Positions 1 through 64,000 of a DNA stretch of 64,000 nucleotides are shown here, in pieces. The stretch comes from Xenorhabdus ehlersii (lineage in GTDB: Bacteria; Pseudomonadota; Gammaproteobacteria; Enterobacterales; Enterobacteriaceae): NCBI RefSeq assembly GCF_003610465.1, contig NZ_RAQI01000003.1, positions 310,001-374,000 of the forward strand, written 5' to 3'. Position numbers and translations under genes: made by a program. How positions within the stretch are numbered: the stretch's first letter is position 1; every line of letters starts with the position of its first letter. The notes below the pieces were generated by a model. That model saw only the letters and a list, made by a program, of their open reading frames with translations, was not told the origin of the DNA and did not search any database.

Positions 1-278
1 CCCGCAAGGGAATTTATATCGATGGTGAGTCAGTGTCGGATGATGTTATCCCCAAGCCGATAATCCAGGTTCAGTGTCGGCTGGCTATTGATTCTCTGGA
101 ATATGATCTGACCCCCACAGTAGGCGGCGAAGTGCTATCTGAGGCGGTTAGTGGCGCAGTAGCGGTGACCTATACGGAAGGAACTAATTCAGGCAAGCCA
201 AACATATCTTGGTTTAATTCCATGCTACATGACTTTCTATCTGGTAGTGGTACGACATTTAAAGTATTCAGGGGGTGA
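1..278 (+). CDS. phage head-tail connector protein, 5' end outside window (DnaT-like family)
   Basis: The reading frame is open from the left edge and ends at 276-278, so only the C-terminal 91 or so residues are seen. They begin RKGIYIDGESVSDDVIPKPI, which resembles the 'PRKG..dG' segment of the putative DnaT-like protein found beside head-completion genes in lambda-like phages. A GTG at 33 could start translation, but the conserved residues before it argue for a gene that continues to the left. It is followed two bases later by the next connector gene. The assignment to this family is from memory of its sequence pattern. A role in head completion is inferred from position. Confidence 0.6.
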   Translation, partial: RKGIYIDGESVSDDVIPKPIIQVQCRLAIDSLEYDLTPTVGGEVLSEAVSGAVAVTYTEGTNSGKPNISWFNSMLHDFLSGSGTTFKVFRG

Positions 279-279
279 T

Positions 280-633
280 ATGGCAACTTTCTACCCTAGA
301 ATGCAAAAAACGTCTGAACGATTGCTAAAAAAGTATGGTGCCGAATTTCAGGTAAAACGAAAAGGGCAGCACTGGGTGGATGATGAAGGCAAAGAGCATC
401 ACGAACCGGAAAAGCAGTTCAGCGCTGTCGGAGTAAAAACCAAGTATAACCCTAATGAGATTGACGGTTCACTGATACTGTCTACGGATATCAAGATGGT
501 GTTTTCGTCTGATATTGAGCTAAAAAAAGGTGATCGTGTGCTGGTGGATAGTGTTTGGCTGAGGGTGATTGAGCCTAACCCAATAAAACCCGCAGATTTC
601 ATACTCTGTTACCAATCTCAGTTGAGGGCGTAA
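280..633 (+). CDS. phage head completion / head-tail joining protein
   Basis: A 117-residue protein starting MATFYPRMQKTSERLLKKYG. The ATG at 280 is chosen over an upstream ATG at 229 because it follows a GGGGG ribosome site at 271-275 and avoids overlap with the preceding gene. No catalytic motif is visible; the sequence is a mix of short beta-like segments (KGDRVLVDSVWLRVIEP) typical of small joining proteins. It sits between the DnaT-like connector gene and the gp10-like protein, the slot where lambda-like phages encode head-closure proteins. The function is inferred from position only. Confidence 0.6.
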   Translation: MATFYPRMQKTSERLLKKYGAEFQVKRKGQHWVDDEGKEHHEPEKQFSAVGVKTKYNPNEIDGSLILSTDIKMVFSSDIELKKGDRVLVDSVWLRVIEPNPIKPADFILCYQSQLRA

Positions 634-634
634 C

Positions 635-1216
635 ATGGCAGATCCATTTATGGCGTCCATTGATGCGTTTGTGAATAAAGCGAAAGGCAATATTGAAGCC
701 GCATCAAGAGGAACGTTTATCAAGATATTGTCACGACTGATTATCATGTCGCCTGTTGGCAACCCTGAACTGTGGAAGGTCAATCAAACGGCAAGAGAAT
801 ACAATCAGGCTGTACATGATTGGAACGAGCAGCAGCGGTTAGATCCTAAAAATTTGACCCCAAAGAAGCGGCAGCTAAAAAAACGTGCTCGTGTCACTGA
901 TTCTATGGATATCAAAGCACCTTCTGGATATACGGGTGGACGATTCCGCGGTAATTGGCAGATCACTTTTGATGACATTCCCACAGAAGAGACAGGACGC
1001 ATTGATAAAAGCGGCAATATGACTAAAGCCGTGGGTGATTTGGTTATTGGTCAGTTTCAGGTTGGGGTAAAATCGGTCTATTTCTCAAACGTTGTGCCGT
1101 ATGCTTATCGTCTGGAGATGGGGCATTCGAAACAAGCGCCAAATGGCATGGTTGCAGTAACAGCACAGGGATTTCAGAAGTTCTTTAGTGAGGCTGTTAC
1201 GGAGGCGAAATCATGA
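635..1216 (+). CDS. phage neck / tail-completion protein, HK97 gp10-like
   Basis: A 193-residue protein starting one base after the preceding stop codon. The C-terminal part (PYAYRLEMGHSKQAPNGMVA, residues about 152-171) matches the 'pYA..le.G.s..aP.Gmv' pattern of gp10-like proteins that complete the tail end and join it to the head. The N-terminal half is basic and helical (residues 40-85). The stop overlaps the next start by four bases, indicating translational coupling within a late structural operon. Family recognition is good; the exact neck function is inferred. Confidence 0.7.
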   Translation: MADPFMASIDAFVNKAKGNIEAASRGTFIKILSRLIIMSPVGNPELWKVNQTAREYNQAVHDWNEQQRLDPKNLTPKKRQLKKRARVTDSMDIKAPSGYTGGRFRGNWQITFDDIPTEETGRIDKSGNMTKAVGDLVIGQFQVGVKSVYFSNVVPYAYRLEMGHSKQAPNGMVAVTAQGFQKFFSEAVTEAKS

Positions 1217-1614
1217 ACCAGTCAATAATAAATAACGCTATTCGGGCGCTGGTGGCAAAAATAGCCAAACAGGAAAGTCTAAACGTGGCGTGGCCGAATA
1301 TACCATTTGATGACATTAACGAACCGTATTTGCAATTACATATTATGCCAGCAACAACACAAAACATTGGGCTGTCGTTGGATATGCCAATCTTCCGCGG
1401 TGTGATTCAGGTGAATGTGGTGGGGAAATCCGGTTCGGGTGATTCAACCCTGATGAGTATTGCTGTCCGAGTAACTAAATTCCTACAGAACGGCTTGTCA
1501 TTGGTCGAGGATTTATACCTCAACGATGAGCCGAATATCTTTCCTGCCATACAGGATGGCACCAACTACACCATTCCCATACGTACATCTTATCGATGTG
1601 ACGCAGTTCGATAA
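1213..1614 (+). CDS. phage tail terminator-like protein (DUF4128 type)
   Basis: A 133-residue protein whose ATG overlaps the gp10-like stop. The layout (a helix, then 'YLQLHIMPA', 'FRGVIQVNVV' and a C-terminal 'YTIPIRTSYRCD' strand) is that of the phage tail terminator-like family, which caps the tail tube at its head end (lambda U role). It lies directly before the tail tube gene, the expected position for a terminator. No unusual residues or truncation are seen. Confidence 0.72.
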   Translation: MNQSIINNAIRALVAKIAKQESLNVAWPNIPFDDINEPYLQLHIMPATTQNIGLSLDMPIFRGVIQVNVVGKSGSGDSTLMSIAVRVTKFLQNGLSLVEDLYLNDEPNIFPAIQDGTNYTIPIRTSYRCDAVR

Positions 1615-1658
1615 CACAGCCGCAATTAGCGGTTTCTTATGCATAAAAGAGGTTAACG

Positions 1659-2315
1659 ATGGCCTATAACATTCCTAATGGTTCCCGTGTTTATATTGCA
1701 AGTAAGTACGGGAATGAAATCAAAGTAGTATCCGCGTCTAACGCAGAAGAGGTAGTACTGACGGTTGAGTCAGCTACGGGCATTGCTAAGGACGATATCG
1801 TTCATGTCAATTCTGGCTGGAAAAAAGCCTCTGGTGCTTATCGTGTTAAATCGGTCGCAGAAAAGAGCGTCACGTTGGAAGGACTGGACACCACGGACAA
1901 GAACGTATTCCCCGTGGCTGGTGGTGCAGGTTCATTGAAAAAAGTGCTGGAGTGGGAGGTAATGCCGCAGGTCATGACATTATCCACGGAAGGTGGCGAT
2001 CAACAAACGCAAGAAGTTCAGTTCTTAGAAGATGAGCAAGCGGAAACTATCGATACCTACAAAAATGGTGTTGTTCAGGTTTACACCTTTGCTCACGACG
2101 CCAAGTTACCTATCCGTAAGTTGCTCATGAAACTGGATGACAGCAAGCAGATCACTGCTATTCGTTTCTATAACAAACGTGCAGCGGAAGACCGCTATTA
2201 TACCGCTTCCGTTTCGTTTCAGCGTGTGCCCAATACCGCAATGAATGAAGTGGAAAACGTCACCGCGCGATTCTCTCTTAAATCTGAAATGCAGATTTAT
2301 ACCAACGCAGAATGA
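1659..2315 (+). CDS. major tail tube protein (lambda V analogue)
   Basis: A 218-residue protein with a GAGG ribosome site at 1649-1652. The N-terminal 70 residues form a small beta-rich segment (VVLTVESATGIAKDDIVHVN), followed by a tube-like core in which 'YTASVSFQRVP' is characteristic of phage tail tube proteins. It builds the hollow tube around the tape measure. A GC-rich hairpin follows the stop, so this highly needed protein may be produced above the level of the downstream genes. Confidence 0.8.
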   Translation: MAYNIPNGSRVYIASKYGNEIKVVSASNAEEVVLTVESATGIAKDDIVHVNSGWKKASGAYRVKSVAEKSVTLEGLDTTDKNVFPVAGGAGSLKKVLEWEVMPQVMTLSTEGGDQQTQEVQFLEDEQAETIDTYKNGVVQVYTFAHDAKLPIRKLLMKLDDSKQITAIRFYNKRAAEDRYYTASVSFQRVPNTAMNEVENVTARFSLKSEMQIYTNAE

Positions 2316-2319
2316 TCAC

Positions 2320-2340
2320 GCCCCCTTTACGGGGCTTTCT
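2320..2340 (+). terminator. hairpin after tail tube gene, probable attenuator
   Basis: GCCCC (2320-2324) pairs with GGGGC (2331-2335) around a six-base loop and is followed by TTTCTTTT. It lies between the tail tube gene and the tail chaperone gene. Downstream tail genes must still be expressed, so it probably works as a partial terminator that is read through late in infection. Confidence 0.6.
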
Positions 2341-2355
2341 TTTGAGGATTTTTTT

Positions 2356-2655
2356 ATGGCTTTTACACTTGTTCCTAACCCTAAATTCAAAGCAAATGTC
2401 CAGATCCCCGTTGCTGGCAAAGAAGATCCGGAAGTGGTGACATTTACATTCAATCACAAGCCCATCAGTGAGCTGGATAAAATGCGGGAAATGCCAGCGG
2501 TGGAATTCTTTGAGCAAATTGTTGCTGGCTGGGCAATAGAGGAACCCTACAACACTGAGAACTTAAAACTGTTGCTGGATAACTATCCGTCAGCAACAAC
2601 AGCAATCACAACCACCTACTACAACGAACTACTGGGTAATCGCGAAAAAAACTGA
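2356..2655 (+). CDS. tail assembly chaperone, short form (lambda G analogue)
   Basis: A 99-residue protein from the ATG at 2356, preceded by GAGG at 2344-2347; an in-frame ATG at 2245 lies inside the tube gene and is rejected. Its position between tube and tape measure is that of lambda gpG, which coats the tape measure during tail assembly. The gene ends with the slippery sequence A AAA AAC directly before TGA at 2653, so a share of ribosomes can shift to the -1 frame and make a longer protein ending at 2957. Chaperone assignment rests on position, size and the frameshift site. Confidence 0.8.
   Translation: MAFTLVPNPKFKANVQIPVAGKEDPEVVTFTFNHKPISELDKMREMPAVEFFEQIVAGWAIEEPYNTENLKLLLDNYPSATTAITTTYYNELLGNREKN
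2646..2652 (+). promoter_or_regulatory. programmed -1 ribosomal frameshift site, A AAA AAC
   Basis: The codons are GAA AAA AAC TGA. The heptamer A AAA AAC at 2646-2652 is in the right phase for tandem -1 slippage and is followed immediately by the stop codon. After slipping, reading continues CTG ATA GCG GTC and stays open to 2957, giving a chaperone fusion of about 200 residues. This matches the conserved G/GT arrangement of long-tailed phages. Confidence 0.88.
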
Positions 2656-2957
2656 TAGCGGTCGCTGAGGCATTGTATGGCGGAATGAGTGCAAAAGATG
2701 CCGTTGATTTTGAACGGGCGTTTGGCTTTATCCCGGAAGAATATGATGTTGAGGTGTGGCCTGATGTATGGGATTCGTATCTGACTTTCAGTGCAATGCG
2801 CACACAGTGGCGTGTTGGCATGAACGGCGCTACGGGTCTAGATTACTCCCCGCTGAATCAGGTCATGGATTACCTCAACATCAAAGACAGAGCGACCGTA
2901 TTTAACGATATTCGGGTGATGGAAGTTAAGGCGCTCGAAGTCATGCATAAGAAGTAA
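2652..2957 (+). CDS. T extension of the tail assembly chaperone, reached by -1 frameshift (DUF1799 type)
   Basis: An open frame of 101 codons that joins the upstream chaperone at the slippery site and begins LIAVAEALYGGMSAKDAV. Its core 'WDSYLTFSAMRTQWRVGMNG' followed by 'GLDY' resembles DUF1799-type phage proteins encoded before tape measure genes. No good independent ribosome site is seen before the possible TTG or ATG starts at 2673 and 2685, so production as the tail of a G-T fusion is the simplest reading. In lambda the T part recruits tail tube subunits to the tape measure complex; that role is inferred here. Confidence 0.8.
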   Translation: MIAVAEALYGGMSAKDAVDFERAFGFIPEEYDVEVWPDVWDSYLTFSAMRTQWRVGMNGATGLDYSPLNQVMDYLNIKDRATVFNDIRVMEVKALEVMHKK

Positions 2958-2971
2958 CAACTCCTTTTGTG

Positions 2972-2992
2972 ACCTCCTTCGGGAGGTTTTTT
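2972..2992 (+). terminator. intrinsic terminator with UUCG tetraloop
   Basis: ACCTCC (2972-2977), loop TTCG, GGAGGT (2982-2987), then a run of T. The C(UUCG)G loop is extra stable. It lies between the chaperone extension and the tape measure gene. Confidence 0.7.
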
Positions 2993-3011
2993 ATACCCGA
3001 AGGAAAGAGAA

Positions 3012-5936
3012 ATGACTGATGTAGCAACTATCTCATTAAAGGTTAACACCTCTGATCTTGAAAGGGGTGAGCAGAAATTAAACTCATTTAAAGAGGCCGC
3101 TGATAAGGTCAGTAATTCCACAAATAAGTTATCCAACGAGTCAGAAAAAAACGCTTCGGCCTCTGCTGCTATGGCGAAAGAGATTGACCGGATACACCGA
3201 AGTGTTTCGGAGTTAGCAGCTAAGGAGCGGCAAGCTGCGTCAGCTTCAAAAGTTCTTGCGGCGGAACAAGATAAAGTCGCTGAGGCGTTTTTCAAACAGA
3301 TTGATGCCATTAAACGTAATGCTACCTCGACAGAGCAGTTAACCAAGATTCAGGCGGAAGCCAGAAAAGCCAGACAGTCAGAGAAGCTAGACCTTGAATC
3401 CTATCGCAACATCCTTTCTGACATTATCGGCAAAAAGAAACAGATGGCAGAGGCTGATGCGAAACAGGCCGCAGCAGGTCAGGCGTTTCTGGCCAGACTG
3501 AAAGACCAAATTGCAACCCAAAATCTCAGCCGTAATGAATTACTGAGATACAGGGCGGCACAATTAGGCGTGAGTTCAGCGGCAGATATTTACATCAACA
3601 AGCTAAAAGAAACGGGTAAGGAAACCAAGAACTTAAACCGGAATAACAATTCGGTTATTGCTGGACTTAAAAATCTCTCCGATTCAATGGGTATGGGAAC
3701 ATTGTTACGTGGCGGGGGATGGGGCGCGGTAATTGCAGGAGTAGGTGGGGTTGCCAAAGCTTATTATCAGGCTTTAGAAGTACAGGAAAATTTTAATAGG
3801 GCTGTTATTGCCTCTGGGCGATTCGCAGGAATTACTCAGGGACAATTGATCGGTTATGCAGAGAATATCAGTAAAACGGGTGCAGGCGCAGAAGTTGCCG
3901 CCGAGGCGCTCATTAAGCTGATGAATGCAGGGCTTAAGCTCGACGTAGATATTAGTAAAGCAGGGCAATCTATTGTCGAGTTTTCTCGTTATTCTGGGCA
4001 GAGCGTTGATGAGTTGGTTTCACATTTCGCCCGATTATCTGATGATCCCTATGGTGGCTCTGTTGCCCTGAACAAGCAATATCGCTATCTCTCCGTGAAC
4101 GTACTCCAACATATTAAGGAATTAGAACTTCAAGGAAAAATAACGGAAGCCGTTACTTATGCCACGGATGCATTGAGCGGAGCGATGGCTGAACGTGCGA
4201 ATGAAATCCGAAATAGTATGGGTACATTGCCTAAGCTATTTGATGAGATTAAACGCGCTGCTAATTTTATGTGGGATTCGATTGCTGGATTAGGTGCTAA
4301 GCCATCTGATATAGAGCACAGAGCCAGATTGGTGTTAAAAATCGGCTCGGCAGAAAATGACCCTCGTCGCCATAATGGAAAAACGCCTAGTGTATCAAAT
4401 GAAATATTAAATCAGTGGAAGAAAGAACTGCGTGAACTGGATACTAAGGTAAGGAAAGAGAAGGAATCCGCAGAACTTCAAGAGCGCAGTATTACCAGCC
4501 AAATTAAGTTTAACCAGTTGGTTGATAAAGGGACGAGTTGGGCAGAAAAAAGAAAGCATGAACATAAAATGCTAAATAAATTGATACAAGAAAATATCCA
4601 ACTGGCGAAAGAAGGTAAGATCAAGCTATGGACGACAGAGGATATTGCGAAAGCTCGCGCCGGTATCGAACACGAATTTCGTGACCGTCGAGGACCTGGT
4701 TATGGGAAAAAACCGCCTAAAGAACCTAAATTTAAAGTTGATGCAGGGACTCGCTTAGATGAAGCGGCGCAAGCTCGTACACGAGCACTACAAGCTGAGT
4801 TAAAAGCCCTACAAGACGAAAGTAAATATGTTGGCATCGTCAGTCAACAGCGCCGGGAATTATTTAAAATACAGAGTCAATTAGCCATTCTTGAGGAAGT
4901 CAGAGACGGTGACAATAAGCGTAGGCTTAGTGATGATGAAAAAGCATTATTGTTGAAAAAAGAATCTATCCTTGCTGAAAAGCAGGAAGCTGCTGAAATT
5001 GGCGACCAGATTGAAAAGCAAAAACAACTTAACGGCTTAAGACTATCCAATGATGGATTGGAAGAAGAGTTAAGACTCCGTCGTGAAAGCATTGGTAAAA
5101 CTGAAGTTCAGATAGCCAAGCAGACTGAATTGCTCAAGCTGAAAAATGAGTGGTTAAAGAAGGGGGGGGCTGAAAGCGACTCTGAATATCTACGTGGAAT
5201 TGATCTGGTCGAACAAAAATATGCGGATGAGAAAGCTCTTCGTTCTAACTGGGAAGATGGATTTAAAAGAGGGTTCGAGAATTTTGAAAGGGAGGCATCA
5301 AATGCCTACGGCAATGTTGCACAAATCTCCCAAGCAGCCTTTGCGGGTATGAGCAACTCTCTGTCTGATTTTCTTCTCACTGGTAAGGCTAACTTTGGCG
5401 ATTTCACTAAGTCAATTCTTAGCATGATTACCAAAATGCTCATGCAAATGGCTATGTTGCAAGCCATGAAAGCGGCATTTGGTGGTACTTCATTTGGGGC
5501 TACGCTTGGATTTGCTGGTGGTGGTTACACTGGAGATGGTGGCAAATACGAGCCTAAAGGTGTAGTTCATGGTGGTGAGTTTGTATTTACCAAAGAGTCA
5601 ACTCAGCGTTTAGGTGTTGATAATTTGTATCGGCTGATGGATAGCGCCAAACGTGGATACGCTGCTGGTGGTCATGTTGGCGGCTCTCAACCAATGACAG
5701 TAAGTACTCCGACACCAAGAATGTACGGGATGCAACCTACGCCCGCTGGTGGAGTTCAGGTCAATCTTGGCGGCATTCATGTAGAAAACCAGCAACAGCA
5801 ATCTACCGCTTCAAATATCGATGCACGGGCAGCAGAGCTATCACTGACGAAGAAAATAAGGTCTGTGTTAGTTCAAGAAAGCCGTGATGGTGGTGATTTG
5901 TATAAAATCATTAGAGCGGTTAGTGGTAGACGGTAG
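3012..5936 (+). CDS. tail tape measure protein (lambda H analogue)
   Basis: A 974-residue protein, the largest of the tube module; its length sets tail length. The first 200 residues are lysine/glutamate/alanine-rich coiled coil. A glycine-rich hydrophobic segment follows (LLRGGGWGAVIAGVGGVAKA, about residues 233-252). Long charged helices run from about 470 to 730. The C-terminal 'NFGDFTKSILSMITKMLMQM' and 'GGYTGDGGKYEP' segments match the lambda-type tape measure C-terminal domain. It is preceded by AGGAAAGAG at 3001-3009. The gene is intact. Unlike in lambda, gene M does not follow it directly but lies 7.7 kb further on. Confidence 0.92.
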   Translation: MTDVATISLKVNTSDLERGEQKLNSFKEAADKVSNSTNKLSNESEKNASASAAMAKEIDRIHRSVSELAAKERQAASASKVLAAEQDKVAEAFFKQIDAIKRNATSTEQLTKIQAEARKARQSEKLDLESYRNILSDIIGKKKQMAEADAKQAAAGQAFLARLKDQIATQNLSRNELLRYRAAQLGVSSAADIYINKLKETGKETKNLNRNNNSVIAGLKNLSDSMGMGTLLRGGGWGAVIAGVGGVAKAYYQALEVQENFNRAVIASGRFAGITQGQLIGYAENISKTGAGAEVAAEALIKLMNAGLKLDVDISKAGQSIVEFSRYSGQSVDELVSHFARLSDDPYGGSVALNKQYRYLSVNVLQHIKELELQGKITEAVTYATDALSGAMAERANEIRNSMGTLPKLFDEIKRAANFMWDSIAGLGAKPSDIEHRARLVLKIGSAENDPRRHNGKTPSVSNEILNQWKKELRELDTKVRKEKESAELQERSITSQIKFNQLVDKGTSWAEKRKHEHKMLNKLIQENIQLAKEGKIKLWTTEDIAKARAGIEHEFRDRRGPGYGKKPPKEPKFKVDAGTRLDEAAQARTRALQAELKALQDESKYVGIVSQQRRELFKIQSQLAILEEVRDGDNKRRLSDDEKALLLKKESILAEKQEAAEIGDQIEKQKQLNGLRLSNDGLEEELRLRRESIGKTEVQIAKQTELLKLKNEWLKKGGAESDSEYLRGIDLVEQKYADEKALRSNWEDGFKRGFENFEREASNAYGNVAQISQAAFAGMSNSLSDFLLTGKANFGDFTKSILSMITKMLMQMAMLQAMKAAFGGTSFGATLGFAGGGYTGDGGKYEPKGVVHGGEFVFTKESTQRLGVDNLYRLMDSAKRGYAAGGHVGGSQPMTVSTPTPRMYGMQPTPAGGVQVNLGGIHVENQQQQSTASNIDARAAELSLTKKIRSVLVQESRDGGDLYKIIRAVSGRR

Positions 5937-5952
5937 AAATTATTAACTAAAC

Positions 5953-5974
5953 AGCCACCGAGTTGGTGGCTTTA
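5953..5974 (+). terminator. hairpin after the tape measure gene
   Basis: AGCCACC (5953-5959) pairs with GGTGGCT (5965-5971) around GAGTT, followed by TTTAT. It marks the left edge of the accessory block inserted in the tail operon. Confidence 0.55.
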
Positions 5975-5986
5975 TGAGAGGTAGGT

Positions 5987-6292
5987 ATGAAAATATTTAC
6001 ATCATTGATACACCCAAACGGATTTTTTATCCATGCCGAATGGCCTGATAATCACTTTTGGGTGCTTATGAGTGGCTCACTTGGCTGGGGGAAATTCAGC
6101 CTAGTCAGACGTTCACAAGAATTCAGTCCTACTGGAGGAATTTTTGAATTATCTGAAACGCGACCGGTAGATTCGCTATCCCCTTCGCCAATAGTTCGTT
6201 CATCAAATGTGTTATGGCGCTTGCCGGAAGCTCACGAAGTTTTGATTTCAAGCTCGACTTCACATCGGAATTCGCATCAAAATTTACAATAA
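5987..6292 (+). CDS. small hypothetical protein, function unknown
   Basis: A 101-residue frame starting MKIFTSLIHPNGFFIHAEWP behind a fair ribosome site (GAGAGGTAGG, 5976-5985). The first 60 residues look like a real, aromatic-rich protein. The last 55 residues overlap the reverse-strand gene at 6129-6641 and have low-complexity serine/proline content, as expected for antisense sequence. It may be a gene truncated when the reverse-strand cassette arrived, or may not be translated at all. I do not recognise a family. Confidence 0.3.
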   Translation: MKIFTSLIHPNGFFIHAEWPDNHFWVLMSGSLGWGKFSLVRRSQEFSPTGGIFELSETRPVDSLSPSPIVRSSNVLWRLPEAHEVLISSSTSHRNSHQNLQ

Positions 6293-6641
6293 GTTCCTCA
6301 AGAGCTTTAATTGAATCGCTGTGAATGCGAATAGTTTGTACTTTTAAAATAGCACTGAGTCCACCATCATCCAGCAGAAAATCAATGCCTTTCTCAGTGA
6401 TAAAACATGTATGGTTATTAAAAATGTATGTCACACCATCAAAAGTTGTACTTTGTATAAAGGGTTTTTGGATTAGTTCATGCATTTCAAGGTAAAGCAT
6501 GTTTGCTATGAGGTGATCGGGGTTATTAAATTTACCTAAAAGCCCCTCATATTCTCCATCTTCCAATGGATTTGGGAAAGCGTTATATAGGTACGTCAAG
6601 ATATCTAACTGTAACGCCCTGTCGTATTTATCTATATCCAT
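6129..6641 (-). CDS. hypothetical protein, possible winged-helix fold, prophage accessory gene
   Basis: A 170-residue protein on the strand opposite to the tail genes, with a strong ribosome site (GGGGAG) before its ATG. It is mainly helical; the segment 'HTCFITEKGIDFLLDDGG' (about residues 77-94) resembles the wing/recognition part of winged-helix domains, but this is only a pattern impression. No signal peptide or catalytic motif is visible. A reverse-strand, independently expressed gene inside a tail operon is typical of lysogenic accessory genes (morons). Function unknown. Confidence 0.6.
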   Translation of the reverse strand: MDIDKYDRALQLDILTYLYNAFPNPLEDGEYEGLLGKFNNPDHLIANMLYLEMHELIQKPFIQSTTFDGVTYIFNNHTCFITEKGIDFLLDDGGLSAILKVQTIRIHSDSIKALEELIVNFDANSDVKSSLKSKLRELPASAITHLMNELLAKGIANLPVAFQIIQKFLQ

Positions 6642-6662
6642 CTCACATCTCCCCGAAGTTAA

Positions 6663-6687
6663 TCAGCCATCCCTTCGGTTGGTGGCT
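6663..6687 (+). terminator. hairpin resembling the one after the tape measure gene
   Basis: The sequence around 6663-6687 has AGCCA and TGGTGGCT arms around CCCTTCGG, closely like the hairpin at 5953-5971. The two hairpins bracket the cassette 5975-6660. The remaining bases 6688-6829 are AT-rich and hold no gene; a promoter for the lipoprotein gene is expected there but I cannot pick convincing boxes. Confidence 0.4.
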
Positions 6688-6829
6688 TTGGGCTGAGATG
6701 TAACCATAAACCAAATGAGAATATATGCTTATGTGTAGATCACATTAAGACTTGTAACTGTCCATTTTGCTTCATTTTGCACCATACTTTGATTAAGATT
6801 CATGTATCTGATTAAAGTGAGGATGGAAG

Positions 6830-7213
6830 ATGAAGAAGTTTTTTATTTTAATTGTTGGCTGTATGTTCCTGATTACAGGTTGTGTTACCCCTATGACAAA
6901 ACAGGAAATTGCAAGCGCTAAGTATGATAAATTGCCAGCTAATTATCAGGAAGTATTGAAGGATATCATCGCCTATACACTGAAAGATCCAAGTTCAGCA
7001 AAGTATAAGTTTCATGATGCTAGATTAGCTTATACTCCGGCATCAAGGAATGTGGCTTATGTTGTTCCAGTAGAAATCAATGCCAAAAATAGCTATGGCG
7101 GTTATACAGGTTATAAAACAAGATATTACGTTTATATTGATGGGAAATATAAAGATGTGACGACAGGAGTTCAATATACAGCAGTTAAGTGGGCTGATGA
7201 AGTGACGAAATAG
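6830..7213 (+). CDS. prophage-encoded lipoprotein, function unknown
   Basis: A 127-residue protein with a classical lipoprotein signal: basic MKK, a hydrophobic stretch and the lipobox ITGC with Cys18. The residue after Cys is Val, so retention in the inner membrane is not signalled and an outer membrane site is likely. The mature part contains 'LKDPSSAKYKF' and ends in a tyrosine-rich segment (YKTRYYVYIDG). It has a good ribosome site (GAGGATGG). The DNA is AT-rich compared with the tail genes, which suggests separate acquisition. Prophage lipoproteins often change surface properties or block superinfection; that is only an inference here. Confidence 0.68.
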   Translation: MKKFFILIVGCMFLITGCVTPMTKQEIASAKYDKLPANYQEVLKDIIAYTLKDPSSAKYKFHDARLAYTPASRNVAYVVPVEINAKNSYGGYTGYKTRYYVYIDGKYKDVTTGVQYTAVKWADEVTK

Positions 7214-7249
7214 CCAGTAAGCGAATTAATTAAATGAGGAATGGTGGAG

Positions 7250-8104
7250 ATGAAAAATTTTGGGATCTTCCTTCTGGTTATTGGTGTTCTTGCTGTTTTT
7301 GCATCATTTAATATGGATGTGAGTGTAGCAACTGGATATGGTGGAAGGGTTAATAATATCGGGTTGGTGGCTCAAAGAGAAAATCTCTTGTTGATTAGCT
7401 GCTTTGTCGTTTTGTGTGGTTTGTTGTTGGCTATCTTTGGAGGAAAAAAAACTCTTAATGGTGATAGTAAAAACAATCAAATGAAGTGTCCATTTTGTGC
7501 AGAACAGATCAACGTTGAAGCGCTTAAATGCAAGCATTGTGGCAGTGATGTTCAGGAAAAAATAGAACAAATAACCCTTAAGAAATTTAAGCCATCAAAT
7601 GTCCCTCCTGAGTTTTTTTATAAAAGAAGGAAGGATGGGATAGAGTTAATAGATGATAGGGTTAAGGAGCTATCAGAAACGTTGATAAAAGCAAACATAG
7701 ACAAGGAAACTCAAGAGATAGAGCTTCATTATCAATCGGAAATAGAGAGCCTTAATAAAGGGTTGCCCAAGGCAATTCAGAAACAATTTCAAGACAGGTA
7801 TGTATACTGGCTTCACAACATTGATTTGGTCAAGGTAGACCCTATTGTGAAAGCCGCAAAAAAAATTGTTAACACAGAAGATCTTCTTATAAAGAAAAGA
7901 GACGGCTTCATGATAAATGATGATGGAGTGAAAAAGTTAGTCGAATCATTTTTTATTCAATCTCCAGATTCAACGAACGTGTATCAAGATTTTGAAGATG
8001 AGATCTACACGATAAAACGCACTCTACCTAGTGAAGTTCATGAGACATTTATCAGAAAAATAAAGTATTGGAATAATGAATTAGCAGATAATAACAACAG
8101 ATAA
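7250..8104 (+). CDS. membrane-anchored zinc-ribbon protein, function unknown
   Basis: A 284-residue protein. The ATG at 7250 is preferred over one at 7241 because GAGGA at 7234-7238 is well spaced only from the later codon. Two hydrophobic segments (FGIFLLVIGVLAVFASF near the start and LLLISCFVVLCGLLLAIFGG around residues 45-64) form a membrane anchor. A zinc ribbon follows: CPFC, ten residues, CKHC. The rest (about 110-284) is charged and helical and contains two related segments with 'KKRDGF..DD.VK.L' and 'KRRKDGIELIDDRVKEL', suggesting an internal duplication. It lies 36 bases after the lipoprotein gene and is equally AT-rich, so the two may be expressed together. Confidence 0.62.
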   Translation: MKNFGIFLLVIGVLAVFASFNMDVSVATGYGGRVNNIGLVAQRENLLLISCFVVLCGLLLAIFGGKKTLNGDSKNNQMKCPFCAEQINVEALKCKHCGSDVQEKIEQITLKKFKPSNVPPEFFYKRRKDGIELIDDRVKELSETLIKANIDKETQEIELHYQSEIESLNKGLPKAIQKQFQDRYVYWLHNIDLVKVDPIVKAAKKIVNTEDLLIKKRDGFMINDDGVKKLVESFFIQSPDSTNVYQDFEDEIYTIKRTLPSEVHETFIRKIKYWNNELADNNNR

Positions 8105-8204
8105 TATATCCTGCTGGGCTTTAAATTCGGTGGTTTTATAACCAATTAATGCTAAGATTGAGATAGATAATCATTCATTAACTCAGGATACAGAGGGGTA
8201 ATAC

Positions 8205-8447
8205 ATGGGAGTGGTTATAGCAAGACTTGAAGCGTTTGTTGTAAATGTTATCCATGCTGACATGTGGATCGCTGAGTGTGATGAGCTTGGATTGGTTACA
8301 GAAGCTAAGACTTACGATGAGCTGACAGAGAAAGTTTGGGAAATTGCGCCTGAACTTTATGAGATTAATGGCCTAGGCGACCATTCTGAGGTTATCCGTA
8401 TTAAGTTTGTCCAAGAGCAATCATCTGATTCAAGGGTGGCTCTCTGA
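8205..8447 (+). CDS. HicB-like antitoxin with DUF1902 fold
   Basis: An 80-residue protein whose core 'WIAECDELGLVTEAKTYDEL' is the hallmark of DUF1902/HicB-like partial RNase H folds used as antitoxins. A strong ribosome site (AGAGGGGTAATAC) precedes the ATG. No separate DNA-binding domain is seen. The stop overlaps the toxin start (TGATG), so the two are translationally coupled with antitoxin first, the reverse of the classical hicA-hicB order but usual for DUF1902 pairs. Confidence 0.78.
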   Translation: MGVVIARLEAFVVNVIHADMWIAECDELGLVTEAKTYDELTEKVWEIAPELYEINGLGDHSEVIRIKFVQEQSSDSRVAL

Positions 8448-8644
8448 TGGGTTCTGGCTTATATCCGCAACTGAAAGAAATCTTATTAGCACACGGGTGT
8501 TACTTTGTCAGGCAAGGCAAAGGGAGCCATGAAATATGGCGTAGCGATATAACCAACAAAGTATTCAGTGTGCCATATACAATAGTCTCTAAACATACCG
8601 CCAATGCAATACTGAGACAGGCGGGTATTAAAGAAAAAATTTAA
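8447..8644 (+). CDS. hicA: HicA-type mRNA interferase toxin
   Basis: A 65-residue protein with the HicA double-stranded-RNA-binding-like fold. The catalytic motif is GKGSHEIW with His28, and the C-terminal 'VSKHTANAILRQAGI' is the usual HicA ending. It would cut mRNA on ribosomes when not held by the upstream antitoxin. Start and antitoxin stop overlap by one base. A terminator follows at 8673. Family recognition is strong; activity is inferred. Confidence 0.82.
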   Translation: MGSGLYPQLKEILLAHGCYFVRQGKGSHEIWRSDITNKVFSVPYTIVSKHTANAILRQAGIKEKI

Positions 8645-8672
8645 TATTATTGCTGTGCCAGCCTGCACAAAC

Positions 8673-8693
8673 AGCCCCTTACGGGGCTTTTTT
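8673..8693 (+). terminator. terminator of the hicBA pair, overlapping the repressor 3' end
   Basis: AGCCCC (8673-8678), loop TTAC, GGGGCT (8683-8688), then TTTTT. The reverse-strand repressor gene ends inside this hairpin (stop at 8679-8681), so it separates two convergent units. Confidence 0.75.
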
Positions 8694-9452
8694 GTTGAGT
8701 AGTTGCTCAAGCATGGAGTGGATAGAACTTAATTTCTTATCCATCTCTTTAAGGTGTGAATCTTTCTTAGTGATATGAATCGGCAAGGAATCTCTTTTTG
8801 AATGGATATCGAATTGTGATTGTACTGCAATACCTAAAACTTCAAGGCTCTTTCTATTAAAGGGTATAACTTCATAGCTAGAATTTAAAGGTCTAAGAAA
8901 CCATTTACCCTGGTCGAAAAAGATCTGCCTAACCATAGAATCACCGTTAGTCATGGAAAAAGTAAAAACAAAGTCACCATTTTGAGCTGCGAGATTTCTG
9001 TCAAAAATAACCACAGTTCCTTCAGGAAAACTGAGTCCTGACTCGGATTCCATGGAATCTCCTGAGATTTTAACGGCAAAACAATCAGAACTCGCATTAG
9101 GAGGAGCCAAAACCGAACCATGACCAATGCCAGTAACAGACGCAGTAAAACCAATTGTTGAAAATACATCACTATAATATTCCATCACTGGAATCTCATG
9201 TGTTGTCACTGTCTTGCGAATGTTACCTAGATCAGGTTCATCACCAACTCCGATTGCTAACCATTCTCTACTTGTGCCAAGTGCCGCAGCTAAATTAGTT
9301 AGAACATTATCCCTTGGCTTTGAGTCTCCAGCTTCATAGGCAGCGATCTGTCTTCTGACAACACCAACTTTATCGGCTAATTCTCCTTGAGTTAGATTGG
9401 CTGCCTGTCTAGCCATTGAAATTCGTGTTTTAAAATTGTCATTAATTTTCAT
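8679..9452 (-). CDS. CI-type phage repressor, XRE helix-turn-helix plus S24-like domain lacking the catalytic Lys
   Basis: A 257-residue protein. Residues 8-65 are an XRE helix-turn-helix (TQGELADKVGVVRRQIAAYE). Residues 122-210 align with the C-terminal domain of lambda CI/P22 C2: 'FAVKISGDSM' with Ser133, 'FPEGTVVIFD', 'GDFVFTF' and 'FLRPLN'. The position of the catalytic lysine (CI K192, LexA K156) is Arg175 in MVRQI, and no Ala-Gly or Cys-Gly cleavage site is seen between the domains. It is therefore probably a dimerising repressor that cannot cleave itself and that is inactivated in another way. A 40-residue charged tail (218-257) is extra. It is divergent from the Arc-like gene and antirepressors, which it probably controls. 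Confidence 0.82.
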   Translation of the reverse strand: MKINDNFKTRISMARQAANLTQGELADKVGVVRRQIAAYEAGDSKPRDNVLTNLAAALGTSREWLAIGVGDEPDLGNIRKTVTTHEIPVMEYYSDVFSTIGFTASVTGIGHGSVLAPPNASSDCFAVKISGDSMESESGLSFPEGTVVIFDRNLAAQNGDFVFTFSMTNGDSMVRQIFFDQGKWFLRPLNSSYEVIPFNRKSLEVLGIAVQSQFDIHSKRDSLPIHITKKDSHLKEMDKKLSSIHSMLEQLLNKKAP

Positions 9453-9475
9453 ATGTGAAGTCCAAAAAATTCATA

Positions 9476-9527
9476 TTGACACATGATGGAATCATGAGCT
9501 ATAACTAATAGTACATTATGAGAATGT
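9476..9527 (+). promoter_or_regulatory. promoter and palindromic operators of the immunity locus
   Basis: TTGACA (9476-9481) and TATAAC (9500-9505) are separated by 18 bases. The spacer holds the perfect palindrome CATGATGGAATCATG (9482-9496), ideally placed for repressor binding. A second inverted repeat ACATT-ATGAG-AATGT lies at 9513-9527 just downstream. The region faces the Arc-like and antirepressor genes and lies between them and the divergent repressor gene. Boxes are read directly; the binding protein is inferred. Confidence 0.65.
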
Positions 9528-9556
9528 GTAGTTACAAATACTCACAGGAGATAAAA

Positions 9557-9727
9557 ATGCGAAAAGATATGAGACCCTCACCATACCCATTCAGAATGAA
9601 GCCGGAAATGCGCCAATGGCTAGAAGATAAAGCCGAAGAAAAGCGCCGCTCTGTACAGGTTCAATTGGAGTACATAGTAGATATCGTGATGGAAATGGAG
9701 AAAAAAGGTGAGTTACAACTTCCATAA
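9557..9727 (+). CDS. Arc/Mnt-like ribbon-helix-helix repressor
   Basis: A 56-residue protein from the ATG at 9557, which follows AGGAG at 9547-9551; a possible start at 9518 has no ribosome site. 'SPYPFRMKPEMRQWLEDKAE' is the beta-strand and first helix of an Arc-type ribbon-helix-helix, followed by 'RRSVQVQLEYIVDIVMEM'. In phage P22, Arc and Mnt control the antirepressor gene ant. Here the gene is the first of the rightward operon with two antirepressors behind it, so it probably limits antirepressor synthesis. Confidence 0.75.
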   Translation: MRKDMRPSPYPFRMKPEMRQWLEDKAEEKRRSVQVQLEYIVDIVMEMEKKGELQLP

Positions 9728-9734
9728 AGACGAA

Positions 9735-9765
9735 ACCCCAACGGCGGCAACCATCGGGGTCTCTA
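9735..9765 (+). promoter_or_regulatory. leader hairpin before the KilA-N antirepressor
   Basis: GAAACCCC (9732-9739) and GGGGTCTC (9756-9763) flank a 16-base GC-rich loop, followed by TAATTT. A very similar hairpin precedes the second antirepressor (10941-10972). It could be an attenuator or a target for antisense RNA control, as P22 uses for ant. Confidence 0.4.
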
Positions 9766-9821
9766 ATTTGTCAGTAACGCTCGAAGAAACCAACATGTCA
9801 ACCATAACAGAGAGTGACAAT

Positions 9822-10652
9822 ATGAATAATGTAGCAAATAAAAATCTTCCTGTCATTGCAGGCGTAGAAATCACTACCGATTCAGCAGGTCGTTTTAATC
9901 TGAATGCGCTTCATAAGGCAAGTGGTACTGGTTCAAATAAAGCCCCTGCGCAATGGTTAAGAACGCAGTCAGCTAAAGAATTGGTGTCAGAACTTGAATC
10001 TAACTTATTGAAAGGTAGTCACTGTGCAAATATGCACACTGGTCATAAAGTGCTCAATGCTGTTTTAGGTGGCACCAATCCCGGTACTTTCGCTCATGAG
10101 TTAATAGCCGTTTCATATGCTGGCTGGATCAACCCGTCATTCCAGTTGCAAGTCAACCAGACTTTCATTGATTACCGTTCTGGTAAGTTGGTTGAACGGG
10201 TTCATGTACAAATTCCCCAATCACTACCCGAAGCACTTCGTCTGGCGGCTGACTTAGCAGAACAGAAAGCCGCACTTGAGCACAAGGTGGAAAGCATGGA
10301 AAACCTGTTCAAAGAGGGCATGACCGCCACGCAGTTCTGTAAAATGCTTAACGGAGTGAATGTTCAAAAAGTAAACCATTTTCTCCATCTGCATAACTGG
10401 CTCTACAACGAAAGCAAATCAGGTAAAAATTTACGCTGGCGGGCAACATCCTACGCACGTGATCGCTACCTGACAGAAAAGCAAAATGAATTCAATCTTC
10501 ACGGTGAAGAGGCTTTCATTAAATTTCAGCCTGTTCTGCTACAAAAAGGCGCGCAAAAAATTTACCAGCATTATCTGGCAAATGAATTGCCGATGAAAAA
10601 GAACTGGGATGGGCTGCATACCCATGACAAATCCGTGAGCGTGGCGGCATAA
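9822..10652 (+). CDS. antirepressor with KilA-N domain
   Basis: A 276-residue protein. The ATG at 9822 follows AGAGAG; ATGs at 9795 and 9708 are possible, the latter overlapping the Arc-like gene and the leader hairpin. Residues about 9-120 are a KilA-N DNA-binding domain ('GRFNLNALHKASG', 'KAPAQWLRTQSAKELV', 'GTFAHELIAVSYAGWINPSF'). A helical linker (SLPEALRLAADLAEQKAALE) leads to a C-terminal domain with 'GMTATQFCKMLNGVNVQKVN' typical of phage antirepressor C-terminal domains. Such proteins bind and inactivate phage repressors. Which repressor is the target is not shown by the sequence. Confidence 0.78.
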   Translation: MNNVANKNLPVIAGVEITTDSAGRFNLNALHKASGTGSNKAPAQWLRTQSAKELVSELESNLLKGSHCANMHTGHKVLNAVLGGTNPGTFAHELIAVSYAGWINPSFQLQVNQTFIDYRSGKLVERVHVQIPQSLPEALRLAADLAEQKAALEHKVESMENLFKEGMTATQFCKMLNGVNVQKVNHFLHLHNWLYNESKSGKNLRWRATSYARDRYLTEKQNEFNLHGEEAFIKFQPVLLQKGAQKIYQHYLANELPMKKNWDGLHTHDKSVSVAA

Positions 10653-10823
10653 AAGCCATCGTTTTGATGAACGGGAGATTGCATGTAGTATTTCCAAACT
10701 TGCCAAAATGTTGAGTGTGAAAGTAGCTGCTTAACGGGGTTTGAGGCCATGGGCGGCGATCAAATACTGATCTATTTAGATTTATTGATCAATCTAACAG
10801 TGATAATCAGTATTAACAATAAA

Positions 10824-10850
10824 TATTTACACGTAATACGCGTGTAAATA
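10824..10850. promoter_or_regulatory. 27-bp inverted repeat before the second antirepressor gene
   Basis: TATTTACACG (10824-10833), seven bases, CGTGTAAATA (10841-10850): ten-base perfect arms. It lies in the 357-base gap 10653-11009, which has no gene. The size suggests an operator for a dimeric or tetrameric regulator. It differs from the operator at 9482, so a different protein probably binds. Confidence 0.5.
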
Positions 10851-10891
10851 GTTGAATATTCGAGGCGCTTCGCAATTCACAATGGATTGTC

Positions 10892-10920
10892 TTTACAAAA
10901 CGTTACAATCACGAGATAAA
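10892..10920 (+). promoter_or_regulatory. candidate promoter for the second antirepressor gene
   Basis: TTTACA (10892-10897) and GATAAA (10915-10920) with 17-base spacing, 42 bases downstream of the inverted repeat. Five of six and four of six bases match the sigma-70 consensus. Confidence 0.4.
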
Positions 10921-10940
10921 TAGAACGCGCTAAAACGGCG

Positions 10941-10975
10941 AAACCCCCGACTACTGGTAATAGTCAGGGGCTTCT
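10941..10975 (+). promoter_or_regulatory. leader hairpin before the P22-type antirepressor
   Basis: CCCC (10944-10947) plus GACTA (10949-10953) pair with TAGTC (10961-10965) plus GGGG (10967-10970), with one mismatch between them, followed by CTTCTTAT. It repeats the layout of the hairpin before the first antirepressor, including the preceding CGAAACCCC. Confidence 0.45.
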
Positions 10976-11009
10976 TATACAACATCTACAATCTTGCAGG
11001 AATATAGAC

Positions 11010-11777
11010 ATGTTAAGTATACCACTTAATGAACCAAGTAAAACTATCAACGTCCCATTTCATGGCACCGATCTATATGTCGTTAATTATAACGGTGAGC
11101 CGTATGTACCGATGAAGCCGATTGTCGATGGCATGGGACTAGCTTGGCAATCGCAGTTAGAGAAGATAAAACAAAGGTTTAAATCAACTGTAACGGAAAT
11201 CGTTATAGTTGCCGCAGATGGTAAAAAGAGGGAGATGATTTGCATTGCCCTCCGCAAACTTGCTGGCTGGTTAGCAACTATCAGCCCCAATAAAGTTAAA
11301 GCGTCGATCAGGGATAAAGTCATCCGGTATCAAGATGAGTGCGATGATGTTCTTTATGAATACTGGACTACGGGCGAGGTTAAGGCGAAGGGAACCACAA
11401 CCCAAGACCGTACCCCTCTTCGCGGACTGGTTAATACTCTGATGGGTAAATATGGAGTCAGTAATAAAAAGCTATTCCAGATGATTCATCATGAGTTCGG
11501 GGTAGGTCATATAAATGAGTTAACCAACGACCAGCTTCCCTCTGCGATAGAGTATCTGGCGACTAAAGCAATTGAGGGTGAGTTTTTGGGGAAAGAGGCG
11601 TTACCAATCCCTAATAGCTATTCTGGTTTTACTGGCAGGTTATTAATGGAACTGGAACGAGGGGAAGTGCTTTATTCTCAGGCGCTGACTCCTAAACATT
11701 ATGTTTCTACCATAAACGACTTTATGGAAATAGCTCAACGTGCTGGCTATATACCAATCGCCATTGAAGATGCTTGA
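11010..11777 (+). CDS. antirepressor of the P22 AR family
   Basis: A 255-residue protein. The first 120 residues ('VPFHGTDLYVVNYNGEPYVP', 'GMGLAWQSQLEKIK', 'CIALRKLAGWLATISPNKVK', 'YQDECDDVLYEYW') are the P22_AR_N domain of phage antirepressors; the rest fits its C-terminal partner. In P22 the antirepressor inactivates the C2 repressor and induces the prophage. The gene is complete, ending at TGA 11775-11777, only eight bases before the IS630 copy. A ribosome site GCAGGAATA precedes the ATG. Confidence 0.85.
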   Translation: MLSIPLNEPSKTINVPFHGTDLYVVNYNGEPYVPMKPIVDGMGLAWQSQLEKIKQRFKSTVTEIVIVAADGKKREMICIALRKLAGWLATISPNKVKASIRDKVIRYQDECDDVLYEYWTTGEVKAKGTTTQDRTPLRGLVNTLMGKYGVSNKKLFQMIHHEFGVGHINELTNDQLPSAIEYLATKAIEGEFLGKEALPIPNSYSGFTGRLLMELERGEVLYSQALTPKHYVSTINDFMEIAQRAGYIPIAIEDA

Positions 11778-11784
11778 TTTCTTA

Positions 11785-12852
11785 TCCAAATCAGATCATG
11801 CATGCAACCATGAAAATTCATCTGACACCAGAACAAAAACACGCCCTTGAATTGATGCATGATACTACTCGCGACAGTCGAGTCTGTGATCGCATTAAGG
11901 CGGTGCTTTTGGCCTCAGAAGGTTGGACTGCTCAGATGATTGCACAGGCCTTGCGTATTCATGAAAGTACGGTCAGCCGTCACCTGAAAGATTTTATCGC
12001 GCAGGAAAAGCTCACCCCAGAAAATGGCGGCTCTGAAAGCCATCTCTCTGCCGAACAAACCGCCGACCTGATTGATTATTTGACCGCCAATTTGATGCAT
12101 ACCACAACCCAAATTGTGGCCTATGTCCAAGCCCGTTGGCAGGTTTCTTTCAGCGTGGGCGGAATGACAAAATGGCTTCACCGCCAAGGTTTCAGCTATA
12201 AAAAACCCAAGGGTGTTCCTCATAAATTCGATGCGCACAAACAGCAACAATTTATTGATGACTACAAGGCGCTGAAAGAGGAAGCGGGGCAGAATGAACC
12301 GATCCTATTTATTGATGCGGTGCATCCTTCACAGTCCACAAAGCTCAGCTATGGCTGGATGAAAGCAGGAAAAAATCAGGTAAAAGGGATCGAAACCACC
12401 GGCAGTCGTACCCGTCTCAATATTCTGGGCGCCCTGAATTTACAACGGATTGAAGACACCGTGATCCGTGAATATCCGCGCATCAATGCCGAAAATATCG
12501 CCTATTTCTTCGGTGCGCTCCGAGAAACTTACCCGCTTTCGCAAAAAATCCACATCATTTTGGATGGAGCGGGTTACCATCGAGCCGAGTTGGTGAAAGA
12601 TATTGCGTATGTCCTGAATATTGAATTGCATTACCTCCCGCCTTACAGCCCAAACCTCAATCCGATAGAGCGATTGTGGAAGTATATGAATGAGCAAGTG
12701 CGTAACAATATCTATTTTCCGGATGCGAAGACCTTCCGTGAAACTCTTCGTCACTTTTTTCATGTCACTTTGCCAGAAAAAGCGAAAGAGCTCACGACTC
12801 GACTGACTGATAATTTTCAGATTTTAAAACCTGCATCTTCAAGTTAGATTGG
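11785..12852 (+). mobile_element. IS630-family insertion sequence
   Basis: A 1068-bp element bounded by TA dinucleotides (11783-11784 and 12853-12854), the target duplicated by IS630-family elements. The ends are imperfect inverted repeats: left TCCAAATCAGATCATGCATG and right (reversed) CCAATCTAACTTGAAGATGC share CCAA..TC and ATGCA blocks. It holds one transposase gene. Boundaries are my reading and could shift by a few bases. Confidence 0.65.
11810..12847 (+). CDS. IS630-family transposase
   Basis: A 345-residue protein from ATG 11810 (ATG 11798 is also possible; one at 11774 lies outside the element). The N-terminal half has a helix-turn-helix (WTAQMIAQALRIHESTVSRH) and a winged region. 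The C-terminal half is a DDE nuclease with Asp169 (ILFIDAVHP), Asp252 (IILDGAGYH) and Glu287 (PNLNPIERLW). It is full-length and uninterrupted, so the copy may be active. It sits between the second antirepressor and the RelBE-type pair without disrupting either. Confidence 0.93.
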   Translation: MKIHLTPEQKHALELMHDTTRDSRVCDRIKAVLLASEGWTAQMIAQALRIHESTVSRHLKDFIAQEKLTPENGGSESHLSAEQTADLIDYLTANLMHTTTQIVAYVQARWQVSFSVGGMTKWLHRQGFSYKKPKGVPHKFDAHKQQQFIDDYKALKEEAGQNEPILFIDAVHPSQSTKLSYGWMKAGKNQVKGIETTGSRTRLNILGALNLQRIEDTVIREYPRINAENIAYFFGALRETYPLSQKIHIILDGAGYHRAELVKDIAYVLNIELHYLPPYSPNLNPIERLWKYMNEQVRNNIYFPDAKTFRETLRHFFHVTLPEKAKELTTRLTDNFQILKPASSS

Positions 12853-12970
12853 TATATACTGATACATAAAGAAGATATGCAGCCAATGATGAAGGCATTG
12901 GAAAGTTATAAATTTAACGCATAACCCCAAGCCACGGACGGCTGGTTTTACGAAACTTTCGTAAAATTCA

Positions 12971-13018
12971 TTGCGGAATAGATGCAATAATGTACAATGT
13001 AATACAAACGTAATTACA
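12971..13018 (+). promoter_or_regulatory. promoter and operator of the RelB/RelE-type pair
   Basis: TTGCGG (12971-12976) and TACAAT (12993-12998) with 16-base spacing, overlapped by an inverted repeat TGTAAT (12998-13003) and ATTACA (13013-13018). This is the usual layout for toxin-antitoxin autoregulation. The 180 bases between the insertion sequence and this site hold no other gene that I can support. Confidence 0.55.
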
Positions 13019-13030
13019 TATGGTGATGCT

Positions 13031-13285
13031 ATGAGCACAATTCAGATCAGAGTGGATGAAGAACTTAAAAAGAATGCATATCAGGCATTTGAAAAACTGA
13101 ATCTATCTCCTTCCGATGCCATGCGGCTCTTTCTACGCTATGTAGCAGAAAATGAGAAACTGCCGTTCACAGAAGTATCCGTGATGGTCTCGGAGCAAGA
13201 CGAAGATGAGGATATTCTTGATGTCGTGAGGGAGCGCTTAAAAAATCCCGCTAAACGCATCCGGGTAAATATCGATGAAATTTAA
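13031..13285 (+). CDS. RelB/DinJ-family antitoxin
   Basis: An 84-residue protein from ATG 13031. 'STIQIRVDEELKKNAYQAFE' is a ribbon-helix-helix DNA-binding domain and 'LSPSDAMRLFLRYVAENEKL' completes the RelB/DinJ pattern. The acidic C-terminal part (EQDEDEDILDVVRERLKNP) would wrap the toxin. The gene overlaps the toxin start by 11 bases. Upstream palindrome overlaps the promoter, fitting autorepression. Confidence 0.85.
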   Translation: MSTIQIRVDEELKKNAYQAFEKLNLSPSDAMRLFLRYVAENEKLPFTEVSVMVSEQDEDEDILDVVRERLKNPAKRIRVNIDEI

Positions 13286-13568
13286 CATTGAGTTTGACGA
13301 GCGTGCTTTAAAGGAATGGCATAAGCTGGATGATACCATCCGTGAGCAGTTTAAAAAGAAACTACGGAAGCTACAAGATAATCCTTATATCGAGTCAGCC
13401 AGATTATATGGTGATTTAGCTGGCTGTTTTAAAATAAAACTTCGCTCTTCTGGATTTCGTCTTGTCTATCAGGTGATAGATGAAGAGATTGTGATCTGGG
13501 TGATAGCGGTAGGCAAAAGAGAAGACTCGAAAGCCTATAAGATAGCCAGCGAACGAATTGCACGATAA
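13275..13568 (+). CDS. RelE/ParE-superfamily toxin
   Basis: A 97-residue basic protein with the RelE layout: 'FDERALKEWHKLDDTIREQF', 'ARLYGDLAGCFKIKLRSSGF' , 'RLVYQVIDEEIVIWVIAVGK' and 'SKAYKIASERI'. RelE proteins cut mRNA in the ribosomal A site. It overlaps its antitoxin and both read in the tail-gene direction. Two terminators follow, isolating the pair from gene M. Confidence 0.87.
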   Translation: MKFNIEFDERALKEWHKLDDTIREQFKKKLRKLQDNPYIESARLYGDLAGCFKIKLRSSGFRLVYQVIDEEIVIWVIAVGKREDSKAYKIASERIAR

Positions 13569-13586
13569 GCCATAAATTCATAACTA

Positions 13587-13607
13587 ACCCGCACTCGCGG
13601 GTTTTTC
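13587..13607 (+). terminator. terminator after the RelBE-type pair
   Basis: ACCCGC (13587-13592), loop ACTC, GCGGGT (13597-13602), TTTT. Confidence 0.75.
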
Positions 13608-13617
13608 ATTTCTAAGG

Positions 13618-13638
13618 CCGCTTAACTGCGGTTTTTTT
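13618..13638 (+). terminator. second hairpin with T run before gene M
   Basis: CCGC (13618-13621), loop TTAACT, GCGG (13628-13631), then seven T. Being closest to gene M, it may be the original phage hairpin that once followed the tape measure region. Confidence 0.55.
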
Positions 13639-13654
13639 ATTTATAGGTACTCAT

Positions 13655-14002
13655 ATGGCTATTGAAGTATTTAAGTGGCGAACTCAAATACAGGATTCGC
13701 CCAGTGGTGAATTTAAGCACCGAATTAAATCGATTGAGTTTGGGGATGGTTACAAACAAGTTTCTGCTGATGGTATTAACCCAGAAAGTCAATCGTGGCC
13801 TTACTCTTATATCGGCGTGAAAGAAGAGGTAATGCCTATCTTTCAGTTTATCCGCAAGCATACTTTAAAATCATTCATTTGGACGCCACCGTTTGGTGAG
13901 AGGGGATTATATCGGGTCAAAGCGGACTCAATAACCATGATTCCAATGGCGGGCGGTGTTATGAAAATATCAGCAATATTCGAACAGGCATTCAGCGCAT
14001 GA
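13655..14002 (+). CDS. minor tail protein (lambda M analogue)
   Basis: A 115-residue protein with the phage minor tail family pattern: 'FKHRIKSIEFGDGYKQVSAD' near residues 20-39, then 'SFIWTPPFGERGLYRVKADS' and 'ISAIFEQAF' at the end. Gene M acts at the tail tip after the tape measure complex forms. In lambda it follows H directly; here the 7.7-kb accessory block lies between. The stop overlaps the next start by four bases. Confidence 0.85.
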   Translation: MAIEVFKWRTQIQDSPSGEFKHRIKSIEFGDGYKQVSADGINPESQSWPYSYIGVKEEVMPIFQFIRKHTLKSFIWTPPFGERGLYRVKADSITMIPMAGGVMKISAIFEQAFSA

Positions 14003-14739
14003 AAATTAATGCAGATTTACAACGTCTTGAGTCGGGGAATAAAATTCTTTTGTTTTCTGTCGATGGTTCAGTATTCGGTGGACCAGAATTATATTTCCAT
14101 AATCACCCTATTTCTTATACAGAAAAGGAACTGGAAGGTGATATAGGTAATTTACCGATAAAGTCTATCTGGTGGCAGGGTGTGGAATATAAGCCGTGGC
14201 CGGTCAAAATAGAAGGGCTGGAGGTCAACAGTGATGGCAGGGCGATATCCCCCACGCTCAGTGTTGCCAATCTGGATGGTACTATCAGTGCCCTGTGTCT
14301 GGCGTATCAAAATATGGCTCAGGCGCGTGTAACTATTCGCATGACCTTTGCGCATTATCTGGATGCCCGTAATTTCCCCGACGGCAACCCACAAGCCGAT
14401 CCGACACAGGAAAAAATCGATGTTTTCTATATCGACAGTAAGACCCATGAAGATAATGAAAGCGTCCAGTTTACTCTGTCTTCGCCTGCTGATTTACAGG
14501 GCATACAAATCCCCACTCGTCAGATACATAGCTTGTGTACATGGTGTATGCGTGGGCTGTACCGCAAATCCCCCTGTAATTATACGGGAACGCGGTATTT
14601 TGATGAGGACGGCAATCCAACAGATGATCCCTCTAAAGATGCTTGCGGGGGATTAATGAGCGATTGCAAGGCCAGATACGGAGACGATGCCCAATTGCCC
14701 TTTGGCGGGTTTCCGGGTTCTGCGTTGCTGAGGCGGTGA
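13999..14739 (+). CDS. minor tail protein with iron-sulphur cysteines (lambda L analogue)
   Basis: A 246-residue tail-tip protein. The C-terminal cysteines Cys183, Cys193, Cys216 and Cys223 have spacings 10, 23 and 7, almost those of lambda gpL (9, 23, 7), which binds a [4Fe-4S] cluster; an extra Cys180 is present. The N-terminal domain ('GNLPIKSIWWQGVEYKPWPV') fits the L family. It is translationally coupled to M. The cluster is inferred from the spacing. Confidence 0.87.
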   Translation: MKINADLQRLESGNKILLFSVDGSVFGGPELYFHNHPISYTEKELEGDIGNLPIKSIWWQGVEYKPWPVKIEGLEVNSDGRAISPTLSVANLDGTISALCLAYQNMAQARVTIRMTFAHYLDARNFPDGNPQADPTQEKIDVFYIDSKTHEDNESVQFTLSSPADLQGIQIPTRQIHSLCTWCMRGLYRKSPCNYTGTRYFDEDGNPTDDPSKDACGGLMSDCKARYGDDAQLPFGGFPGSALLRR

Positions 14740-14799
14740 TTATTTGCTACAAATAGGTGATATGATGACCAGTCTAAATTTTGTAGATAGGACAATAAC

Positions 14800-15108
14800 A
14801 TGAAATATCGTCTACTTTTTGTTGTCACTGCGCTGTTGTTTTTATCCTCATATGCGGTTGCTCAGGATGGGTATTGGTATGAGGGGTGCCCGAAGTACTC
14901 AACGAAAGGATTAAGTGAATTAATCCAAAGAACAAAAACTACACCCATTGAGTCTATTGGTGAATTGCAGCAGTACAGCAAGGGTGAAGTAGAAGTAAAT
15001 ATAGAAAAAATAAAGTGTGATTTGCGTAATCTGGCAGAACATAGGCAGAAATTAAAAGATAAACTGAAAGAAATAGAAGAATTAGAAAAGTCTCAAATCC
15101 ACTCGTAA
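14800..15108 (+). CDS. small secreted protein with coiled coil, prophage accessory gene
   Basis: A 102-residue protein with a clear signal peptide (KYRLLFVVTALLFLSSYAVA, cleavage after AVA near residue 21). The mature 80 residues contain Cys29 and Cys72, which may form a disulphide, and a C-terminal charged coiled coil (HRQKLKDKLKEIEELEKSQI). It lies between L and K, which are adjacent in lambda, and has its own terminator at 15131. It is therefore an inserted gene, probably expressed in the lysogen. It acts in the periplasm; function unknown. Confidence 0.65.
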   Translation: MKYRLLFVVTALLFLSSYAVAQDGYWYEGCPKYSTKGLSELIQRTKTTPIESIGELQQYSKGEVEVNIEKIKCDLRNLAEHRQKLKDKLKEIEELEKSQIHS

Positions 15109-15130
15109 TTATTACCTTGAATGAAAAATG

Positions 15131-15151
15131 GCCCCGTTTGGGGCTTTTTTT
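15131..15151 (+). terminator. terminator after the secreted-protein gene
   Basis: GCCCC (15131-15135), loop GTTT, GGGGC (15140-15144), seven T. Confidence 0.8.
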
Positions 15152-15165
15152 GTTATGGAGCCGCT

Positions 15166-15870
15166 ATGCGCCCTCATATTATTCATTCCATCCTAGATCA
15201 CGCGCAGGCCGACTACCCGAATGAATGCTGTGGTCTGGTGATTCAGAATAGCCGCAAACAGCAATATATCCGCTGTCGCAACACTGCTCCCTCACCCACA
15301 GAACAATTCAGCCTGCACCCAGAAGATTACGCCGAGGCTGAGGATGCCGGTACTATTATTGCCATTGTTCACAGTCACCCCGACGCGACAACACAACCCA
15401 GTCAGTTAGATATTGCGCAGTGTGACCTGTCACAAATCCCGTGGGTGATTGTCTCATGGCCTGAGGGGGATATTCGTACAATTATGCCCTCGGAGGGTAT
15501 CAAGCCTTTACTGGAGCGCCCGTTTGTCCATGGTATCTGGGATTGTTACGCCATTGTGCGCGACTGGTATCGGCTGGAACGCAACATTGAATTACCCGAT
15601 TTTGTCCGCATTGATGGCTGGTGGAACCGGGGCGAAAACCTCTATATGCAGCACTATGCGTCGGCGGGTTTTGCTGAGTGCAGCGGGGAATTACAGACCG
15701 GTGATGTGATCATCATGCAGATACAGGCCAACGAACCTAACCACGCTGGCGTGTATATCGGCGATGGATTAATGTTACACCACATGTACGGTCAACTCAG
15801 TAACCGTGTGTCTTACAGTGGCTACTGGCAGGAGCGCACGGTGAAAATCGTCAGATATCAGGAGCTATAA
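15166..15870 (+). CDS. tail assembly protein with JAB and NlpC/P60 domains (lambda K analogue)
   Basis: A 234-residue protein. ATG 15166 is chosen because GGAG lies at 15158 and the upstream ATG at 15121 would place coding sequence through the terminator. Residues 1-110 are a JAB/MPN metalloprotease-like domain with Glu20, the HSHP motif (His69, His71), Ser79 and Asp82. Residues 120-234 are an NlpC/P60 peptidase domain with Cys127 (GIWDCYAIVRDWY) and His193 (PNHAGVYIGDG). It works in tail-tip assembly and may cut peptidoglycan at entry. All catalytic residues are kept. Confidence 0.9.
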   Translation: MRPHIIHSILDHAQADYPNECCGLVIQNSRKQQYIRCRNTAPSPTEQFSLHPEDYAEAEDAGTIIAIVHSHPDATTQPSQLDIAQCDLSQIPWVIVSWPEGDIRTIMPSEGIKPLLERPFVHGIWDCYAIVRDWYRLERNIELPDFVRIDGWWNRGENLYMQHYASAGFAECSGELQTGDVIIMQIQANEPNHAGVYIGDGLMLHHMYGQLSNRVSYSGYWQERTVKIVRYQEL

Positions 15871-16446
15871 ATGGAAACGATACGCACAATACGCCTCGGC
15901 GGTACACTCGGCTCTCAGTTTGGGCGCGAATATAAACTGGCAGTATCCTCTTCAATAGAGGCTGTTCGGGCATTGTCTGTGCTGGTTGACGGCTTTGAAA
16001 AGTATCTGTTAACCGCCAGAGAGCGCGGATTAACCTTTGCCGTGTTTATCGGCAAGCGCAATATCAGTCAGGATGAACTGGCCTTTTCCGGGGAAGGGGA
16101 TATTCGGATTGTGCCGGTGATTATTGGTAGCAAAAAAGCCGGGATATTACAAACCATACTCGGGGCGGTGATGGTCGTTGCCGGCGCGTTTATGTGGGCG
16201 ACTCCGTGGGGTGCACCGATGGTCATGTCCGGTGTGGGTATGATGCTGGGCGGTGTGGTACAGATGTTATCACCGATGCCGGGCGGACTGGCGCGACGGG
16301 AAGATCCCGACAACAAACCCTCGTATGCGTTTGGTGGCCCGGTTAACTCCATTGCGCAGGGGAACCCCGTTCCGCTGGGTTACGGAAAGCGGCGCATCGG
16401 AGGTGCCATTATCTCAGCGGGCATCTACGCCGAAGATCAGCAATAA
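15871..16446 (+). CDS. tail assembly protein (lambda I analogue)
   Basis: A 191-residue protein starting directly after the K stop codon. It has a ubiquitin-like N-terminal part (RTIRLGGTLGSQFGREYKLA) and a glycine/methionine-rich hydrophobic middle (about residues 90-135) before 'GNPVPLGYGKRRIGGAIISA', the conserved lambda I ending. Lambda I is needed for tail-tip assembly but is not in the virion. Confidence 0.87.
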   Translation: METIRTIRLGGTLGSQFGREYKLAVSSSIEAVRALSVLVDGFEKYLLTARERGLTFAVFIGKRNISQDELAFSGEGDIRIVPVIIGSKKAGILQTILGAVMVVAGAFMWATPWGAPMVMSGVGMMLGGVVQMLSPMPGGLARREDPDNKPSYAFGGPVNSIAQGNPVPLGYGKRRIGGAIISAGIYAEDQQ

Positions 16447-16467
16447 CGCTACATTGTTTTTAGTCAG

Positions 16468-16488
16468 GTCGCTTAGGCGACTTTTTTT
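16468..16488 (+). terminator. hairpin between I and J
   Basis: GTCGC (16468-16472), loop TTAG, GCGAC (16477-16481), seven T. As J must be expressed, read-through or antitermination is needed. Confidence 0.65.
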
Positions 16489-16499
16489 ATGGGTGAAAT

Positions 16500-19400
16500 A
16501 TGGGAAATCATCTGATTCAGGGCAGTAAGGGCGGGGGTGGAAGTCCGCGCACCCCCGTAGAATCACCGGATTCATTGCAGTCAACATCGTATGCCAAAAT
16601 CGTATTGGCACTGGGGGAAGGGGAATTTGCGGGCGGACTCGCTGGCACCAACATATATCTGGACAACACGCCGATTATTGGTCCTGATGGTCAGGCTAAC
16701 TTTGAGGGCGTCAAGTGGGAATTTCGCCCCGGTACGCCGCATCAGGATTATATACCGGGCATGCCTGCGGTTGAGAATGAACTGACGGTCGGTACGGAGT
16801 TAATGGAATCATGGGTGAGATCGGTCACCAATACCCAACTGTCGGCGGTGCGTATCCGGTTATCGTGGCCCCAGTTGCAGACGCAGAAAGAGAACGGGGA
16901 TACGGTCGGCTATGTTATTGACTATGCGATAGATGTTGCCACGGATGGCGGGGCGTATCAGGAAGTTTTGAAGACAGCCGCTGATGGCAAAACCACCACC
17001 AAATATGAACGCTCACACCGTATTGATCTGCCCAAAGCCCATTCAGGCTGGCAGGTGCGCGTCCGCCGCCTGACCCCAAAACAAAACAGTAACCGGATTG
17101 CCGATGCGATGGTGGTCGAGGCGATTACTGAGGTAATTGACGCCAAATTGAGTTACCCCGAAACCGCCCTGTTATTCGTTCAGTTTGATGCCAAACAGTT
17201 TCGCAATATCCCGCAGGTATCTTGTGAGCCGAAAATGCGCGTGATTCGGGTGCCTGATAACTATGACCCTGAAAGCCGCAGTTACTCCGGTGTCTGGTCA
17301 GGGCAATTTAAATGGGCATGGACAGATAATCCGGCGTGGGTACTGTATGACCTGATGATCAATGACCGGTTCAGCATCGGCACGCGGGTGAAAACGGAAA
17401 ACCTGAGTCTGGCAAAATGGGATTTGTACCGCATTGCGCAATATTGTGACCAGCCTGTCCCTGATGGCAAAGGAGGACAAGAGCCGCGCCACACCTGCAA
17501 TGTGTATATCCAGTCACAAGAGGATGCATGGACGGTGCTGAGGGATATCGCAGGTATCTTTCGGGGCATGACATTCTGGGCGAACAATAACATGAATGTG
17601 CTGGCGGATATGCCCCGCGATATGGATTTTATCTATACCCGCGCCAATGTGCGTGACGGTAAATTTGTCTATGCCAGTTCCAGTGAGAAAACTCACTATA
17701 GTACGGCCATGGTGAGCTGGTCAGACCCCCAGAATGGTTATCAGGATGCGGTTGAGCCGGTTTTCGAAAACCGCCTGATACGCCGATTTGGGGTTAAACA
17801 GGCCGATATTACCGCGATTGGCTGTACCCGCCAGAGTGAGGCGCAACGCCGGGGTAAATGGGTGCTGTACACCAACGAGTATGACCGGATGGTGACGTTT
17901 ACTGTGGGACTGGATGGTAAAATCCCGTTGCCCGGTTACATCATCGGGGTGGCGGATGAAATGTTTTCAGGCCGTGTACTGGGCGGGCGCGTCAGTGTGG
18001 TGAATGGCCGCAATATCACACTGGACAGAATATCCTCGGCGATAGTGGGCGAACGGTTAATCCTGAATTTGCCGTCGGGTAAAGCCGAGGGACGGACTAT
18101 TCAGGCGGTAAACGGACAGACTGTCACCGTGACGACAGCCTATTCAGAAATTCCAGTTGCCGAATCCGTCTGGGCGATTGATGCCACCGATTTAGCCATT
18201 CAGCAATTCAGGGTCACCGGCATTAAAGAGGGCGAGGACGGCATTTCGTTTGAAATCACCGCCGTTGAGCATAACCCCGATAAATATACCCATATCGATA
18301 CCGGGGTACGCATTGACGAGCGCCCCATTTCGGTTATTCCCCCCGGCGTTCAGTCCCCGCCGAAAAATGTCACTATCAGTAGTAACTCAGTGGTGAATCA
18401 GGGTATTGCCGTCACCACATTGCGCGTGACATGGGATGCGGCGGAGAATGCGATTGCATATGAGGCTGAGTGGCGGCGTGATAACGGGAACTGGATATCA
18501 GCACCCCGAACCTCTACACAGGGATTTGAGGTGCCAAACGTCTATTCTGGACGCTATCAGGCACGGGTGAGGGCGATTAATGCGGCTGAAATATCCAGTA
18601 TCTGGGCGAATGCACCGGAAACCCGTTTGAAAGGGAAGGAGGGCAACCCACCAACACCGCTCGCATTCCGTACCGCATCGATCATCTTCGGTATCCAGTT
18701 GGATTGGGGTTTTGCCGCCCAGACTGATGACACCCTGAAAACCGAAATCCAGTACAGCCGGACCAACGATGGTGAGGGGCTGATGTTGCTGGCGGATATT
18801 CCCTACCCGCAACATACGCACACCATGCAGGGACTGGCGGCCGGTGTGGCATTTTGGTTCCGTGCGAGGCTGGTGGATAAATCCGGCAACCAATCCCCGT
18901 GGACAGCGTTTATCCGGGGCGAGTCTTCGACAGACACAAGCTGGATAGTGGAGGCAACCGGTAATGTGTTCCTCACCGCCGAGGCTGGGAAACGGTTGCA
19001 GTCTGACATGAACTGGAACGCTGAAACTGCCCTGATACTCACCAACGCGCAGCAGCAATTATCCCGGGAACTGATGGTGCGTGACGGGGAGAGTAAGGCG
19101 GAGATTAGCGAGTTATGGCAAGTGCGGGCAACCGATAACGAGGCATGGGCGCAAAGAGTCACAGATATCAACTCACAGCTGGGAACCAATACCGCCCGTA
19201 TCAAAACAGTTGAAACCACGATAGCTGAACGGGATAAATCGTTTGGTCAGCAATTTACCGAAATCCGTACTCACATCGGGAACACTAACGATAGTGTGGG
19301 TAAAATTGCCGCAGATGTGGTGACTAACAAACAGGCAATATCCAGTACACAGAAAGCGGTCGCTGAATCGGCACAACAGGTTCAGGCGCAGTTCAGGGAA

Positions 19401-19892
19401 CAAGAGGCGATTATCCGCGAAAAAGCGACAGCCGTCTTTGATATCAGTGGTAACGGTTATGCCATCAAGGATATCGGGGCAGGGGTGAACTACAGGGGAC
19501 AATATTATGGCGCAGGGATGGTTATCGGGGCTGAGGTGAAAAACGGCAAGGTAGAAACGCACTTTGGTGTCAGGGCGAACCAGTTTACCGTGGTGAACCC
19601 GAACAATGGGAAGATGGAACCAGTGCTTGTGATTAAGGGTAATCAGGTGTTTATCAGGGACGGATTTATCGATAAAAATTATATCAGGGAAATTATTTTA
19701 TCTGATGCTATCAGGTCAAAAAACTATGTGCAGTACCGGGCGGGCTTTTTGATTAATGCGGTCACTGGCGCTTTTGAATTTAATGACATGCGTTCCCGGT
19801 CAGGGTTACGCTGGGCGAATGGGGCAATTGCGTGTTATGACCAGAACGGACGGGTCAGGGCAGCAATGGGGTATATAGGACAATTTCGATGA
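16500..19892 (+). CDS. tail tip host-specificity protein (lambda J analogue)
   Basis: A 1130-residue protein. Residues 1-600 match the conserved J core ('TPVESPDSLQSTSYAKIVLA', 'EGEFAGGL', 'YDLMINDRFSIGTRV'). Two fibronectin type III-like domains follow at about 610-715 and 720-810. A helical stalk (about 825-960) leads to a C-terminal part ('GKMEPVLVIKGNQVFIRDGF') of the DUF1983 type that usually ends in the receptor-binding tip. The codon use and higher GC differ from the AT-rich accessory genes. It overlaps the next start by four bases. The receptor is not predictable from sequence. Confidence 0.92.
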   Translation: MGNHLIQGSKGGGGSPRTPVESPDSLQSTSYAKIVLALGEGEFAGGLAGTNIYLDNTPIIGPDGQANFEGVKWEFRPGTPHQDYIPGMPAVENELTVGTELMESWVRSVTNTQLSAVRIRLSWPQLQTQKENGDTVGYVIDYAIDVATDGGAYQEVLKTAADGKTTTKYERSHRIDLPKAHSGWQVRVRRLTPKQNSNRIADAMVVEAITEVIDAKLSYPETALLFVQFDAKQFRNIPQVSCEPKMRVIRVPDNYDPESRSYSGVWSGQFKWAWTDNPAWVLYDLMINDRFSIGTRVKTENLSLAKWDLYRIAQYCDQPVPDGKGGQEPRHTCNVYIQSQEDAWTVLRDIAGIFRGMTFWANNNMNVLADMPRDMDFIYTRANVRDGKFVYASSSEKTHYSTAMVSWSDPQNGYQDAVEPVFENRLIRRFGVKQADITAIGCTRQSEAQRRGKWVLYTNEYDRMVTFTVGLDGKIPLPGYIIGVADEMFSGRVLGGRVSVVNGRNITLDRISSAIVGERLILNLPSGKAEGRTIQAVNGQTVTVTTAYSEIPVAESVWAIDATDLAIQQFRVTGIKEGEDGISFEITAVEHNPDKYTHIDTGVRIDERPISVIPPGVQSPPKNVTISSNSVVNQGIAVTTLRVTWDAAENAIAYEAEWRRDNGNWISAPRTSTQGFEVPNVYSGRYQARVRAINAAEISSIWANAPETRLKGKEGNPPTPLAFRTASIIFGIQLDWGFAAQTDDTLKTEIQYSRTNDGEGLMLLADIPYPQHTHTMQGLAAGVAFWFRARLVDKSGNQSPWTAFIRGESSTDTSWIVEATGNVFLTAEAGKRLQSDMNWNAETALILTNAQQQLSRELMVRDGESKAEISELWQVRATDNEAWAQRVTDINSQLGTNTARIKTVETTIAERDKSFGQQFTEIRTHIGNTNDSVGKIAADVVTNKQAISSTQKAVAESAQQVQAQFREQEAIIREKATAVFDISGNGYAIKDIGAGVNYRGQYYGAGMVIGAEVKNGKVETHFGVRANQFTVVNPNNGKMEPVLVIKGNQVFIRDGFIDKNYIREIILSDAIRSKNYVQYRAGFLINAVTGAFEFNDMRSRSGLRWANGAIACYDQNGRVRAAMGYIGQFR

Positions 19893-20188
19893 GTGATTAT
19901 GGTTTTGGTGTGTGGGACGAGCAGGGGCGGCAGCGTAATACCGGCATCCGTCCTTTTCTTTATGCGGGATTTATGAAACTGACCAGTGGGCAGACGACAG
20001 GCGCACTGACTGTCCCCCGTGAACCGATGAGTGACGGCCTCCGTTTGTCTTATGTTTTTATGTGTACACAAACAGGGGACTGGCCGAATGAAAAACGCCA
20101 GTTTTTGGTGAGAGACAATCAAATCATTATTTCAACCGGGCGCAATGTGGCTGCTGAGGGTTGGTTGATTGCGTATTACACGGCGTGA
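19889..20188 (+). CDS. small tail-tip protein downstream of J
   Basis: A 99-residue protein starting MSDYGFGVWDEQGRQRNTGI. The 'D(Y/W)G..VWDE.G' opening recurs inside the next protein (PDWGIAVWDENGKCVLTSDT), so the two share a domain resembling DUF6453-type proteins found after J genes. Translationally coupled to J. Probably part of, or a chaperone for, the tail tip; exact function unknown. Confidence 0.65.
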   Translation: MSDYGFGVWDEQGRQRNTGIRPFLYAGFMKLTSGQTTGALTVPREPMSDGLRLSYVFMCTQTGDWPNEKRQFLVRDNQIIISTGRNVAAEGWLIAYYTA

Positions 20189-20194
20189 GGAACT

Positions 20195-20845
20195 ATGGAC
20201 TGGGGCGCATTTTTAACAACAAATGAAGGGGTTCCGTGGACACCCAAAACGACACCGCTCTCTTTTGTGCGGAAAATATCGGTCACCGTTGGCCGATGGT
20301 ATGAACATATAGACACGCACATTAACACAACACAGCCGTGCATGGCGTTTATGTGCGTGCATACTGATAGTGCATGGAATGCACCGTATGGTGAACTCAG
20401 TAGTGAAAATAGCCGCTGGAATATTGAGTTATCAGCGCCGGATGCCCGTACCCCGGTGTTGTGTGATATTTACCTGTTTACCCTGGTTTATCCGCAGCCC
20501 GTTCCCGACTGGGGGATTGCTGTCTGGGATGAGAACGGAAAATGCGTCCTGACCAGCGACACAAACCCGCTGGCTATTGCCGGGGAATACAACACTAAAC
20601 AGCAAATGACATTGCGGGGGAAACGCGCCCTGTTAATGCAAACGACAGGCTGGGTGAGTTCGACAATCGATATCCCCGAAGACCTCCCCCAACTACAATA
20701 CAGGGACACGTCTTTCTCTGCGTTTTTCAATGGACAATCTACACAATTTATTCCGGCAGCCGTATCAGGCGCAACATCCCTGATTGTTGAGGTCAGGGTA
20801 GAGGATCTGACCAGCCCATATATTGACTGCGCTCTTTACGATTAA
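20195..20845 (+). CDS. tail-tip associated protein with duplicated domain
   Basis: A 216-residue protein with GTGAGGA before its ATG. Residues 1-105 form a domain starting MDWGAFLTTNEGVPWTPKTT, and residues 108-216 a second beginning PDWGIAVWDENG. The second half is similar in pattern to the 99-residue protein before it, suggesting gene duplication. Position after J and before the fibre argues for a role in tail-tip assembly or adhesion. No enzymatic motif is visible. Confidence 0.6.
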   Translation: MDWGAFLTTNEGVPWTPKTTPLSFVRKISVTVGRWYEHIDTHINTTQPCMAFMCVHTDSAWNAPYGELSSENSRWNIELSAPDARTPVLCDIYLFTLVYPQPVPDWGIAVWDENGKCVLTSDTNPLAIAGEYNTKQQMTLRGKRALLMQTTGWVSSTIDIPEDLPQLQYRDTSFSAFFNGQSTQFIPAAVSGATSLIVEVRVEDLTSPYIDCALYD

Positions 20846-20870
20846 CGACGACTATTTCAGGAACCTCATC

Positions 20871-22052
20871 ATGTACTATTCAATCGGCACAATTTCAACC
20901 GTGTCCGGCTCGGCTATTGTCCGCAGCACGGGTACACAATTTAAATCGAATATCAACGGCGTTGCACCCGGACAGATTATATTAATCCGGTCAGACAACA
21001 ACAATTTAATCCACATGATTCAGGCGGTGAACTCCGATACCGAGCTGGTATTGGTCGATACCATTCCCGTTACCCTGAATAACGTAAAATACCAGATTCA
21101 GACCACCGTTCCGAATTCCATTTCGGATGGGGTCAGGCATATTTTAGCCAACACCAGCTACATTACCCTGTTCCTCCAGAACATGGACAAATGGATGTCA
21201 CAGAATGGGACAATCAACGTGACCTTGCCGAATGGTCAAACCGTGTCGTTGCAATCGATACGGGCACTACAGGCGGCAATGGAGGGGAAACTGGATAAGC
21301 GCCAGAACGGGGCGGATATTCCGAATAAAGCGGAGTTTGTGCGAAATATTGGATTAGAAGGTGCGGTTATCCAAAATCAACCCGCCTCGTTTGACGGGGT
21401 GGAGGTTAAAGGCGACGGTTGGCGTAATTTTCTCATCAAACACGATAGTGGACTGGATGTGAATTTTGGCTCACAAGGTGATTATGGATATGTAATTATT
21501 CAAGAGGGCGTCATCGACCGGTCTGGTTTTATATTTCGAAAAGGGGTGCACGGTGATGTTTTGGCGCTTGGATGGAATGGTAATGTATATGTAGCCGAAG
21601 GGGGGTTCATCAAAAAAGCTTCCCCCATCATCCAAATTTTCCCCGATGGCACATTCATCACCAACGACGAATCCGAGGGTGCCATTGTCACCAAACTCGG
21701 CCTCGGTCACTATCAGGTCTCTGGCGTTCTGGGCTATAACGCTGATGGCGCATGGGGCGTGCATGGCGGTATCTCATCGCCGAAGAATAACAACGGGCTG
21801 GAACTTATCTACATTGATGACAGGGTACAAAAGGACGGCAGTATCATGATTGAGACCTTCCACCGTCAGCATTCGCACTTGCCTGAACGGTTCCAGAACA
21901 AGCGGATAAAAGCTATTGTCGATGAGGAAAAGGTTTACTATCAGGACGGTGAACCCTGTGACATTCCCGAAGGTACTCGCTTAGATGTCCGTGTCCAGAT
22001 GCCAGAGAATTCTATCTGGAATCAGCAACAAAGATTATCTGAGTCAAAATAA
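20871..22052 (+). CDS. phage tail fibre protein
   Basis: A 393-residue protein from ATG 20871 (AGGAACC before it; an earlier ATG at 20823 overlaps the preceding gene). The first 110 residues ('YYSIGTISTVSGSAIVRSTG') are the N-terminal beta domain that attaches side fibres in lambdoid phages. A linker with 'NGQTVSLQSIRALQAAMEGK' leads to a beta-rich shaft and tip (residues 170-393). No tail fibre assembly gene follows, unlike in most fibre modules. It is probably the receptor-binding fibre. Confidence 0.8.
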   Translation: MYYSIGTISTVSGSAIVRSTGTQFKSNINGVAPGQIILIRSDNNNLIHMIQAVNSDTELVLVDTIPVTLNNVKYQIQTTVPNSISDGVRHILANTSYITLFLQNMDKWMSQNGTINVTLPNGQTVSLQSIRALQAAMEGKLDKRQNGADIPNKAEFVRNIGLEGAVIQNQPASFDGVEVKGDGWRNFLIKHDSGLDVNFGSQGDYGYVIIQEGVIDRSGFIFRKGVHGDVLALGWNGNVYVAEGGFIKKASPIIQIFPDGTFITNDESEGAIVTKLGLGHYQVSGVLGYNADGAWGVHGGISSPKNNNGLELIYIDDRVQKDGSIMIETFHRQHSHLPERFQNKRIKAIVDEEKVYYQDGEPCDIPEGTRLDVRVQMPENSIWNQQQRLSESK

Positions 22053-22056
22053 TATA

Positions 22057-22075
22057 GGGGCTGCGCGCCCCTTAT
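22057..22075 (+). terminator. weak hairpin after the fibre gene
   Basis: GGGGC (22057-22061), loop TGCGC, GCCCC (22067-22071), TTAT. Confidence 0.4.
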
Positions 22076-22144
22076 GCCAGCAGATTCGGTGTGGAATTTG
22101 GGGCAGGGGGAGGCAGAGGTAGGTGAGTAATCTGTTGATATAAA

Positions 22145-22162
22145 AGCCCTCATTGGAGGGCT
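22145..22162. terminator. bidirectional terminator between convergent genes
   Basis: AGCCCTC (22145-22151), loop ATTG, GAGGGCT (22156-22162). On the reverse strand it is followed by TTTATA. It separates the fibre gene from the reverse-strand gene. Confidence 0.65.
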
Positions 22163-22179
22163 TAGTCATGAGTCGATGA

Positions 22180-22968
22180 TTAGTTATTCATGGTCTTTTC
22201 TAGTTCAGCAATTTTCCTTGCTGCTTGTTTGATTTTATTATTTTTTTCTTCGGACCACTCGATGTCTTTACCGCCTGTGGGCGCATACGCTTTCACAGAG
22301 CCATTAGCTAACCAATTGGCAATATCGTTTGCTTGAGGATGATTTTTCCAGTCTACAGCTTCCGCATCACCAGAATTAGCAATGTACATATCAGTTGCTT
22401 TCATAAGCACCCCCTTTGATATCATAGACTCAATGATACTATTATAGTTCATGGTTTCATCGTCAAGGTTATTTTTGCCTGTTTTAAGCTCGTAAAACTT
22501 GACTTCTCCACCGGTACGCGGATCAAGAAGAATGGCTCCTTCCACTGAAGACTTCGCACAACCACAATGTGTAAAAAATTTGACGGCATGATCTGTACCA
22601 CTCCCAGAAAAGATAGCGTGAAGAAGTTGATTTTCTTCATTACGAATAGCTTTTTTAGGGCCAGCATCAAATAGCCTATCACCGTTACTTGAAATCATTA
22701 GTATAGATACTTTGAAATATCCATTATGCTCAAGATCCGGCAGCGCTTCTGCATCAAGGTGTTCAGCAAACCACCATTCCTTCATCTTGGCGATAGTCGG
22801 ACCGTCTCCGGCACAGACTAAAACGCCTCCTTTGCGGTAAGTTATTTTGTTAAATCCAGTATTATCAACGAGTAATATATGCTTACCATCATTTAAAGGA
22901 AGATCTACTGACCAGCGGGTATCACAGGCTACGACCATATTGTCGCAATCATATACAGTGGTTGTCAT
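22180..22968 (-). CDS. proteasome/HslV-like Ntn-hydrolase homologue at prophage edge
   Basis: A 262-residue protein starting M-TTTVYDCDNMVVACDTRWS. Thr2 after Met removal, the 'VVACDTRW' strand with Asp16 and the 'GFNKITYRKGGVLVCAGDG' segment with Lys41 match the Thr1-Asp17-Lys33 layout of proteasome beta subunits and HslV (TTIVSVRRNGHVVIAGDG). The rest ('SGSGTDHAVKFFTHCGCAKS', 'VEGAILLDPRTGG') also fits that fold loosely. The C-terminal 25 residues are a charged helix. No ATPase partner is next to it. Probably an accessory gene of the prophage, transcribed against the tail genes. Homology is inferred by eye; peptidase activity is unproven. Confidence 0.55.
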   Translation of the reverse strand: MTTTVYDCDNMVVACDTRWSVDLPLNDGKHILLVDNTGFNKITYRKGGVLVCAGDGPTIAKMKEWWFAEHLDAEALPDLEHNGYFKVSILMISSNGDRLFDAGPKKAIRNEENQLLHAIFSGSGTDHAVKFFTHCGCAKSSVEGAILLDPRTGGEVKFYELKTGKNNLDDETMNYNSIIESMISKGVLMKATDMYIANSGDAEAVDWKNHPQANDIANWLANGSVKAYAPTGGKDIEWSEEKNNKIKQAARKIAELEKTMNN

Positions 22969-23322
22969 TTGTTATTCTATACCCCACAAGGCGCAATAAG
23001 TTAGCTTAATTTTTATTGTAAGTCTATAAGACGAAGCACAAATTACCGTATCTCATCCATATATTACATAAAGGTTATTATTCATAAAAATCATAGGATT
23101 AGTTATTAACTCCCTTTGCATTGCCTTTATATTAATTAAGTTTACTTAATATATGATCAGAATATTCCTAATCTGTGAAGTGGAAAGGGAGCTAATTTAT
23201 CGAAATGTGATAAAAAATATATTTCAAACTAATACTGTGTTAGTGGGTGATATTATTGATAGGTGATTTCTGTGATTGATATTAACCCGCAGAAAGTTGC
23301 GGGTTAAATTGTTAGCTCAGCA
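22969..23322. other. AT-rich intergenic region without genes
   Basis: 354 bases between two reverse-strand genes. I see no open frame of note. It holds a small palindrome ATTAAG-TTTA-CTTAAT (23135-23150) and a hairpin TAACCCGCA-GAAAGT-TGCGGGTTA (23283-23306), probably the terminator of the collar gene. The promoter of the Ntn-hydrolase-like gene must lie near 22970-23080. Confidence 0.5.
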
Positions 23323-23820
23323 CTAAGCCGCTCTCACTATATAATTGAATGCTATGTTGCGGGGGCGACTAACGCCAATGTGGGCACTATCTGTGTTCCA
23401 TTCCCAACTTGCCCCTGTTACTGCCTTTGCGCGCACTTGTACGTTACTACTGGGGGGATCCCATTTTAGCGCAGAACGCTCATCGAGTGAGAAATTAACT
23501 ACAGTGTCAGTCTTATCATTAACATCTTGCACCAAATAAGAACCTTCCTGCCAAGATAAAACATTGCGATCAGAATCCACGCCACGCTCATCATCCCAGC
23601 CCCGAATAAATTCACCTCTTAAATCGGGTAGCACACCAGATGGATAAGCAAGGGCAAGTTTTGGATATTTTATTGTATCAAATTCTTCACCATTACATTT
23701 AAGCCAGCCATCCGGTGGAATTTCTGACGGCCAAGGAACAGGAACACCAACAGGTAAAGCGGTGTAACCAAAGTCTTCCCATGATTGTTGTGTCGATACA
23801 TCAGGCTTTTTATCTTGCAT
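23323..23820 (-). CDS. orphan phage tail collar domain protein
   Basis: A 165-residue protein from the ATG at 23820 (GAGGG seven bases upstream; an ATG two codons earlier is too close). 'TALPVGVPVPWPSEIPPDGW' followed by 'LKCNGEEFD' and 'LPDLRGEFIRGWDDERGVDS' is the phage tail collar domain found at the C-terminus of fibres. The usual long N-terminal shaft is missing, so it is a stand-alone tip or a fibre gene fragment. It points against the main tail operon. Such short collar genes are common in Xenorhabdus and Photorhabdus phage clusters. Confidence 0.75.
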   Translation of the reverse strand: MQDKKPDVSTQQSWEDFGYTALPVGVPVPWPSEIPPDGWLKCNGEEFDTIKYPKLALAYPSGVLPDLRGEFIRGWDDERGVDSDRNVLSWQEGSYLVQDVNDKTDTVVNFSLDERSALKWDPPSSNVQVRAKAVTGASWEWNTDSAHIGVSRPRNIAFNYIVRAA

Positions 23821-24038
23821 ATTCATTCCCTCATTTCATCAACAATGCAGATTGCTAAATAACATGAAGGCGGGATACTTCTCCGCCGGTGAACATCAAT
23901 AAAATTGGTTCATCAATACTGGAGAGAACTTCTGATTAGGATGGCATGGAATGGTTGGTGGGACATTAATAAAATCTATTTGCCTATGGCTGACTGATAA
24001 GACTTAGAGTTTAAAGGGGAGAATTGTCCCCTTTAACT
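23821..24038. other. intergenic region with strong hairpin
   Basis: No gene is supported. TTAAAGGGGA (24011-24020), loop GAATTG, TCCCCTTTAA (24027-24036) is a perfect ten-base-pair stem just before the element starting at 24039. GGCGG/CCGCC near 23871-23890 is a weaker hairpin. Confidence 0.5.
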
Positions 24039-24503
24039 TAACTCCTTGATTTATCCGTAGTCCTCACTTTGGCACAGTTCCAATCGGACAAATTTTTGGC
24101 TGATCGCGCCAATTGGGATTTGAAAGCCTATTTAAGTGATAACCCATTGATATTTAATCAGACGCCAGATTTGGCGTCTGCTTATAATTTGAGCGCCGAT
24201 AATATCGGTATGCAAAATCCAATATCCGATAATCGGACTTTGGGTGTGACTGACAGTTGGTCAGTCGCAAATGACTTTGTGCGTAACTGATGGTTACTCG
24301 CAAAATTTGCACAACTCATTAAGAGGTGCGCACAAAAGAGTGAGCTAGAAACAAGGGGTTAAGTCGTTTTGTCCAGACCGTTATGTCCAAGTAACACATT
24401 GAAACACAATGAATTTATAACGTTTGTCCAGCACATAAATTAACCATTGGGATTTCCGCAATGGTTGTGTCAAAGTGACGGCCTCGGAAAAATCAAGGAG
24501 TTA
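24039..24503. mobile_element. palindrome-dense element with long imperfect terminal inverted repeats
   Basis: TAACTCCTTGATTT at 24039-24052 is repeated exactly in reverse at 24490-24503, and the match continues inward for about 35 more bases (TCCG, TCACTTTG, CACA blocks), giving imperfect terminal repeats of about 50 bp. The interior has hairpins at 24096-24112, 24159-24180 (CAGACGCCA/TGGCGTCTG), 24196-24208, 24225-24237, 24248-24266 (GACTGAC/GTCAGTC) and 24442-24466 (AACCATTG/CAATGGTT), and three TTGTCCA-like words. It has no transposase, so it is probably a non-autonomous or decayed element. Family not recognised. Confidence 0.5.
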
Positions 24504-24711
24504 GCTAACTATAGGGATTTCCGGCCTTTAGTGATGGCGGGCGTCTTCCTTGAACTCTTCATTCCCCTTATTTAATGAGCGTGAAATTCATTGCTATAGT
24601 CTGTATTGAGCGCTTTTTTAGTTTGTACATAATCGTGTCATTATTAATAATATTTATTGTATTTTTTGTTGTAACATAATGTTTTTTATGTTTATTTTAA
24701 CAATAATATTA
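24504..24711. other. junction region between prophage/element and comEC remnant
   Basis: No gene supported. It begins with the half of a perfect palindrome AGTTAGCTAACT (24499-24510) and a second copy of GGGATTTCCG (24514-24523; first copy 24449-24458). The rest is very AT-rich and probably holds the promoter now serving msbA. The right prophage attachment site could be here or to the left; I cannot locate it. Confidence 0.4.
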
Positions 24712-24957
24712 TTTATACGCAGAGTTATGCCTCAATATGCTTTGGCTTCAGTGGCTCGCTATAGCCCGTGGAGACTGCCTTCTGTGAAAGTGAAACAACG
24801 CTATAAAAATGCTGACATTGAGTGGCATAGCACAGCAGTTTCTGGTCAGATAACCGGCTATTTTTATCGCGATGACATTAAATTAAAAGGTTATCGACAA
24901 CAAATAGTATCACGATGGTATCATCAGTGGTTTGGTATTCGTGGCGATCATGAGTAG
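24712..24957 (+). pseudogene. comEC: C-terminal remnant of comEC/ycaI
   Basis: About 81 codons ending at 24957. 'FIRRVMPQYALASVARYSPW' and 'VSRWYHQWFGIRGD' match the extreme C-terminus of E. coli ComEC/YcaI, which I recall ending in PRWYHQWFG and lying just upstream of msbA. The remaining 650 or more residues (membrane channel and nuclease-like parts) are absent from the window. A frame opens at ATG 24679, but its first 11 residues are unrelated AT-rich sequence and it has no convincing ribosome site. The break lies near 24705-24712, next to mobile DNA, so comEC was interrupted or deleted here. Confidence 0.75.
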
Positions 24958-24995
24958 AATGATTCGCTATTTCTTTTGGTTTTGGTAACTCAATA

Positions 24996-26741
24996 ATGAA
25001 TGATAAAGACCTTTCTACCTGGCAGACCTTTCGCCGATTGTGGCCGATCATCACCCCTTTTAAAATCGGCCTGATGGTCTCGGCGGTTGCGTTAGTCCTT
25101 AATGCTGCCGGTGATACATTGATGCTTTCTTTGTTGAAACCTTTGCTTGATGAGGGTTTTGGCAAGGCAGACATTAGCGTATTGAAGTGGATGCCACTGG
25201 TTGTTATCGGATTGATGTTGTTGCGTGGCATATCTGGTTTTGTATCGAGTTATTGTCTCTCTTGGGTATCAGGCAAAGTGGTCATGCAGATGCGTCGGCG
25301 TCTGTTCAATCATATGATGGGAATGCCTGTTTCTTTCTTTGACCAGCAATCCACGGGAACCTTGCTTTCCCGTATTACATACGATTCAGAACAGGTTGCT
25401 TCTTCTTCTTCCGGTGCATTAGTGACAGTTGTTAGGGAAGGGGCATCAATTATTGGCCTGTTTATACTGATGTTCTATTACAGTTGGGAACTCTCCCTTA
25501 TTTTGATTGTAATTGCGCCGATAGTTGCGGGGGTTATTCGTCTTGTTTCCGTGCGTTTTCGTAATATCAGTAAAAATATGCAGAGCAGCATGGGGATGGT
25601 GACAACCAGTGCTGAACAGATGCTGAAAGGGCATAAAGAAGTTTTAATTTTTGGTGGTCAAAAAGTTGAAACTGAACGCTTTAACAAAGTCAGCAATCAT
25701 ATGCGCCAGCAGGGTATGAAGATGGTTTCTGCTGATTCCATTTCAGATCCGATTATCCAGATTATTGCTTCTTTTGCACTGGCATTTATCCTGTATGCGG
25801 CCAGTTTCCCTGAAATTATGGGCGCCTTAACCGCAGGGAAAATCACTGTTGTGTTTTCATCTATGATTGCCTTAATGCGTCCATTGAAATCTCTGACTAA
25901 CGTTAATGCCCAATTCCAACGGGGTATGGCTGCATGCCAGACCTTATTTACTATCCTGGATATGGAGCAGGAAAAAGACGAAGGTAAATTGGAAATCAAA
26001 AAAGCAAAAGGCAACATTGAATTCCGTAATGTTACTTTCTGTTATCCAACCAAGGATCATCCGGCATTGAAAAATATTTCAATGACGATCCCAGCGGGAA
26101 AGACGATTGCATTGGTTGGGCGCTCAGGATCAGGTAAATCGACAATTGCCAATCTCCTGACGCGTTTTTATGACATAAATGAAGGTGAGATAGTCTTAGA
26201 CGGTCATGACCTGCGTGAATATACCCTGGCTTCACTGCGTAACCAAATCGCGTTGGTATCGCAAAATGTCCATCTATTTAATGATACGGTTGCCAATAAC
26301 ATTGCTTACGCCAGCGAAGGATGCTTTAGCCGTGAAGAGATAGAACGGGCGGCAGAAATGGCTTATGCAATGGACTTTATCAAAAAGTTAGATAACGGAC
26401 TTGATACCATGATTGGTGAAAATGGCGTCTTGCTCTCTGGGGGACAGCGTCAACGTATTGCAATTGCTCGTGCTTTATTGCGTGATTCTCCGATCTTAAT
26501 TTTGGATGAAGCAACTTCTGCATTGGATACGGAATCTGAACGTGCAATTCAGGCTGCATTAGATGAATTACAGAAAAACAGAACTTCATTGGTCATCGCT
26601 CACCGTCTTTCTACTATTGAAAATGCCGATGAAATTATCGTTATTGAAGATGGAAATATCATAGAAAGGGGTAATCATGCGACTCTGTTGCAACATGATG
26701 GTGCATATGCGCAGCTACATAGGATGCAATTTGGCCAATGA
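24996..26741 (+). CDS. msbA: lipid A export ATP-binding/permease protein MsbA
   Basis: A 581-residue ABC half-transporter that flips lipid A-core across the inner membrane. Residues 20-310 hold six membrane helices. The nucleotide-binding domain has Walker A GRSGSGKS (375-382), signature LSGGQ (480-484) and Walker B LILDE (501-505). Almost identical in length to E. coli MsbA (582). It overlaps lpxK by four bases (ATGA), so flipping and lipid A 4'-kinase are coupled. The usual upstream neighbour comEC is only a remnant, so the promoter may have changed. Confidence 0.97.
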
Positions 26742-27733
26742 TTGAACGCATATGGTCAGGCCGCTCATGGCTTTACATCATATTATTACCATTATCAGCC
26801 CTTTATGGGCTGGTAAGCAGCTTGCGTCGTTTAAGTTATAAACTAGGATTGAGTCGCTCCTGGAAAGCACCGGTGCCTGTTGTTGTTGTTGGTAATTTGA
26901 CGGCAGGAGGAAATGGTAAAACTCCGGTTGTCATTTGGCTGGTTGAACAGTTGCAGCAAAAAGGCTATCAGGTTGGTGTTGTTTCGCGTGGTTATGGCGG
27001 GAAGTCGGAACATTACCCGCTACTCCTTACCGATGAAGTGGCGACGGCACAAGCGGGAGACGAACCTGTTTTAATTCGTCGTCGTACTGGTGCACCTGTT
27101 GCGGTGGCACCAAAGCGAGCCGAAGCCATTCAGGCATTATTGGCACATACTCCAGTGGATATCATAATTACTGACGATGGCCTCCAGCATTATGCTTTGC
27201 AGCGAGATTATGAGATTGTAGTGATTGATGGAGCTCGTCGTTTTGGCAATGGTTGCTGGTTGCCTGCCGGTCCTATGAGAGAATTGGCAGGACGCTTGAA
27301 TAGTGTTAATACCATCATCGTTAATGGTGGAATACCAGAAGCCGGTGAATTACCCATGACCCTCAAAGGCAATTTGGTAGTTAATTTGCTGACTGGGGAA
27401 ACACGAAAAGTCACTGATATTCCCAATGGCATTGCGATGGCTGGGATTGGTCATCCCCCGCGTTTTTTTGCAACATTGCAGCAATTAGGGGCTAATTTAC
27501 AGAAAACACACGCTTTTGCTGATCATCAGGCGTACGAAAAATCTCAATTATTGGCTCTGGCAAATAGTGATCAAAATTTATTGATGACAGAAAAAGATGC
27601 GGTTAAATGTTTCCAATTTGCGCAACCTAACTGGTGGTATTTACCTGTACACGCTGAATTTCCAGAGGAAAAAGGGCAAAAGGTATTGGATGATATCTGT
27701 AACTTACTTCCAGAATTAAATACTCGCCAATAA
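26738..27733 (+). CDS. lpxK: tetraacyldisaccharide 4'-kinase
   Basis: A 331-residue inner-membrane-associated kinase that phosphorylates the 4' position of the lipid A disaccharide precursor. The P-loop is [12 protein letters not shown] (51-62), and an N-terminal hydrophobic helix (residues 11-28) anchors it. '[12 protein letters not shown]' and 'GPMRE' are conserved LpxK segments. It is translationally coupled to msbA as in other enterobacteria. Confidence 0.97.
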
Positions 27734-27858
27734 TATTGGACTATTCTCACCATACTAAAAAATAAGAGAAATTAAACAAAGCAACAAAGTTAACGGTGAT
27801 ACATTGCTTGTGGTATTCTGAGCCACATCAAATTTAGGACCCGTTACTTGGGGGATAT

Positions 27859-28038
27859 ATGGATCACCGTTTACTCGAAATCATTGCTTGTCCGCTATGT
27901 CACGGCAAGCTCAGTTATGATAAAGAAAACTTTGAACTGATTTGCAAGTTTGATCGTCTCGCTTTTCCCTTCCGTGATGGCATCCCTGTGTTGTTAGAGA
28001 ATGAAGCACGTGTCTTGCCTACAGAGGAAAATCAATAA
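27859..28038 (+). CDS. ycaR: YcaR, Trm112-like small zinc-ribbon protein
   Basis: A 59-residue protein ([20 protein letters not shown]...) of the UPF0434/Trm112-like family, located between lpxK and kdsB exactly as in E. coli. It has CPLC (Cys11, Cys14) and a third Cys29; the fourth ligand is not obvious. '[14 protein letters not shown]' is the conserved core. GGGGG at 27850-27854 serves as ribosome site. kdsB starts three bases after the stop. Its role is unclear; homologues activate methyltransferases in other lineages. Confidence 0.93.
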
Positions 28039-28041
28039 CCC

Positions 28042-28791
28042 ATGTTTACCGTTATCATTCCGGCCCGTTTTTCCTCAACCCGTTTACCTGGAAAACCATT
28101 GGCTGATATTCATGGTAAACCGATGGTTTTGCGTGTAATGGAACGGGCTGTCCGTTCTGGTGCTGATCGGGTTATTGTGGCGACAGATAATCAAGAAGTT
28201 TTTGATGCAGTGACTGCCGTAGGCGGTGAGGCTTGCATGACACGCGAAAGTCACCATTCAGGTACAGAGCGTTTGGCTGAGGTTATCGATAAATACCAAT
28301 TTGCTGATGATGAAATTATTGTGAATGTTCAGGGTGATGAACCTCTTATCCCTGAACAGATCATCAAGCAGGTGGCTGATAATTTGGCTAGCAGTAATGC
28401 AGGGATGGCAACGCTTGCCGTGCAGATCCAAGATGCGGAAGAGGCATTTAATCCTAATGCTGTCAAAGTTGTAATGGATTCGCAAGGTTATGCCCTCTAT
28501 TTTTCTCGCGCAACTATCCCGTGGGAGCGTGATCGTTTTGTGCAATCAACAGAGACTATTGGGGACCACTTCCTGCGCCATATTGGAATTTATGCGTATC
28601 GGGCAGGGTTTATTCGACGCTATATTCAGTGGGAACCAAGTCCATTGGAAAGTATCGAAATGCTCGAACAATTAAGGGTGCTTTGGTACGGTGAAAAAAT
28701 TCATGTTGCAAAAGCATTGCAAGCGCCTGGTGCAGGTGTTGATACACCAGAAGATCTGGAAACCGTCAGAAAAGTTTTTGCTACGCTCTGA
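28042..28791 (+). CDS. kdsB: 3-deoxy-manno-octulosonate cytidylyltransferase
   Basis: A 249-residue enzyme that activates Kdo as CMP-Kdo for lipopolysaccharide core synthesis. '[20 protein letters not shown]' is the nucleotide-binding start and '[10 protein letters not shown]' the metal-binding loop. Length equals E. coli KdsB (248). Last gene of the msbA-lpxK-ycaR-kdsB group, closed by a long terminator. Confidence 0.97.
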
Positions 28792-28830
28792 TTTTCTTGT
28801 CTGATATGACGATCTATTGGGTATGATTTA

Positions 28831-28867
28831 AAAGAGAATGCGGTAACGTTAATACCGCATTCTCTTT
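28831..28867. terminator. bidirectional terminator between kdsB and elyC
   Basis: AGAGAATGCGGTA (28833-28845) and TACCGCATTCTCT (28853-28865) form a perfect 13-base stem flanked by AA and TTTT, serving the convergent genes kdsB and elyC. Confidence 0.9.
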
Positions 28868-28895
28868 TCATTACGTTTCACTTCCAATGCTGGTG

Positions 28896-29723
28896 TTATT
28901 TCTCATTAGCTTTTTGCTGAAGCTCCTCTGAGCTTTCAATGCTCATATCCTGACTTACAGGTTTAATAGCCTGCCAGATGCGCCCTAATGTCTCATACCA
29001 GGCACGCTCAGTGTGTGATAGATAGTAGGAAGAAGGAAGATATTTTTCCCACAAATATAAAGGCGTTGTGACAGCCAACTGATTGGCAGGGCCTGCAATT
29101 GGATGCAGACCTCGTTGTGCAAAAAACTTGAGAGATCTTTCCATATGATTGGCAGAAGTGACAAGAATGAAAGGTTGTTGTCCGACGACTTTTTCAACTT
29201 CAGCCGCTTCTTCTTCTGTATCCAAGGGTTTTTTTAATGCTATGGTGTCTTCTACAGGAATTCCCAGAGATTGTGCTACCATAGCAGCAATTTTGGCACT
29301 ACTAATGGCATTTACGCCTTTACCACCAGTAAAAATCATTTTAGCACCAGGATTGAGATGATATAACCGAATCCCTTCCGTCACTCTGGGCAAGCTATTA
29401 TTGATAAGGTTAGCGCTGGGAGCCCATTGGGGGTTATAAGTAAAACCGCCTCCAAGAACCACAATATATTTTACGGGAGTTATAGGTGTTGTGTCTGGTT
29501 CATAGCGCTGAACATATTTTCCTTCGACAGGGAGTAAGAGTTTATCCGCGATAGGCTGTAAACTAAATAAAAGTAATGCCAACCAACTGAATGATAAAAT
29601 GGTTTTCCCTGTTTTTTGCCAGCGGGTGAACCATAGTAATAACAGGGCTACAAAAGAGACGATAATAATCAGCGGTAAGGGCATTAATAGTGAGCCGATA
29701 TATTTTTTTAGCAAAAATAACAT
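28896..29723 (-). CDS. elyC: envelope biogenesis factor ElyC
   Basis: A 275-residue inner membrane protein with two N-terminal membrane helices (residues 13-31 and 38-58) and a periplasmic DUF218 domain ('YIVVLGGGFTYNP', 'MIFTGGKGVN', 'FILVTSANHMERS'). In E. coli ElyC affects undecaprenyl-lipid availability and peptidoglycan assembly. The C-terminal part (IESSEELQQKANEK) is slightly longer than in E. coli (259). Divergent from cmoM; the 168-base gap must hold both promoters. Confidence 0.9.
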   Translation of the reverse strand: MLFLLKKYIGSLLMPLPLIIIVSFVALLLLWFTRWQKTGKTILSFSWLALLLFSLQPIADKLLLPVEGKYVQRYEPDTTPITPVKYIVVLGGGFTYNPQWAPSANLINNSLPRVTEGIRLYHLNPGAKMIFTGGKGVNAISSAKIAAMVAQSLGIPVEDTIALKKPLDTEEEAAEVEKVVGQQPFILVTSANHMERSLKFFAQRGLHPIAGPANQLAVTTPLYLWEKYLPSSYYLSHTERAWYETLGRIWQAIKPVSQDMSIESSEELQQKANEK

Positions 29724-29891
29724 TGATTGGCCTTGGGTTGGTTAAATTACAATCGCGCAATGGCGAATTTAAGGCTAAAAGTAGTTAATTAAATGGTTAT
29801 TGTGCCAAAATAATAGTAGTAAAAATAGCGGTAGATAGCATAACTACTCAATAGATAAATTAAACTTAGCTTATAAGTGGGGCGGCTTTTC

Positions 29892-30677
29892 ATGCGGGAT
29901 CGCAATTTCGATGATATTGCAGACAAATTTTCGCGTAATATTTACGGCACAACCAAAGGTAAAATCAGGCAGGCCGTTGTCTGGCAGGATATTAACGAAT
30001 TGCTGAATCATTTACCTCAACGTCCTTTGCGCATTTTAGATGCGGGGGGAGGTGAAGGTAATATGGCTTGCCAGTTGGCTGAATTGGGACATCAGATCAT
30101 ACTTTGTGATCTCTCAAAAGAGATGATCCAGAGAGCGGAACATAACGCCGAAGAGCGGGGTGTTCTCGATCAGATGCAATTTATCCAAAGCCCGGTACAG
30201 GAAATTCACCAGCATATTGAACAGCCCGTTGATCTGATTTTATTTCATGCTGTATTGGAGTGGATCACCGACCAAAAAGAGGCAATAGAAACATTGAAAG
30301 AGATAATAACGCCTGGTGGTGCACTTTCATTAATGTTTTATAATGCTAATGGGCTGGTCATGCGTAACGCCATCTTGGGTAACTTTCATTTGGCGACACC
30401 TAATATCCAGCGTCGTCGGAAACGTTCTCTATCGCCACAAAATCCATTAATACCGGAACAGGTATATCAATGGCTAGCTGAACTTAAGATGGAAATAACA
30501 GGTAAAACAGGCGTGAGAGTTTTTCACGATTACCTGCAAAGTCGTCAATTACAAGACACAGATTTTCCAGCGTTGCTTGAACTTGAACAGCGTTATTGCA
30601 GGCAGGAGCCCTATATTAGCCTGGGGCGTTATATTCATGTGATGGCGCGCAAGCCTACCTTAAAGAGCGAATTATGA
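29892..30677 (+). CDS. cmoM: tRNA 5-carboxymethoxyuridine methyltransferase CmoM
   Basis: A 261-residue SAM-dependent methyltransferase (formerly SmtA), the same length as in E. coli. The ATG at 29892 ([20 protein letters not shown]) matches the E. coli start; a GTG at 29877 is less likely. Motif I is [11 protein letters not shown] (about 50-60). It methylates cmo5U34 in tRNA. It overlaps mukF by four bases, forming the conserved cmoM-mukFEB operon. Confidence 0.95.
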
Positions 30678-31996
30678 GTGAATATTCCCAGACGGTTCCT
30701 GAACTTGTGTCCTGGGCCAGAAAAAATGATTTTTCAATTTCGTTGCCACCAGAACGCTTGGCTTTTCTGCTGGCTATTGCCGTATTAAACAGTGAACGGC
30801 TTGATGGTGAAATGAGTGAAGGGGAGCTGGTGGATGCCTTTCGTGAAGTGTGTAAAGGTTTTGAGCAGACTTCGGAAGCGGTATCTGTCAGGGCGAATAA
30901 TGCCATTAACGATATGGTTCGCCAGAAGTTACTTAACCGTTTTACCAGTGAATTGGCGGATGGCAATGCCATTTATCGCCTGACTCCGTTGGGAATTGGT
31001 ATCAGTGATTATTATATACGCCAGCGTGAATTCTCCACGTTGCGTCTTTCTATGCAGTTATCCATCGTTGCTAACGAATTGCACCGAGCGGCAGAGGCAG
31101 CCGAAGAAGGTGGTGATGAATTACATTGGCACCGCAATGTTTTTGCCCCTCTCAAATATTCTGTAGCTGAAATTTTCGACAGCATCGATATGTCCCAGCG
31201 CTTGATGGATGAACAGCAAAACAGCGTAAAAACCGATATTGCTGCACTGCTCAATCAGGATTGGCAGGCCGCTATCGCTAATTGCGAACAACTGCTGTCT
31301 GAAACCTCCGGCACACTACGAGAACTTCAGGATACGTTAGAAGCTGCGGGCGATAAATTGCAGGCTAATCTATTACGTATCCAGGCCGCGAATATGGACG
31401 GCGGCGGCTCTGAATTGGTGGATAGACTGGTTTTTGACTTACAAAGCAAATTGGATCGCATTATTAGTTGGGGGCAACAAACCATTGATCTGTGGATAGG
31501 TTATGACCGCCACGTTCACAAATTTATCCGAACCGCCATTGATATGGATAAAAATCGCATTTTTGCCCAGCGCCTTCGTCAATCCATTCAACACTATTTT
31601 GACAGCCCGTGGGCACTGACTGTCGCTAATGCAGAACGTTTTCTGGATATGCGTGACGAAGAACTGACTCTGCGCAATGAAGAGGTAATGGGAGAATTAC
31701 CGCCAGAAATGGAATACGAAGAGTTTAGTGAAATCAATGAACAATTAGCTGAAATGGTAGAGCAGACGCTGGCGGTTTACCAACAGGCAAAACTTCCTCT
31801 GGATTTGGGGGCTGTACTGCGCGACTACCTTGTCCAGTATCCACGTAAACGCCATTTTGATGTGGCACGTATCTTGGTGGATCAAGCAGTAAGGTTGGGC
31901 GTTGCAGAAGCGGATTTCTCTGGTTTGCCAGCGGAATGGTTAGCGATTAATGATTTCGGAGCCAAGGTACAGGCACATGTCATCGACACATATTGA
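30674..31996 (+). CDS. mukF: chromosome partition kleisin MukF
   Basis: A 440-residue protein, the same length as in E. coli. It is the kleisin of the MukBEF condensin, bridging MukB heads and binding MukE. The N-terminal winged-helix dimerisation domain (residues 1-115), central helical region with a leucine-rich pattern and C-terminal winged helix are all present. Start overlaps cmoM and its end overlaps mukE by 20 bases. Confidence 0.97.
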
Positions 31997-32699
31997 ACAA
32001 TTTATGCCAGTGAAACTGGCTCAGGCATTATCCAATACACTTTTCCCTGAATTAGACAGCCAACTGCGATCCGGGCGTCATATTAGTCTGGATGATCTTG
32101 ATAATCATGCTTTTTTGATGGACTTTCAGGAAGAATTGGAAACGTTTTATGCGCGTTATAACGTCGAGTTAATCCGTGCACCAGAAGGTTTTTTCTACCT
32201 GCGCCCCCGTTCGTCGACACTGATCCCGCGATCTGTGCTGTCTGAATTGGATATGATGGTGGGTAAAATTTTGTGCTACCTCTACCTTAGCCCAGAGCGC
32301 CTGTCCAATCAGGGAATATTTACCTTTCAGGAATTGTACGAAGAATTACTGTCATTGGCAGATGAAAATAAGCTAGTGAAATTAGTGAACCAACGTTCGA
32401 CTGGTTCAGATCTGGACAAACAGAAATTGCAGGAAAAAGCGCGCACTGCCTTAAACCGTTTACGCCGTCTGGGTATGGTTTATTTCCTGCAAAACGACAG
32501 CAATAAATTTACGATTACCGAAGCGGTATTTCGCTTCGGTGCAGATGTACGCAGCGGTGATGATCCACGCGAGGCACAATTACGGATGATCCGTGATGGG
32601 GAGGCCATGCCAGTAGAAGGCGAAACATCGCAGGAAGATAATGAACATGAAGAAGCATCGGGGCATTCAGCAGAAGGTGCGGAGGATGAGCAGTCATGA
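31977..32699 (+). CDS. mukE: chromosome partition protein MukE
   Basis: A 240-residue protein from ATG 31977 ([18 protein letters not shown]), matching the E. coli start; an in-frame ATG at 31950 is too early. Two winged-helix domains ('[20 protein letters not shown]', '[20 protein letters not shown]'). The acidic tail ([20 protein letters not shown]) is typical. It binds MukF and DNA. Start lies inside mukF and the stop overlaps mukB by four bases. Confidence 0.97.
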
Positions 32700-35600
32700 T
32701 TGAACGTGGTAAATTTCGCTCACTGACGTTAATTAATTGGAACGGTTTTTTTGCCAGAACGTTTGATCTTGACGAACTTGTGACGACCTTATCCGGCGGT
32801 AACGGGGCAGGTAAATCAACTACAATGGCGGCTTTTGTGACCGCATTAATCCCTGATTTAACATTGCTCCATTTCCGTAATACGACAGAAGCGGGAGCAA
32901 CTTCGGGTTCACGCGATAAAGGGTTGCACGGTAAGTTGCGGGCAGGTGTTTGCTATTCTACGCTGGATGTTGTTAATTCTCGCCATCAACGCATCATCAC
33001 CGGAGTCCGTTTACAACAAGTGGCAGGACGTGATCGAAAAGTTGATATTAAACCATTTATGATTCAGGGAGTTCCTGCGTCGATTCAGCCAACGCAGTTA
33101 TTGACTGACAATATCAACGAACGTCAGGCGCGGGTTCTGCCGTTAAATGAACTAAAGGAACGCCTTGATGAGATGGAAGGCGTTCAGTTCAAACAATTTA
33201 ACTCGATTACCGATTACCACGCCCTGATGTTTGATTTGGGCGTGATCCCAAAACGTTTGCGTTCAGCGAGTGACCGCAGCAAGTTTTATCGCCTGATAGA
33301 AGCGTCATTATATGGCGGAATTTCCAGTGCGATTACCCGTTCATTGCGTGATTACTTGTTACCGGAAAACAGTGGCGTCAGAAAAGCATTTCAGGATATG
33401 GAAGCCGCATTGCGTGAAAACCGCATTACGCTGGAAGCTATCCGTGTTACCCAATCCGACCGTGATCTTTTCAAGCACCTTATCACAGAAGCTACAGCCT
33501 ATGTGTCTGCTGACTATATGCGTCATGCCAACGAACGCCGCGTTCATCTGGATGAAGCACTGGCTTTGCGCAGTGAACTATTTGGCAGCCGTCGTCAACT
33601 GATCGCTGAACAATATCGCCATGTTGAAATGGCGAGAGAACTGGCAGAACAAAGCGGTGCATCTTCTGATTTAGAAATGGATTATCAGGCTGCCAGTGAT
33701 CACCTGAACCTGGTTCAAACGGCAATGCGTCAGCAGGAAAAAATCGATCGCTACCAATCGGATATTGAAGAGCTGACCTACCGACTGGAAGAACAGGGTG
33801 AAGTTGTCGAAGAGGCGAGAGATCTTCAGACGGAATATGAAGCCACATTTGAAGCAGCAGAACAAGAAGTTGATGAACTGAAAAGCCAGCTTGCTGACTA
33901 TCAACAAGCTTTGGACGTACAGCAAACTCGCGCTATTCAATATCAGCAAGCATTGCAAGCGTTGGCGCGTGCCCGTGAATTTTGCCAGCTTCCTGATCTG
34001 TCGATAGAAAATGCCGGTGGGTGGCAGGAAAACTATCAGGCCAAAGCGCAACAAGCGACAGAGACGCTGCTGGCACTGGAACAGAAATTGAGCGTCGCTG
34101 ACGCAGCGCATAGCCAGTTTGAGCAGGCTTACCAACTGGTAAAAAGCATCGTTAGTGAAGTGAGCCGTAGTGAAGCATGGCAAGTCGCTCGTGAAGCATT
34201 GCGTGAATGGTCATCCCAGCGTCATCTGGCTGAGCGCGTCCAACCTTTGCGTATCCAGTTGGCTGAGCTAGAACAACGCCTGAACAGTCAGCAAAATGCA
34301 GAACGTTTGCTGGAAGAGTTCTGTAAGCGTCATAACCAGCAATATCAGGCAGAAGACTTGGAGGCGTTACGGGGTGAACTGGAAGCTCAGTTGGAAGAAT
34401 TGAGCCTGGGTGCCAATGAAAGCGGTGAACGTCGTATTCAAATACGTCAGGAATTTGAACAACTCAAGCAAAAAATTCAAGGGCTGACAGCACGGGCACC
34501 AGTGTGGTTGGCGGCACAGGAAGCCTTGGATCAGCTTAGTGAACAATGCAATGAAACATTCGAAAGTAGTCACGATGTGACTGAATATATGCAGCAATTG
34601 CTTGAACAAGAGCGTGAAATTACGGTTGAGCGCGATGATATTGCTGCACAGAAACGTGAACTGGAAAAACAGATTGAGCGTCTGAACCAACCCAGTGGTG
34701 CCGAAGATAGCCGATTGCTTGCATTGGCAGAGCGTTTTGGTGGTGTTTTGTTGTCTGAGATTTATGACGACATTACCATTGATGACGCGCCTTATTTCTC
34801 CGCCCTGTATGGCCCCGCGCGTCACGCAATTGTCGTGCCTGATCTTTCACTGGTTCGTCCACATCTGGAAGCATTGGAAGATTGCCCGGAAGATCTCTAT
34901 TTAATTGAGGGCGATCCACAGTCTTTTGACGATAGCGTATTCGATTTTGAAGAGCAGGAAAACGCAGTTCTGGTGAAATCATCCGATCGCCAATGGCGTT
35001 ATTCCCGTTATCCTGAAGTTCCGCTATTTGGACGGGCAGCAAGAGAAAGTCGTCTGGAAGCACTCAGTCTTGAGCGTGATACGCTGGCAGAGCGTTACGC
35101 GACACTTTCGTTTGATGTGCAGAAAGTGCAGCGTGCGCACCAGGCTTTCAGCCGTTTTGTGGGTAAACACCTTTCTGTTGCGTTTGATGATGATCCAGAA
35201 GCAGAAATTCGTCGCCTGAGTCAGCGTCGTACCGAATTGGAGCGTGAGTTATCGCAATTTGAAACCCAGGCTCAGCAGCATCAGCAGAAACTGGTTCAGG
35301 TGAAAGAGAGCCTGTCACTATTGAATCGCCTGATTCCACAAATGACGATTTTGTTGGATGAAACCGTGCTTGATCGCGTGGAAACGGTCCGTGAAGAAAT
35401 GAGTGAGGCTCAGGAAGCTGCGCGTTTCCTGCAACAACACGGTAATGCTTTGGTTAAACTTGAACCATTGGTTTCGGTCTTGCAAAGTGATCCACAGCAA
35501 TATGAGCAGTTGCAGAAGGATTATGAGGCCGCGAAACACAGCCAGAATAAGGCTAAACAACAAGCCTTTGCCTTGACGGAAGTTGTGCAACGTCGTGCGC

Positions 35601-37159
35601 ATTTCAGCTATAGCGACTCTGCAGGTATGCTTAACGAAAATGCCGACCTGAACGACAAATTGCGCCAACGCCTTGAACACGCAGAATCTGATCGTAGCCG
35701 TGCGCGTGAGCAATTGCGTCAGCAGCAAGCACAATGTGCACAATTCAATCAAGTATTGGCATCACTGAAAAGTTCTTATGACACTAAGCAAGATATGTTG
35801 AAAGAACTTGAGCAGGAGTTGAAAGATATCGGTGTCCAGGCAGATGCCAACGCCGAAAATCGTGCCCGTGAACGCCGTGATCAGCTTCACGCCGCTGTGA
35901 ATGCTAACCGTTCCCGCATTAATCAGCTTGAGAAACAGATCGCGTTCTGTGAGGCAGAAATGGAAAACCTCCAGAAAAAACTGCGTAAATCTGAGCGGGA
36001 TTATTACCAGAAGCGTGAACAAGTAGCCTCTTCTAAGGCAGGCTGGTGTGCAGTTATGCGTATGGTGAAAGACAATGGTGTTGAACGTCGCTTACATCGT
36101 CGCGAACTGGCTTATATGGATGGTGATGAGCTGCGTTCAATGTCGGATAAGGCGCTGGGGGCATTGCGTCTGGCTGTGGCCGATAATGAACACCTACGCG
36201 ATGCGTTGCGTTTATCCGAAGATCCGAAGCGTCCTGAGCGTAAGATCCAATTTTTCGTGGCGGTTTACCAGCATCTGCGTGAACGTATCCGGCAGGATAT
36301 TATTCGTACGGATGATCCGGTCGATGCCATTGAACAGATGGAAATTGAATTGGGGCGCTTGACGGAAGAATTAACCGCTCGTGAGCAGAAACTGGCGATC
36401 AGTTCCAAAAGTGTGGCGAATATCATTCGCAAAACCATTCAACGTGAACAGAACCGCATTCGTATGCTGAACCAAGGGTTGCAGGCAGTTTCTTTTGGGC
36501 AGGTTGGTGGTGTGCGCTTGAATGTAAATGTGCGTGAAAGTCATTCCCTCTTGTTGGATGTGCTTTCTGAGCAGCAGGAACAGCATCAGGATCTGTTCAA
36601 CAGCCAGCGCCTGACCTTCTCAGAAGCGATGGCGAAGCTTTATCAGCGCCTTAACCCACAAATCGATATAGGGCAGCGTCTGCCTCAAACCATTGGTGAA
36701 GAGTTGCTGGATTACCGCAATTACCTTGAGCTGGAAGTTGAAGTTAACCGAGGTTCGGATGGCTGGCTAAAAGCGGAAAGTGGGGCACTTTCTACCGGGG
36801 AAGCGATTGGTACGGGGATGTCCATTCTGGTCATGGTTGTACAGAGCTGGGAAGAGGAATCACGTCGTCTGCGTGGTAAAGATATTTCCCCATGCCGACT
36901 GCTGTTCCTTGATGAAGCTGCCCGATTAGATGCGAAATCCATTGCAACGCTGTTTGAGTTATGTGAACGCTTACATATGCAGTTAATTATCGCTGCGCCG
37001 GAAAATATCAGCCCCGAAAAAGGGACAACGTATAAACTGGTACGTAAGATTTTCAATAACCAAGAACATGTACATGTTGTTGGGCTGCGTGGTTTTGGGC
37101 AAGATATTCCGGTGACTGGGCAGTCACAAACACAAACACAGCCTATATTGCAAGAATAA
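32696..37159 (+). CDS. mukB: chromosome condensin subunit MukB
   Basis: A 1487-residue SMC-like ATPase (E. coli 1486). Walker A GGNGAGKS lies at residues 34-41; the signature '[11 protein letters not shown]' and Walker B '[11 protein letters not shown]' are near residues 1365 and 1405. Between them are two long coiled coils and a hinge at about 650-790. It compacts the nucleoid with MukE, MukF and topoisomerase IV. Last gene of the cmoM-mukFEB operon. The gene is intact. Confidence 0.98.
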
Positions 37160-37183
37160 CTTCATCATTGAATGATCTTTCTC

Positions 37184-37214
37184 TAAGAAAGGGGCACATT
37201 ATGTCCCTTTCTTA
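37184..37214 (+). terminator. hairpin after mukB
   Basis: TAAGAAAGGG (37184-37193) pairs with CCCTTTCTTA (37205-37214) around an 11-base loop. The T run is short, so efficiency is uncertain. Confidence 0.55.
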
Positions 37215-37328
37215 ATTGAGATAGAACCCATTTGGATATTTGTCTCCTTGTGCGGTATGTCTCGTTTTGATGTGATGATACAGTTTACTATTTCGTACCG
37301 TTACTACTAATGTGAATAAGGAATGACA

Positions 37329-38042
37329 ATGCGTAAAGCAACACTGATGTTCAGTGCGATTGTGTTCGCTTTTGGTTTGAACAGCATGGCACAAGCAAAA
37401 ATGTTTATGCCTGAGCAAGTTGATTCAGGCGTTTCTGCGGCAGATTTGGCTCAACGTCATGCTGTGCATTGGGTATCTGTAGCGCAGATCAAACGAAGTC
37501 TGCAAAACCAACCCGCAATGGCGGTAGGTTTTGATATCGATGATACCGTACTGTTTTCAAGTCCAGGTTTTTATCGTGGTAAATTGGAGTACTCGCCTAA
37601 TGACAATAGTTATCTGAAAAACCCGGCATTTTGGGAAAAAATGAATAATGAATGGGATAAATTCAGTATGCCAAAAAAGATCGGTATTGAATTGGTTCAG
37701 ATGCATTTGAAGCGGGGCGATGATATTTATTTCATTACTGCTCGTACAACAACTAAAACAGAAACGGTGACCAAATACTTACAGGAAGATTTACATATTC
37801 CAGCCGATAAAATGAATGCCGTTATTTTCGCGGGTGATGAACCAGGTAAAAATAACAAAATCAGTTGGATGAGAGAGCATAAATTGAAGATTTATTATGG
37901 CGATGCAGATACTGATATTGCCGCTGCTCGTGCATTGAATATCCGTGGTATTCGTATCTTGAGAGCATCAAATTCTTCTTATCAGCCCCTGCCTAAAGCG
38001 GGTCGGTTTGGAGAAGAAGTTGTCATTAATTCTGAGTATTAA
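37329..38042 (+). CDS. aphA: class B acid phosphatase AphA
   Basis: A 237-residue periplasmic phosphatase from ATG 37329 (AAGGA spaced correctly; ATG 37323 abuts it). Signal peptide to about AQA (residue 23). The HAD motif [15 protein letters not shown] carries the nucleophile Asp and acid/base Asp; 'FITARTT' and 'YYGDADTDI' are motifs II and III. It removes phosphate from nucleotides and other monoesters. In E. coli aphA is far away; here it lies between mukB and ldtD. Confidence 0.95.
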
Positions 38043-38074
38043 TCTTAAAATTCAACACAATATACTCTGATTAA

Positions 38075-38103
38075 AGGCACTAAAGGTGCCTTTTCCTTTT
38101 TTT
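38075..38103 (+). terminator. terminator of aphA
   Basis: AGGCAC (38075-38080), loop TAAAG, GTGCCT (38086-38091), then TTTCC and seven T. Confidence 0.8.
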
Positions 38104-38299
38104 AAGCCATTATAATTTAAATTATTATGAAGAATATTTCATTTTTCCTGGTAAGAGAAAATCTGCTTGAGTAAGCTCCCTATCTTAAGTAGTAATTATG
38201 TATATAATTAGCAGTATCCTTTTCTGATAAAATAGGTCTGTTAATAATTATAATAAGTCATTGGATAGCTGCATACATAATAAGGTGAGGTGGGCTCTT

Positions 38300-40018
38300 A
38301 TGGTGAAGAACACGGTCAGGTTACTGAAAGTTTCTTTTATCTGTAGCACATTGGCGGTATCAGAAGGAACTTTTGCAAATCAACAAAATGGACTGTCATC
38401 AAGTGGTATGCAACAATTACTAACAGAGCAAAAAAAAGAAGGTTCTGTTATTTTAATTGATAAGATAATTCCTGTTTCTCCGGTGAATTCTATTGATGAA
38501 AATCGAAAACAGTTACAAAATTGGTTGCCACAACAAGTAAAACCGATATTCCTTGATCGTTTGGCAAATTTATATGCTAACAATAAAATGCAATCATTGT
38601 GGTCAGATAAAAAAACTATTAAGCAATTTGAAGATCAATTAGTTGAAATGTCGCTAGCTGGTTTTCAACCTCAATTTGAAAAATGGTTGATACAACTTCA
38701 TAATCCTGAATTAAGTGAAATGGGGCGTGATATTATCTTATCTGATGCTATGTTAGGTTATCTCCATTTTATTAATAATGTTGATAAGAAAGGGAGTTCA
38801 TGGTTATATAGTAAATCTCCTTATAAGATTGAATTACCCTCATCTCATTTAATTGATACATGGCAACAGCATATCAATAATGATAGTGCTTTTTTTTATA
38901 TTACGAGTTTATCACCGAATCATCCTATGTATGAAAATATGCGTAAGGAGATGTTGGCACAATTAGCTGATCAACGGCCATGGACAGAGTTTTCATTTAA
39001 AGGAACTTTAAGGCCAGGACAAAGTAGTGAAAGTGTTATTGCATTAAGGAAAATATTGGCTCTTTCAGGGATATTGGATTTATCTGCTGCCAAATCCGGT
39101 AATAGGATATATGATAAAGAATTAACAGCGGCTGTAAAAAATTTTCAAGCCCAGCACGGATTGTCAGCCGATGGAGTTATCGGTAAATCCACTAAAGCAT
39201 GGTTAAATACGACCCCACAAACCCGTGCTCGAATTATGGCATTGAATATCCAACGATTACGGATTATTCCCAGGGATATTCCTACAGGTATTTTAGTTAA
39301 TATTCCTAATTACTCACTTTTCTATTATTTAGATGGCAAAGAAGTATTGAGTTCTAAAGTCGTTGTTGGACGGCCCAGCCGAAAAACACCTATTATGAGT
39401 AGTGAATTAAATAATGTGGTGATTAATCCTCCGTGGAATGTACCCACCAGCATGACTCGAAAAGATATTGCACCAAGAGCGATGCGTGACTCAAGTTATT
39501 TTCGTACGCGTGGTTATACGGTATTTTCCAGTTGGAGCAATGACGCCAAAGTTATCGATCCTTCATCGATTAACTGGAGCGTAATAACACCGAATAATTT
39601 CCCTTATCGTATTAGGCAAGCACCAGGCCCCACTAATTCATTGGGGCGTTTTAAATTCAATATGCCAAATTCAGAAGCTATTTATTTGCATGATACACCT
39701 AATCAGGCTTCTTTCAGCCGGGAAATGCGGGCTATTAGTTCTGGTTGCGTACGTGTCAATAAGGCGCCTGAATTGGCTAATATGCTGTTGGGAAACGCAG
39801 GTTGGGATAAAACTAAAGTTAATAGTTCATTGAAAACATGGTCAACAAAATATGTCAATATTCCCAAAAGAATTCCTGTGTTCCTCTATTACCAAACAGC
39901 ATGGATTGATGAGGGAGGGAAACCACAATACCGAGATGATATCTATGATTATGATGTGAATGCAAGGCAGCATTCAGAGTCATTTTCCAAGATCTTGGTA
40001 GCCAGAAACGATTTATAA
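38300..40018 (+). CDS. ldtD: LD-transpeptidase LdtD (YcbB)
   Basis: A 572-residue periplasmic enzyme that makes 3-3 (mDAP-mDAP) crosslinks in peptidoglycan. ATG 38300 follows GAGGTGGG and starts a signal peptide (VRLLKVSFICSTLAVSEGTF, to about FANQ); the upstream ATG at 38261 would not give a proper signal. A peptidoglycan-binding domain lies at about 235-305 ('YDKELTAAVKNFQAQHGLSA'). The YkuD domain follows, with the catalytic motif 'SSGCVRVN' and Cys483. Slightly shorter than E. coli LdtD (615). Confidence 0.95.
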   Translation: MVKNTVRLLKVSFICSTLAVSEGTFANQQNGLSSSGMQQLLTEQKKEGSVILIDKIIPVSPVNSIDENRKQLQNWLPQQVKPIFLDRLANLYANNKMQSLWSDKKTIKQFEDQLVEMSLAGFQPQFEKWLIQLHNPELSEMGRDIILSDAMLGYLHFINNVDKKGSSWLYSKSPYKIELPSSHLIDTWQQHINNDSAFFYITSLSPNHPMYENMRKEMLAQLADQRPWTEFSFKGTLRPGQSSESVIALRKILALSGILDLSAAKSGNRIYDKELTAAVKNFQAQHGLSADGVIGKSTKAWLNTTPQTRARIMALNIQRLRIIPRDIPTGILVNIPNYSLFYYLDGKEVLSSKVVVGRPSRKTPIMSSELNNVVINPPWNVPTSMTRKDIAPRAMRDSSYFRTRGYTVFSSWSNDAKVIDPSSINWSVITPNNFPYRIRQAPGPTNSLGRFKFNMPNSEAIYLHDTPNQASFSREMRAISSGCVRVNKAPELANMLLGNAGWDKTKVNSSLKTWSTKYVNIPKRIPVFLYYQTAWIDEGGKPQYRDDIYDYDVNARQHSESFSKILVARNDL

Positions 40019-40366
40019 TTTCTTCCGTTACTAATTAAGACTCAAAGAAATAAAATTGGCGTTGATATCTATATTGTAAACAGAGAAGGAAATAATGTTT
40101 TCTTCTCTGTTATCTTCTATTACTCATTATTTTAAAAAGTGTTTTTTACTATGACTTGCTCTTAATGAGCTGTTTTGTTATTGATTACAATTTTAATATG
40201 ATTTTAATTATGTTAAGTAGATCACAATAATAAAGCGGTAAATTTACAGTAAAATACAAAAATACTTGAAACTATTTTTTATTTTCTGATGTCTTATTAG
40301 TTGATTAAGTTGAGTTATAAATTCATTTAGACAGTATTAATATATTAAAGAATAGCAGGGCATATC
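40019..40366. other. intergenic region ldtD-mepK with a terminator hairpin
   Basis: 348 bases without a gene. AACAGAGAAG (40079-40088) and CTTCTCTGTT (40102-40111) form a perfect ten-base stem, the likely ldtD terminator. The AT-rich remainder (40120-40366) should hold the mepK promoter. Confidence 0.6.
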
Positions 40367-40915
40367 ATGAATAACATTGACCACGATCGCCGAAAGTGGC
40401 TCGGTATAAGTGTGGCCTCATTGGGATTAAGTTTATTACCTCAATCGGTTTTGGCTGCATTAACAACGCCATGTCCTCGATTTTTACGTTTTGATAATCT
40501 GCATACCGGAGAAACACTCAAAGCCGAATTCTCTGATGGTTATCGGTATAATAAATCAGAATTAGCCCGCCTGAATTATCTATTCCGCGATTTTCGGCAA
40601 AATAAGGTTAAAACCATTGACCCCAAATTATTTGATCAAATTTATTTATTGCAAATGATGATGGGAATAAATAAGCCTGTCCAATTAATTTCTGGTTATC
40701 GTTCCCTGGCGACAAATAATATGTTGCGTCATGCCAGTGGTGGGGTGGCAAAACATAGTTACCATACCCGTGGGCAAGCAATGGATTTCCACATTGATGG
40801 TGTTCAGCTCGCACATATTCGTAAGGTGGCACTGAAAATGCGGGCAGGAGGGGTAGGGTTTTATCCAAAGAGTAATTTTATTCATATTGATACAGGCCCG
40901 GTCAGGACGTGGTAA
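40367..40915 (+). CDS. mepK: murein endopeptidase MepK (YcbK), Tat-exported
   Basis: A 182-residue zinc peptidase of the M15/DUF882 group. The N-terminus has a twin-arginine signal (DRRKWLGISVASLGLSLLP) and cleavage near VLA. Zinc ligands are in 'HSYHTRGQAMDFHIDG' and 'FIHIDTGPVR'. E. coli MepK cuts the 3-3 crosslinks that LdtD makes, and here the two genes are adjacent as in E. coli. The gene has its own upstream region. Confidence 0.93.
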   Translation: MNNIDHDRRKWLGISVASLGLSLLPQSVLAALTTPCPRFLRFDNLHTGETLKAEFSDGYRYNKSELARLNYLFRDFRQNKVKTIDPKLFDQIYLLQMMMGINKPVQLISGYRSLATNNMLRHASGGVAKHSYHTRGQAMDFHIDGVQLAHIRKVALKMRAGGVGFYPKSNFIHIDTGPVRTW

Positions 40916-40960
40916 TCTTATTACCAACAATGAGTCTTGATTGTGGAGTGAAACAATATA

Positions 40961-41593
40961 ATGAAATACCACATTATCCCCGTTACGATGGCGATGCAAA
41001 ATTGCACATTGATTTGGTGTGAAGAAACTCAGGAAGCGGCGATTGTTGATCCTGGCGGTAATGCTGAACAACTTATCGCTGAGATAGAGCGCCGTGGGTT
41101 GAAAATCACCCAAATTTTGCTGACACATGGTCACTATGATCATGTAGGTGCTACTGTCGAAGTCGCGAAGCATTTTGGGGTGCCTGTTTACGGGCCACAT
41201 AAGGGAGATGCTTTTTGGATAGAAGGCTTGGAAATTCAATGCCAAATGTTTGGTGTTGAACCATGCCCCTCTTTTACTCCAGATCGTTGGCTAGATGAAG
41301 GGGATACACTAAAAATTGGCAGTATTGAGTTATCCGTTTTGCACTGCCCAGGGCATACACCGGGACATATTATCCTTGCTAACCACACTGATAAAATCAT
41401 TTCAATGGGAGATGTATTGTTTAAGGGCAGTATTGGCCGCACGGATTTTCCGGGCGGAAATTATGATGTATTGATTCAATCTATTAAGGAAAAAGTATTG
41501 CCATTGGGGGACGAATATCAATTCATACCCGGTCACGGTCCAATGTCAACATTAGGATATGAGCGGAAAACCAATCCATTCTTACAGGATTAA
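40961..41593 (+). CDS. gloC: type II glyoxalase GloC (YcbL)
   Basis: A 210-residue metallo-beta-lactamase-fold enzyme. The metal motif THGHYDHVG begins at residue 55, with further ligands in '[10 protein letters not shown]', '[17 protein letters not shown]' and 'FIPGHGPMS'. GloC hydrolyses S-lactoylglutathione in methylglyoxal detoxification. Located after mepK as in E. coli; a shared terminator with aspC follows. Confidence 0.92.
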
Positions 41594-41634
41594 TCGCAAA
41601 CGTTTTTCTTGCCGTAAGATAATGTGAAGAAGAT

Positions 41635-41659
41635 AAAAGCCGCTTTGTCAGCGGCTTTT
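41635..41659. terminator. bidirectional terminator between gloC and aspC
   Basis: AAAAGCCGCT (41635-41644), loop TTGTC, AGCGGCTTTT (41650-41659), good in both directions. Confidence 0.88.
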
Positions 41660-41676
41660 GAGAAACTCAGATGAGA

Positions 41677-42867
41677 TTAAAGTATTGCAACGATAGCTTC
41701 ACACAGAGGAACCATATTCTCCAATGTCAGACCCGCTACGTTGATACGGCCAGAGCTAACCGCGTAAATACCATACTCTTCACGCAGGCGATCGACTTGT
41801 TCTTTAGTCAATCCGCTGAATGAGAACATACCATTTTGAGCGCTAATAAAACTAAAGTCTTGTTTCGCACCTTTTTCTTGTAAGGTGTTTACAAATAGTT
41901 GGCGCATACGCTGAATGCGTTCGCGCATTGTTGCCAATTCCTGAACCCACTCAGCTTTCAGTTCATCATTGGACAAAATGGTGGTAACAACGGAAGCACC
42001 GTGTGCCGGTGGGTTGGAGTAGTTGGTACGCACAATAGATTTTGCCTGGCTGAATGCTTTCTCTGCGGTATCGCTGTCCGTTGCAACGATAGTGCAAGCA
42101 CCAACACGTTCATTGTACAAACCAAAGTTTTTGGAATAAGAGCTGGCAACGATTAACTCTTTGTGGTTTCTGGTAAAGATACGCAGACCTTCGGCATCTT
42201 CATCCAATCCTTTGGCAAAACCTTGGTAAGCAAAGTCGAATACGGGCAACCAGCCATTTGCAGCAGATAAATCTGCCAGTTTCTGCCACTGTTCAGCAGT
42301 TGGGTCGATGCCAGTTGGGTTATGGCAACAACCATGCAGAAGAACAACATCACCTGCTTGTGCTTCAGATAAGCTTGCCAGCATACCATCGAAATCCAAG
42401 GCATGATTTTCTGCATCGTAATAGTTGTATTCGCAGATCTCCAAGCCAGCACTGAAGAAAACGCCTTTATGGTTTGGCCAAGTTGGATTGCTGATCCAAA
42501 CACGTGTTGCATTGGTCTGTTTAGCGATAAAGTCAGCCGCAATACGTAATGCGCCGGTTCCGCCTGGGCTTTGTACAGTACGGGCGCGTTTGTCAGTGAT
42601 GATAGGGCTGGTTTTACCGAAAAGCAGTTCCTGAGTAACACGACCAAATTCAGGTAACCCACTAATTGCCAGATAATTTTTGGTGGTTTCGTTTTCCAGC
42701 AGGAACTTCTCTGCTTTTTTAACGGTAGTCAGAACAGGGGTTTTACCTGTTTCATCTTTGTAGACGCCGATACCCAAGTTAATTTTATTTTCACGGGGAT
42801 CTGCTTTAAAGCTATCCGCTAAACCAAGAATCGGGTCGGCAGGTGCTGCTGTGATTTTTTCAAACAT
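41677..42867 (-). CDS. aspC: aspartate aminotransferase
   Basis: A 396-residue PLP enzyme, the same length as in E. coli, interconverting aspartate/2-oxoglutarate and oxaloacetate/glutamate. Lys246 in [15 protein letters not shown] binds PLP; '[13 protein letters not shown]' and '[11 protein letters not shown]' are conserved active-site segments. It is the next gene after the porin on the reverse strand, separated by 240 bases containing the porin terminator. Confidence 0.97.
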
Positions 42868-43035
42868 TTTTTTGATTCCAAGACTCGGAGAGTTAAGCCC
42901 AAAATAAGTTATACGCCGCTCAGGGTAACCTTAAGGGATCCATTTGCCAACCACTTGTAGCAAAAAGAATAAAATCTTGTGAAGTAGTTTACGAAGTGAA
43001 AAAAAGAGCCTGAAAAAACAAAGAAGTAAAACGTA

Positions 43036-43061
43036 AAAAGCAGCGCCGAAGCGCTGCTTTT
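43036..43061 (-). terminator. terminator of the porin gene
   Basis: AAAAGCAGCGC (43036-43046), loop CGAA, GCGCTGCTTTT (43051-43061); read leftward it ends in TTTTT. Confidence 0.88.
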
Positions 43062-43108
43062 CTGAGATAGACTGATTAGTTTTTCGCTAAACAGTTTATC
43101 AACAGTAA

Positions 43109-44212
43109 TTAGAACTGATAAGTCAGGCCAACACCGAATACGTTACGAGCGCCTGTATCTGTTCCTTCGTTTTTGTCCAGCAGGTTGATTTTGTAATCAA
43201 CATAAGTAGACAGGTTTTTGTTAAAGTAGTAGTAAGTACCTACAGAAACATATTTAACCAGATCAGCGCTGTAGTGTTTTTCACCTTCACCCAGCTCTTT
43301 GCCTTTAGACTGAACATAAGCCAGAGATGGTTTCAGACCGAAATCAGAGAACAGGTATTGTGCAACCAATTCGATATTCTGAGTTTTATTAGCAATACCT
43401 TCCGCTTTAGTGCCATCAAACAACGCTGAACCAGAGGTCATGTTACGGGTTTCGCCGTACATTGCTGCCAGGTATACATTGTTAGCATCGTATTTAGCAC
43501 CGATGTTCCATGCTTCAGCACGTTTGCCTTTAGCATAGGTATCATTCCACTGACCATTTGCGCGAGTAGAGTTAGCGTAAGAAGCACCAACAGTGATACC
43601 GTAACCTACGTTATAAGTAGTCGCCAAACCGTAGCCATCGCCATTTGCTGTAGCGCCACTACGTTTATTTTTGGTGCTCTCGCTGTTTTGGCCTTGGTAT
43701 TGCAGAGCAAAGTTCAGACCGTCAACCAGACCGAAGAAATCAGTGTTGCGGTAAGTCAACAGACCAGTAGCACGGCTAGTCATGTAGTTATCAGTTTTAG
43801 CCATGGAGTCGCCACCGAAGATTGGCAGTACGTCAGTCCATGCGGTGATGTCATAGTTTACGCCGTAGTTACGGCCGTAATCCAGTGAACCGTAGTTAGC
43901 GAATTTCAAACCAGCGAAAGCCAGACGGGTAGAGGTTTCTTGTTTGCCTTCTTCAGTGTGAGCTTTCAGATTGTATTCCCAACGACCAAAACCAGTCAGT
44001 TGATCATTGATCTGAGTTTCGCCTTTGATGCCGATACGTGCATAAGAAGCATCACCGTCTTCACCGCTTCTTTTATCAGCGATTTGGTGACGAACGTCTA
44101 CTTTACCGTACAGATCCAGTTTATTGCCGTCTTTGTTAAAAATTTCAGCCGCGTTTGCTGTACCAGCAGCCAACAGAGCTGGAATTACCACTGCAAGAAT
44201 ATTGCGTTTCAT
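43109..44212 (-). CDS. ompF: OmpF/OpnP-type general porin
   Basis: A 367-residue outer membrane trimeric porin. The start [20 protein letters not shown] at 44212 gives a proper signal peptide cleaved at ANA-AEI; an ATG five codons earlier is rejected. The mature protein begins [20 protein letters not shown], has the constriction-loop sequence '[11 protein letters not shown]', and ends in the assembly signal YQF. Location between asnS and aspC is that of ompF in E. coli and, as I recall, opnP in X. nematophila. OmpR-like sites lie upstream. Confidence 0.95.
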
Positions 44213-44353
44213 TATTATTACCCTCATTGGTGTTATTTAGACACCTGCCACTGCCAGAAATAGAACACTAAAAAATTTTGGAACTATTTGTGGGTATCGA
44301 GTGTCTTATTAGTCGGCAACCAGTTTTCCATTGGTAATGAATTTTATCTACCC

Positions 44354-44417
44354 TCAAAATGCTACAAAAGCGCAAAATCAGTAACAAAGTGAAAATAGAT
44401 ATTTCAAAATGTAAATA
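44354..44417 (-). promoter_or_regulatory. OmpR-type binding sites upstream of the porin
   Basis: Read on the reverse strand, TTTACATTTTGAAATATC (about 44397-44414) and TTTTCACTTTGTTACTG (about 44379-44395) resemble the F1/F2 OmpR boxes of E. coli ompF, and TTTTGTAGCATTTTGA (44354-44369) resembles F3 (TTTGTAGCAC). This order and spacing fit osmoregulation by EnvZ/OmpR. The rest of the 308-base gap 44213-44520 holds the core promoter and the asnS terminator. Confidence 0.65.
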
Positions 44418-44458
44418 TCAGGGAACTTTTTTCGTGTGCTTTTCGCTATAAAATAAAA

Positions 44459-44480
44459 AAAGCCAACTTTCGTTGGCTTT
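44459..44480 (-). terminator. terminator of asnS
   Basis: AGCCAAC (44461-44467), loop TTTC, GTTGGCT (44472-44478); read leftward it ends in a T7 run. Confidence 0.85.
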
Positions 44481-44520
44481 TCATAGGATTGGTTTTTCGC
44501 TTATTTATTGATCTGATTCA

Positions 44521-45921
44521 TTAGAAACTTGCGTTTCTTGGTGTCCGTGGGAATGGGATAACATCACGAACGTTGGATACGCCAGTAACATAAGCTACCA
44601 GACGTTCGAAGCCCAAACCGAAACCAGCATGAGGAACGGTGCCGTAACGACGCAAATCACGATACCACCAGTAATCTTCTTTATTCAGCCCCATTTCTTC
44701 CATACGTTGATCCAGCATATCCAGACGCTCTTCACGCTGAGAACCACCGATGATTTCACCAATGCCTGGAGCTAACACGTCCATTGCCGCAACGGTTTTG
44801 CCATCTTCGTTCATGCGCATATAGAAGGCTTTAATGTCTTTTGGATAGTTTTTCATGATCACTGGCGCGTTGAAATGTTTTTCTGCCAGATAACGCTCAT
44901 GCTCTGATGCCAAATCCACGCCCCAGAAAACAGGGTTTTCAAATTCCTGACCACAATTTTCCAGAATTTCTATCGCATCGGTGTAGTCCAACTGAACGAA
45001 ATCTGAATCAACAAATTTTTCCAGACGAGTGATAACTTCGCTGTCAACTCGTTCTGCAAAGAAGGCCAGATCATCAGCACGTTCATCTAATGCGGCTTTG
45101 AAAACATATTTCAGCATGTCTTCAGAGAGTTTGGCAATATCATTCAGATCGGCAAAAGCCACTTCTGGTTCAACCATCCAAAACTCTGCCAAATGACGGC
45201 TGGTATTGGAGTTTTCTGCACGGAAAGTGGGTCCGAAGGTATAGATTTTGCTCAATGCACAAGCATAAGCTTCGCCGTTTAACTGACCGGATACAGTAAG
45301 GAAAGCTTCACGGCCGAAGAAATCCTGGCTGAAATCCACTGTGCCTTTATCTGTGCGTGGCAAGTTTTGCAAATCCAAAGTGGAAACGCGGAACATTTCG
45401 CCAGCACCTTCTGTATCTGATGCGGTGATCAGTGGAGAGGATACCCAGAAGAAGCCTTTTTCATGGAAGAAACGATGCAGGGCTTGGGCCAGAGTATGGC
45501 GAACACGGGCAACTGCGCCGATTAAATTGGTGCGTGGGCGAAGATGGGCCACTTCACGCAGGTATTCAATACTGTGGCGTTTAGCTGCCATTGGGTAAGT
45601 ATCAGGATCATCAACCATGCCAACAACAACGACTTTAGTGGCCTGCAATTCAAAATCCTGGCCCTTACCTTGGGATTCCACCACTGTACCGGTGATTTCG
45701 ACAGAACAGCCCGTGGTTAAATGTAATATTTCATCCTGATAATTAGGTAAATTATTATTAACGACAGCCTGTAATGGATTAAAGCAGGAACCGTCATAGA
45801 CGGCGAGGAACGAGATACCAGCTTTAGAATCTCTCCTTGTACGTATCCAACCGCGAACGGTGACTTCGTTGCCAACCGGAACCCGGCCTTGCAGTACATC
45901 GACTACAGGCGCTACGCTCAT
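44521..45921 (-). CDS. asnS: asparagine-tRNA ligase
   Basis: A 466-residue class II synthetase, the same length as in E. coli. The N-terminal OB-fold anticodon-binding domain covers residues 1-115 ('[20 protein letters not shown]'). Class II motif 2 is '[20 protein letters not shown]' and motif 3 '[10 protein letters not shown]' near the C-terminus. It charges tRNA-Asn. Monocistronic by its surroundings. Confidence 0.98.
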
Positions 45922-46081
45922 AAATTTCTCTCTTTTTTATATAATAGGTTAATAACTAGATAGATTTACCAAATACTCCCTTAATCAGGGAGCAGATCGT
46001 CTATCTTACTTGTCATCTCTCAGGAAACAAGAGGAAATTGCGGGTCTTAATGGGGAAACAGGGGGAAAAGTTATTTTTTTA

Positions 46082-46114
46082 TTTGCGTAACCCGCATAAA
46101 GCCGGTTACGCAAA
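46082..46114 (-). terminator. hairpin downstream of pncB
   Basis: TTTGCGTAACC (46082-46092) pairs with GGTTACGCAAA (46104-46114), an 11-base perfect stem. No clear T run follows in the pncB direction, so it may act mainly to stabilise the 3' end. Confidence 0.6.
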
Positions 46115-46142
46115 AGATAATTAGACAGGTTATGCCGTTTTT

Positions 46143-47357
46143 CTATACCACTTTCTCTATATAGGGAATGTCGAATGCCCGACGTAACCTATTGACAAAC
46201 TCGTCATCTTCACAGATGGTTTTTCCGGGGCTATCCGAAAGTTTTGCCACGGGTTTACCATTGCATTCGACCAATTTGATAACAATATTCAGTGGCTTTA
46301 TGCCCGGAATATTACAAGTCAGTCGTGTGCCAATGCCGAAAACAACATTAATTCTCTTATGGAAATGGTGATACAGCGCCAGTGCTTTTTGCAGATCCAA
46401 ACTGTCAGAGAACACCAATGTTTTCGTCATTGGATCAATACCCAGTGATTGGTAATGTGTTATGGCTTTTTCACCCCATTCAATTGGATCACCTGAGTCA
46501 TGACGCAGGCCCTGGTAAGCTGTTGCTAATGGTTTGTCAAAATCTCGCAGAAAAGCATCCATGGTAATACAGTCAGTCAGGGCGATACCTAACTGGTTTG
46601 GATACTCATTCAGCCAGGTTTGTAGTGCTGCTCTTTGGCTATTGGCAAGTTCCGGGCTAATTTGTTGGTGGGCCTGAAACCATTCATGGGCTTGTGTGCC
46701 GAGAGGCGGAAGATCAAGCTGTTCTGCCAGTTGATAATTACTGGTTCCAATCAAATAAGGGAAGCTATTTTTCAGCTCATTGATAATGGCATATTGCACT
46801 GCGTGTGAAAAACGGCGGCGAGTACCAAAATCCATTAATTTAAAACCGGATAGATCGATATTTTTTTCCGCAGCGTCTTTGTAAAACAGTTCTATCAGTT
46901 TTCTCAGCTGAATAACGGCATCTTCCGGCATTATTTCAGGTGAGTGATGACGATGAACCAATTCGCTGATCAGGGCAAGCAGAGGCACTTCCCACAAGAT
47001 AACTTCGTGCCATAAACCGGAAATGCGGATGGCTAATTGCCCATCATGGGTAACAGAAACTTCGACTTGTTTAGGATTAAAGCGGAATGTTTTGCACCAG
47101 TTCAGGTAATCCTCTTTGAAGAACGGAAGGCGAGAAAGGTAATCGACTTCGTGTTCTGTCAATGCTAAGTCTGCCATCATGTCAATTTGATGACGTAATG
47201 GCTCGGCGTATTCTCCGAGCAGTTCATCACCACGGCAACGAAATTCTGCAACAACAGGAATATTGTTGTAATGGTGGTACACTGCTTGTTGCATGTGAAA
47301 CTTATAGGCATCAGTATCAAGCAGTGATTTGATAATCGGGGTAGCGTCTAAAGTCAT
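46143..47357 (-). CDS. pncB: nicotinate phosphoribosyltransferase
   Basis: A 404-residue enzyme (E. coli 400) that makes nicotinate mononucleotide from nicotinate and PRPP in NAD salvage. Conserved parts include '[19 protein letters not shown]', '[16 protein letters not shown]' with the phosphorylated-His region, and '[17 protein letters not shown]'. Divergent from pepN, as in E. coli. No NadR-type site could be recognised. Confidence 0.97.
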
Positions 47358-47683
47358 GGCGCGTCAGGCATCCTCGCGGAGCATATTCGTGTCAGCTAAA
47401 TCGATAAAGTCGGGAGAGTATACCGTGATTATTGGGTTATTGAAGCCATATAGCTAGATATATTTCCCCGAATCTAAAGATTAAGGTTAATCCGTTTATA
47501 GATAATATCATGTTAAATGAGATATGAGATGACAATTAGCACGAAAGTACTAATATGCTGACCACATCATTTATACTTTTATTTAATAAGTTATTAACAT
47601 CCAAAAAAAGAGACTTATTGATTGAAAGGAAGATTTCTCTATGGCAGCGTTGATGTTTTTAAAAATAATGGAAAAGGTTCTCT
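47358..47683. other. divergent promoter region pncB-pepN
   Basis: 326 bases without a gene. It must carry promoters of both genes; I could not assign boxes with confidence. A short self-complementary stretch near 47449-47463 (ATATAGCTAGATATA) could be an operator. Confidence 0.4.
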
Positions 47684-50302
47684 ATGACACAACAGCGACT
47701 TGTTAAACACCGTCTGGATTATAAAGCACCAGATTACACAATTACCAACATTGATCTTGATTTTGATCTGGATACTGAAAAAACAACGGTGACGGCAATC
47801 AGTCAGGTAAAACGTCAGGCTAATGACATTACCCCACTGGTTTTGGATGGCGAAAATCTCACGTTAAAAGGCATCTATATAGATGATAAAGCGTGGGAGC
47901 ATTATCAGGAACAGGATGGAAAGTTGCTGATTGAACAACTTCCAGCCCAGTTTACCCTGAAAATTGTGAATGAAATTCACCCGGCAGCAAATACAGCACT
48001 TGAGGGACTGTATGTGTCTGGCGATGCCTTGTGTACCCAGTGTGAGGCAGAGGGATTTCGTCACATCACGTATTATTTGGATCGCCCAGATGTTCTGGCT
48101 TGTTTTACAACTCGCATTACTGCGGATAAATCCAGATACCCATACCTGCTTTCCAATGGTAACCGTATTGAACAAGGGGAGCGGGAAGATGGGCGTCATT
48201 GGGTAAAATGGCAAGACCCGTTCCCCAAACCTGCTTACTTGTTCGCATTGGTTGCGGGGGATTTTGATGTCCTGCGTGACACATTTGTGACCCGCAGTGG
48301 CCGTGAGGTTGCACTGGAGCTGTTTGTTGATCGGGGCAACTTGGATCGTGCTGATTGGGCCATGACATCGTTGAAAAACTCAATGAAATGGGATGAAACC
48401 CGCTTTGGTCTGGAGTATGACCTTGATATCTATATGATCGTTGCCGTTGATTTTTTCAATATGGGGGCGATGGAGAACAAGGGATTGAATATCTTCAATT
48501 CCAAATATGTCCTGGCAAAAACAGAAACAGCGACTGACGAAGACTATCTCGCCATTGAAGCTGTGATCGGACATGAATATTTCCATAACTGGACCGGAAA
48601 CCGCATTACCTGTCGTGACTGGTTCCAGTTAAGCCTGAAAGAAGGGCTGACAGTATTCCGTGATCAGGAATTCAGTTCTGATCTGGGTTCACGTTCGGTT
48701 AACCGTATCAAGAATGTGCGTGTTATGCGTTCTGCACAATTTGCCGAAGATGCCGGTCCCATGGCTCACCCTATCCGTCCTGATCAGGTGATGGAAATGA
48801 ATAACTTCTATACGTTGACCGTCTATGAAAAAGGCGCGGAAGTGATTCGTATGATCCACACTTTATTAGGTGAAGAACAATTTCAGGCGGGTATGCAGCT
48901 TTATATCCACCGCCATGATGGTAGCGCTGCGACCTGTGATGATTTTGTACAGGCAATGGAAGATGCTTCAAACGTCGATTTAACCCTTTTCCGCCGCTGG
49001 TATAGCCAATCAGGGACACCTGTGCTGACTGTCCGTGACGAATACGATGCAGAAAAGCAACAATATATTTTGCATGTCAGTCAAATGACATCACCAACGG
49101 CAGATCAGCAAGAGAAACAACCGCTGCACATTCCTCTGGATATTGAGCTTTATGATGAACAAGGAAAAGTGATCCCGCTGCGTCGTAATGGTCAGCCTGT
49201 GCATCATGTTTTGAATGTTATTAATGCAGAACAATCATTTGTCTTTGATGAAGTTCCATCACGGCCTGTTCCTTCTTTATTGCGTGAGTTTTCTGCACCA
49301 GTGAAATTGGATTATCTATACAGTGATGAGCAGCTTTCATTTTTAATGAAACATGCGCGTAATGAGTTCTCCCGTTGGGATGCGGCACAGGCATTGCTAA
49401 CCAACTATGTGAAGCTGAATGTTGCCCGTCACCAAAAATCCCTGCCACTGGAATTGCCAATGCATGTCATTGATGCTTTCCGTGCTGTATTGCTGGATAA
49501 AGATATCGATCCGGCTCTGGCTGCATTGATCTTGACTCTGCCGTCTGAAAATGAAATGGCAGAACTGTTTATGGTGGTAGATCCGAAAGCTATCCATGAT
49601 GTCATTCGTGCCATGACAAAGGCACTGGCTAATGAAATGGCGGATGAGTTTTCTGCGGTTTATCACAGTCTCCAGACAGGCGTATACCGCGTAGAGCATA
49701 AGGATATTGCGAAACGTGACTTACGTAATACCAGCCTCTACTATCTGGCCTTTATTGATACCAAAGAGTTGGCAGATAAATTAGTGGCGGCACAATATTA
49801 TCACGCTGATAACATGACTGACAGTATCGCTGCTTTATCTGCGGCTGTATCTGCTGAATTGCCTTGCAGTTATCAATTAATGGATGAATTTGATCAGCGT
49901 TGGCATCAGGATGGCTTGGTTATGGATAAATGGTTCAGGCTGCAAGCAACCAATCCAGCCTTCGATGTGCTTGAGAAAGTGCGTGGCTTGATGAAACATC
50001 GTTCTTTCAGCTTGAGTAATCCAAACCGTGTTTATTCACTGTTGAGAATATTCTTTAGCAAAAATGCCGTGGCTTTCCATGCTGAAGATGGTAGTGGTTA
50101 TCAATTCTTGGTGGAAGTGCTAACCGAACTGAATAGCCTAAATCCGCAAGTAGCATCACATTTGATTGATCCATTGATTCGTCTGAAACGTTACGATGAG
50201 AAACGTCAGGCTTTGATGCGTGCGGCACTGGAACAGTTGAAAGGAATAGAGAACTTATCTGGTGACCTGTTCGAAAAGATTACCAAGGCGCTTGAAAGTT
50301 AA
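47684..50302 (+). CDS. pepN: aminopeptidase N
   Basis: An 872-residue M1 zinc aminopeptidase (E. coli 870), the main cytosolic enzyme removing N-terminal residues in peptide turnover. The exopeptidase motif is GAMENKGL and the zinc site HEYFHNW, with His297 and His301, plus the downstream Glu in 'LKEGLTVFRDQEF'. Full length. It is followed by a strong terminator. Confidence 0.98.
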   Translation: MTQQRLVKHRLDYKAPDYTITNIDLDFDLDTEKTTVTAISQVKRQANDITPLVLDGENLTLKGIYIDDKAWEHYQEQDGKLLIEQLPAQFTLKIVNEIHPAANTALEGLYVSGDALCTQCEAEGFRHITYYLDRPDVLACFTTRITADKSRYPYLLSNGNRIEQGEREDGRHWVKWQDPFPKPAYLFALVAGDFDVLRDTFVTRSGREVALELFVDRGNLDRADWAMTSLKNSMKWDETRFGLEYDLDIYMIVAVDFFNMGAMENKGLNIFNSKYVLAKTETATDEDYLAIEAVIGHEYFHNWTGNRITCRDWFQLSLKEGLTVFRDQEFSSDLGSRSVNRIKNVRVMRSAQFAEDAGPMAHPIRPDQVMEMNNFYTLTVYEKGAEVIRMIHTLLGEEQFQAGMQLYIHRHDGSAATCDDFVQAMEDASNVDLTLFRRWYSQSGTPVLTVRDEYDAEKQQYILHVSQMTSPTADQQEKQPLHIPLDIELYDEQGKVIPLRRNGQPVHHVLNVINAEQSFVFDEVPSRPVPSLLREFSAPVKLDYLYSDEQLSFLMKHARNEFSRWDAAQALLTNYVKLNVARHQKSLPLELPMHVIDAFRAVLLDKDIDPALAALILTLPSENEMAELFMVVDPKAIHDVIRAMTKALANEMADEFSAVYHSLQTGVYRVEHKDIAKRDLRNTSLYYLAFIDTKELADKLVAAQYYHADNMTDSIAALSAAVSAELPCSYQLMDEFDQRWHQDGLVMDKWFRLQATNPAFDVLEKVRGLMKHRSFSLSNPNRVYSLLRIFFSKNAVAFHAEDGSGYQFLVEVLTELNSLNPQVASHLIDPLIRLKRYDEKRQALMRAALEQLKGIENLSGDLFEKITKALES

Positions 50303-50344
50303 TATGTAACATATTTTTCGGTTATTGTCGGAGATGAGATCGCT

Positions 50345-50382
50345 AACAAACCCCGTTGTTGTTTTAAACGGGGTTTGTTTTT
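50345..50382 (+). terminator. terminator of pepN
   Basis: AACAAACCCCGTT (50345-50357) pairs with AACGGGGTTTGTT (50367-50379), followed by TTT; 13-base perfect stem. Confidence 0.92.
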
Positions 50383-50552
50383 GCCTGCTTATAGAGAGGG
50401 CTTTTTTGTTTACTCATATAATGGTAAATTAGCCCTCTCTTCCTGCTACAATAGCGCAGCAATTATATATGTATGAGATTGCGTATAATTCAAAATGTAT
50501 AACTGACAATTCTCACGTAAAGACAATCATAAAGAACAATAGGTTAATTTAA

Positions 50553-51563
50553 ATGTATTACTCTCTAGTACGGAAGGCGTTGTTCCAGCTTGATCCTGAA
50601 CAGGCACATGAGCTGACTTTCCGCCAACTAAAACGTGTTGCCGGTACTCCTTTCGAATTTCTTATCCGCCAATCAGTTGCCACTAAGCCCGTTACTTGCA
50701 TGGGGTTGTCTTTTAAAAATCCACTGGGTTTAGCCGCTGGTCTTGATAAAAACGGTGATTGCATTGATGCATTTGGCGCGATGGGCTTTGGGTTTGTTGA
50801 AGTTGGTACAGTAACACCGCGCCCGCAAGCTGGAAATGATAAGCCAAGATTATTCCGTGTGGTTGAAGCGGAAGGGATCATCAACCGAATGGGGTTTAAT
50901 AACCTTGGGGTAGATAATCTGGTTGAGAATGTTAAACGCGCAAAATATGACGGGATTATCGGGATAAATATCGGCAAAAATAAAGATACTCCGGTCGAAA
51001 ATGGAAAAGATGATTATTTAATTTGCATGGATAAAGTTTACCCTCATGCAGGTTATATCACTATCAATATTTCTTCTCCTAATACGCCTGGCTTGAGGAC
51101 ATTACAGTACGGAGAAGCTCTGGATGATCTCTTGTCTGCGATTAAAAATAAGCAAAGTGAACTTCAGCAAAAGTTCCAAAAATATGTTCCTGTTGCTGTT
51201 AAAATCTCTCCCGATCTTTCAGAAGAAGAATTAATAAAAATTGCTGATAGTTTAATGCGTCATCATATTGATGGAGTTATTGCAACAAATACCACATTGG
51301 ATAGAAAGATTATCGAAGGCTTGAATCACTGTCAGCAGGTAGGGGGATTGAGTGGGCGCCCTGTGCAATTGCGCAGCACAGAGATTATCCGTCGCCTTTC
51401 GCAAGAATTAAAAGGCGAAATACCGATTATTGGTGTAGGGGGAATTGATTCACTTGTTGCAGCCAGGGAAAAAATAGAAGCAGGTGCTTCATTAATTCAG
51501 ATATATTCCGGTTTTATCTATAAAGGACCAAAACTCATCAAAGATATTGTTAATCATATCTGA
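50553..51563 (+). CDS. pyrD: dihydroorotate dehydrogenase (quinone)
   Basis: A 336-residue class 2 enzyme, the same length as in E. coli, oxidising dihydroorotate with quinone at the inner membrane. The N-terminal helices ([20 protein letters not shown]) form the quinone channel. FMN-binding segments include '[20 protein letters not shown]' and '[20 protein letters not shown]'; the catalytic Ser is in '[13 protein letters not shown]'. Next to pepN as in E. coli. Confidence 0.97.
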
Positions 51564-51722
51564 ATATTTGCTGCAATTTGGGGGTAGGGGTTTATTTCTG
51601 CCCTCAACTCGTCTATATTTTGTCTTATAGATTAAATTTTATCATTTATTTTTTAATTTCTTATTTCGCTGGCAATGCTTATTTTAACCAAAAAAGCTAT
51701 TTTGAGCATAAAAGGGTAATCA

Positions 51723-52277
51723 ATGAAAATTAGACCTGATGATCAGTGGCGCTGGTATTTTGATCCTGAGCATAGCCGTGTCATGCTCGATCTCGCTAAT
51801 GGCATGGTTTTTCGTTCCTGTTTCCCTGCCAGGATGTTGACTGATTACGCCGTTACAATGGAGGAAATGTCATTCTCAGTCGATGATGCCGCGCTTTTTT
51901 ACACTTTTGAAGAACATTTACGTCGTATCGATAAGATGGCTCCTGCGTTTAGAGCTGAATTGGCTTTGAATGGGGTGGTTGCGTTACGTTTTATGAAACC
52001 ACAAATGCCTAAGAGTTGGTATTTCTCCCATTTTTCTTTGATAGAGAAACCAGAACACGGCGAAATTATTCAGCTTAAATTACAGGATAGCGGTACTGAA
52101 GCGCTGTTTATGGTCGCAGAAGTTGGTCACAATGCCAGCTTGTGTCTATTGGCACAGCAAAAGTTAGAGATGCACGATCGTGTTATGAATTTTTGTGATC
52201 CCATTAAGGTCATGAATGATCGCATCATGCCCTATGCCGAGCCAATTCAATCATCAATATATGATAGGGCAATTTAG
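51723..52277 (+). CDS. zapC: cell division protein ZapC
   Basis: A 184-residue cytoplasmic protein (E. coli 180) that stabilises FtsZ filament bundles. 'KIRPDDQWRWYFDPEHSRVM' is the conserved start and 'FRSCFPARMLTDYA' a core segment. Located between pyrD and ycbX as in E. coli. Confidence 0.92.
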   Translation: MKIRPDDQWRWYFDPEHSRVMLDLANGMVFRSCFPARMLTDYAVTMEEMSFSVDDAALFYTFEEHLRRIDKMAPAFRAELALNGVVALRFMKPQMPKSWYFSHFSLIEKPEHGEIIQLKLQDSGTEALFMVAEVGHNASLCLLAQQKLEMHDRVMNFCDPIKVMNDRIMPYAEPIQSSIYDRAI

Positions 52278-52438
52278 TGCCATTAGGCTGCTAGGTTCAT
52301 AATATTATTAACCTAAACAAATTACTTCTATCAGCATTATTGAACGCCCTTTATCATTCACATTAAGATATATTTATAGCGTCAATCAATGGCATGTTTT
52401 TTCCGTAATATATTGCCTGCTTAAAAGCTCAGTAATAA

Positions 52439-52473
52439 AAATCAGACAGCTAGCTTATTTATACTGCCTGATT
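52439..52473. terminator. hairpin between convergent zapC and ycbX
   Basis: AATCAGACAG (52440-52449) pairs with CTGCCTGATT (52464-52473) with one mismatch. The 230 bases between the genes hold nothing else that I can recognise. Confidence 0.5.
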
Positions 52474-52508
52474 TAAATACAAATGCTATCGTTATCTATT
52501 ATTAATGT

Positions 52509-53621
52509 TTATCTTAGTTCGATGACTAAATCATTTTGAGGTATACAGCTACATGCCAGAATTTTTCCATTATCCTTAATGGAAGTCGATTTTAGTGGCA
52601 ATACATCCCCTTTAATCAGGGCTATCTTACAGGAGCCACAAATTCCGGCACGGCATGAATAGGGAATTTGAATACCTTGATCTTCGAGTTGTTCTAAAAT
52701 AATTTGCTGATTATTGCCAATAAAACGTTGTCCATTGAATTCAATAGCAACGGACTGTTGAGCGTCTTCTTTTATAGGCAAATCGACCGCTTGTTCACCA
52801 CTACCATATTCGCGTGGTGTTCTCTTTTCCAAAATGGTGACACGATCCCCAACTCGAATAATGCCGCTATTACGGGCAATGGCATTCTGCCCAAAATCAA
52901 CCGCACCATTTTCTTTGGCTGTTCTGAAAGACTGTAGTGTAGCCAGTGGCTCACTTTGCGGATTTTTGCTGCCTTTTTCCGGGCTGACTGTTGTCAAAAT
53001 ACAGCGACTGCATGGTTTTGGCAGATCAAAAACAATATCGCCGATTTGGATGGTTTGCCAGCTATCTTCTTCAAAAGGGGTTGCACCTGTGACAATGATA
53101 TTGGCACGGAATTGCTCTATTTTAATGCTGGCGGGACAGCGTTGTTGCAAGGCATGAAAAGAGGCTTCATTGATAATTAAATAGGGAAAACCGTCTGCGA
53201 ATGATAAAGAAATATCGGGGAATTTCTTAACCCGTCGTGTTAGTTCCTCACTGAGCCAACGTAATTGTACAGGTTTATCAAAAAAGTCACTGAGCCAACT
53301 ATTCACCCTCTCAGGAGCGACTAACGCGGTAAAATGATTTCCCCAAACTTCGGTGGAGAAACGCTCCTCTTTAAAATCATCGTAAAGTACAGTGGCGCTT
53401 TCTCCGTTTGGTGCCTGCAAGTACAGACCATTATGGAGCATCGTTGGAGTAAATAGCAGCATTTGCGGATATTGGCGGGCAGTAATAAAAGTACCGTCTG
53501 TTGTGGTGATCATAAAATTGCGGTCAAACATCAGGCCACTTTCATTGACGAGAGAATGAGAGAGTTGTAATCCACGCATGGATTTGACGGGGTAGGTATA
53601 GAGGCGCGACAGAGTTAACAT
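52509..53621 (-). CDS. ycbX: YcbX, MOSC and 2Fe-2S ferredoxin domain protein
   Basis: A 370-residue molybdenum-cofactor enzyme (E. coli 369) that reduces N-hydroxylated base analogues. The N-terminal MOSC part begins '[17 protein letters not shown]' and contains the cofactor Cys in '[14 protein letters not shown]'. The C-terminal ferredoxin domain has the cluster motif 'CRAGICGSC' and 'ILACSC'. Opposite in direction to rlmL. Confidence 0.93.
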
Positions 53622-53761
53622 CCATTATCTCCCAAATATTTTTATCTTTGCCAAAGCATTTTTATCTTTAATTGTGTCAGCAACTTTAGGACATGTCGAA
53701 GGTATTGGCTATAATGTGCCACAATTTTTTTGGTGGTGAACTTTTTGTGATGATTAATAAG

Positions 53762-55897
53762 ATGAACTCTCTCTTTGCCAGCACGGCACGTGGACTGGAA
53801 GAACTGTTAAAGAACGAACTGGAAATCCTGGGAGCGCAATCCTGTAGGATTGCCCAAGGCGGGGTTCATTTTCAGGGCGATGATCGGATGATGTATAAAA
53901 GTTTGCTGTGGAGCAGACTGGCATCCCGTATCATGATGCCGCTTAACGAATTTAAAGTTTATAGTGATTTGGATCTGTATCTTGGTATCCAGTCCATTGA
54001 CTGGAGCGAGATTTTCTCAGTTGATAGTACGTTCTCTGTGCATTTCAGTGGCACGAATGAGGAGATCAGAAATACACAATATGGCGCATTGAAAGTAAAA
54101 GACGCTATTGTCGATAGTTTTATGCGCAAAATAAAACAACGTCCTGATGTTGCTAAACAACAACCTGATGTCCGTATCCATGTTTTCCTGAATAAAGAGA
54201 AAGCAACCGTATCACTCGATTTGAGTGGAGATAGCCTGCATATCCGTGGCTATCGTGATCTGGCCGGACAGGCACCACTGAAAGAGAACCTTGCCGCAGC
54301 GATTATCTTACGTTCTGGCTGGAATGCAGGAACGCCAATGGTTGATCCAATGTGTGGTTCAGGAACGTTGCTGATAGAAGCGGCCATGATGGCAGCAGAT
54401 TGCGCCCCCGGTTTGCATCGTAAGCATTGGGGATTCACATCATGGTTGCAATTCAATGAAACAATCTGGCGTGAAGTGACTACAGAAGCACAGGTCCGTT
54501 TCCGTAAGGGGTTACAGGAAACGACTTCCCGCTTTTTTGGAATAGATATTGATCGTCGTGTAATGGATATGGCACGTTCAAATGCACGTAGGGCAGGGGT
54601 GTCCCAATTGATCCAGTTCCAGCAGGGAGATGCCAGCAAACTGGAAAATCCCCTGCCGGAAGGACCAGAGGGAACGGTATTAAGCAACCCACCTTATGGA
54701 GAACGTCTTGAAAGTGAACCTGCACTGATTGCATTGCACAGTGTATTTGGTCGTGTGATGAAAGTCCGCTTCCCTGGCTGGCGTTTATCAGTGTTCAGTG
54801 CTTCGCCAGAATTGTTGGGGTGTTTGCAATTACGCGCAGAGCGTGAGTTTAAGGCTAAAAATGGCCCTCTGGATTGTATCCAAAAGAATTATTTTATCCA
54901 GAAAAATGAACAGTTAGCGGATAAACCTCAGTCATTGGATATAGGTATTGCTGAGGATTATGCTAACCGTTTGCGTAAAAATGAGAAAAAAATCAGCAAA
55001 TGGGCCAAACAGCAAGGTATTGATTGCTACCGTTTATATGATGCAGATTTACCTGAATACAATGTTGCTGTTGATCGCTATGCCGATAAAATCATTGTAC
55101 AAGAATACGCCCCGCCGAAATCTGTGGATGCCAATAAAGCCCGTCAACGCCTGTTTGATGTTATCAGTGCAACAATGAATGTGCTTGGCTTATCATCCAA
55201 CCAACTGATCTTGAAAACTCGCCAACGTCAGAAAGGCAAAAGTCAGTATGAAAAAATGGCCGAGAAGAAAGAATTCTTTTTGGTCAACGAATATGGTGCA
55301 AAATTCTGGGTGAATTTGACCGATTATTTGGATACGGGGTTATTCCTTGATCACCGTATTGCCCGCAAAAAATTGGGTGAAATGAGCCGAGGCAAGGATT
55401 TTCTTAACTTATTTGCCTATACCGGTTCGGCGACAGTTCATGCAGGATTGGGTGGTGCGCGTTCGACAACCACGGTAGATATGTCTCGCACTTATCTTGA
55501 ATGGGCAGAGCAAAATTTACAGGCGAATGGCTTAACCGGGCGTCAGCACCGTTTGATTCAGGCTGATTGTCTGGGATGGTTAGCTCAGACCTGTGAACAA
55601 TTCGATGTCATTTTTATTGATCCGCCAACATTCTCTAACTCTAAGCGAATGGAAAACACTTTTGACGTTCAGCGTGATCACATCGAATTAATGAAACAAT
55701 TAAAACGTCTGTTACGTCCGGGTGGAACCTTAATGTTCTCCAATAATAAACGGGGTTTTAAGATGGATTTTGCTGAATTAAATAAGCTAGGTCTGGTTGC
55801 AACCGAAATAACAGAAAAGACTTTATCTCAGGATTTTACCCGTAACCGTCAGATCCATAACTGCTGGTTGCTGCATCACGTTGGCGAGGACAAATAA
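53762..55897 (+). CDS. rlmL: 23S rRNA methyltransferase RlmKL
   Basis: A 711-residue fused enzyme (E. coli 702). It makes m2G2445 (N-terminal RlmL half) and m7G2069 (C-terminal RlmK half) in 23S rRNA. ATG 53762 ([20 protein letters not shown]) matches the E. coli start; an ATG at 53693 is upstream of the conserved sequence. A THUMP domain (45-155) is followed by '[15 protein letters not shown]' and 'LSNPPYGER'; the second domain has '[20 protein letters not shown]' and '[11 protein letters not shown]'. uup follows four bases later. Confidence 0.97.
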
Positions 55898-55901
55898 CAT
55901 T

Positions 55902-57812
55902 ATGTCATTGATTAGTTTATCCGGTGCTTGGTTATCATTCAGTGATGCACCGCTGTTGGATAATGCTGAACTGCATATTGAAGAAAACGAAAGAGTCTGT
56001 TTGGTTGGGCGCAATGGTGCGGGAAAATCCACATTGTTGCGCGTGTTGGCAAAAGAACAACCCTTAGATGATGGCTTGGTTATTTATGAACAAGACGTGA
56101 TTGTTGCGCGCTTACAGCAAGATCCTCCCCGTGACATAGAAGGTACGGTATTTGATTTTGTTGCGGAAGGAGTAAAAGAGCAGTCTGAATACATCAAAGC
56201 GTTCCATCATGTTTCGCGTTTGGTAGAAACCGATCCTAGCGAGAAAAATCTCAACCATCTGGCTGAGTTGCAGGAAGTGCTGGATATCCGTGGCCTATGG
56301 TCATTGGATAGCCGGATTAGCGACGTATTAAAACAACTCTCCTTGCCAGCAGAAGCGAAACTCTCTTCATTGTCTGGTGGTTGGTTGCGTAAGGCGGCAT
56401 TGGGCAGGGCGCTGGTTTGCTCGCCAAAAGTGCTGTTTCTTGATGAACCAACCAACCATCTTGATATTGATACTATTGAATGGTTGGAAAATTTCCTGAA
56501 AGACTTTAATGGCAGCCTTGTATTCATTTCCCATGACCGATCATTCATTCGCAACATGGCGACACGTATTGTTGATCTGGATCGCGGAAAGCTAACCTCA
56601 TGGCCGGGAAATTACGATAAATATCTTGAAGGAAAAGAAGAGGCGCTGCGGGTTGAAGAGTTGCAGAATGCCGAATTTGACAAAAAACTGGCGCAGGAAG
56701 AAGTTTGGATCCGCCAGGGGATTAAAGCACGGCGTACCCGTAATGAAGGTCGGGTAAGGGCATTGAAAGCATTACGTGTAGAACGTGCTGAACGCCGCAA
56801 TGTTATGGGAACAGCGAGAATGCAGGTCGAAGAAGCGACACGTTCCGGTAAGATTGTCTTTGAAATGGAAAATGTGAATTACCAGATTGGTGATAAAACA
56901 TTGGTCAAAAATTTTTCGGCTCAAGTCCAACGTGGCGACAAAATTGCGTTAGTGGGACCAAACGGCTGCGGTAAAACGACATTATTGAAGTTAATGTTAG
57001 GCGATTTGTCAGCAGACAATGGGCACATTCATTGTGGTACCAAACTTGAAGTGGCTTATTTTGATCAGCATCGTGCCGCGCTGGATCCTGATAAGACCGT
57101 TATGGATAACCTCGCTGAAGGTAAGCAGGAAGTTATAGTCAATGGACGTTCCCGCCATGTGTTGAGTTATTTGCAGGATTTCCTTTTCCATCCTAAACGC
57201 GCGATGACCCCTGTGCGAGCGTTGTCTGGTGGTGAGCGCAATCGCCTGTTGCTGGCCCGTCTATTCTTGAAACCAAGCAACTTGCTTATTCTTGATGAAC
57301 CGACCAATGACCTTGATGTTGAAACATTGGAGTTACTTGAAGAATTAGTTGATAGCTATACCGGAACCGTGATTTTGGTCAGCCATGATCGCCAATTTGT
57401 TGATAATTCAGTCACTGAATGCTGGATTTTTGAAGGCAAGGGTGAAATCAACAATTATGCGGGGGGATATTATGATGCCCAGCAGCAACAGGCTCAAACA
57501 GTTTCCCTGCGTCAAGCTTCGGAGAAAAAGGTTAGTGCTGAAAACAAGGCGGTTAAGCCGAAACAATCACCTAAACGAACAAACAATAAGATAAGTTACC
57601 ATTTACTGCGTGAATTAGAACAACTACCATTATTATTAGAGAAATTAGAAGAAGAGATCAATAAATTGCAATCTCAGGTCAGTGACCCGGAATTCTTCAA
57701 TCAATCACATGAAATTACGCAAAATGTTCTGAATGAACTGGCAAATAAAGAGCAAGAATTGGAAAAAGCGTTTGATCGCTGGCAGGAATTGGAAATGATG
57801 AAAAATGGATAA
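55902..57812 (+). CDS. uup: ABC-F ATPase Uup
   Basis: A 636-residue soluble ABC-F protein (E. coli 635) from ATG 55902. Two ATP-binding domains: GRNGAGKS (about 36-43) and GPNGCGKT (about 352-359), each with a signature (LSGGW, LSGGE) and Walker B (LFLDEPTNHLD, LILDEPTNDLD). The C-terminal coiled coil (residues 560-636) binds DNA or nucleic acid in E. coli Uup. It acts on ribosomes or in branch-migration control. Likely co-transcribed with rlmL. Confidence 0.97.
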   Translation: MSLISLSGAWLSFSDAPLLDNAELHIEENERVCLVGRNGAGKSTLLRVLAKEQPLDDGLVIYEQDVIVARLQQDPPRDIEGTVFDFVAEGVKEQSEYIKAFHHVSRLVETDPSEKNLNHLAELQEVLDIRGLWSLDSRISDVLKQLSLPAEAKLSSLSGGWLRKAALGRALVCSPKVLFLDEPTNHLDIDTIEWLENFLKDFNGSLVFISHDRSFIRNMATRIVDLDRGKLTSWPGNYDKYLEGKEEALRVEELQNAEFDKKLAQEEVWIRQGIKARRTRNEGRVRALKALRVERAERRNVMGTARMQVEEATRSGKIVFEMENVNYQIGDKTLVKNFSAQVQRGDKIALVGPNGCGKTTLLKLMLGDLSADNGHIHCGTKLEVAYFDQHRAALDPDKTVMDNLAEGKQEVIVNGRSRHVLSYLQDFLFHPKRAMTPVRALSGGERNRLLLARLFLKPSNLLILDEPTNDLDVETLELLEELVDSYTGTVILVSHDRQFVDNSVTECWIFEGKGEINNYAGGYYDAQQQQAQTVSLRQASEKKVSAENKAVKPKQSPKRTNNKISYHLLRELEQLPLLLEKLEEEINKLQSQVSDPEFFNQSHEITQNVLNELANKEQELEKAFDRWQELEMMKNG

Positions 57813-57861
57813 TAGCTGCCGCATAAAAGAAACTTGTGGGTTTTGCTAAAGGAGAAACACT

Positions 57862-59130
57862 TTGTGTTCCAATAACCACCAGCATGACAAGCTGGTTCTT
57901 TGTCCCCAGTGTGACATGCTGGTGGCTGTGCCTGATTTGGAACAAGGGAAAAAAGCGGTTTGTCCACGGTGCCATGCGTTACTGACAGCAAAGTGGAGAG
58001 AGCCGCGTAATCAACCAACAGGTTATGCATTAAGCGCGTTAATCATGCTTTTTCTCGCTTGCCTGTTTCCTTTTGTTAGCATGAGTGTGGCGGGGATTGT
58101 GAGTGAAATAAAGTTGACTCAGATCCCCAAGGTGATGTTCAACGAAGACTATTCCAGCATGGCTGCGCTTTTTTTGATCTTCGTTCAGCTTGTGCCGACA
58201 TTTTGTATGATTGCCATCATCATCTTATGTCAGAACGCCAAAATGGCGCGCCGCTTGAAAATAGAGTTGGCGCGCATTCTGTTTAAGATGAAAACATGGT
58301 GCATGGCAGAAATCTTCCTTGCGGGCGTGTTGGTCAGCTTTGTTAAATTGATGGCACATGGTGAAATCAGCATTGGCCTGAGTTTTTTCCCTTACTGCTT
58401 GTTTTGTCTGTTTCAGGTCAGGGCATTTCAGTGTCTTGACAGGCATTGGTTTTGGAATGAAATTGCGCCGGCACCTAAAGTTTGCCCGACCTTGCAGGCT
58501 GGAAAACCTGGCCTGGTGCAAGGTGTCAGGCTTTGCCAGAGTTGTACCGCCATCTTGCCCGCCCAACAATCTCGGTGCCCCCGATGCCATACAAAGGGGG
58601 ACGCGCGCCGCCGCAATAGCCTCCAGCGCACAATGGCACTACTGATAACATCAGCCATACTTTATATTCCAGCGAATATTTTGCCTATCATGGTGACCCA
58701 GGCACTGGGACAGCAACTTAATTCCACCATTCTGGAAGGTATTATTTTGCTTTGGGGCTCTGGCTCATATCCTGTTGCAATGGTTATTTTTATTGCCAGT
58801 ATCATGATACCTTTATTGAAAATGCTGGCTATTGGCTGGTTATGCTGGGATGCAAAAAGTCAAACGAGCCATGATTCCGAAAAGATGCATTTTATTTATG
58901 AAATGGTGGAGTTTGTTGGGCGTTGGTCAATGATTGATGTATTCGTTATTGCTGTCCTATCCGCGCTGGTTCGCATGGGACAACTGATGAGTATTTATCC
59001 TGCCCTGGGAGCAGTCCTGTTTGCCTTGGTTGTTATTTTGACGATGTTTGCATCAATCATGTTCGATCCGCGTTTAACCTGGGACAAAGCCAATCGTAAA
59101 TTTGAGCTACATAAGAATGAGGAGTTGTAA
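57862..59130 (+). CDS. pqiA: intermembrane transport protein PqiA (TTG start)
   Basis: A 422-residue inner membrane protein. The start is TTG at 57862, eight bases after AAAGGAG and giving MCSNNHQHDKLVLCPQCDML, which parallels the E. coli start MCEHHHA. Two rubredoxin-like CxxC pairs ('LCPQCD' and 'VCPRCH', then 'LCQSC' and 'RCPRCH') precede two blocks of four membrane helices. With PqiB and PqiC it forms a lipid-trafficking bridge across the envelope. Rare start may limit its level. Confidence 0.95.
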   Translation: MCSNNHQHDKLVLCPQCDMLVAVPDLEQGKKAVCPRCHALLTAKWREPRNQPTGYALSALIMLFLACLFPFVSMSVAGIVSEIKLTQIPKVMFNEDYSSMAALFLIFVQLVPTFCMIAIIILCQNAKMARRLKIELARILFKMKTWCMAEIFLAGVLVSFVKLMAHGEISIGLSFFPYCLFCLFQVRAFQCLDRHWFWNEIAPAPKVCPTLQAGKPGLVQGVRLCQSCTAILPAQQSRCPRCHTKGDARRRNSLQRTMALLITSAILYIPANILPIMVTQALGQQLNSTILEGIILLWGSGSYPVAMVIFIASIMIPLLKMLAIGWLCWDAKSQTSHDSEKMHFIYEMVEFVGRWSMIDVFVIAVLSALVRMGQLMSIYPALGAVLFALVVILTMFASIMFDPRLTWDKANRKFELHKNEEL

Positions 59131-59131
59131 G

Positions 59132-60781
59132 GTGACGGATAAAGAAGAAGATCTGACTCAGGCCAGAATTCGTAAACTTAAGAGTTGGTCACCGGTATGG
59201 ATCGTACCAATTATCACCGTACTGATTGGGGCTTGGATACTGTTTTATCATTTCAGTCATCAGGGGCCAGAAGTCACATTGATTACTTCTAATGCTGAAG
59301 GTATTGAGGCAGGTAAAACTAAAATTAAAAGCCGCAGCGTTGACGTGGGTGTTGTCGAAAACGTGTCTTTGAGCGAAAACCTGGGGCAAGTTATCATTAA
59401 AGCCCGTCTAAATGATGGGATGAGTCGCTTGCTACGCACAGATACTGCTTTCTGGGTTGTGAAACCTCAGATTGGCCGTGAAGGAGTTTCTGGTCTAAGT
59501 ACATTACTGTCCGGTGTTTTTATCGAATTACAACCCGGCACACTAGGAGGAGAAGAAAACCGCTTTTCATTGCTTGATGCCCCACCGCTTGCTTCCCCTG
59601 ATGCAAAAGGCATTCGTCTGATTTTGACCAGTGAAAAAGCAGGACGATTAACTCCCGGAGATCCAGTGCTATTTCGGGGATATCGTGTGGGTTCAGTTGA
59701 GGCCAGTACCTTTGATCCAACATCCCGATTGGTTCGTTACCAAATTTTCGTTAAATCACCTTATGATGCTTTACTGACTACGAATGTCAGATTCTGGAAA
59801 GACAGTGGTGTCACATTTGATATGTCATCACAAGGTATACGGGTTGAAGTTACTTCATTATCGACTTTGTTTGGCGGGGGCGTTAGTTTTGATGTACCAA
59901 AAGGTTGGGAATTGGGTAATTCAGTGAAGGAAAAAGAGGTCTTTAAACTCTACGATAGCGAAAAAAGTATCCAAAACGCGCTGTATACAGAGCATACAGA
60001 CTTTTTACTGTTTTTCTCTGATTCTGTTCGTGGCTTACAGCCGGGAGCGCCTGTCGAATTCCGTGGTATTCGAGTAGGGACGGTAGCAAGAGTTCCTTTT
60101 TATAGTGAAGATATTAAGCAGCGCATCGACAATGACTTCCGTATTCCTATATTGATTCATGTAGAGCCTGGGCGATTCGTGAAAGAGTTAGGTAATGGAT
60201 TCAACACAGACAAAGAATTGAAGGAAACTATTACCAAGGGGTTGAGAGCTACTTTGAAACCAGGCAATTTACTTACAGGTGCGTTGTTTATTGATCTGGA
60301 CTTTTTCACTCATGAGAAACCCTGGAAAGGCCCATATGAAATCGCGGGTTATAAGACTTTGCCTACAGTAAGTAGTGGCTTGGCGCAAATTCAACAAAAA
60401 GTCACTACGGTGCTGGATAAGATCAACAATATGCCGATTGAACCGGTGCTTGTTCAGGCAACACAGACGCTTAAAGAAAGTCAAAAAGCAATCAAAACAG
60501 CGCAGAAAACAATGGATGAATTAAATCGCGTTCTGGCGAGTAAGGAAGCACAGGAACTGCCTAAAGATATACAAAATACATTACATGAGTTGAACCGCAG
60601 TATGCAGGGGATCCAGCCAGGCTCACCAGCTTATAGTAAGCTGATGGATAATATGCAACAGTTGGAGCAGGTATTACGTGAATTACAACCTGTTTTGAAG
60701 ACTCTCAATAACAAGAGTAATGCATTGGTATTTGAAGCTGAAGCGATAAAAGATCCTGAACCCAAAAAGGCGCCTAACTGA
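59132..60781 (+). CDS. pqiB: MCE-domain envelope tunnel protein PqiB (GTG start)
   Basis: A 549-residue protein from GTG 59132, one base after the pqiA stop and eight after GAGGAG; an ATG at 59102 lies inside pqiA. One N-terminal membrane helix ('WSPVWIVPIITVLIGAWILF') is followed by three MCE domains (about 45-140, 160-225, 285-400) and a long C-terminal helix (425-525) that forms the needle reaching the outer membrane. Full length against E. coli (546). Confidence 0.96.
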   Translation: MTDKEEDLTQARIRKLKSWSPVWIVPIITVLIGAWILFYHFSHQGPEVTLITSNAEGIEAGKTKIKSRSVDVGVVENVSLSENLGQVIIKARLNDGMSRLLRTDTAFWVVKPQIGREGVSGLSTLLSGVFIELQPGTLGGEENRFSLLDAPPLASPDAKGIRLILTSEKAGRLTPGDPVLFRGYRVGSVEASTFDPTSRLVRYQIFVKSPYDALLTTNVRFWKDSGVTFDMSSQGIRVEVTSLSTLFGGGVSFDVPKGWELGNSVKEKEVFKLYDSEKSIQNALYTEHTDFLLFFSDSVRGLQPGAPVEFRGIRVGTVARVPFYSEDIKQRIDNDFRIPILIHVEPGRFVKELGNGFNTDKELKETITKGLRATLKPGNLLTGALFIDLDFFTHEKPWKGPYEIAGYKTLPTVSSGLAQIQQKVTTVLDKINNMPIEPVLVQATQTLKESQKAIKTAQKTMDELNRVLASKEAQELPKDIQNTLHELNRSMQGIQPGSPAYSKLMDNMQQLEQVLRELQPVLKTLNNKSNALVFEAEAIKDPEPKKAPN

Positions 60782-61386
60782 TGAAAAAATTGATTTCAAA
60801 ATTGGCATTTTTTATTTCCGCCAGTGTGTTTATTGTTGGAACTGGGCTTATTGCGGGATGCAGCGATAGCCAGTCATCAAAAACATATTATCAGTTACCG
60901 GTCTTAGCTAACCGGGTATTGCAGGAAGGTAAATTGGGCGCTAAACATGAACGGCAGTTGTGGATAAAAAGGGTTAACCTTTCTGACTACCTTGCCGCTC
61001 CAGGAATTGTGTATCAGACGGGGGAGGTGAGCTATATCAGTGCATCGAACCATTTATGGGCTAGCCCATTGCAGCAACAGTTACAACAAGTATTGATTTC
61101 AGAACTGAGTGCAGCATTTCCACATCGTTTGGTTTCCCAGCAGGAATTAGAAAAAGATGCAGACGCTCTGGATATCACAATAACTGCTTTTCACGGGCGC
61201 TATGATGGTCAGGTATTGATTGAAGGCTATTGGCTATTGTCTAACTCAGACAGAGTGATTAGGCGGCCATTCAGCCTTAAGTTGAAACAGGAAAAAGATG
61301 GCTACACTGAATTAGTGCTTACTTTAGCTGAGGGGTATAGCCAGTTAGTCAAATCCATTGCCAGGCAACTCTCTTTGCAACGTTAA
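60781..61386 (+). CDS. pqiC: outer membrane lipoprotein PqiC (YmbA)
   Basis: A 201-residue lipoprotein overlapping pqiB by one base (TGATG style). The lipobox is LIAGC with Cys26, followed by Ser, so outer membrane sorting is expected. 'YYQLPVL' and 'WIKRVNLSDYLAAPGIVYQT' are typical of the ABC-type transport auxiliary family. It receives the PqiB needle at the outer membrane. Confidence 0.93.
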   Translation: MKKLISKLAFFISASVFIVGTGLIAGCSDSQSSKTYYQLPVLANRVLQEGKLGAKHERQLWIKRVNLSDYLAAPGIVYQTGEVSYISASNHLWASPLQQQLQQVLISELSAAFPHRLVSQQELEKDADALDITITAFHGRYDGQVLIEGYWLLSNSDRVIRRPFSLKLKQEKDGYTELVLTLAEGYSQLVKSIARQLSLQR

Positions 61387-61462
61387 CCGAGTATGCATAA
61401 GAACCAATCGGATAAAAACGATCATTGTTTTATTTTCATAGTAACAAGTGAGGAAGTAAGGC

Positions 61463-61621
61463 ATGAAAAGACAGAAAAGAGACCGTTTAGCAAGAGCACT
61501 TTCCAGAGGCTATTATGCAGGCATTTTGGGACGGTCACGGGAACATTGTCCTTATCATTCATTGGATGCTCGTTCGTATTGGTTAGGGGGATGGCGCCAA
61601 GCACAAGAAGATCGTGTGTGA
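61463..61621 (+). CDS. rmf: ribosome modulation factor
   Basis: A 52-residue basic protein: MKRQKRDRLARALSRGYYAG, then 'GRSREHCPYHSLDARSYWLG' and 'GWRQAQEDRV'. It closely follows E. coli Rmf (55 residues), which pairs 70S ribosomes into 100S dimers in stationary phase. AGGAAGTAAG precedes the ATG. It lies between pqiC and fabA as in E. coli. A hairpin follows. Confidence 0.95.
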   Translation: MKRQKRDRLARALSRGYYAGILGRSREHCPYHSLDARSYWLGGWRQAQEDRV

Positions 61622-61640
61622 GTTAATCAAAAAGGCGAAA

Positions 61641-61662
61641 CACCTCCGCAGTAGCGGAGGTG
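61641..61662 (+). terminator. hairpin after rmf
   Basis: CACCTCCGC (61641-61649), loop AGTA, GCGGAGGTG (61654-61662). The T run is missing, so it may stabilise the rmf mRNA as well as end transcription. Confidence 0.6.
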
Positions 61663-61700
61663 CTCAGCATTGGAGACAGAGAGGCTATAATAAAAGTTGA

Positions 61701-62220
61701 TTAAAAGGCACTAGTATCCTTAAACAAGCCTACTTTCAAATCAGTCGCAGTATAAATCAGTTTGCCATCTACCAGAACTTCACCATCAGCCAGACCCATA
61801 ATTAATTTGCGATTAATGACACGCTTGAAATTAATGCGATAGGTCACTTTTTGGGCTGTTGGTAATACCTGACCAGTAAATTTGACTTCCCCAACGCCAA
61901 GTGCACGGCCTTTACCTTCTCCACCGATCCAGCCCAGGAAGAAACCGACAAGCTGCCACATGGCATCAAGGCCGAGGCAGCCGGGCATGACAGGATCATT
62001 GACAAAATGACAATCGAAAAAACCACAACTCAGGGTTGATATCGAGTTCAGCCTCGATATACCCCTTATCGTAAATACCGCCGGTTTCTGTCATTTTCGT
62101 GACGCGATCCATCATCAGCATATTGCCAGAAGGCAGCGGTGGCCCATTTTCACCAAACAATTTACCTTGCCCAGAGGCTTGAAGTTCTTCTTTCGTGTAG
62201 GACTCTTGTTTTTTAAACAT
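61701..62220 (-). pseudogene. fabA: 3-hydroxydecanoyl-ACP dehydratase/isomerase FabA, one-base frameshift
   Basis: Two overlapping-frame pieces together give a complete 172-residue FabA. The first (from ATG 62220) runs [20 protein letters not shown] to INPELWFF. The second continues in another frame as [20 protein letters not shown] to KDTSAF. The span is 520 bases, one more than 173 codons. The extra base lies in a run of six A (62017-62022; T on the coding strand) just before the catalytic His of 'CHF'. FabA makes the cis double bond needed for unsaturated fatty acids and is normally essential. A sequencing error, a real mutation or +1 frameshifting (TTT TTT CGA) are all possible. The rest of the gene shows no decay. 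Confidence 0.9.
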
Positions 62221-62260
62221 ATTCTCAGATAGCCTTATAATCGTGTAGGGCTAGAGAATA

Positions 62261-62276
62261 GCGTACACTTGTACGC
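62261..62276 (-). promoter_or_regulatory. FabR-type operator in the fabA promoter
   Basis: GCGTACACTTGTACGC has seven-base inverted arms (GCGTACA/TGTACGC). Read toward fabA, GGCGTACAAGTGTACGCTAT matches the FabR site I recall from E. coli fabA and fabB. It fills the 17-base spacer between TTGTTG and TATTCT, an ideal repressor position. FabR senses the unsaturated/saturated acyl-ACP or acyl-CoA ratio. Confidence 0.75.
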
Positions 62277-62305
62277 CCAACAACTCCGATCAGATAACAA
62301 TGGAG

Positions 62306-64000
62306 TCAATCTAGCCAGCGGAGAAACCAAGGAAGCCGAGGTCGTTCTTGAATATTAGCTTGTACAATGCGTTCACATATCATAGCTAACAAGTGTTCTT
62401 TTTGTGGATCACAATAAGGAATACCCGTTAACAATGATATAGTCTCAGAAACATGCTCAACTGCCCAAATATGAAATTGCTCATTCTTTACCGCATCAAT
62501 AACATCTTGATTTAGGCACAAATGTTGAACATTTGCGGTTGGAATAATGACACCCTGATGACCGGTTAACCCTCGGTAGTGACATATACGGAAGAAACTC
62601 TCAATTTTTTCATTAACGCCACCAATAGGTTGGACATAACCAAATTGATCTACGGCACCAGTAACGGCAATTTGCTGGTCGATAGGTTGTTGTGACAAGG
62701 CGCTGATAAGGGCACACAATTCGGCGAGTGAAGCACTGTCGCCATCCACTTCACCATAGGATTGTTCAAATACAATCGAAGCAGAGAACGGTTGTGGCTG
62801 CTCTAATTTCAATTCAGAAATTAAATAAGCTTGCATGATCATCATGCCTTTTGCATGAATATTGCCGCCTAATTCAACCTTGCGTTCTACATCGATAAAT
62901 TCCCCATCTCCTAAGTGAGCAACACAACTGATACGAGAAGGCTCACCCATTGGATCAGGATGTCCAGGATATTCGAGTACAGATAGCCCATTGATTTGGC
63001 CGATAACTGAGCCTTGTGTGCGAATCAATATCTGGCCTTTCAGAATTTCATCTATGCTGCGTTCAGCCAAATAACTATGACGCCAGGTACGATTATCTTC
63101 CGCTTGTTGCAGGGAATGTTTGGTGATCTGTTTTTCCTGCTGATAATTGGCAGCGGCTGCCAATTTTTGCTGTATCCATTGAATATCCAGAGGTAACCGG
63201 AATTGATCTTCTGTGTAACGGGTAGCAAGTTTAATCAACTCAGGCCAGGCATCAGCACTTAATGGAGGTAAGTTTTGTTGCTGAATGATTCCATTAACGT
63301 ACTGGCACCATATTGTCAGATCATCTTCTGCATGAAAGGACATATCCAGCTCAAATTCGCCATACAATGCACTGCTTGCCAGCTCAGGTTCAGTAGCCTG
63401 TAACTCTTCAAGACTGAGCCTGTCACCGACTAAAATCAGACGCAAATCTAATTCCATTGAAGGTATCGGCAATGGCAGGGAACGATTTTCATCGTGTGAC
63501 AGCCAGTCAAAACGGCGCTGAATAATCATTTGCTTGAGACGAATCCACATCAATGGCTGAGAGAGTAGGGTGCGCAAAGGCAAAATCAAGATACCACCAT
63601 TGACTTGATGGATAAGGCCCGGTTGCAGTTGAAGTATCCCTTGGTGCGTATAGACATTGCCAAATAATTGTTCTGGCTCAATCCACTCACGGTAAGCAAC
63701 TCGTTCAGTTGGCGCAAAAATACCTTCTCCTGAAGAGTGCCAGGTGATGGTTTGGTGTTCTATCTGGTAATAACCACCGATATTTGGATAGCTCTCCGGC
63801 AGCAAAGAGGAAATAGTATTGGATAGAAAAGACAGATAAACATCACTTTCTTCTGCTTTCAGCAGCATAAAAGGTTGACGCAGGGAGGACTGACAAAAAA
63901 GGGATAACCCACTATGCAGCCTGGGTTGAACCACATCCACTGTGATGGGGGTCAATTCAGCGACAGAATTAAAGAGTGCCTGATAAGGCGCATTGTTTGG
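62306..64000 (-). CDS. lonH: Lon protease homologue LonH (YcbZ), 5' end outside window
   Basis: 564 residues are present and the frame stays open to the right edge (PNNAPYQALFNSVAELTPIT), so the TTG at 63955 is not the true start; E. coli YcbZ has 586 residues. The N-terminal 380 residues include 'GGILILPLRTLLSQPLMWIR'. The C-terminal Lon protease domain has the Ser/Lys dyad in 'GEVDGDSASLAEL' and 'GGVNEKIESFF'. Located after fabA as in E. coli. Its substrates are unknown. Confidence 0.93.
   Translation of the reverse strand, partial: PNNAPYQALFNSVAELTPITVDVVQPRLHSGLSLFCQSSLRQPFMLLKAEESDVYLSFLSNTISSLLPESYPNIGGYYQIEHQTITWHSSGEGIFAPTERVAYREWIEPEQLFGNVYTHQGILQLQPGLIHQVNGGILILPLRTLLSQPLMWIRLKQMIIQRRFDWLSHDENRSLPLPIPSMELDLRLILVGDRLSLEELQATEPELASSALYGEFELDMSFHAEDDLTIWCQYVNGIIQQQNLPPLSADAWPELIKLATRYTEDQFRLPLDIQWIQQKLAAAANYQQEKQITKHSLQQAEDNRTWRHSYLAERSIDEILKGQILIRTQGSVIGQINGLSVLEYPGHPDPMGEPSRISCVAHLGDGEFIDVERKVELGGNIHAKGMMIMQAYLISELKLEQPQPFSASIVFEQSYGEVDGDSASLAELCALISALSQQPIDQQIAVTGAVDQFGYVQPIGGVNEKIESFFRICHYRGLTGHQGVIIPTANVQHLCLNQDVIDAVKNEQFHIWAVEHVSETISLLTGIPYCDPQKEHLLAMICERIVQANIQERPRLPWFLRWLD

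Follow-up and report, generated by a model that had tools for sequence, protein, structure and literature searches.

Between the tape measure gene and gene M of a Xenorhabdus ehlersii prophage lies a block that encodes an S24-type repressor, an Arc-like protein, and two antirepressor-type proteins, as assigned by Pfam, PHROG, and a family profile. We consider it probable (about 0.72) that this block is a secondary immunity cassette of the P22 immI type (an "ant moron"), representing a distinct subtype and working as proposed below. The evidence comprises gene order, homologies, wide conservation, the loss of cleavage residues from the repressor, RNA structure on the antisense strand, and a main immunity region that lies separately. 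Here, the window is the whole 64,000-nucleotide stretch of DNA that was analyzed, and all positions refer to it.

Gene content and distribution of the block

The repressor gene, rep (8679..9452, minus strand), encodes a CI/S24-type protein of 257 aa with Pfam matches to HTH_3 (E 3.9e-12) and Peptidase_S24 (E 4e-16); it, the divergent Arc-like gene, and the two antirepressor-type genes had been named in an earlier note on this DNA and were all recovered. That note placed the block in the gap between genes H and M. The position between the tape measure gene (3012-5936, assigned by size and position) and gene M (13655-14002; phrog_14, minor tail protein) stands, but the block is not the sole content of the gap, since an IS630 element (11774-12847) and a RelBE-like pair separate the second antirepressor gene from gene M, and other morons, HicBA among them, separate the tape measure gene from rep. 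Two antisense RNA genes were absent from the earlier note and are described below.

The combination of genes, which had seemed unusual, proved instead to be widespread. We found cassettes of this kind in 80 virus loci, which group into 48 clusters; within late operons they occupy several different positions, and one of these is the immI site of P22 itself. All 80 loci, which were fetched by repressor family, have a small divergent ORF next after the repressor, and 73 of them also have two more antirepressor-sized genes. Around the 48 cluster representatives, flanking ORFs of at least 100 aa are mostly co-directional with the antirepressor genes (356/393 on the left and 157/183 on the right), and the insertion site within the operon differs among phages. 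The second-slot alignment (A5) holds 41 of 42 sequences, with L060, whose gene is cut at the locus end, left out. Among family-level genomes, 31 of 295 had a match at E 1e-15, mostly to distant S24 repressors.

A likely arc-ant promoter (TTGACA-18-TATAAC, 9476..9505, plus strand; score 13.0 for the identical locus L011) contains a perfect inverted repeat in its spacer (CATGAT-GGA-ATCATG, 9482-9496) that may serve as an operator. The repeat was rejected as a conserved operator palindrome, with CATGAT-N3-ATCATG not shared by the 11 relatives compared, in a comparison that covered 12 of the 48 loci; of 46 loci searched with a regular expression for an arc-ant promoter of the TTGAC type, 23 matched. 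The Arc-like gene, first in the putative antirepressor operon (9557..9727, plus strand; 56 aa), occupies an ORF spanning 9518-9727, in which the true start is most likely 9557, with AGGAG ahead of it. Its product, identical in X. griffiniae at 53 of 56 residues, has no Pfam match and falls in phrog_10182, with a weak match to phrog_228 ("Arc-like repressor"). A profile of its family, built without P22 Arc, finds the structures of Arc, AmrZ, and Mnt (best E 4.9e-5; Mnt 0.027), placing the protein, at the family level, among the ribbon-helix-helix (RHH) proteins; the RHH alignment (A6) was built without L046.

The antirepressor-type genes

The first antirepressor-type gene, ant1 (9822..10652, plus strand; 276 aa), encodes KilA-N and ANT (KilAC) domains by Pfam and carries the PHROG annotation "anti-repressor Ant". 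Its ORF spans 9708-10652, and a start at 9822 or 9795 (285 aa from the latter) is favored over 9708. Identity along ant1, taken per 30 residues, drops from 0.97 to 0.13, and a remnant at 10690..10734 (plus strand), where the blastn match to locus L002 resumes at 10690, resembles the 3' end of X. griffiniae ant1 and may be the trace of a swap of the ant1 C terminus. The second gene, ant2 (11010..11777, plus strand), encodes a P22_AR_N protein of 255 aa (Pfam E 3e-45; phrog_524, "anti-repressor Ant", E 1.8e-72). The PHROG families matched by both genes are mostly annotated as anti-repressor, and antirepressor activity against CI-type repressors is a prediction from domain families.

Alternatively, the cassette might mainly tune late or tail gene expression or exclude superinfecting phages, with the Ant proteins acting as DNA-binding regulators and not as antirepressors. 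KilA-N and Bro-N are also counted as DNA-binding domains, which would suit such a role. Passages on P22 point the same way, one raising a possible effect of the ant moron on tailspike levels (PMC2629481) and another stating that deletion of immI alters the frequency of lysogeny (PMC11016777). We nevertheless regard this explanation as quite unlikely, given the annotation of both PHROG families, and the variable insertion site speaks against the tuning of a single downstream gene.

Probable antisense RNAs over the antirepressor leaders

The first antisense RNA gene, sar1 (9728..9794, minus strand), covers the leader of ant1 and was recognized by the Rfam sar family, a hairpin, compensatory changes, and our model R1. 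It lies between arc and ant1, and the match to the Rfam P22 sar model ends immediately past the arc stop, which is also the arrangement in P22; the score (RF00262, 38.9 bits, E 1.3e-5) is under the curated gathering score of 43, which two of 10 sampled relatives pass (L032, 64.2 bits; L053, 44.2 bits), and P22's own sar reaches 97.8 bits. The hairpin folds at -23.6 kcal, with z -4.2 on the minus strand and z -0.9 on the other, and R1, whose training set includes the window, gives 62.8 bits. The second, sar2 (about 10937..11006, minus strand), covers the leader of ant2 and was recognized by its hairpin (-25.3 kcal, z -6.2, versus -15 kcal, z -2.4, on the other strand) and by R1 (31.9 bits, E 0.001), the window's sar2 site being outside the R1 training set; Rfam sar gives just 20.2 bits (E 1.1). 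The X. griffiniae equivalent of sar2 scores 55.1 bits with R1.

An antisense-strand hairpin of -15 kcal or lower stands at the arc stop in 46 of 48 cluster representatives versus 56 of 613 other gene ends; L046 was missed in this count because its repressor start had been called too far upstream. Both sides of the helix change in 8 of 10 pairs (sar1) and 7 of 9 pairs (sar2), and in the pair tables G-U pairs far exceed A-C mismatches (58 to 3 and 32 to 1), which argues that it is the antisense strand on which the helix is conserved, in alignments that are biased toward that strand because their rows were chosen for a stable antisense-strand hairpin (46/48 for sar1 and 29/42 for sar2). Mean fold energy on the antisense and the other strand was -20.5 versus -15.2 kcal at site 1 and only -15.7 versus -14.1 kcal at site 2. 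For the sar2 alignment A3 and model R2, three unlike rows of 32 (L048, L052, and L087) were removed. Promoter-like sites lie ahead of both RNAs, with a median score of 9.6 for sar1 (46 representatives) versus 4.9 in 515 control windows (p 5e-26) and of 10.1 for sar2 (n = 32, p 7e-16), a conservation that is partly due to the homology of the ant coding sequence. The sar1 site falls at +67 to +78 from the hairpin in 39 of 46 loci; the window's best site, at +61, is among the other seven.

Both hairpins have the shape of intrinsic terminators and might be mere terminators against stray leftward transcription, leaving the antirepressors under protein control alone. The promoter-like sites upstream of both, the Rfam sar homology, and the P22 geometry argue against this, as does a passage reporting RNA-seq detection of P22 sar, an established RNA (PMC13397905), and we consider it decidedly unlikely. 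Antisense action of sar1 and sar2 is the reading that we prefer to terminators, and we infer it from these same features. The ant1 start with the best support is ~28 nt past sar1 in both the window and X. griffiniae, and therefore sar1 may leave the ant1 ribosome site uncovered, unlike in P22.

The cassette repressor and SOS

In its role, rep looks like the counterpart of P22 Mnt, and by its sequence it looks cleavage-dead. The window copy has Arg at the position of lambda K192 and Asp-Val in place of the Ala-Gly site, keeps the Ser, and has no [AC]G in its linker; it thus lacks both the Ala-Gly or Cys-Gly site and the complete Ser/Lys dyad of an SOS-cleavable S24 repressor. None of the 48 cassette repressors has the cleavage pair at the lambda site, whereas it is present in every one of the 31 other S24 repressors from these records; the 26 of the latter that were aligned came from the best 30 places by score, a choice that favors intact S24 domains. 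Since Ser and Lys are both kept in 28 of the 48 cassette repressors and [AC]G occurs elsewhere in the linker in 16, the loss of cleavage is best described as predicted.

The other S24 repressors came from a PF00717 search of the records of 44 of the 48 clusters (L038, L059, L082, and L085 left out), and they were taken as main repressors solely as the second S24 protein of their record. Among the best 30 places, L145 and L149 were cassette proteins, and L140 and L142 had no ORF by phmmer. The 31 proteins consist of 26/26 aligned and 5/5 read by eye (L140, L142, and, from outside the best 30, L154-L156, all with Ala-Gly, Ser, and Lys), and they span all 29 records of at least 38 kb with a second S24 match; short third S24 matches in G310 and G334 are outside the tally. 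No co-evolution was seen between the C domains of cassette and other S24 repressors in 26 pairs (mean identity 0.253 versus 0.250 mismatched, permutation p 0.66).

Our first idea, that rep is an SOS sensor, was dropped on this active-site tally. As an SOS-triggered module, the cassette would respond to RecA-dependent cleavage of rep by releasing antirepressors that open a main repressor lacking an S24 domain, a Gifsy-like arrangement in which rep replaces LexA. Two features would fit, the S24 domain of rep and the absence of such a domain from this prophage's main repressor, and a passage of PMC3121763 has Gifsy prophages setting LexA-controlled antirepressors against uncleavable repressors. 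Set against this are the cleavage pair missing from 48/48 cassette repressors and, in the window copy, both the Arg for Lys and the linker, and we judge such a trigger very unlikely. Rather, rep looks deaf to SOS and, since it looks uncleavable, SOS is unlikely to turn the antirepressors on.

A separate main immunity region

A virus record (G001) that is 100% identical to window positions 1-24957 carries, apart from the cassette, the main immunity region that the earlier note had proposed to look for, with repressor, Cro-like, N-like, O-, P-, and Q-like genes in lambda order. The cassette is therefore a second immunity locus. That the block might be the sole immunity region of a rearranged prophage, which the earlier note had named as grounds for refutation, found no support, is refuted for G001 by this separate region, and has a negligible probability.

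Comparison with known systems

The cassette shares the order and polarity of P22 immI, mnt(-)/arc(+)/sar(-)/ant(+) in NC_002371, and its location within the late operon, apart from the main repressor and cro region (c2/cro in P22). Together with the sar-type RNA and the separate region in G001, this gives good support to the initial description of a P22 immI-like second immunity locus. However, the P22 maintenance repressor is the RHH protein Mnt, and the cassette has no leftward Mnt-family repressor; P22 immI has one antirepressor and one sar, whereas the cassette has two antirepressor-type genes and a second antisense RNA; and the cassette, unlike immI, also occurs in siphophage-type tail operons, at several places. 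With the Mnt position filled by a CI/S24 protein, the cassette is an immI-like variant and no strict immI region, and its sar-type and second antisense RNAs and its S24 repressor with a predicted loss of self-cleavage make it both a relative of immI and a distinct variant.

An Escherichia coli HS prophage and the P22-like phage JEP4 have the same order as here (S24 repressor, small RHH, sar1, ant1, sar2, and ant2), at the P22 16/9 site. Their ant1 and ant2 belong to other antirepressor families than the window's, the HS ant2 is marked incomplete and adjoins IS3, and both also have a Mnt/Arc-type gene ahead of the tailspike. The HS prophage is most likely HS-1 of Villafane et al. (2008), where a passage describes the HS-1 type as lacking an arc gene, with control necessarily unlike that of P22 (PMC2629481); the cassette probably explains the control of this "ant moron".

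The CUS-3 ant moron resembles the cassette in having an antirepressor and a sar-like RNA (R1, 47.7 bits), but it has two mnt genes and no annotated S24 repressor, and CUS-3 was thus ruled out as an example of the S24 subtype. We know of no arc or sar in Gifsy systems. According to passages of PMC3121763, Gifsy prophages (GfoR/GtgR) resemble the G001 prophage in their short main repressor without S24 and an antirepressor outside the immunity region, but their antirepressors are small and LexA controlled, whereas the exact LexA box CTGTN8ACAG has no occurrence in the window, L004, or L005.

Proposed mechanism and meaning

In the lysogen, the leftward-transcribed rep would keep the rightward arc-ant promoter shut. 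As its CI-like fold is kept while the cleavage site and, in the window copy, the catalytic Lys are lost, the SOS response is not expected to lift this repression. The arc-ant operon would fire once phage DNA reaches a cell that has no rep, or once rep is lost or inactivated, and would yield two antirepressors of different families. These may act on resident or competing prophages by binding their CI-type repressors and inactivating them; the earlier note's proposal that they could induce this prophage or resident relatives stays a prediction. Both the Arc-like protein and the antisense RNA of each antirepressor gene would dampen this burst, with sar1 and sar2 pairing with the ant leaders.

In P22, the Mnt lock on ant bears no relation to the repressors targeted by Ant, whereas here lock and target are of one kind. 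As a CI-like S24 pseudo-protease, rep could itself be opened by a foreign antirepressor or one of the cassette's own, giving a contagious, SOS-independent induction relay among phages, an extension that we put forward as speculative and on the whole unlikely. In this prophage neither rep nor the S24-less main repressor seems to respond to DNA damage, so that the trigger would naturally be antirepressors supplied by phages that share the cell or superinfect it.

P22 immI has been under study for decades. In 2011, Lemire et al. still described Ant's role as incompletely understood. Our results indicate that immI belongs to a type of late-operon cassette that is widespread in Enterobacterales prophages, in which each antirepressor gene is guarded by an antisense RNA and the maintenance repressor lacks a self-cleavage site that the phage's other S24 repressor retains. 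They also suggest how control of the E. coli HS type of "ant moron" is likely to work. The cassette may let phages unlock each other without a DNA-damage signal, and such SOS-independent prophage cross-talk becomes testable in E. coli with the genes of the sequenced phage JEP4.

A second immunity locus among the tail genes

Sequence and domain searches recovered the four cassette genes where the earlier note had placed them: a repressor with HTH_3 and Peptidase_S24 domains (8679..9452, minus strand); a 56-aa Arc-like ORF (plus strand, ending at 9727), whose start is most likely 9557; a first antirepressor-type gene, ant1, with KilA-N and ANT domains (9822..10652, or from 9795); and a second, ant2, carrying P22_AR_N (11010..11777). 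Their flanks also held, with the tape measure gene (3012-5936) on one side and gene M (13655-14002) on the other, but this gap is shared with HicBA, other morons, an IS630 element and a RelBE-like pair. The cassette is flanked on either side by toxin-antitoxin pairs, HicBA (8205-8644) and the RelBE-like genes (12971-13568). The IS630 element (11774-12847) begins at the ant2 stop and may have trimmed the end of that gene. An AT-rich hairpin (10824-10850, z -3.75) lies in the ant1-ant2 gap.

The earlier note had proposed looking outside the window for the main immunity region of the same prophage, and it was found in the nearest virus record, G001 (IMGVR_UViG_2772190835_000008, 51,617 bases), which is 100% identical to window positions 1-24957. 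The left half of G001 carries genes for an integrase, for recombination and for an N-like protein (Pfam N_peptide), as well as O-, P- and Q-like genes; there, too, an HTH repressor gene (137 aa) and a Cro-like gene (69 aa) point away from each other. Because this repressor/Cro-like/N-like region is separate, the block in the window is a second immunity locus. Residues 1-81 of the main repressor share 54% identity with the prophage repressors of phages L and ST64T; it lacks an S24 domain, the only S24 match in G001 being the cassette repressor. Between the lysis and packaging genes of G001 (L004:17099-19012), a KilA-N-type gene is broken by transposase-like ORFs.

Spread and composition of the cassette family

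A protein search returned 92 relatives, many of them listed without an organism name; the names given were all Enterobacterales, including Xenorhabdus, Proteus, Providencia, Morganella, Yersinia, Pantoea, Erwinia, Klebsiella, Cronobacter and E. coli. Family alignment retained 80 of 90 confirmed IMG/VR loci, forming 48 clusters (90% identity over 1,200 nt). A small divergent ORF adjoins the repressor in all 80, and two further ORFs of at least 150 aa follow downstream in 73; the combination is widespread, not unusual as the earlier note had suggested. In the RHH alignment (window, 46 loci and P22 Arc), 46 of 48 rows matched phrog_10182; this PHROG family has no named function and seems to represent the cassette's Arc-like protein. 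The first antirepressor slot is occupied by Bro-N in 31/46 and otherwise by P22_AR, KilA-N, ORF6N or pRha. In the second, 30/41 matched phrog_1726 ("anti-repressor"), while single rows resemble a transposase, baseplate J or a zinc-ribbon protein; hence the second slot does not hold an antirepressor in every locus.

According to uncurated gene maps (homology labels and ORF sizes), cassettes lie before the tape measure gene, between it and M, between K and I, or after J. In P22-like phages the maps place them ahead of the tailspike gene, where P22 itself has immI, a position that annotated neighbours confirm for phage JEP4 and E. coli HS. In L015, L029, L065 and L072, the stretch that holds the S24 cassette also contains a second antirepressor-type gene, accompanied by a sar match and a Mnt-like gene. 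The X. griffiniae genome, whose cassette is L002, has another RHH/antirepressor/P22_AR locus with two sar-type matches (L008, contig C234). Compared with L002, the window repressor (239/257 residues identical) and Arc-like protein (53/56) are conserved, whereas replacement has affected ant1 in its C-terminal part and ant2 at its end; a remnant resembling the X. griffiniae ant1 end persists at 10690-10734.

Predicted antisense RNAs at both antirepressor genes

In P22 immI, the antisense RNA sar stops translation of ant. The Rfam sar model matched the window on the minus strand at 9794-9728 (38.9 bits, E 1.3e-5 in a 3.2-kb search, under the cut-off of 43), filling the interval between the arc stop and the ATG at 9795. 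The layout resembles that of P22, where sar spans 15090-15021, the arc stop ends at 15022 and the ant ATG is at 15091. A second match (11006-10937; 20.2 bits, E 1.1) lies three bases before the ant2 ATG and coincides with an antisense-strand hairpin (-25.3 kcal, z -6.2). Among cluster representatives, 46/48 have an antisense-strand hairpin at the arc stop, compared with 56/613 other stops, and 32 of the 42 with both further genes have a second hairpin between them.

Both sides had changed in 8 of 10 pairs of the sar1 alignment (47 rows: window, P22 sar and 45 loci) and in 7 of 9 pairs of the sar2 alignment (29 rows). G-U pairs outnumbered A-C mismatches 58 to 3 (sar1) and 32 to 1 (sar2), in rows preselected for a stable antisense-strand hairpin, which favours that strand in the count; this excess points to a helix kept on the antisense strand. 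At site 2, the opposite strand folds nearly as well on average. Promoter-like sites lie upstream of both RNAs, at a constant distance from sar1 in 39/46; the best-scoring site in the window would give a sar1 start near 9785, while an extended -10 read by eye at 9806-9801 would give 9794.

Models built from these alignments (R1 from sar1, R2 from sar2) were run across the loci; as most of the 80 loci or close copies had trained them, the counts amount to a consistency check. R1 matched in 77/80 loci, 200-420 nt upstream of the repressor start as called (L046 being a 78th if that start is set by homology match), and R2 at the called ant2 start in 59/80; in L030 and L031, R1 matched solely before the second gene and R2 before the third. 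Each of the remaining nine R1 matches falls where another antirepressor-type gene starts. Matches only 74 to 88% identical to their nearest training row were the second X. griffiniae RNA (55.1 bits), L008 (47.1 and 40.1 bits), L096 (43.5 bits), L092, L093 and CUS-3, and those in L094, L095, JEP4 and HS were near copies (92 to 100%). R1 gave no match in L097-L110, 14 short loci surrounding more distantly related S24 repressors. The Rfam sar cut-off was passed by 2 of 10 relatives. R1 also matched G001 antisense just upstream of the O-like gene (L004:10226-10298, minus strand, 38 bits), the place of oop RNA, and P22 oop weakly (25.8 bits, E 0.02); oop and sar may have a type of terminator in common.

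Predicted loss of self-cleavage in the cassette repressor

The window repressor has Arg at the position of lambda K192 and Asp-Val at the Ala-Gly site. None of 48 cassette repressors has [AC]G at the aligned cleavage site (16 have it elsewhere in the linker, the window's not among them); Ser is retained in 32, Lys in 34 and both in 28. In contrast, the other S24 repressors of the same virus records retain the cleavage pair, Ser and Lys in 26/26 cases, plus five more read by eye. Given these changes in the cleavage pair and catalytic residues, the cassette repressor should, like Mnt, ignore SOS. A second S24 match is present in 29 of 33 records of at least 38 kb; the window's prophage is among the four without one and, judging from sequence, neither of its repressors looks cleavable. 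No exact LexA box was found in the window, L004 or L005.

Relation to known systems

Villafane et al. (2008, PMC2629481) termed the P22 region the "ant moron" and described the CUS-3 and HS-1 types as lacking arc while having putative antirepressor genes, so that control must differ. Here, the prophage of E. coli HS, itself P22-like, belongs to the S24 subtype: it has both predicted RNAs and an arc-like gene of 57 aa, which is annotated as hypothetical. CUS-3 falls outside this subtype. Lemire et al. (2011, PMC3121763) describe uncleavable Gifsy repressors and LexA-controlled antirepressors, and another report (PMC11016777) states that lysogeny frequency falls on deletion of P22 immI. Among the open-access papers listed by literature searches, none was found to describe an S24-repressor immI or two sar RNAs.

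The block is a real second immunity cassette of P22 immI architecture, differing from P22 immI in its maintenance repressor and its doubled sar-ant unit. From its gene content, it would act on repressors through the putative antirepressors, and exchange of their C-termini would fit a changing target range.
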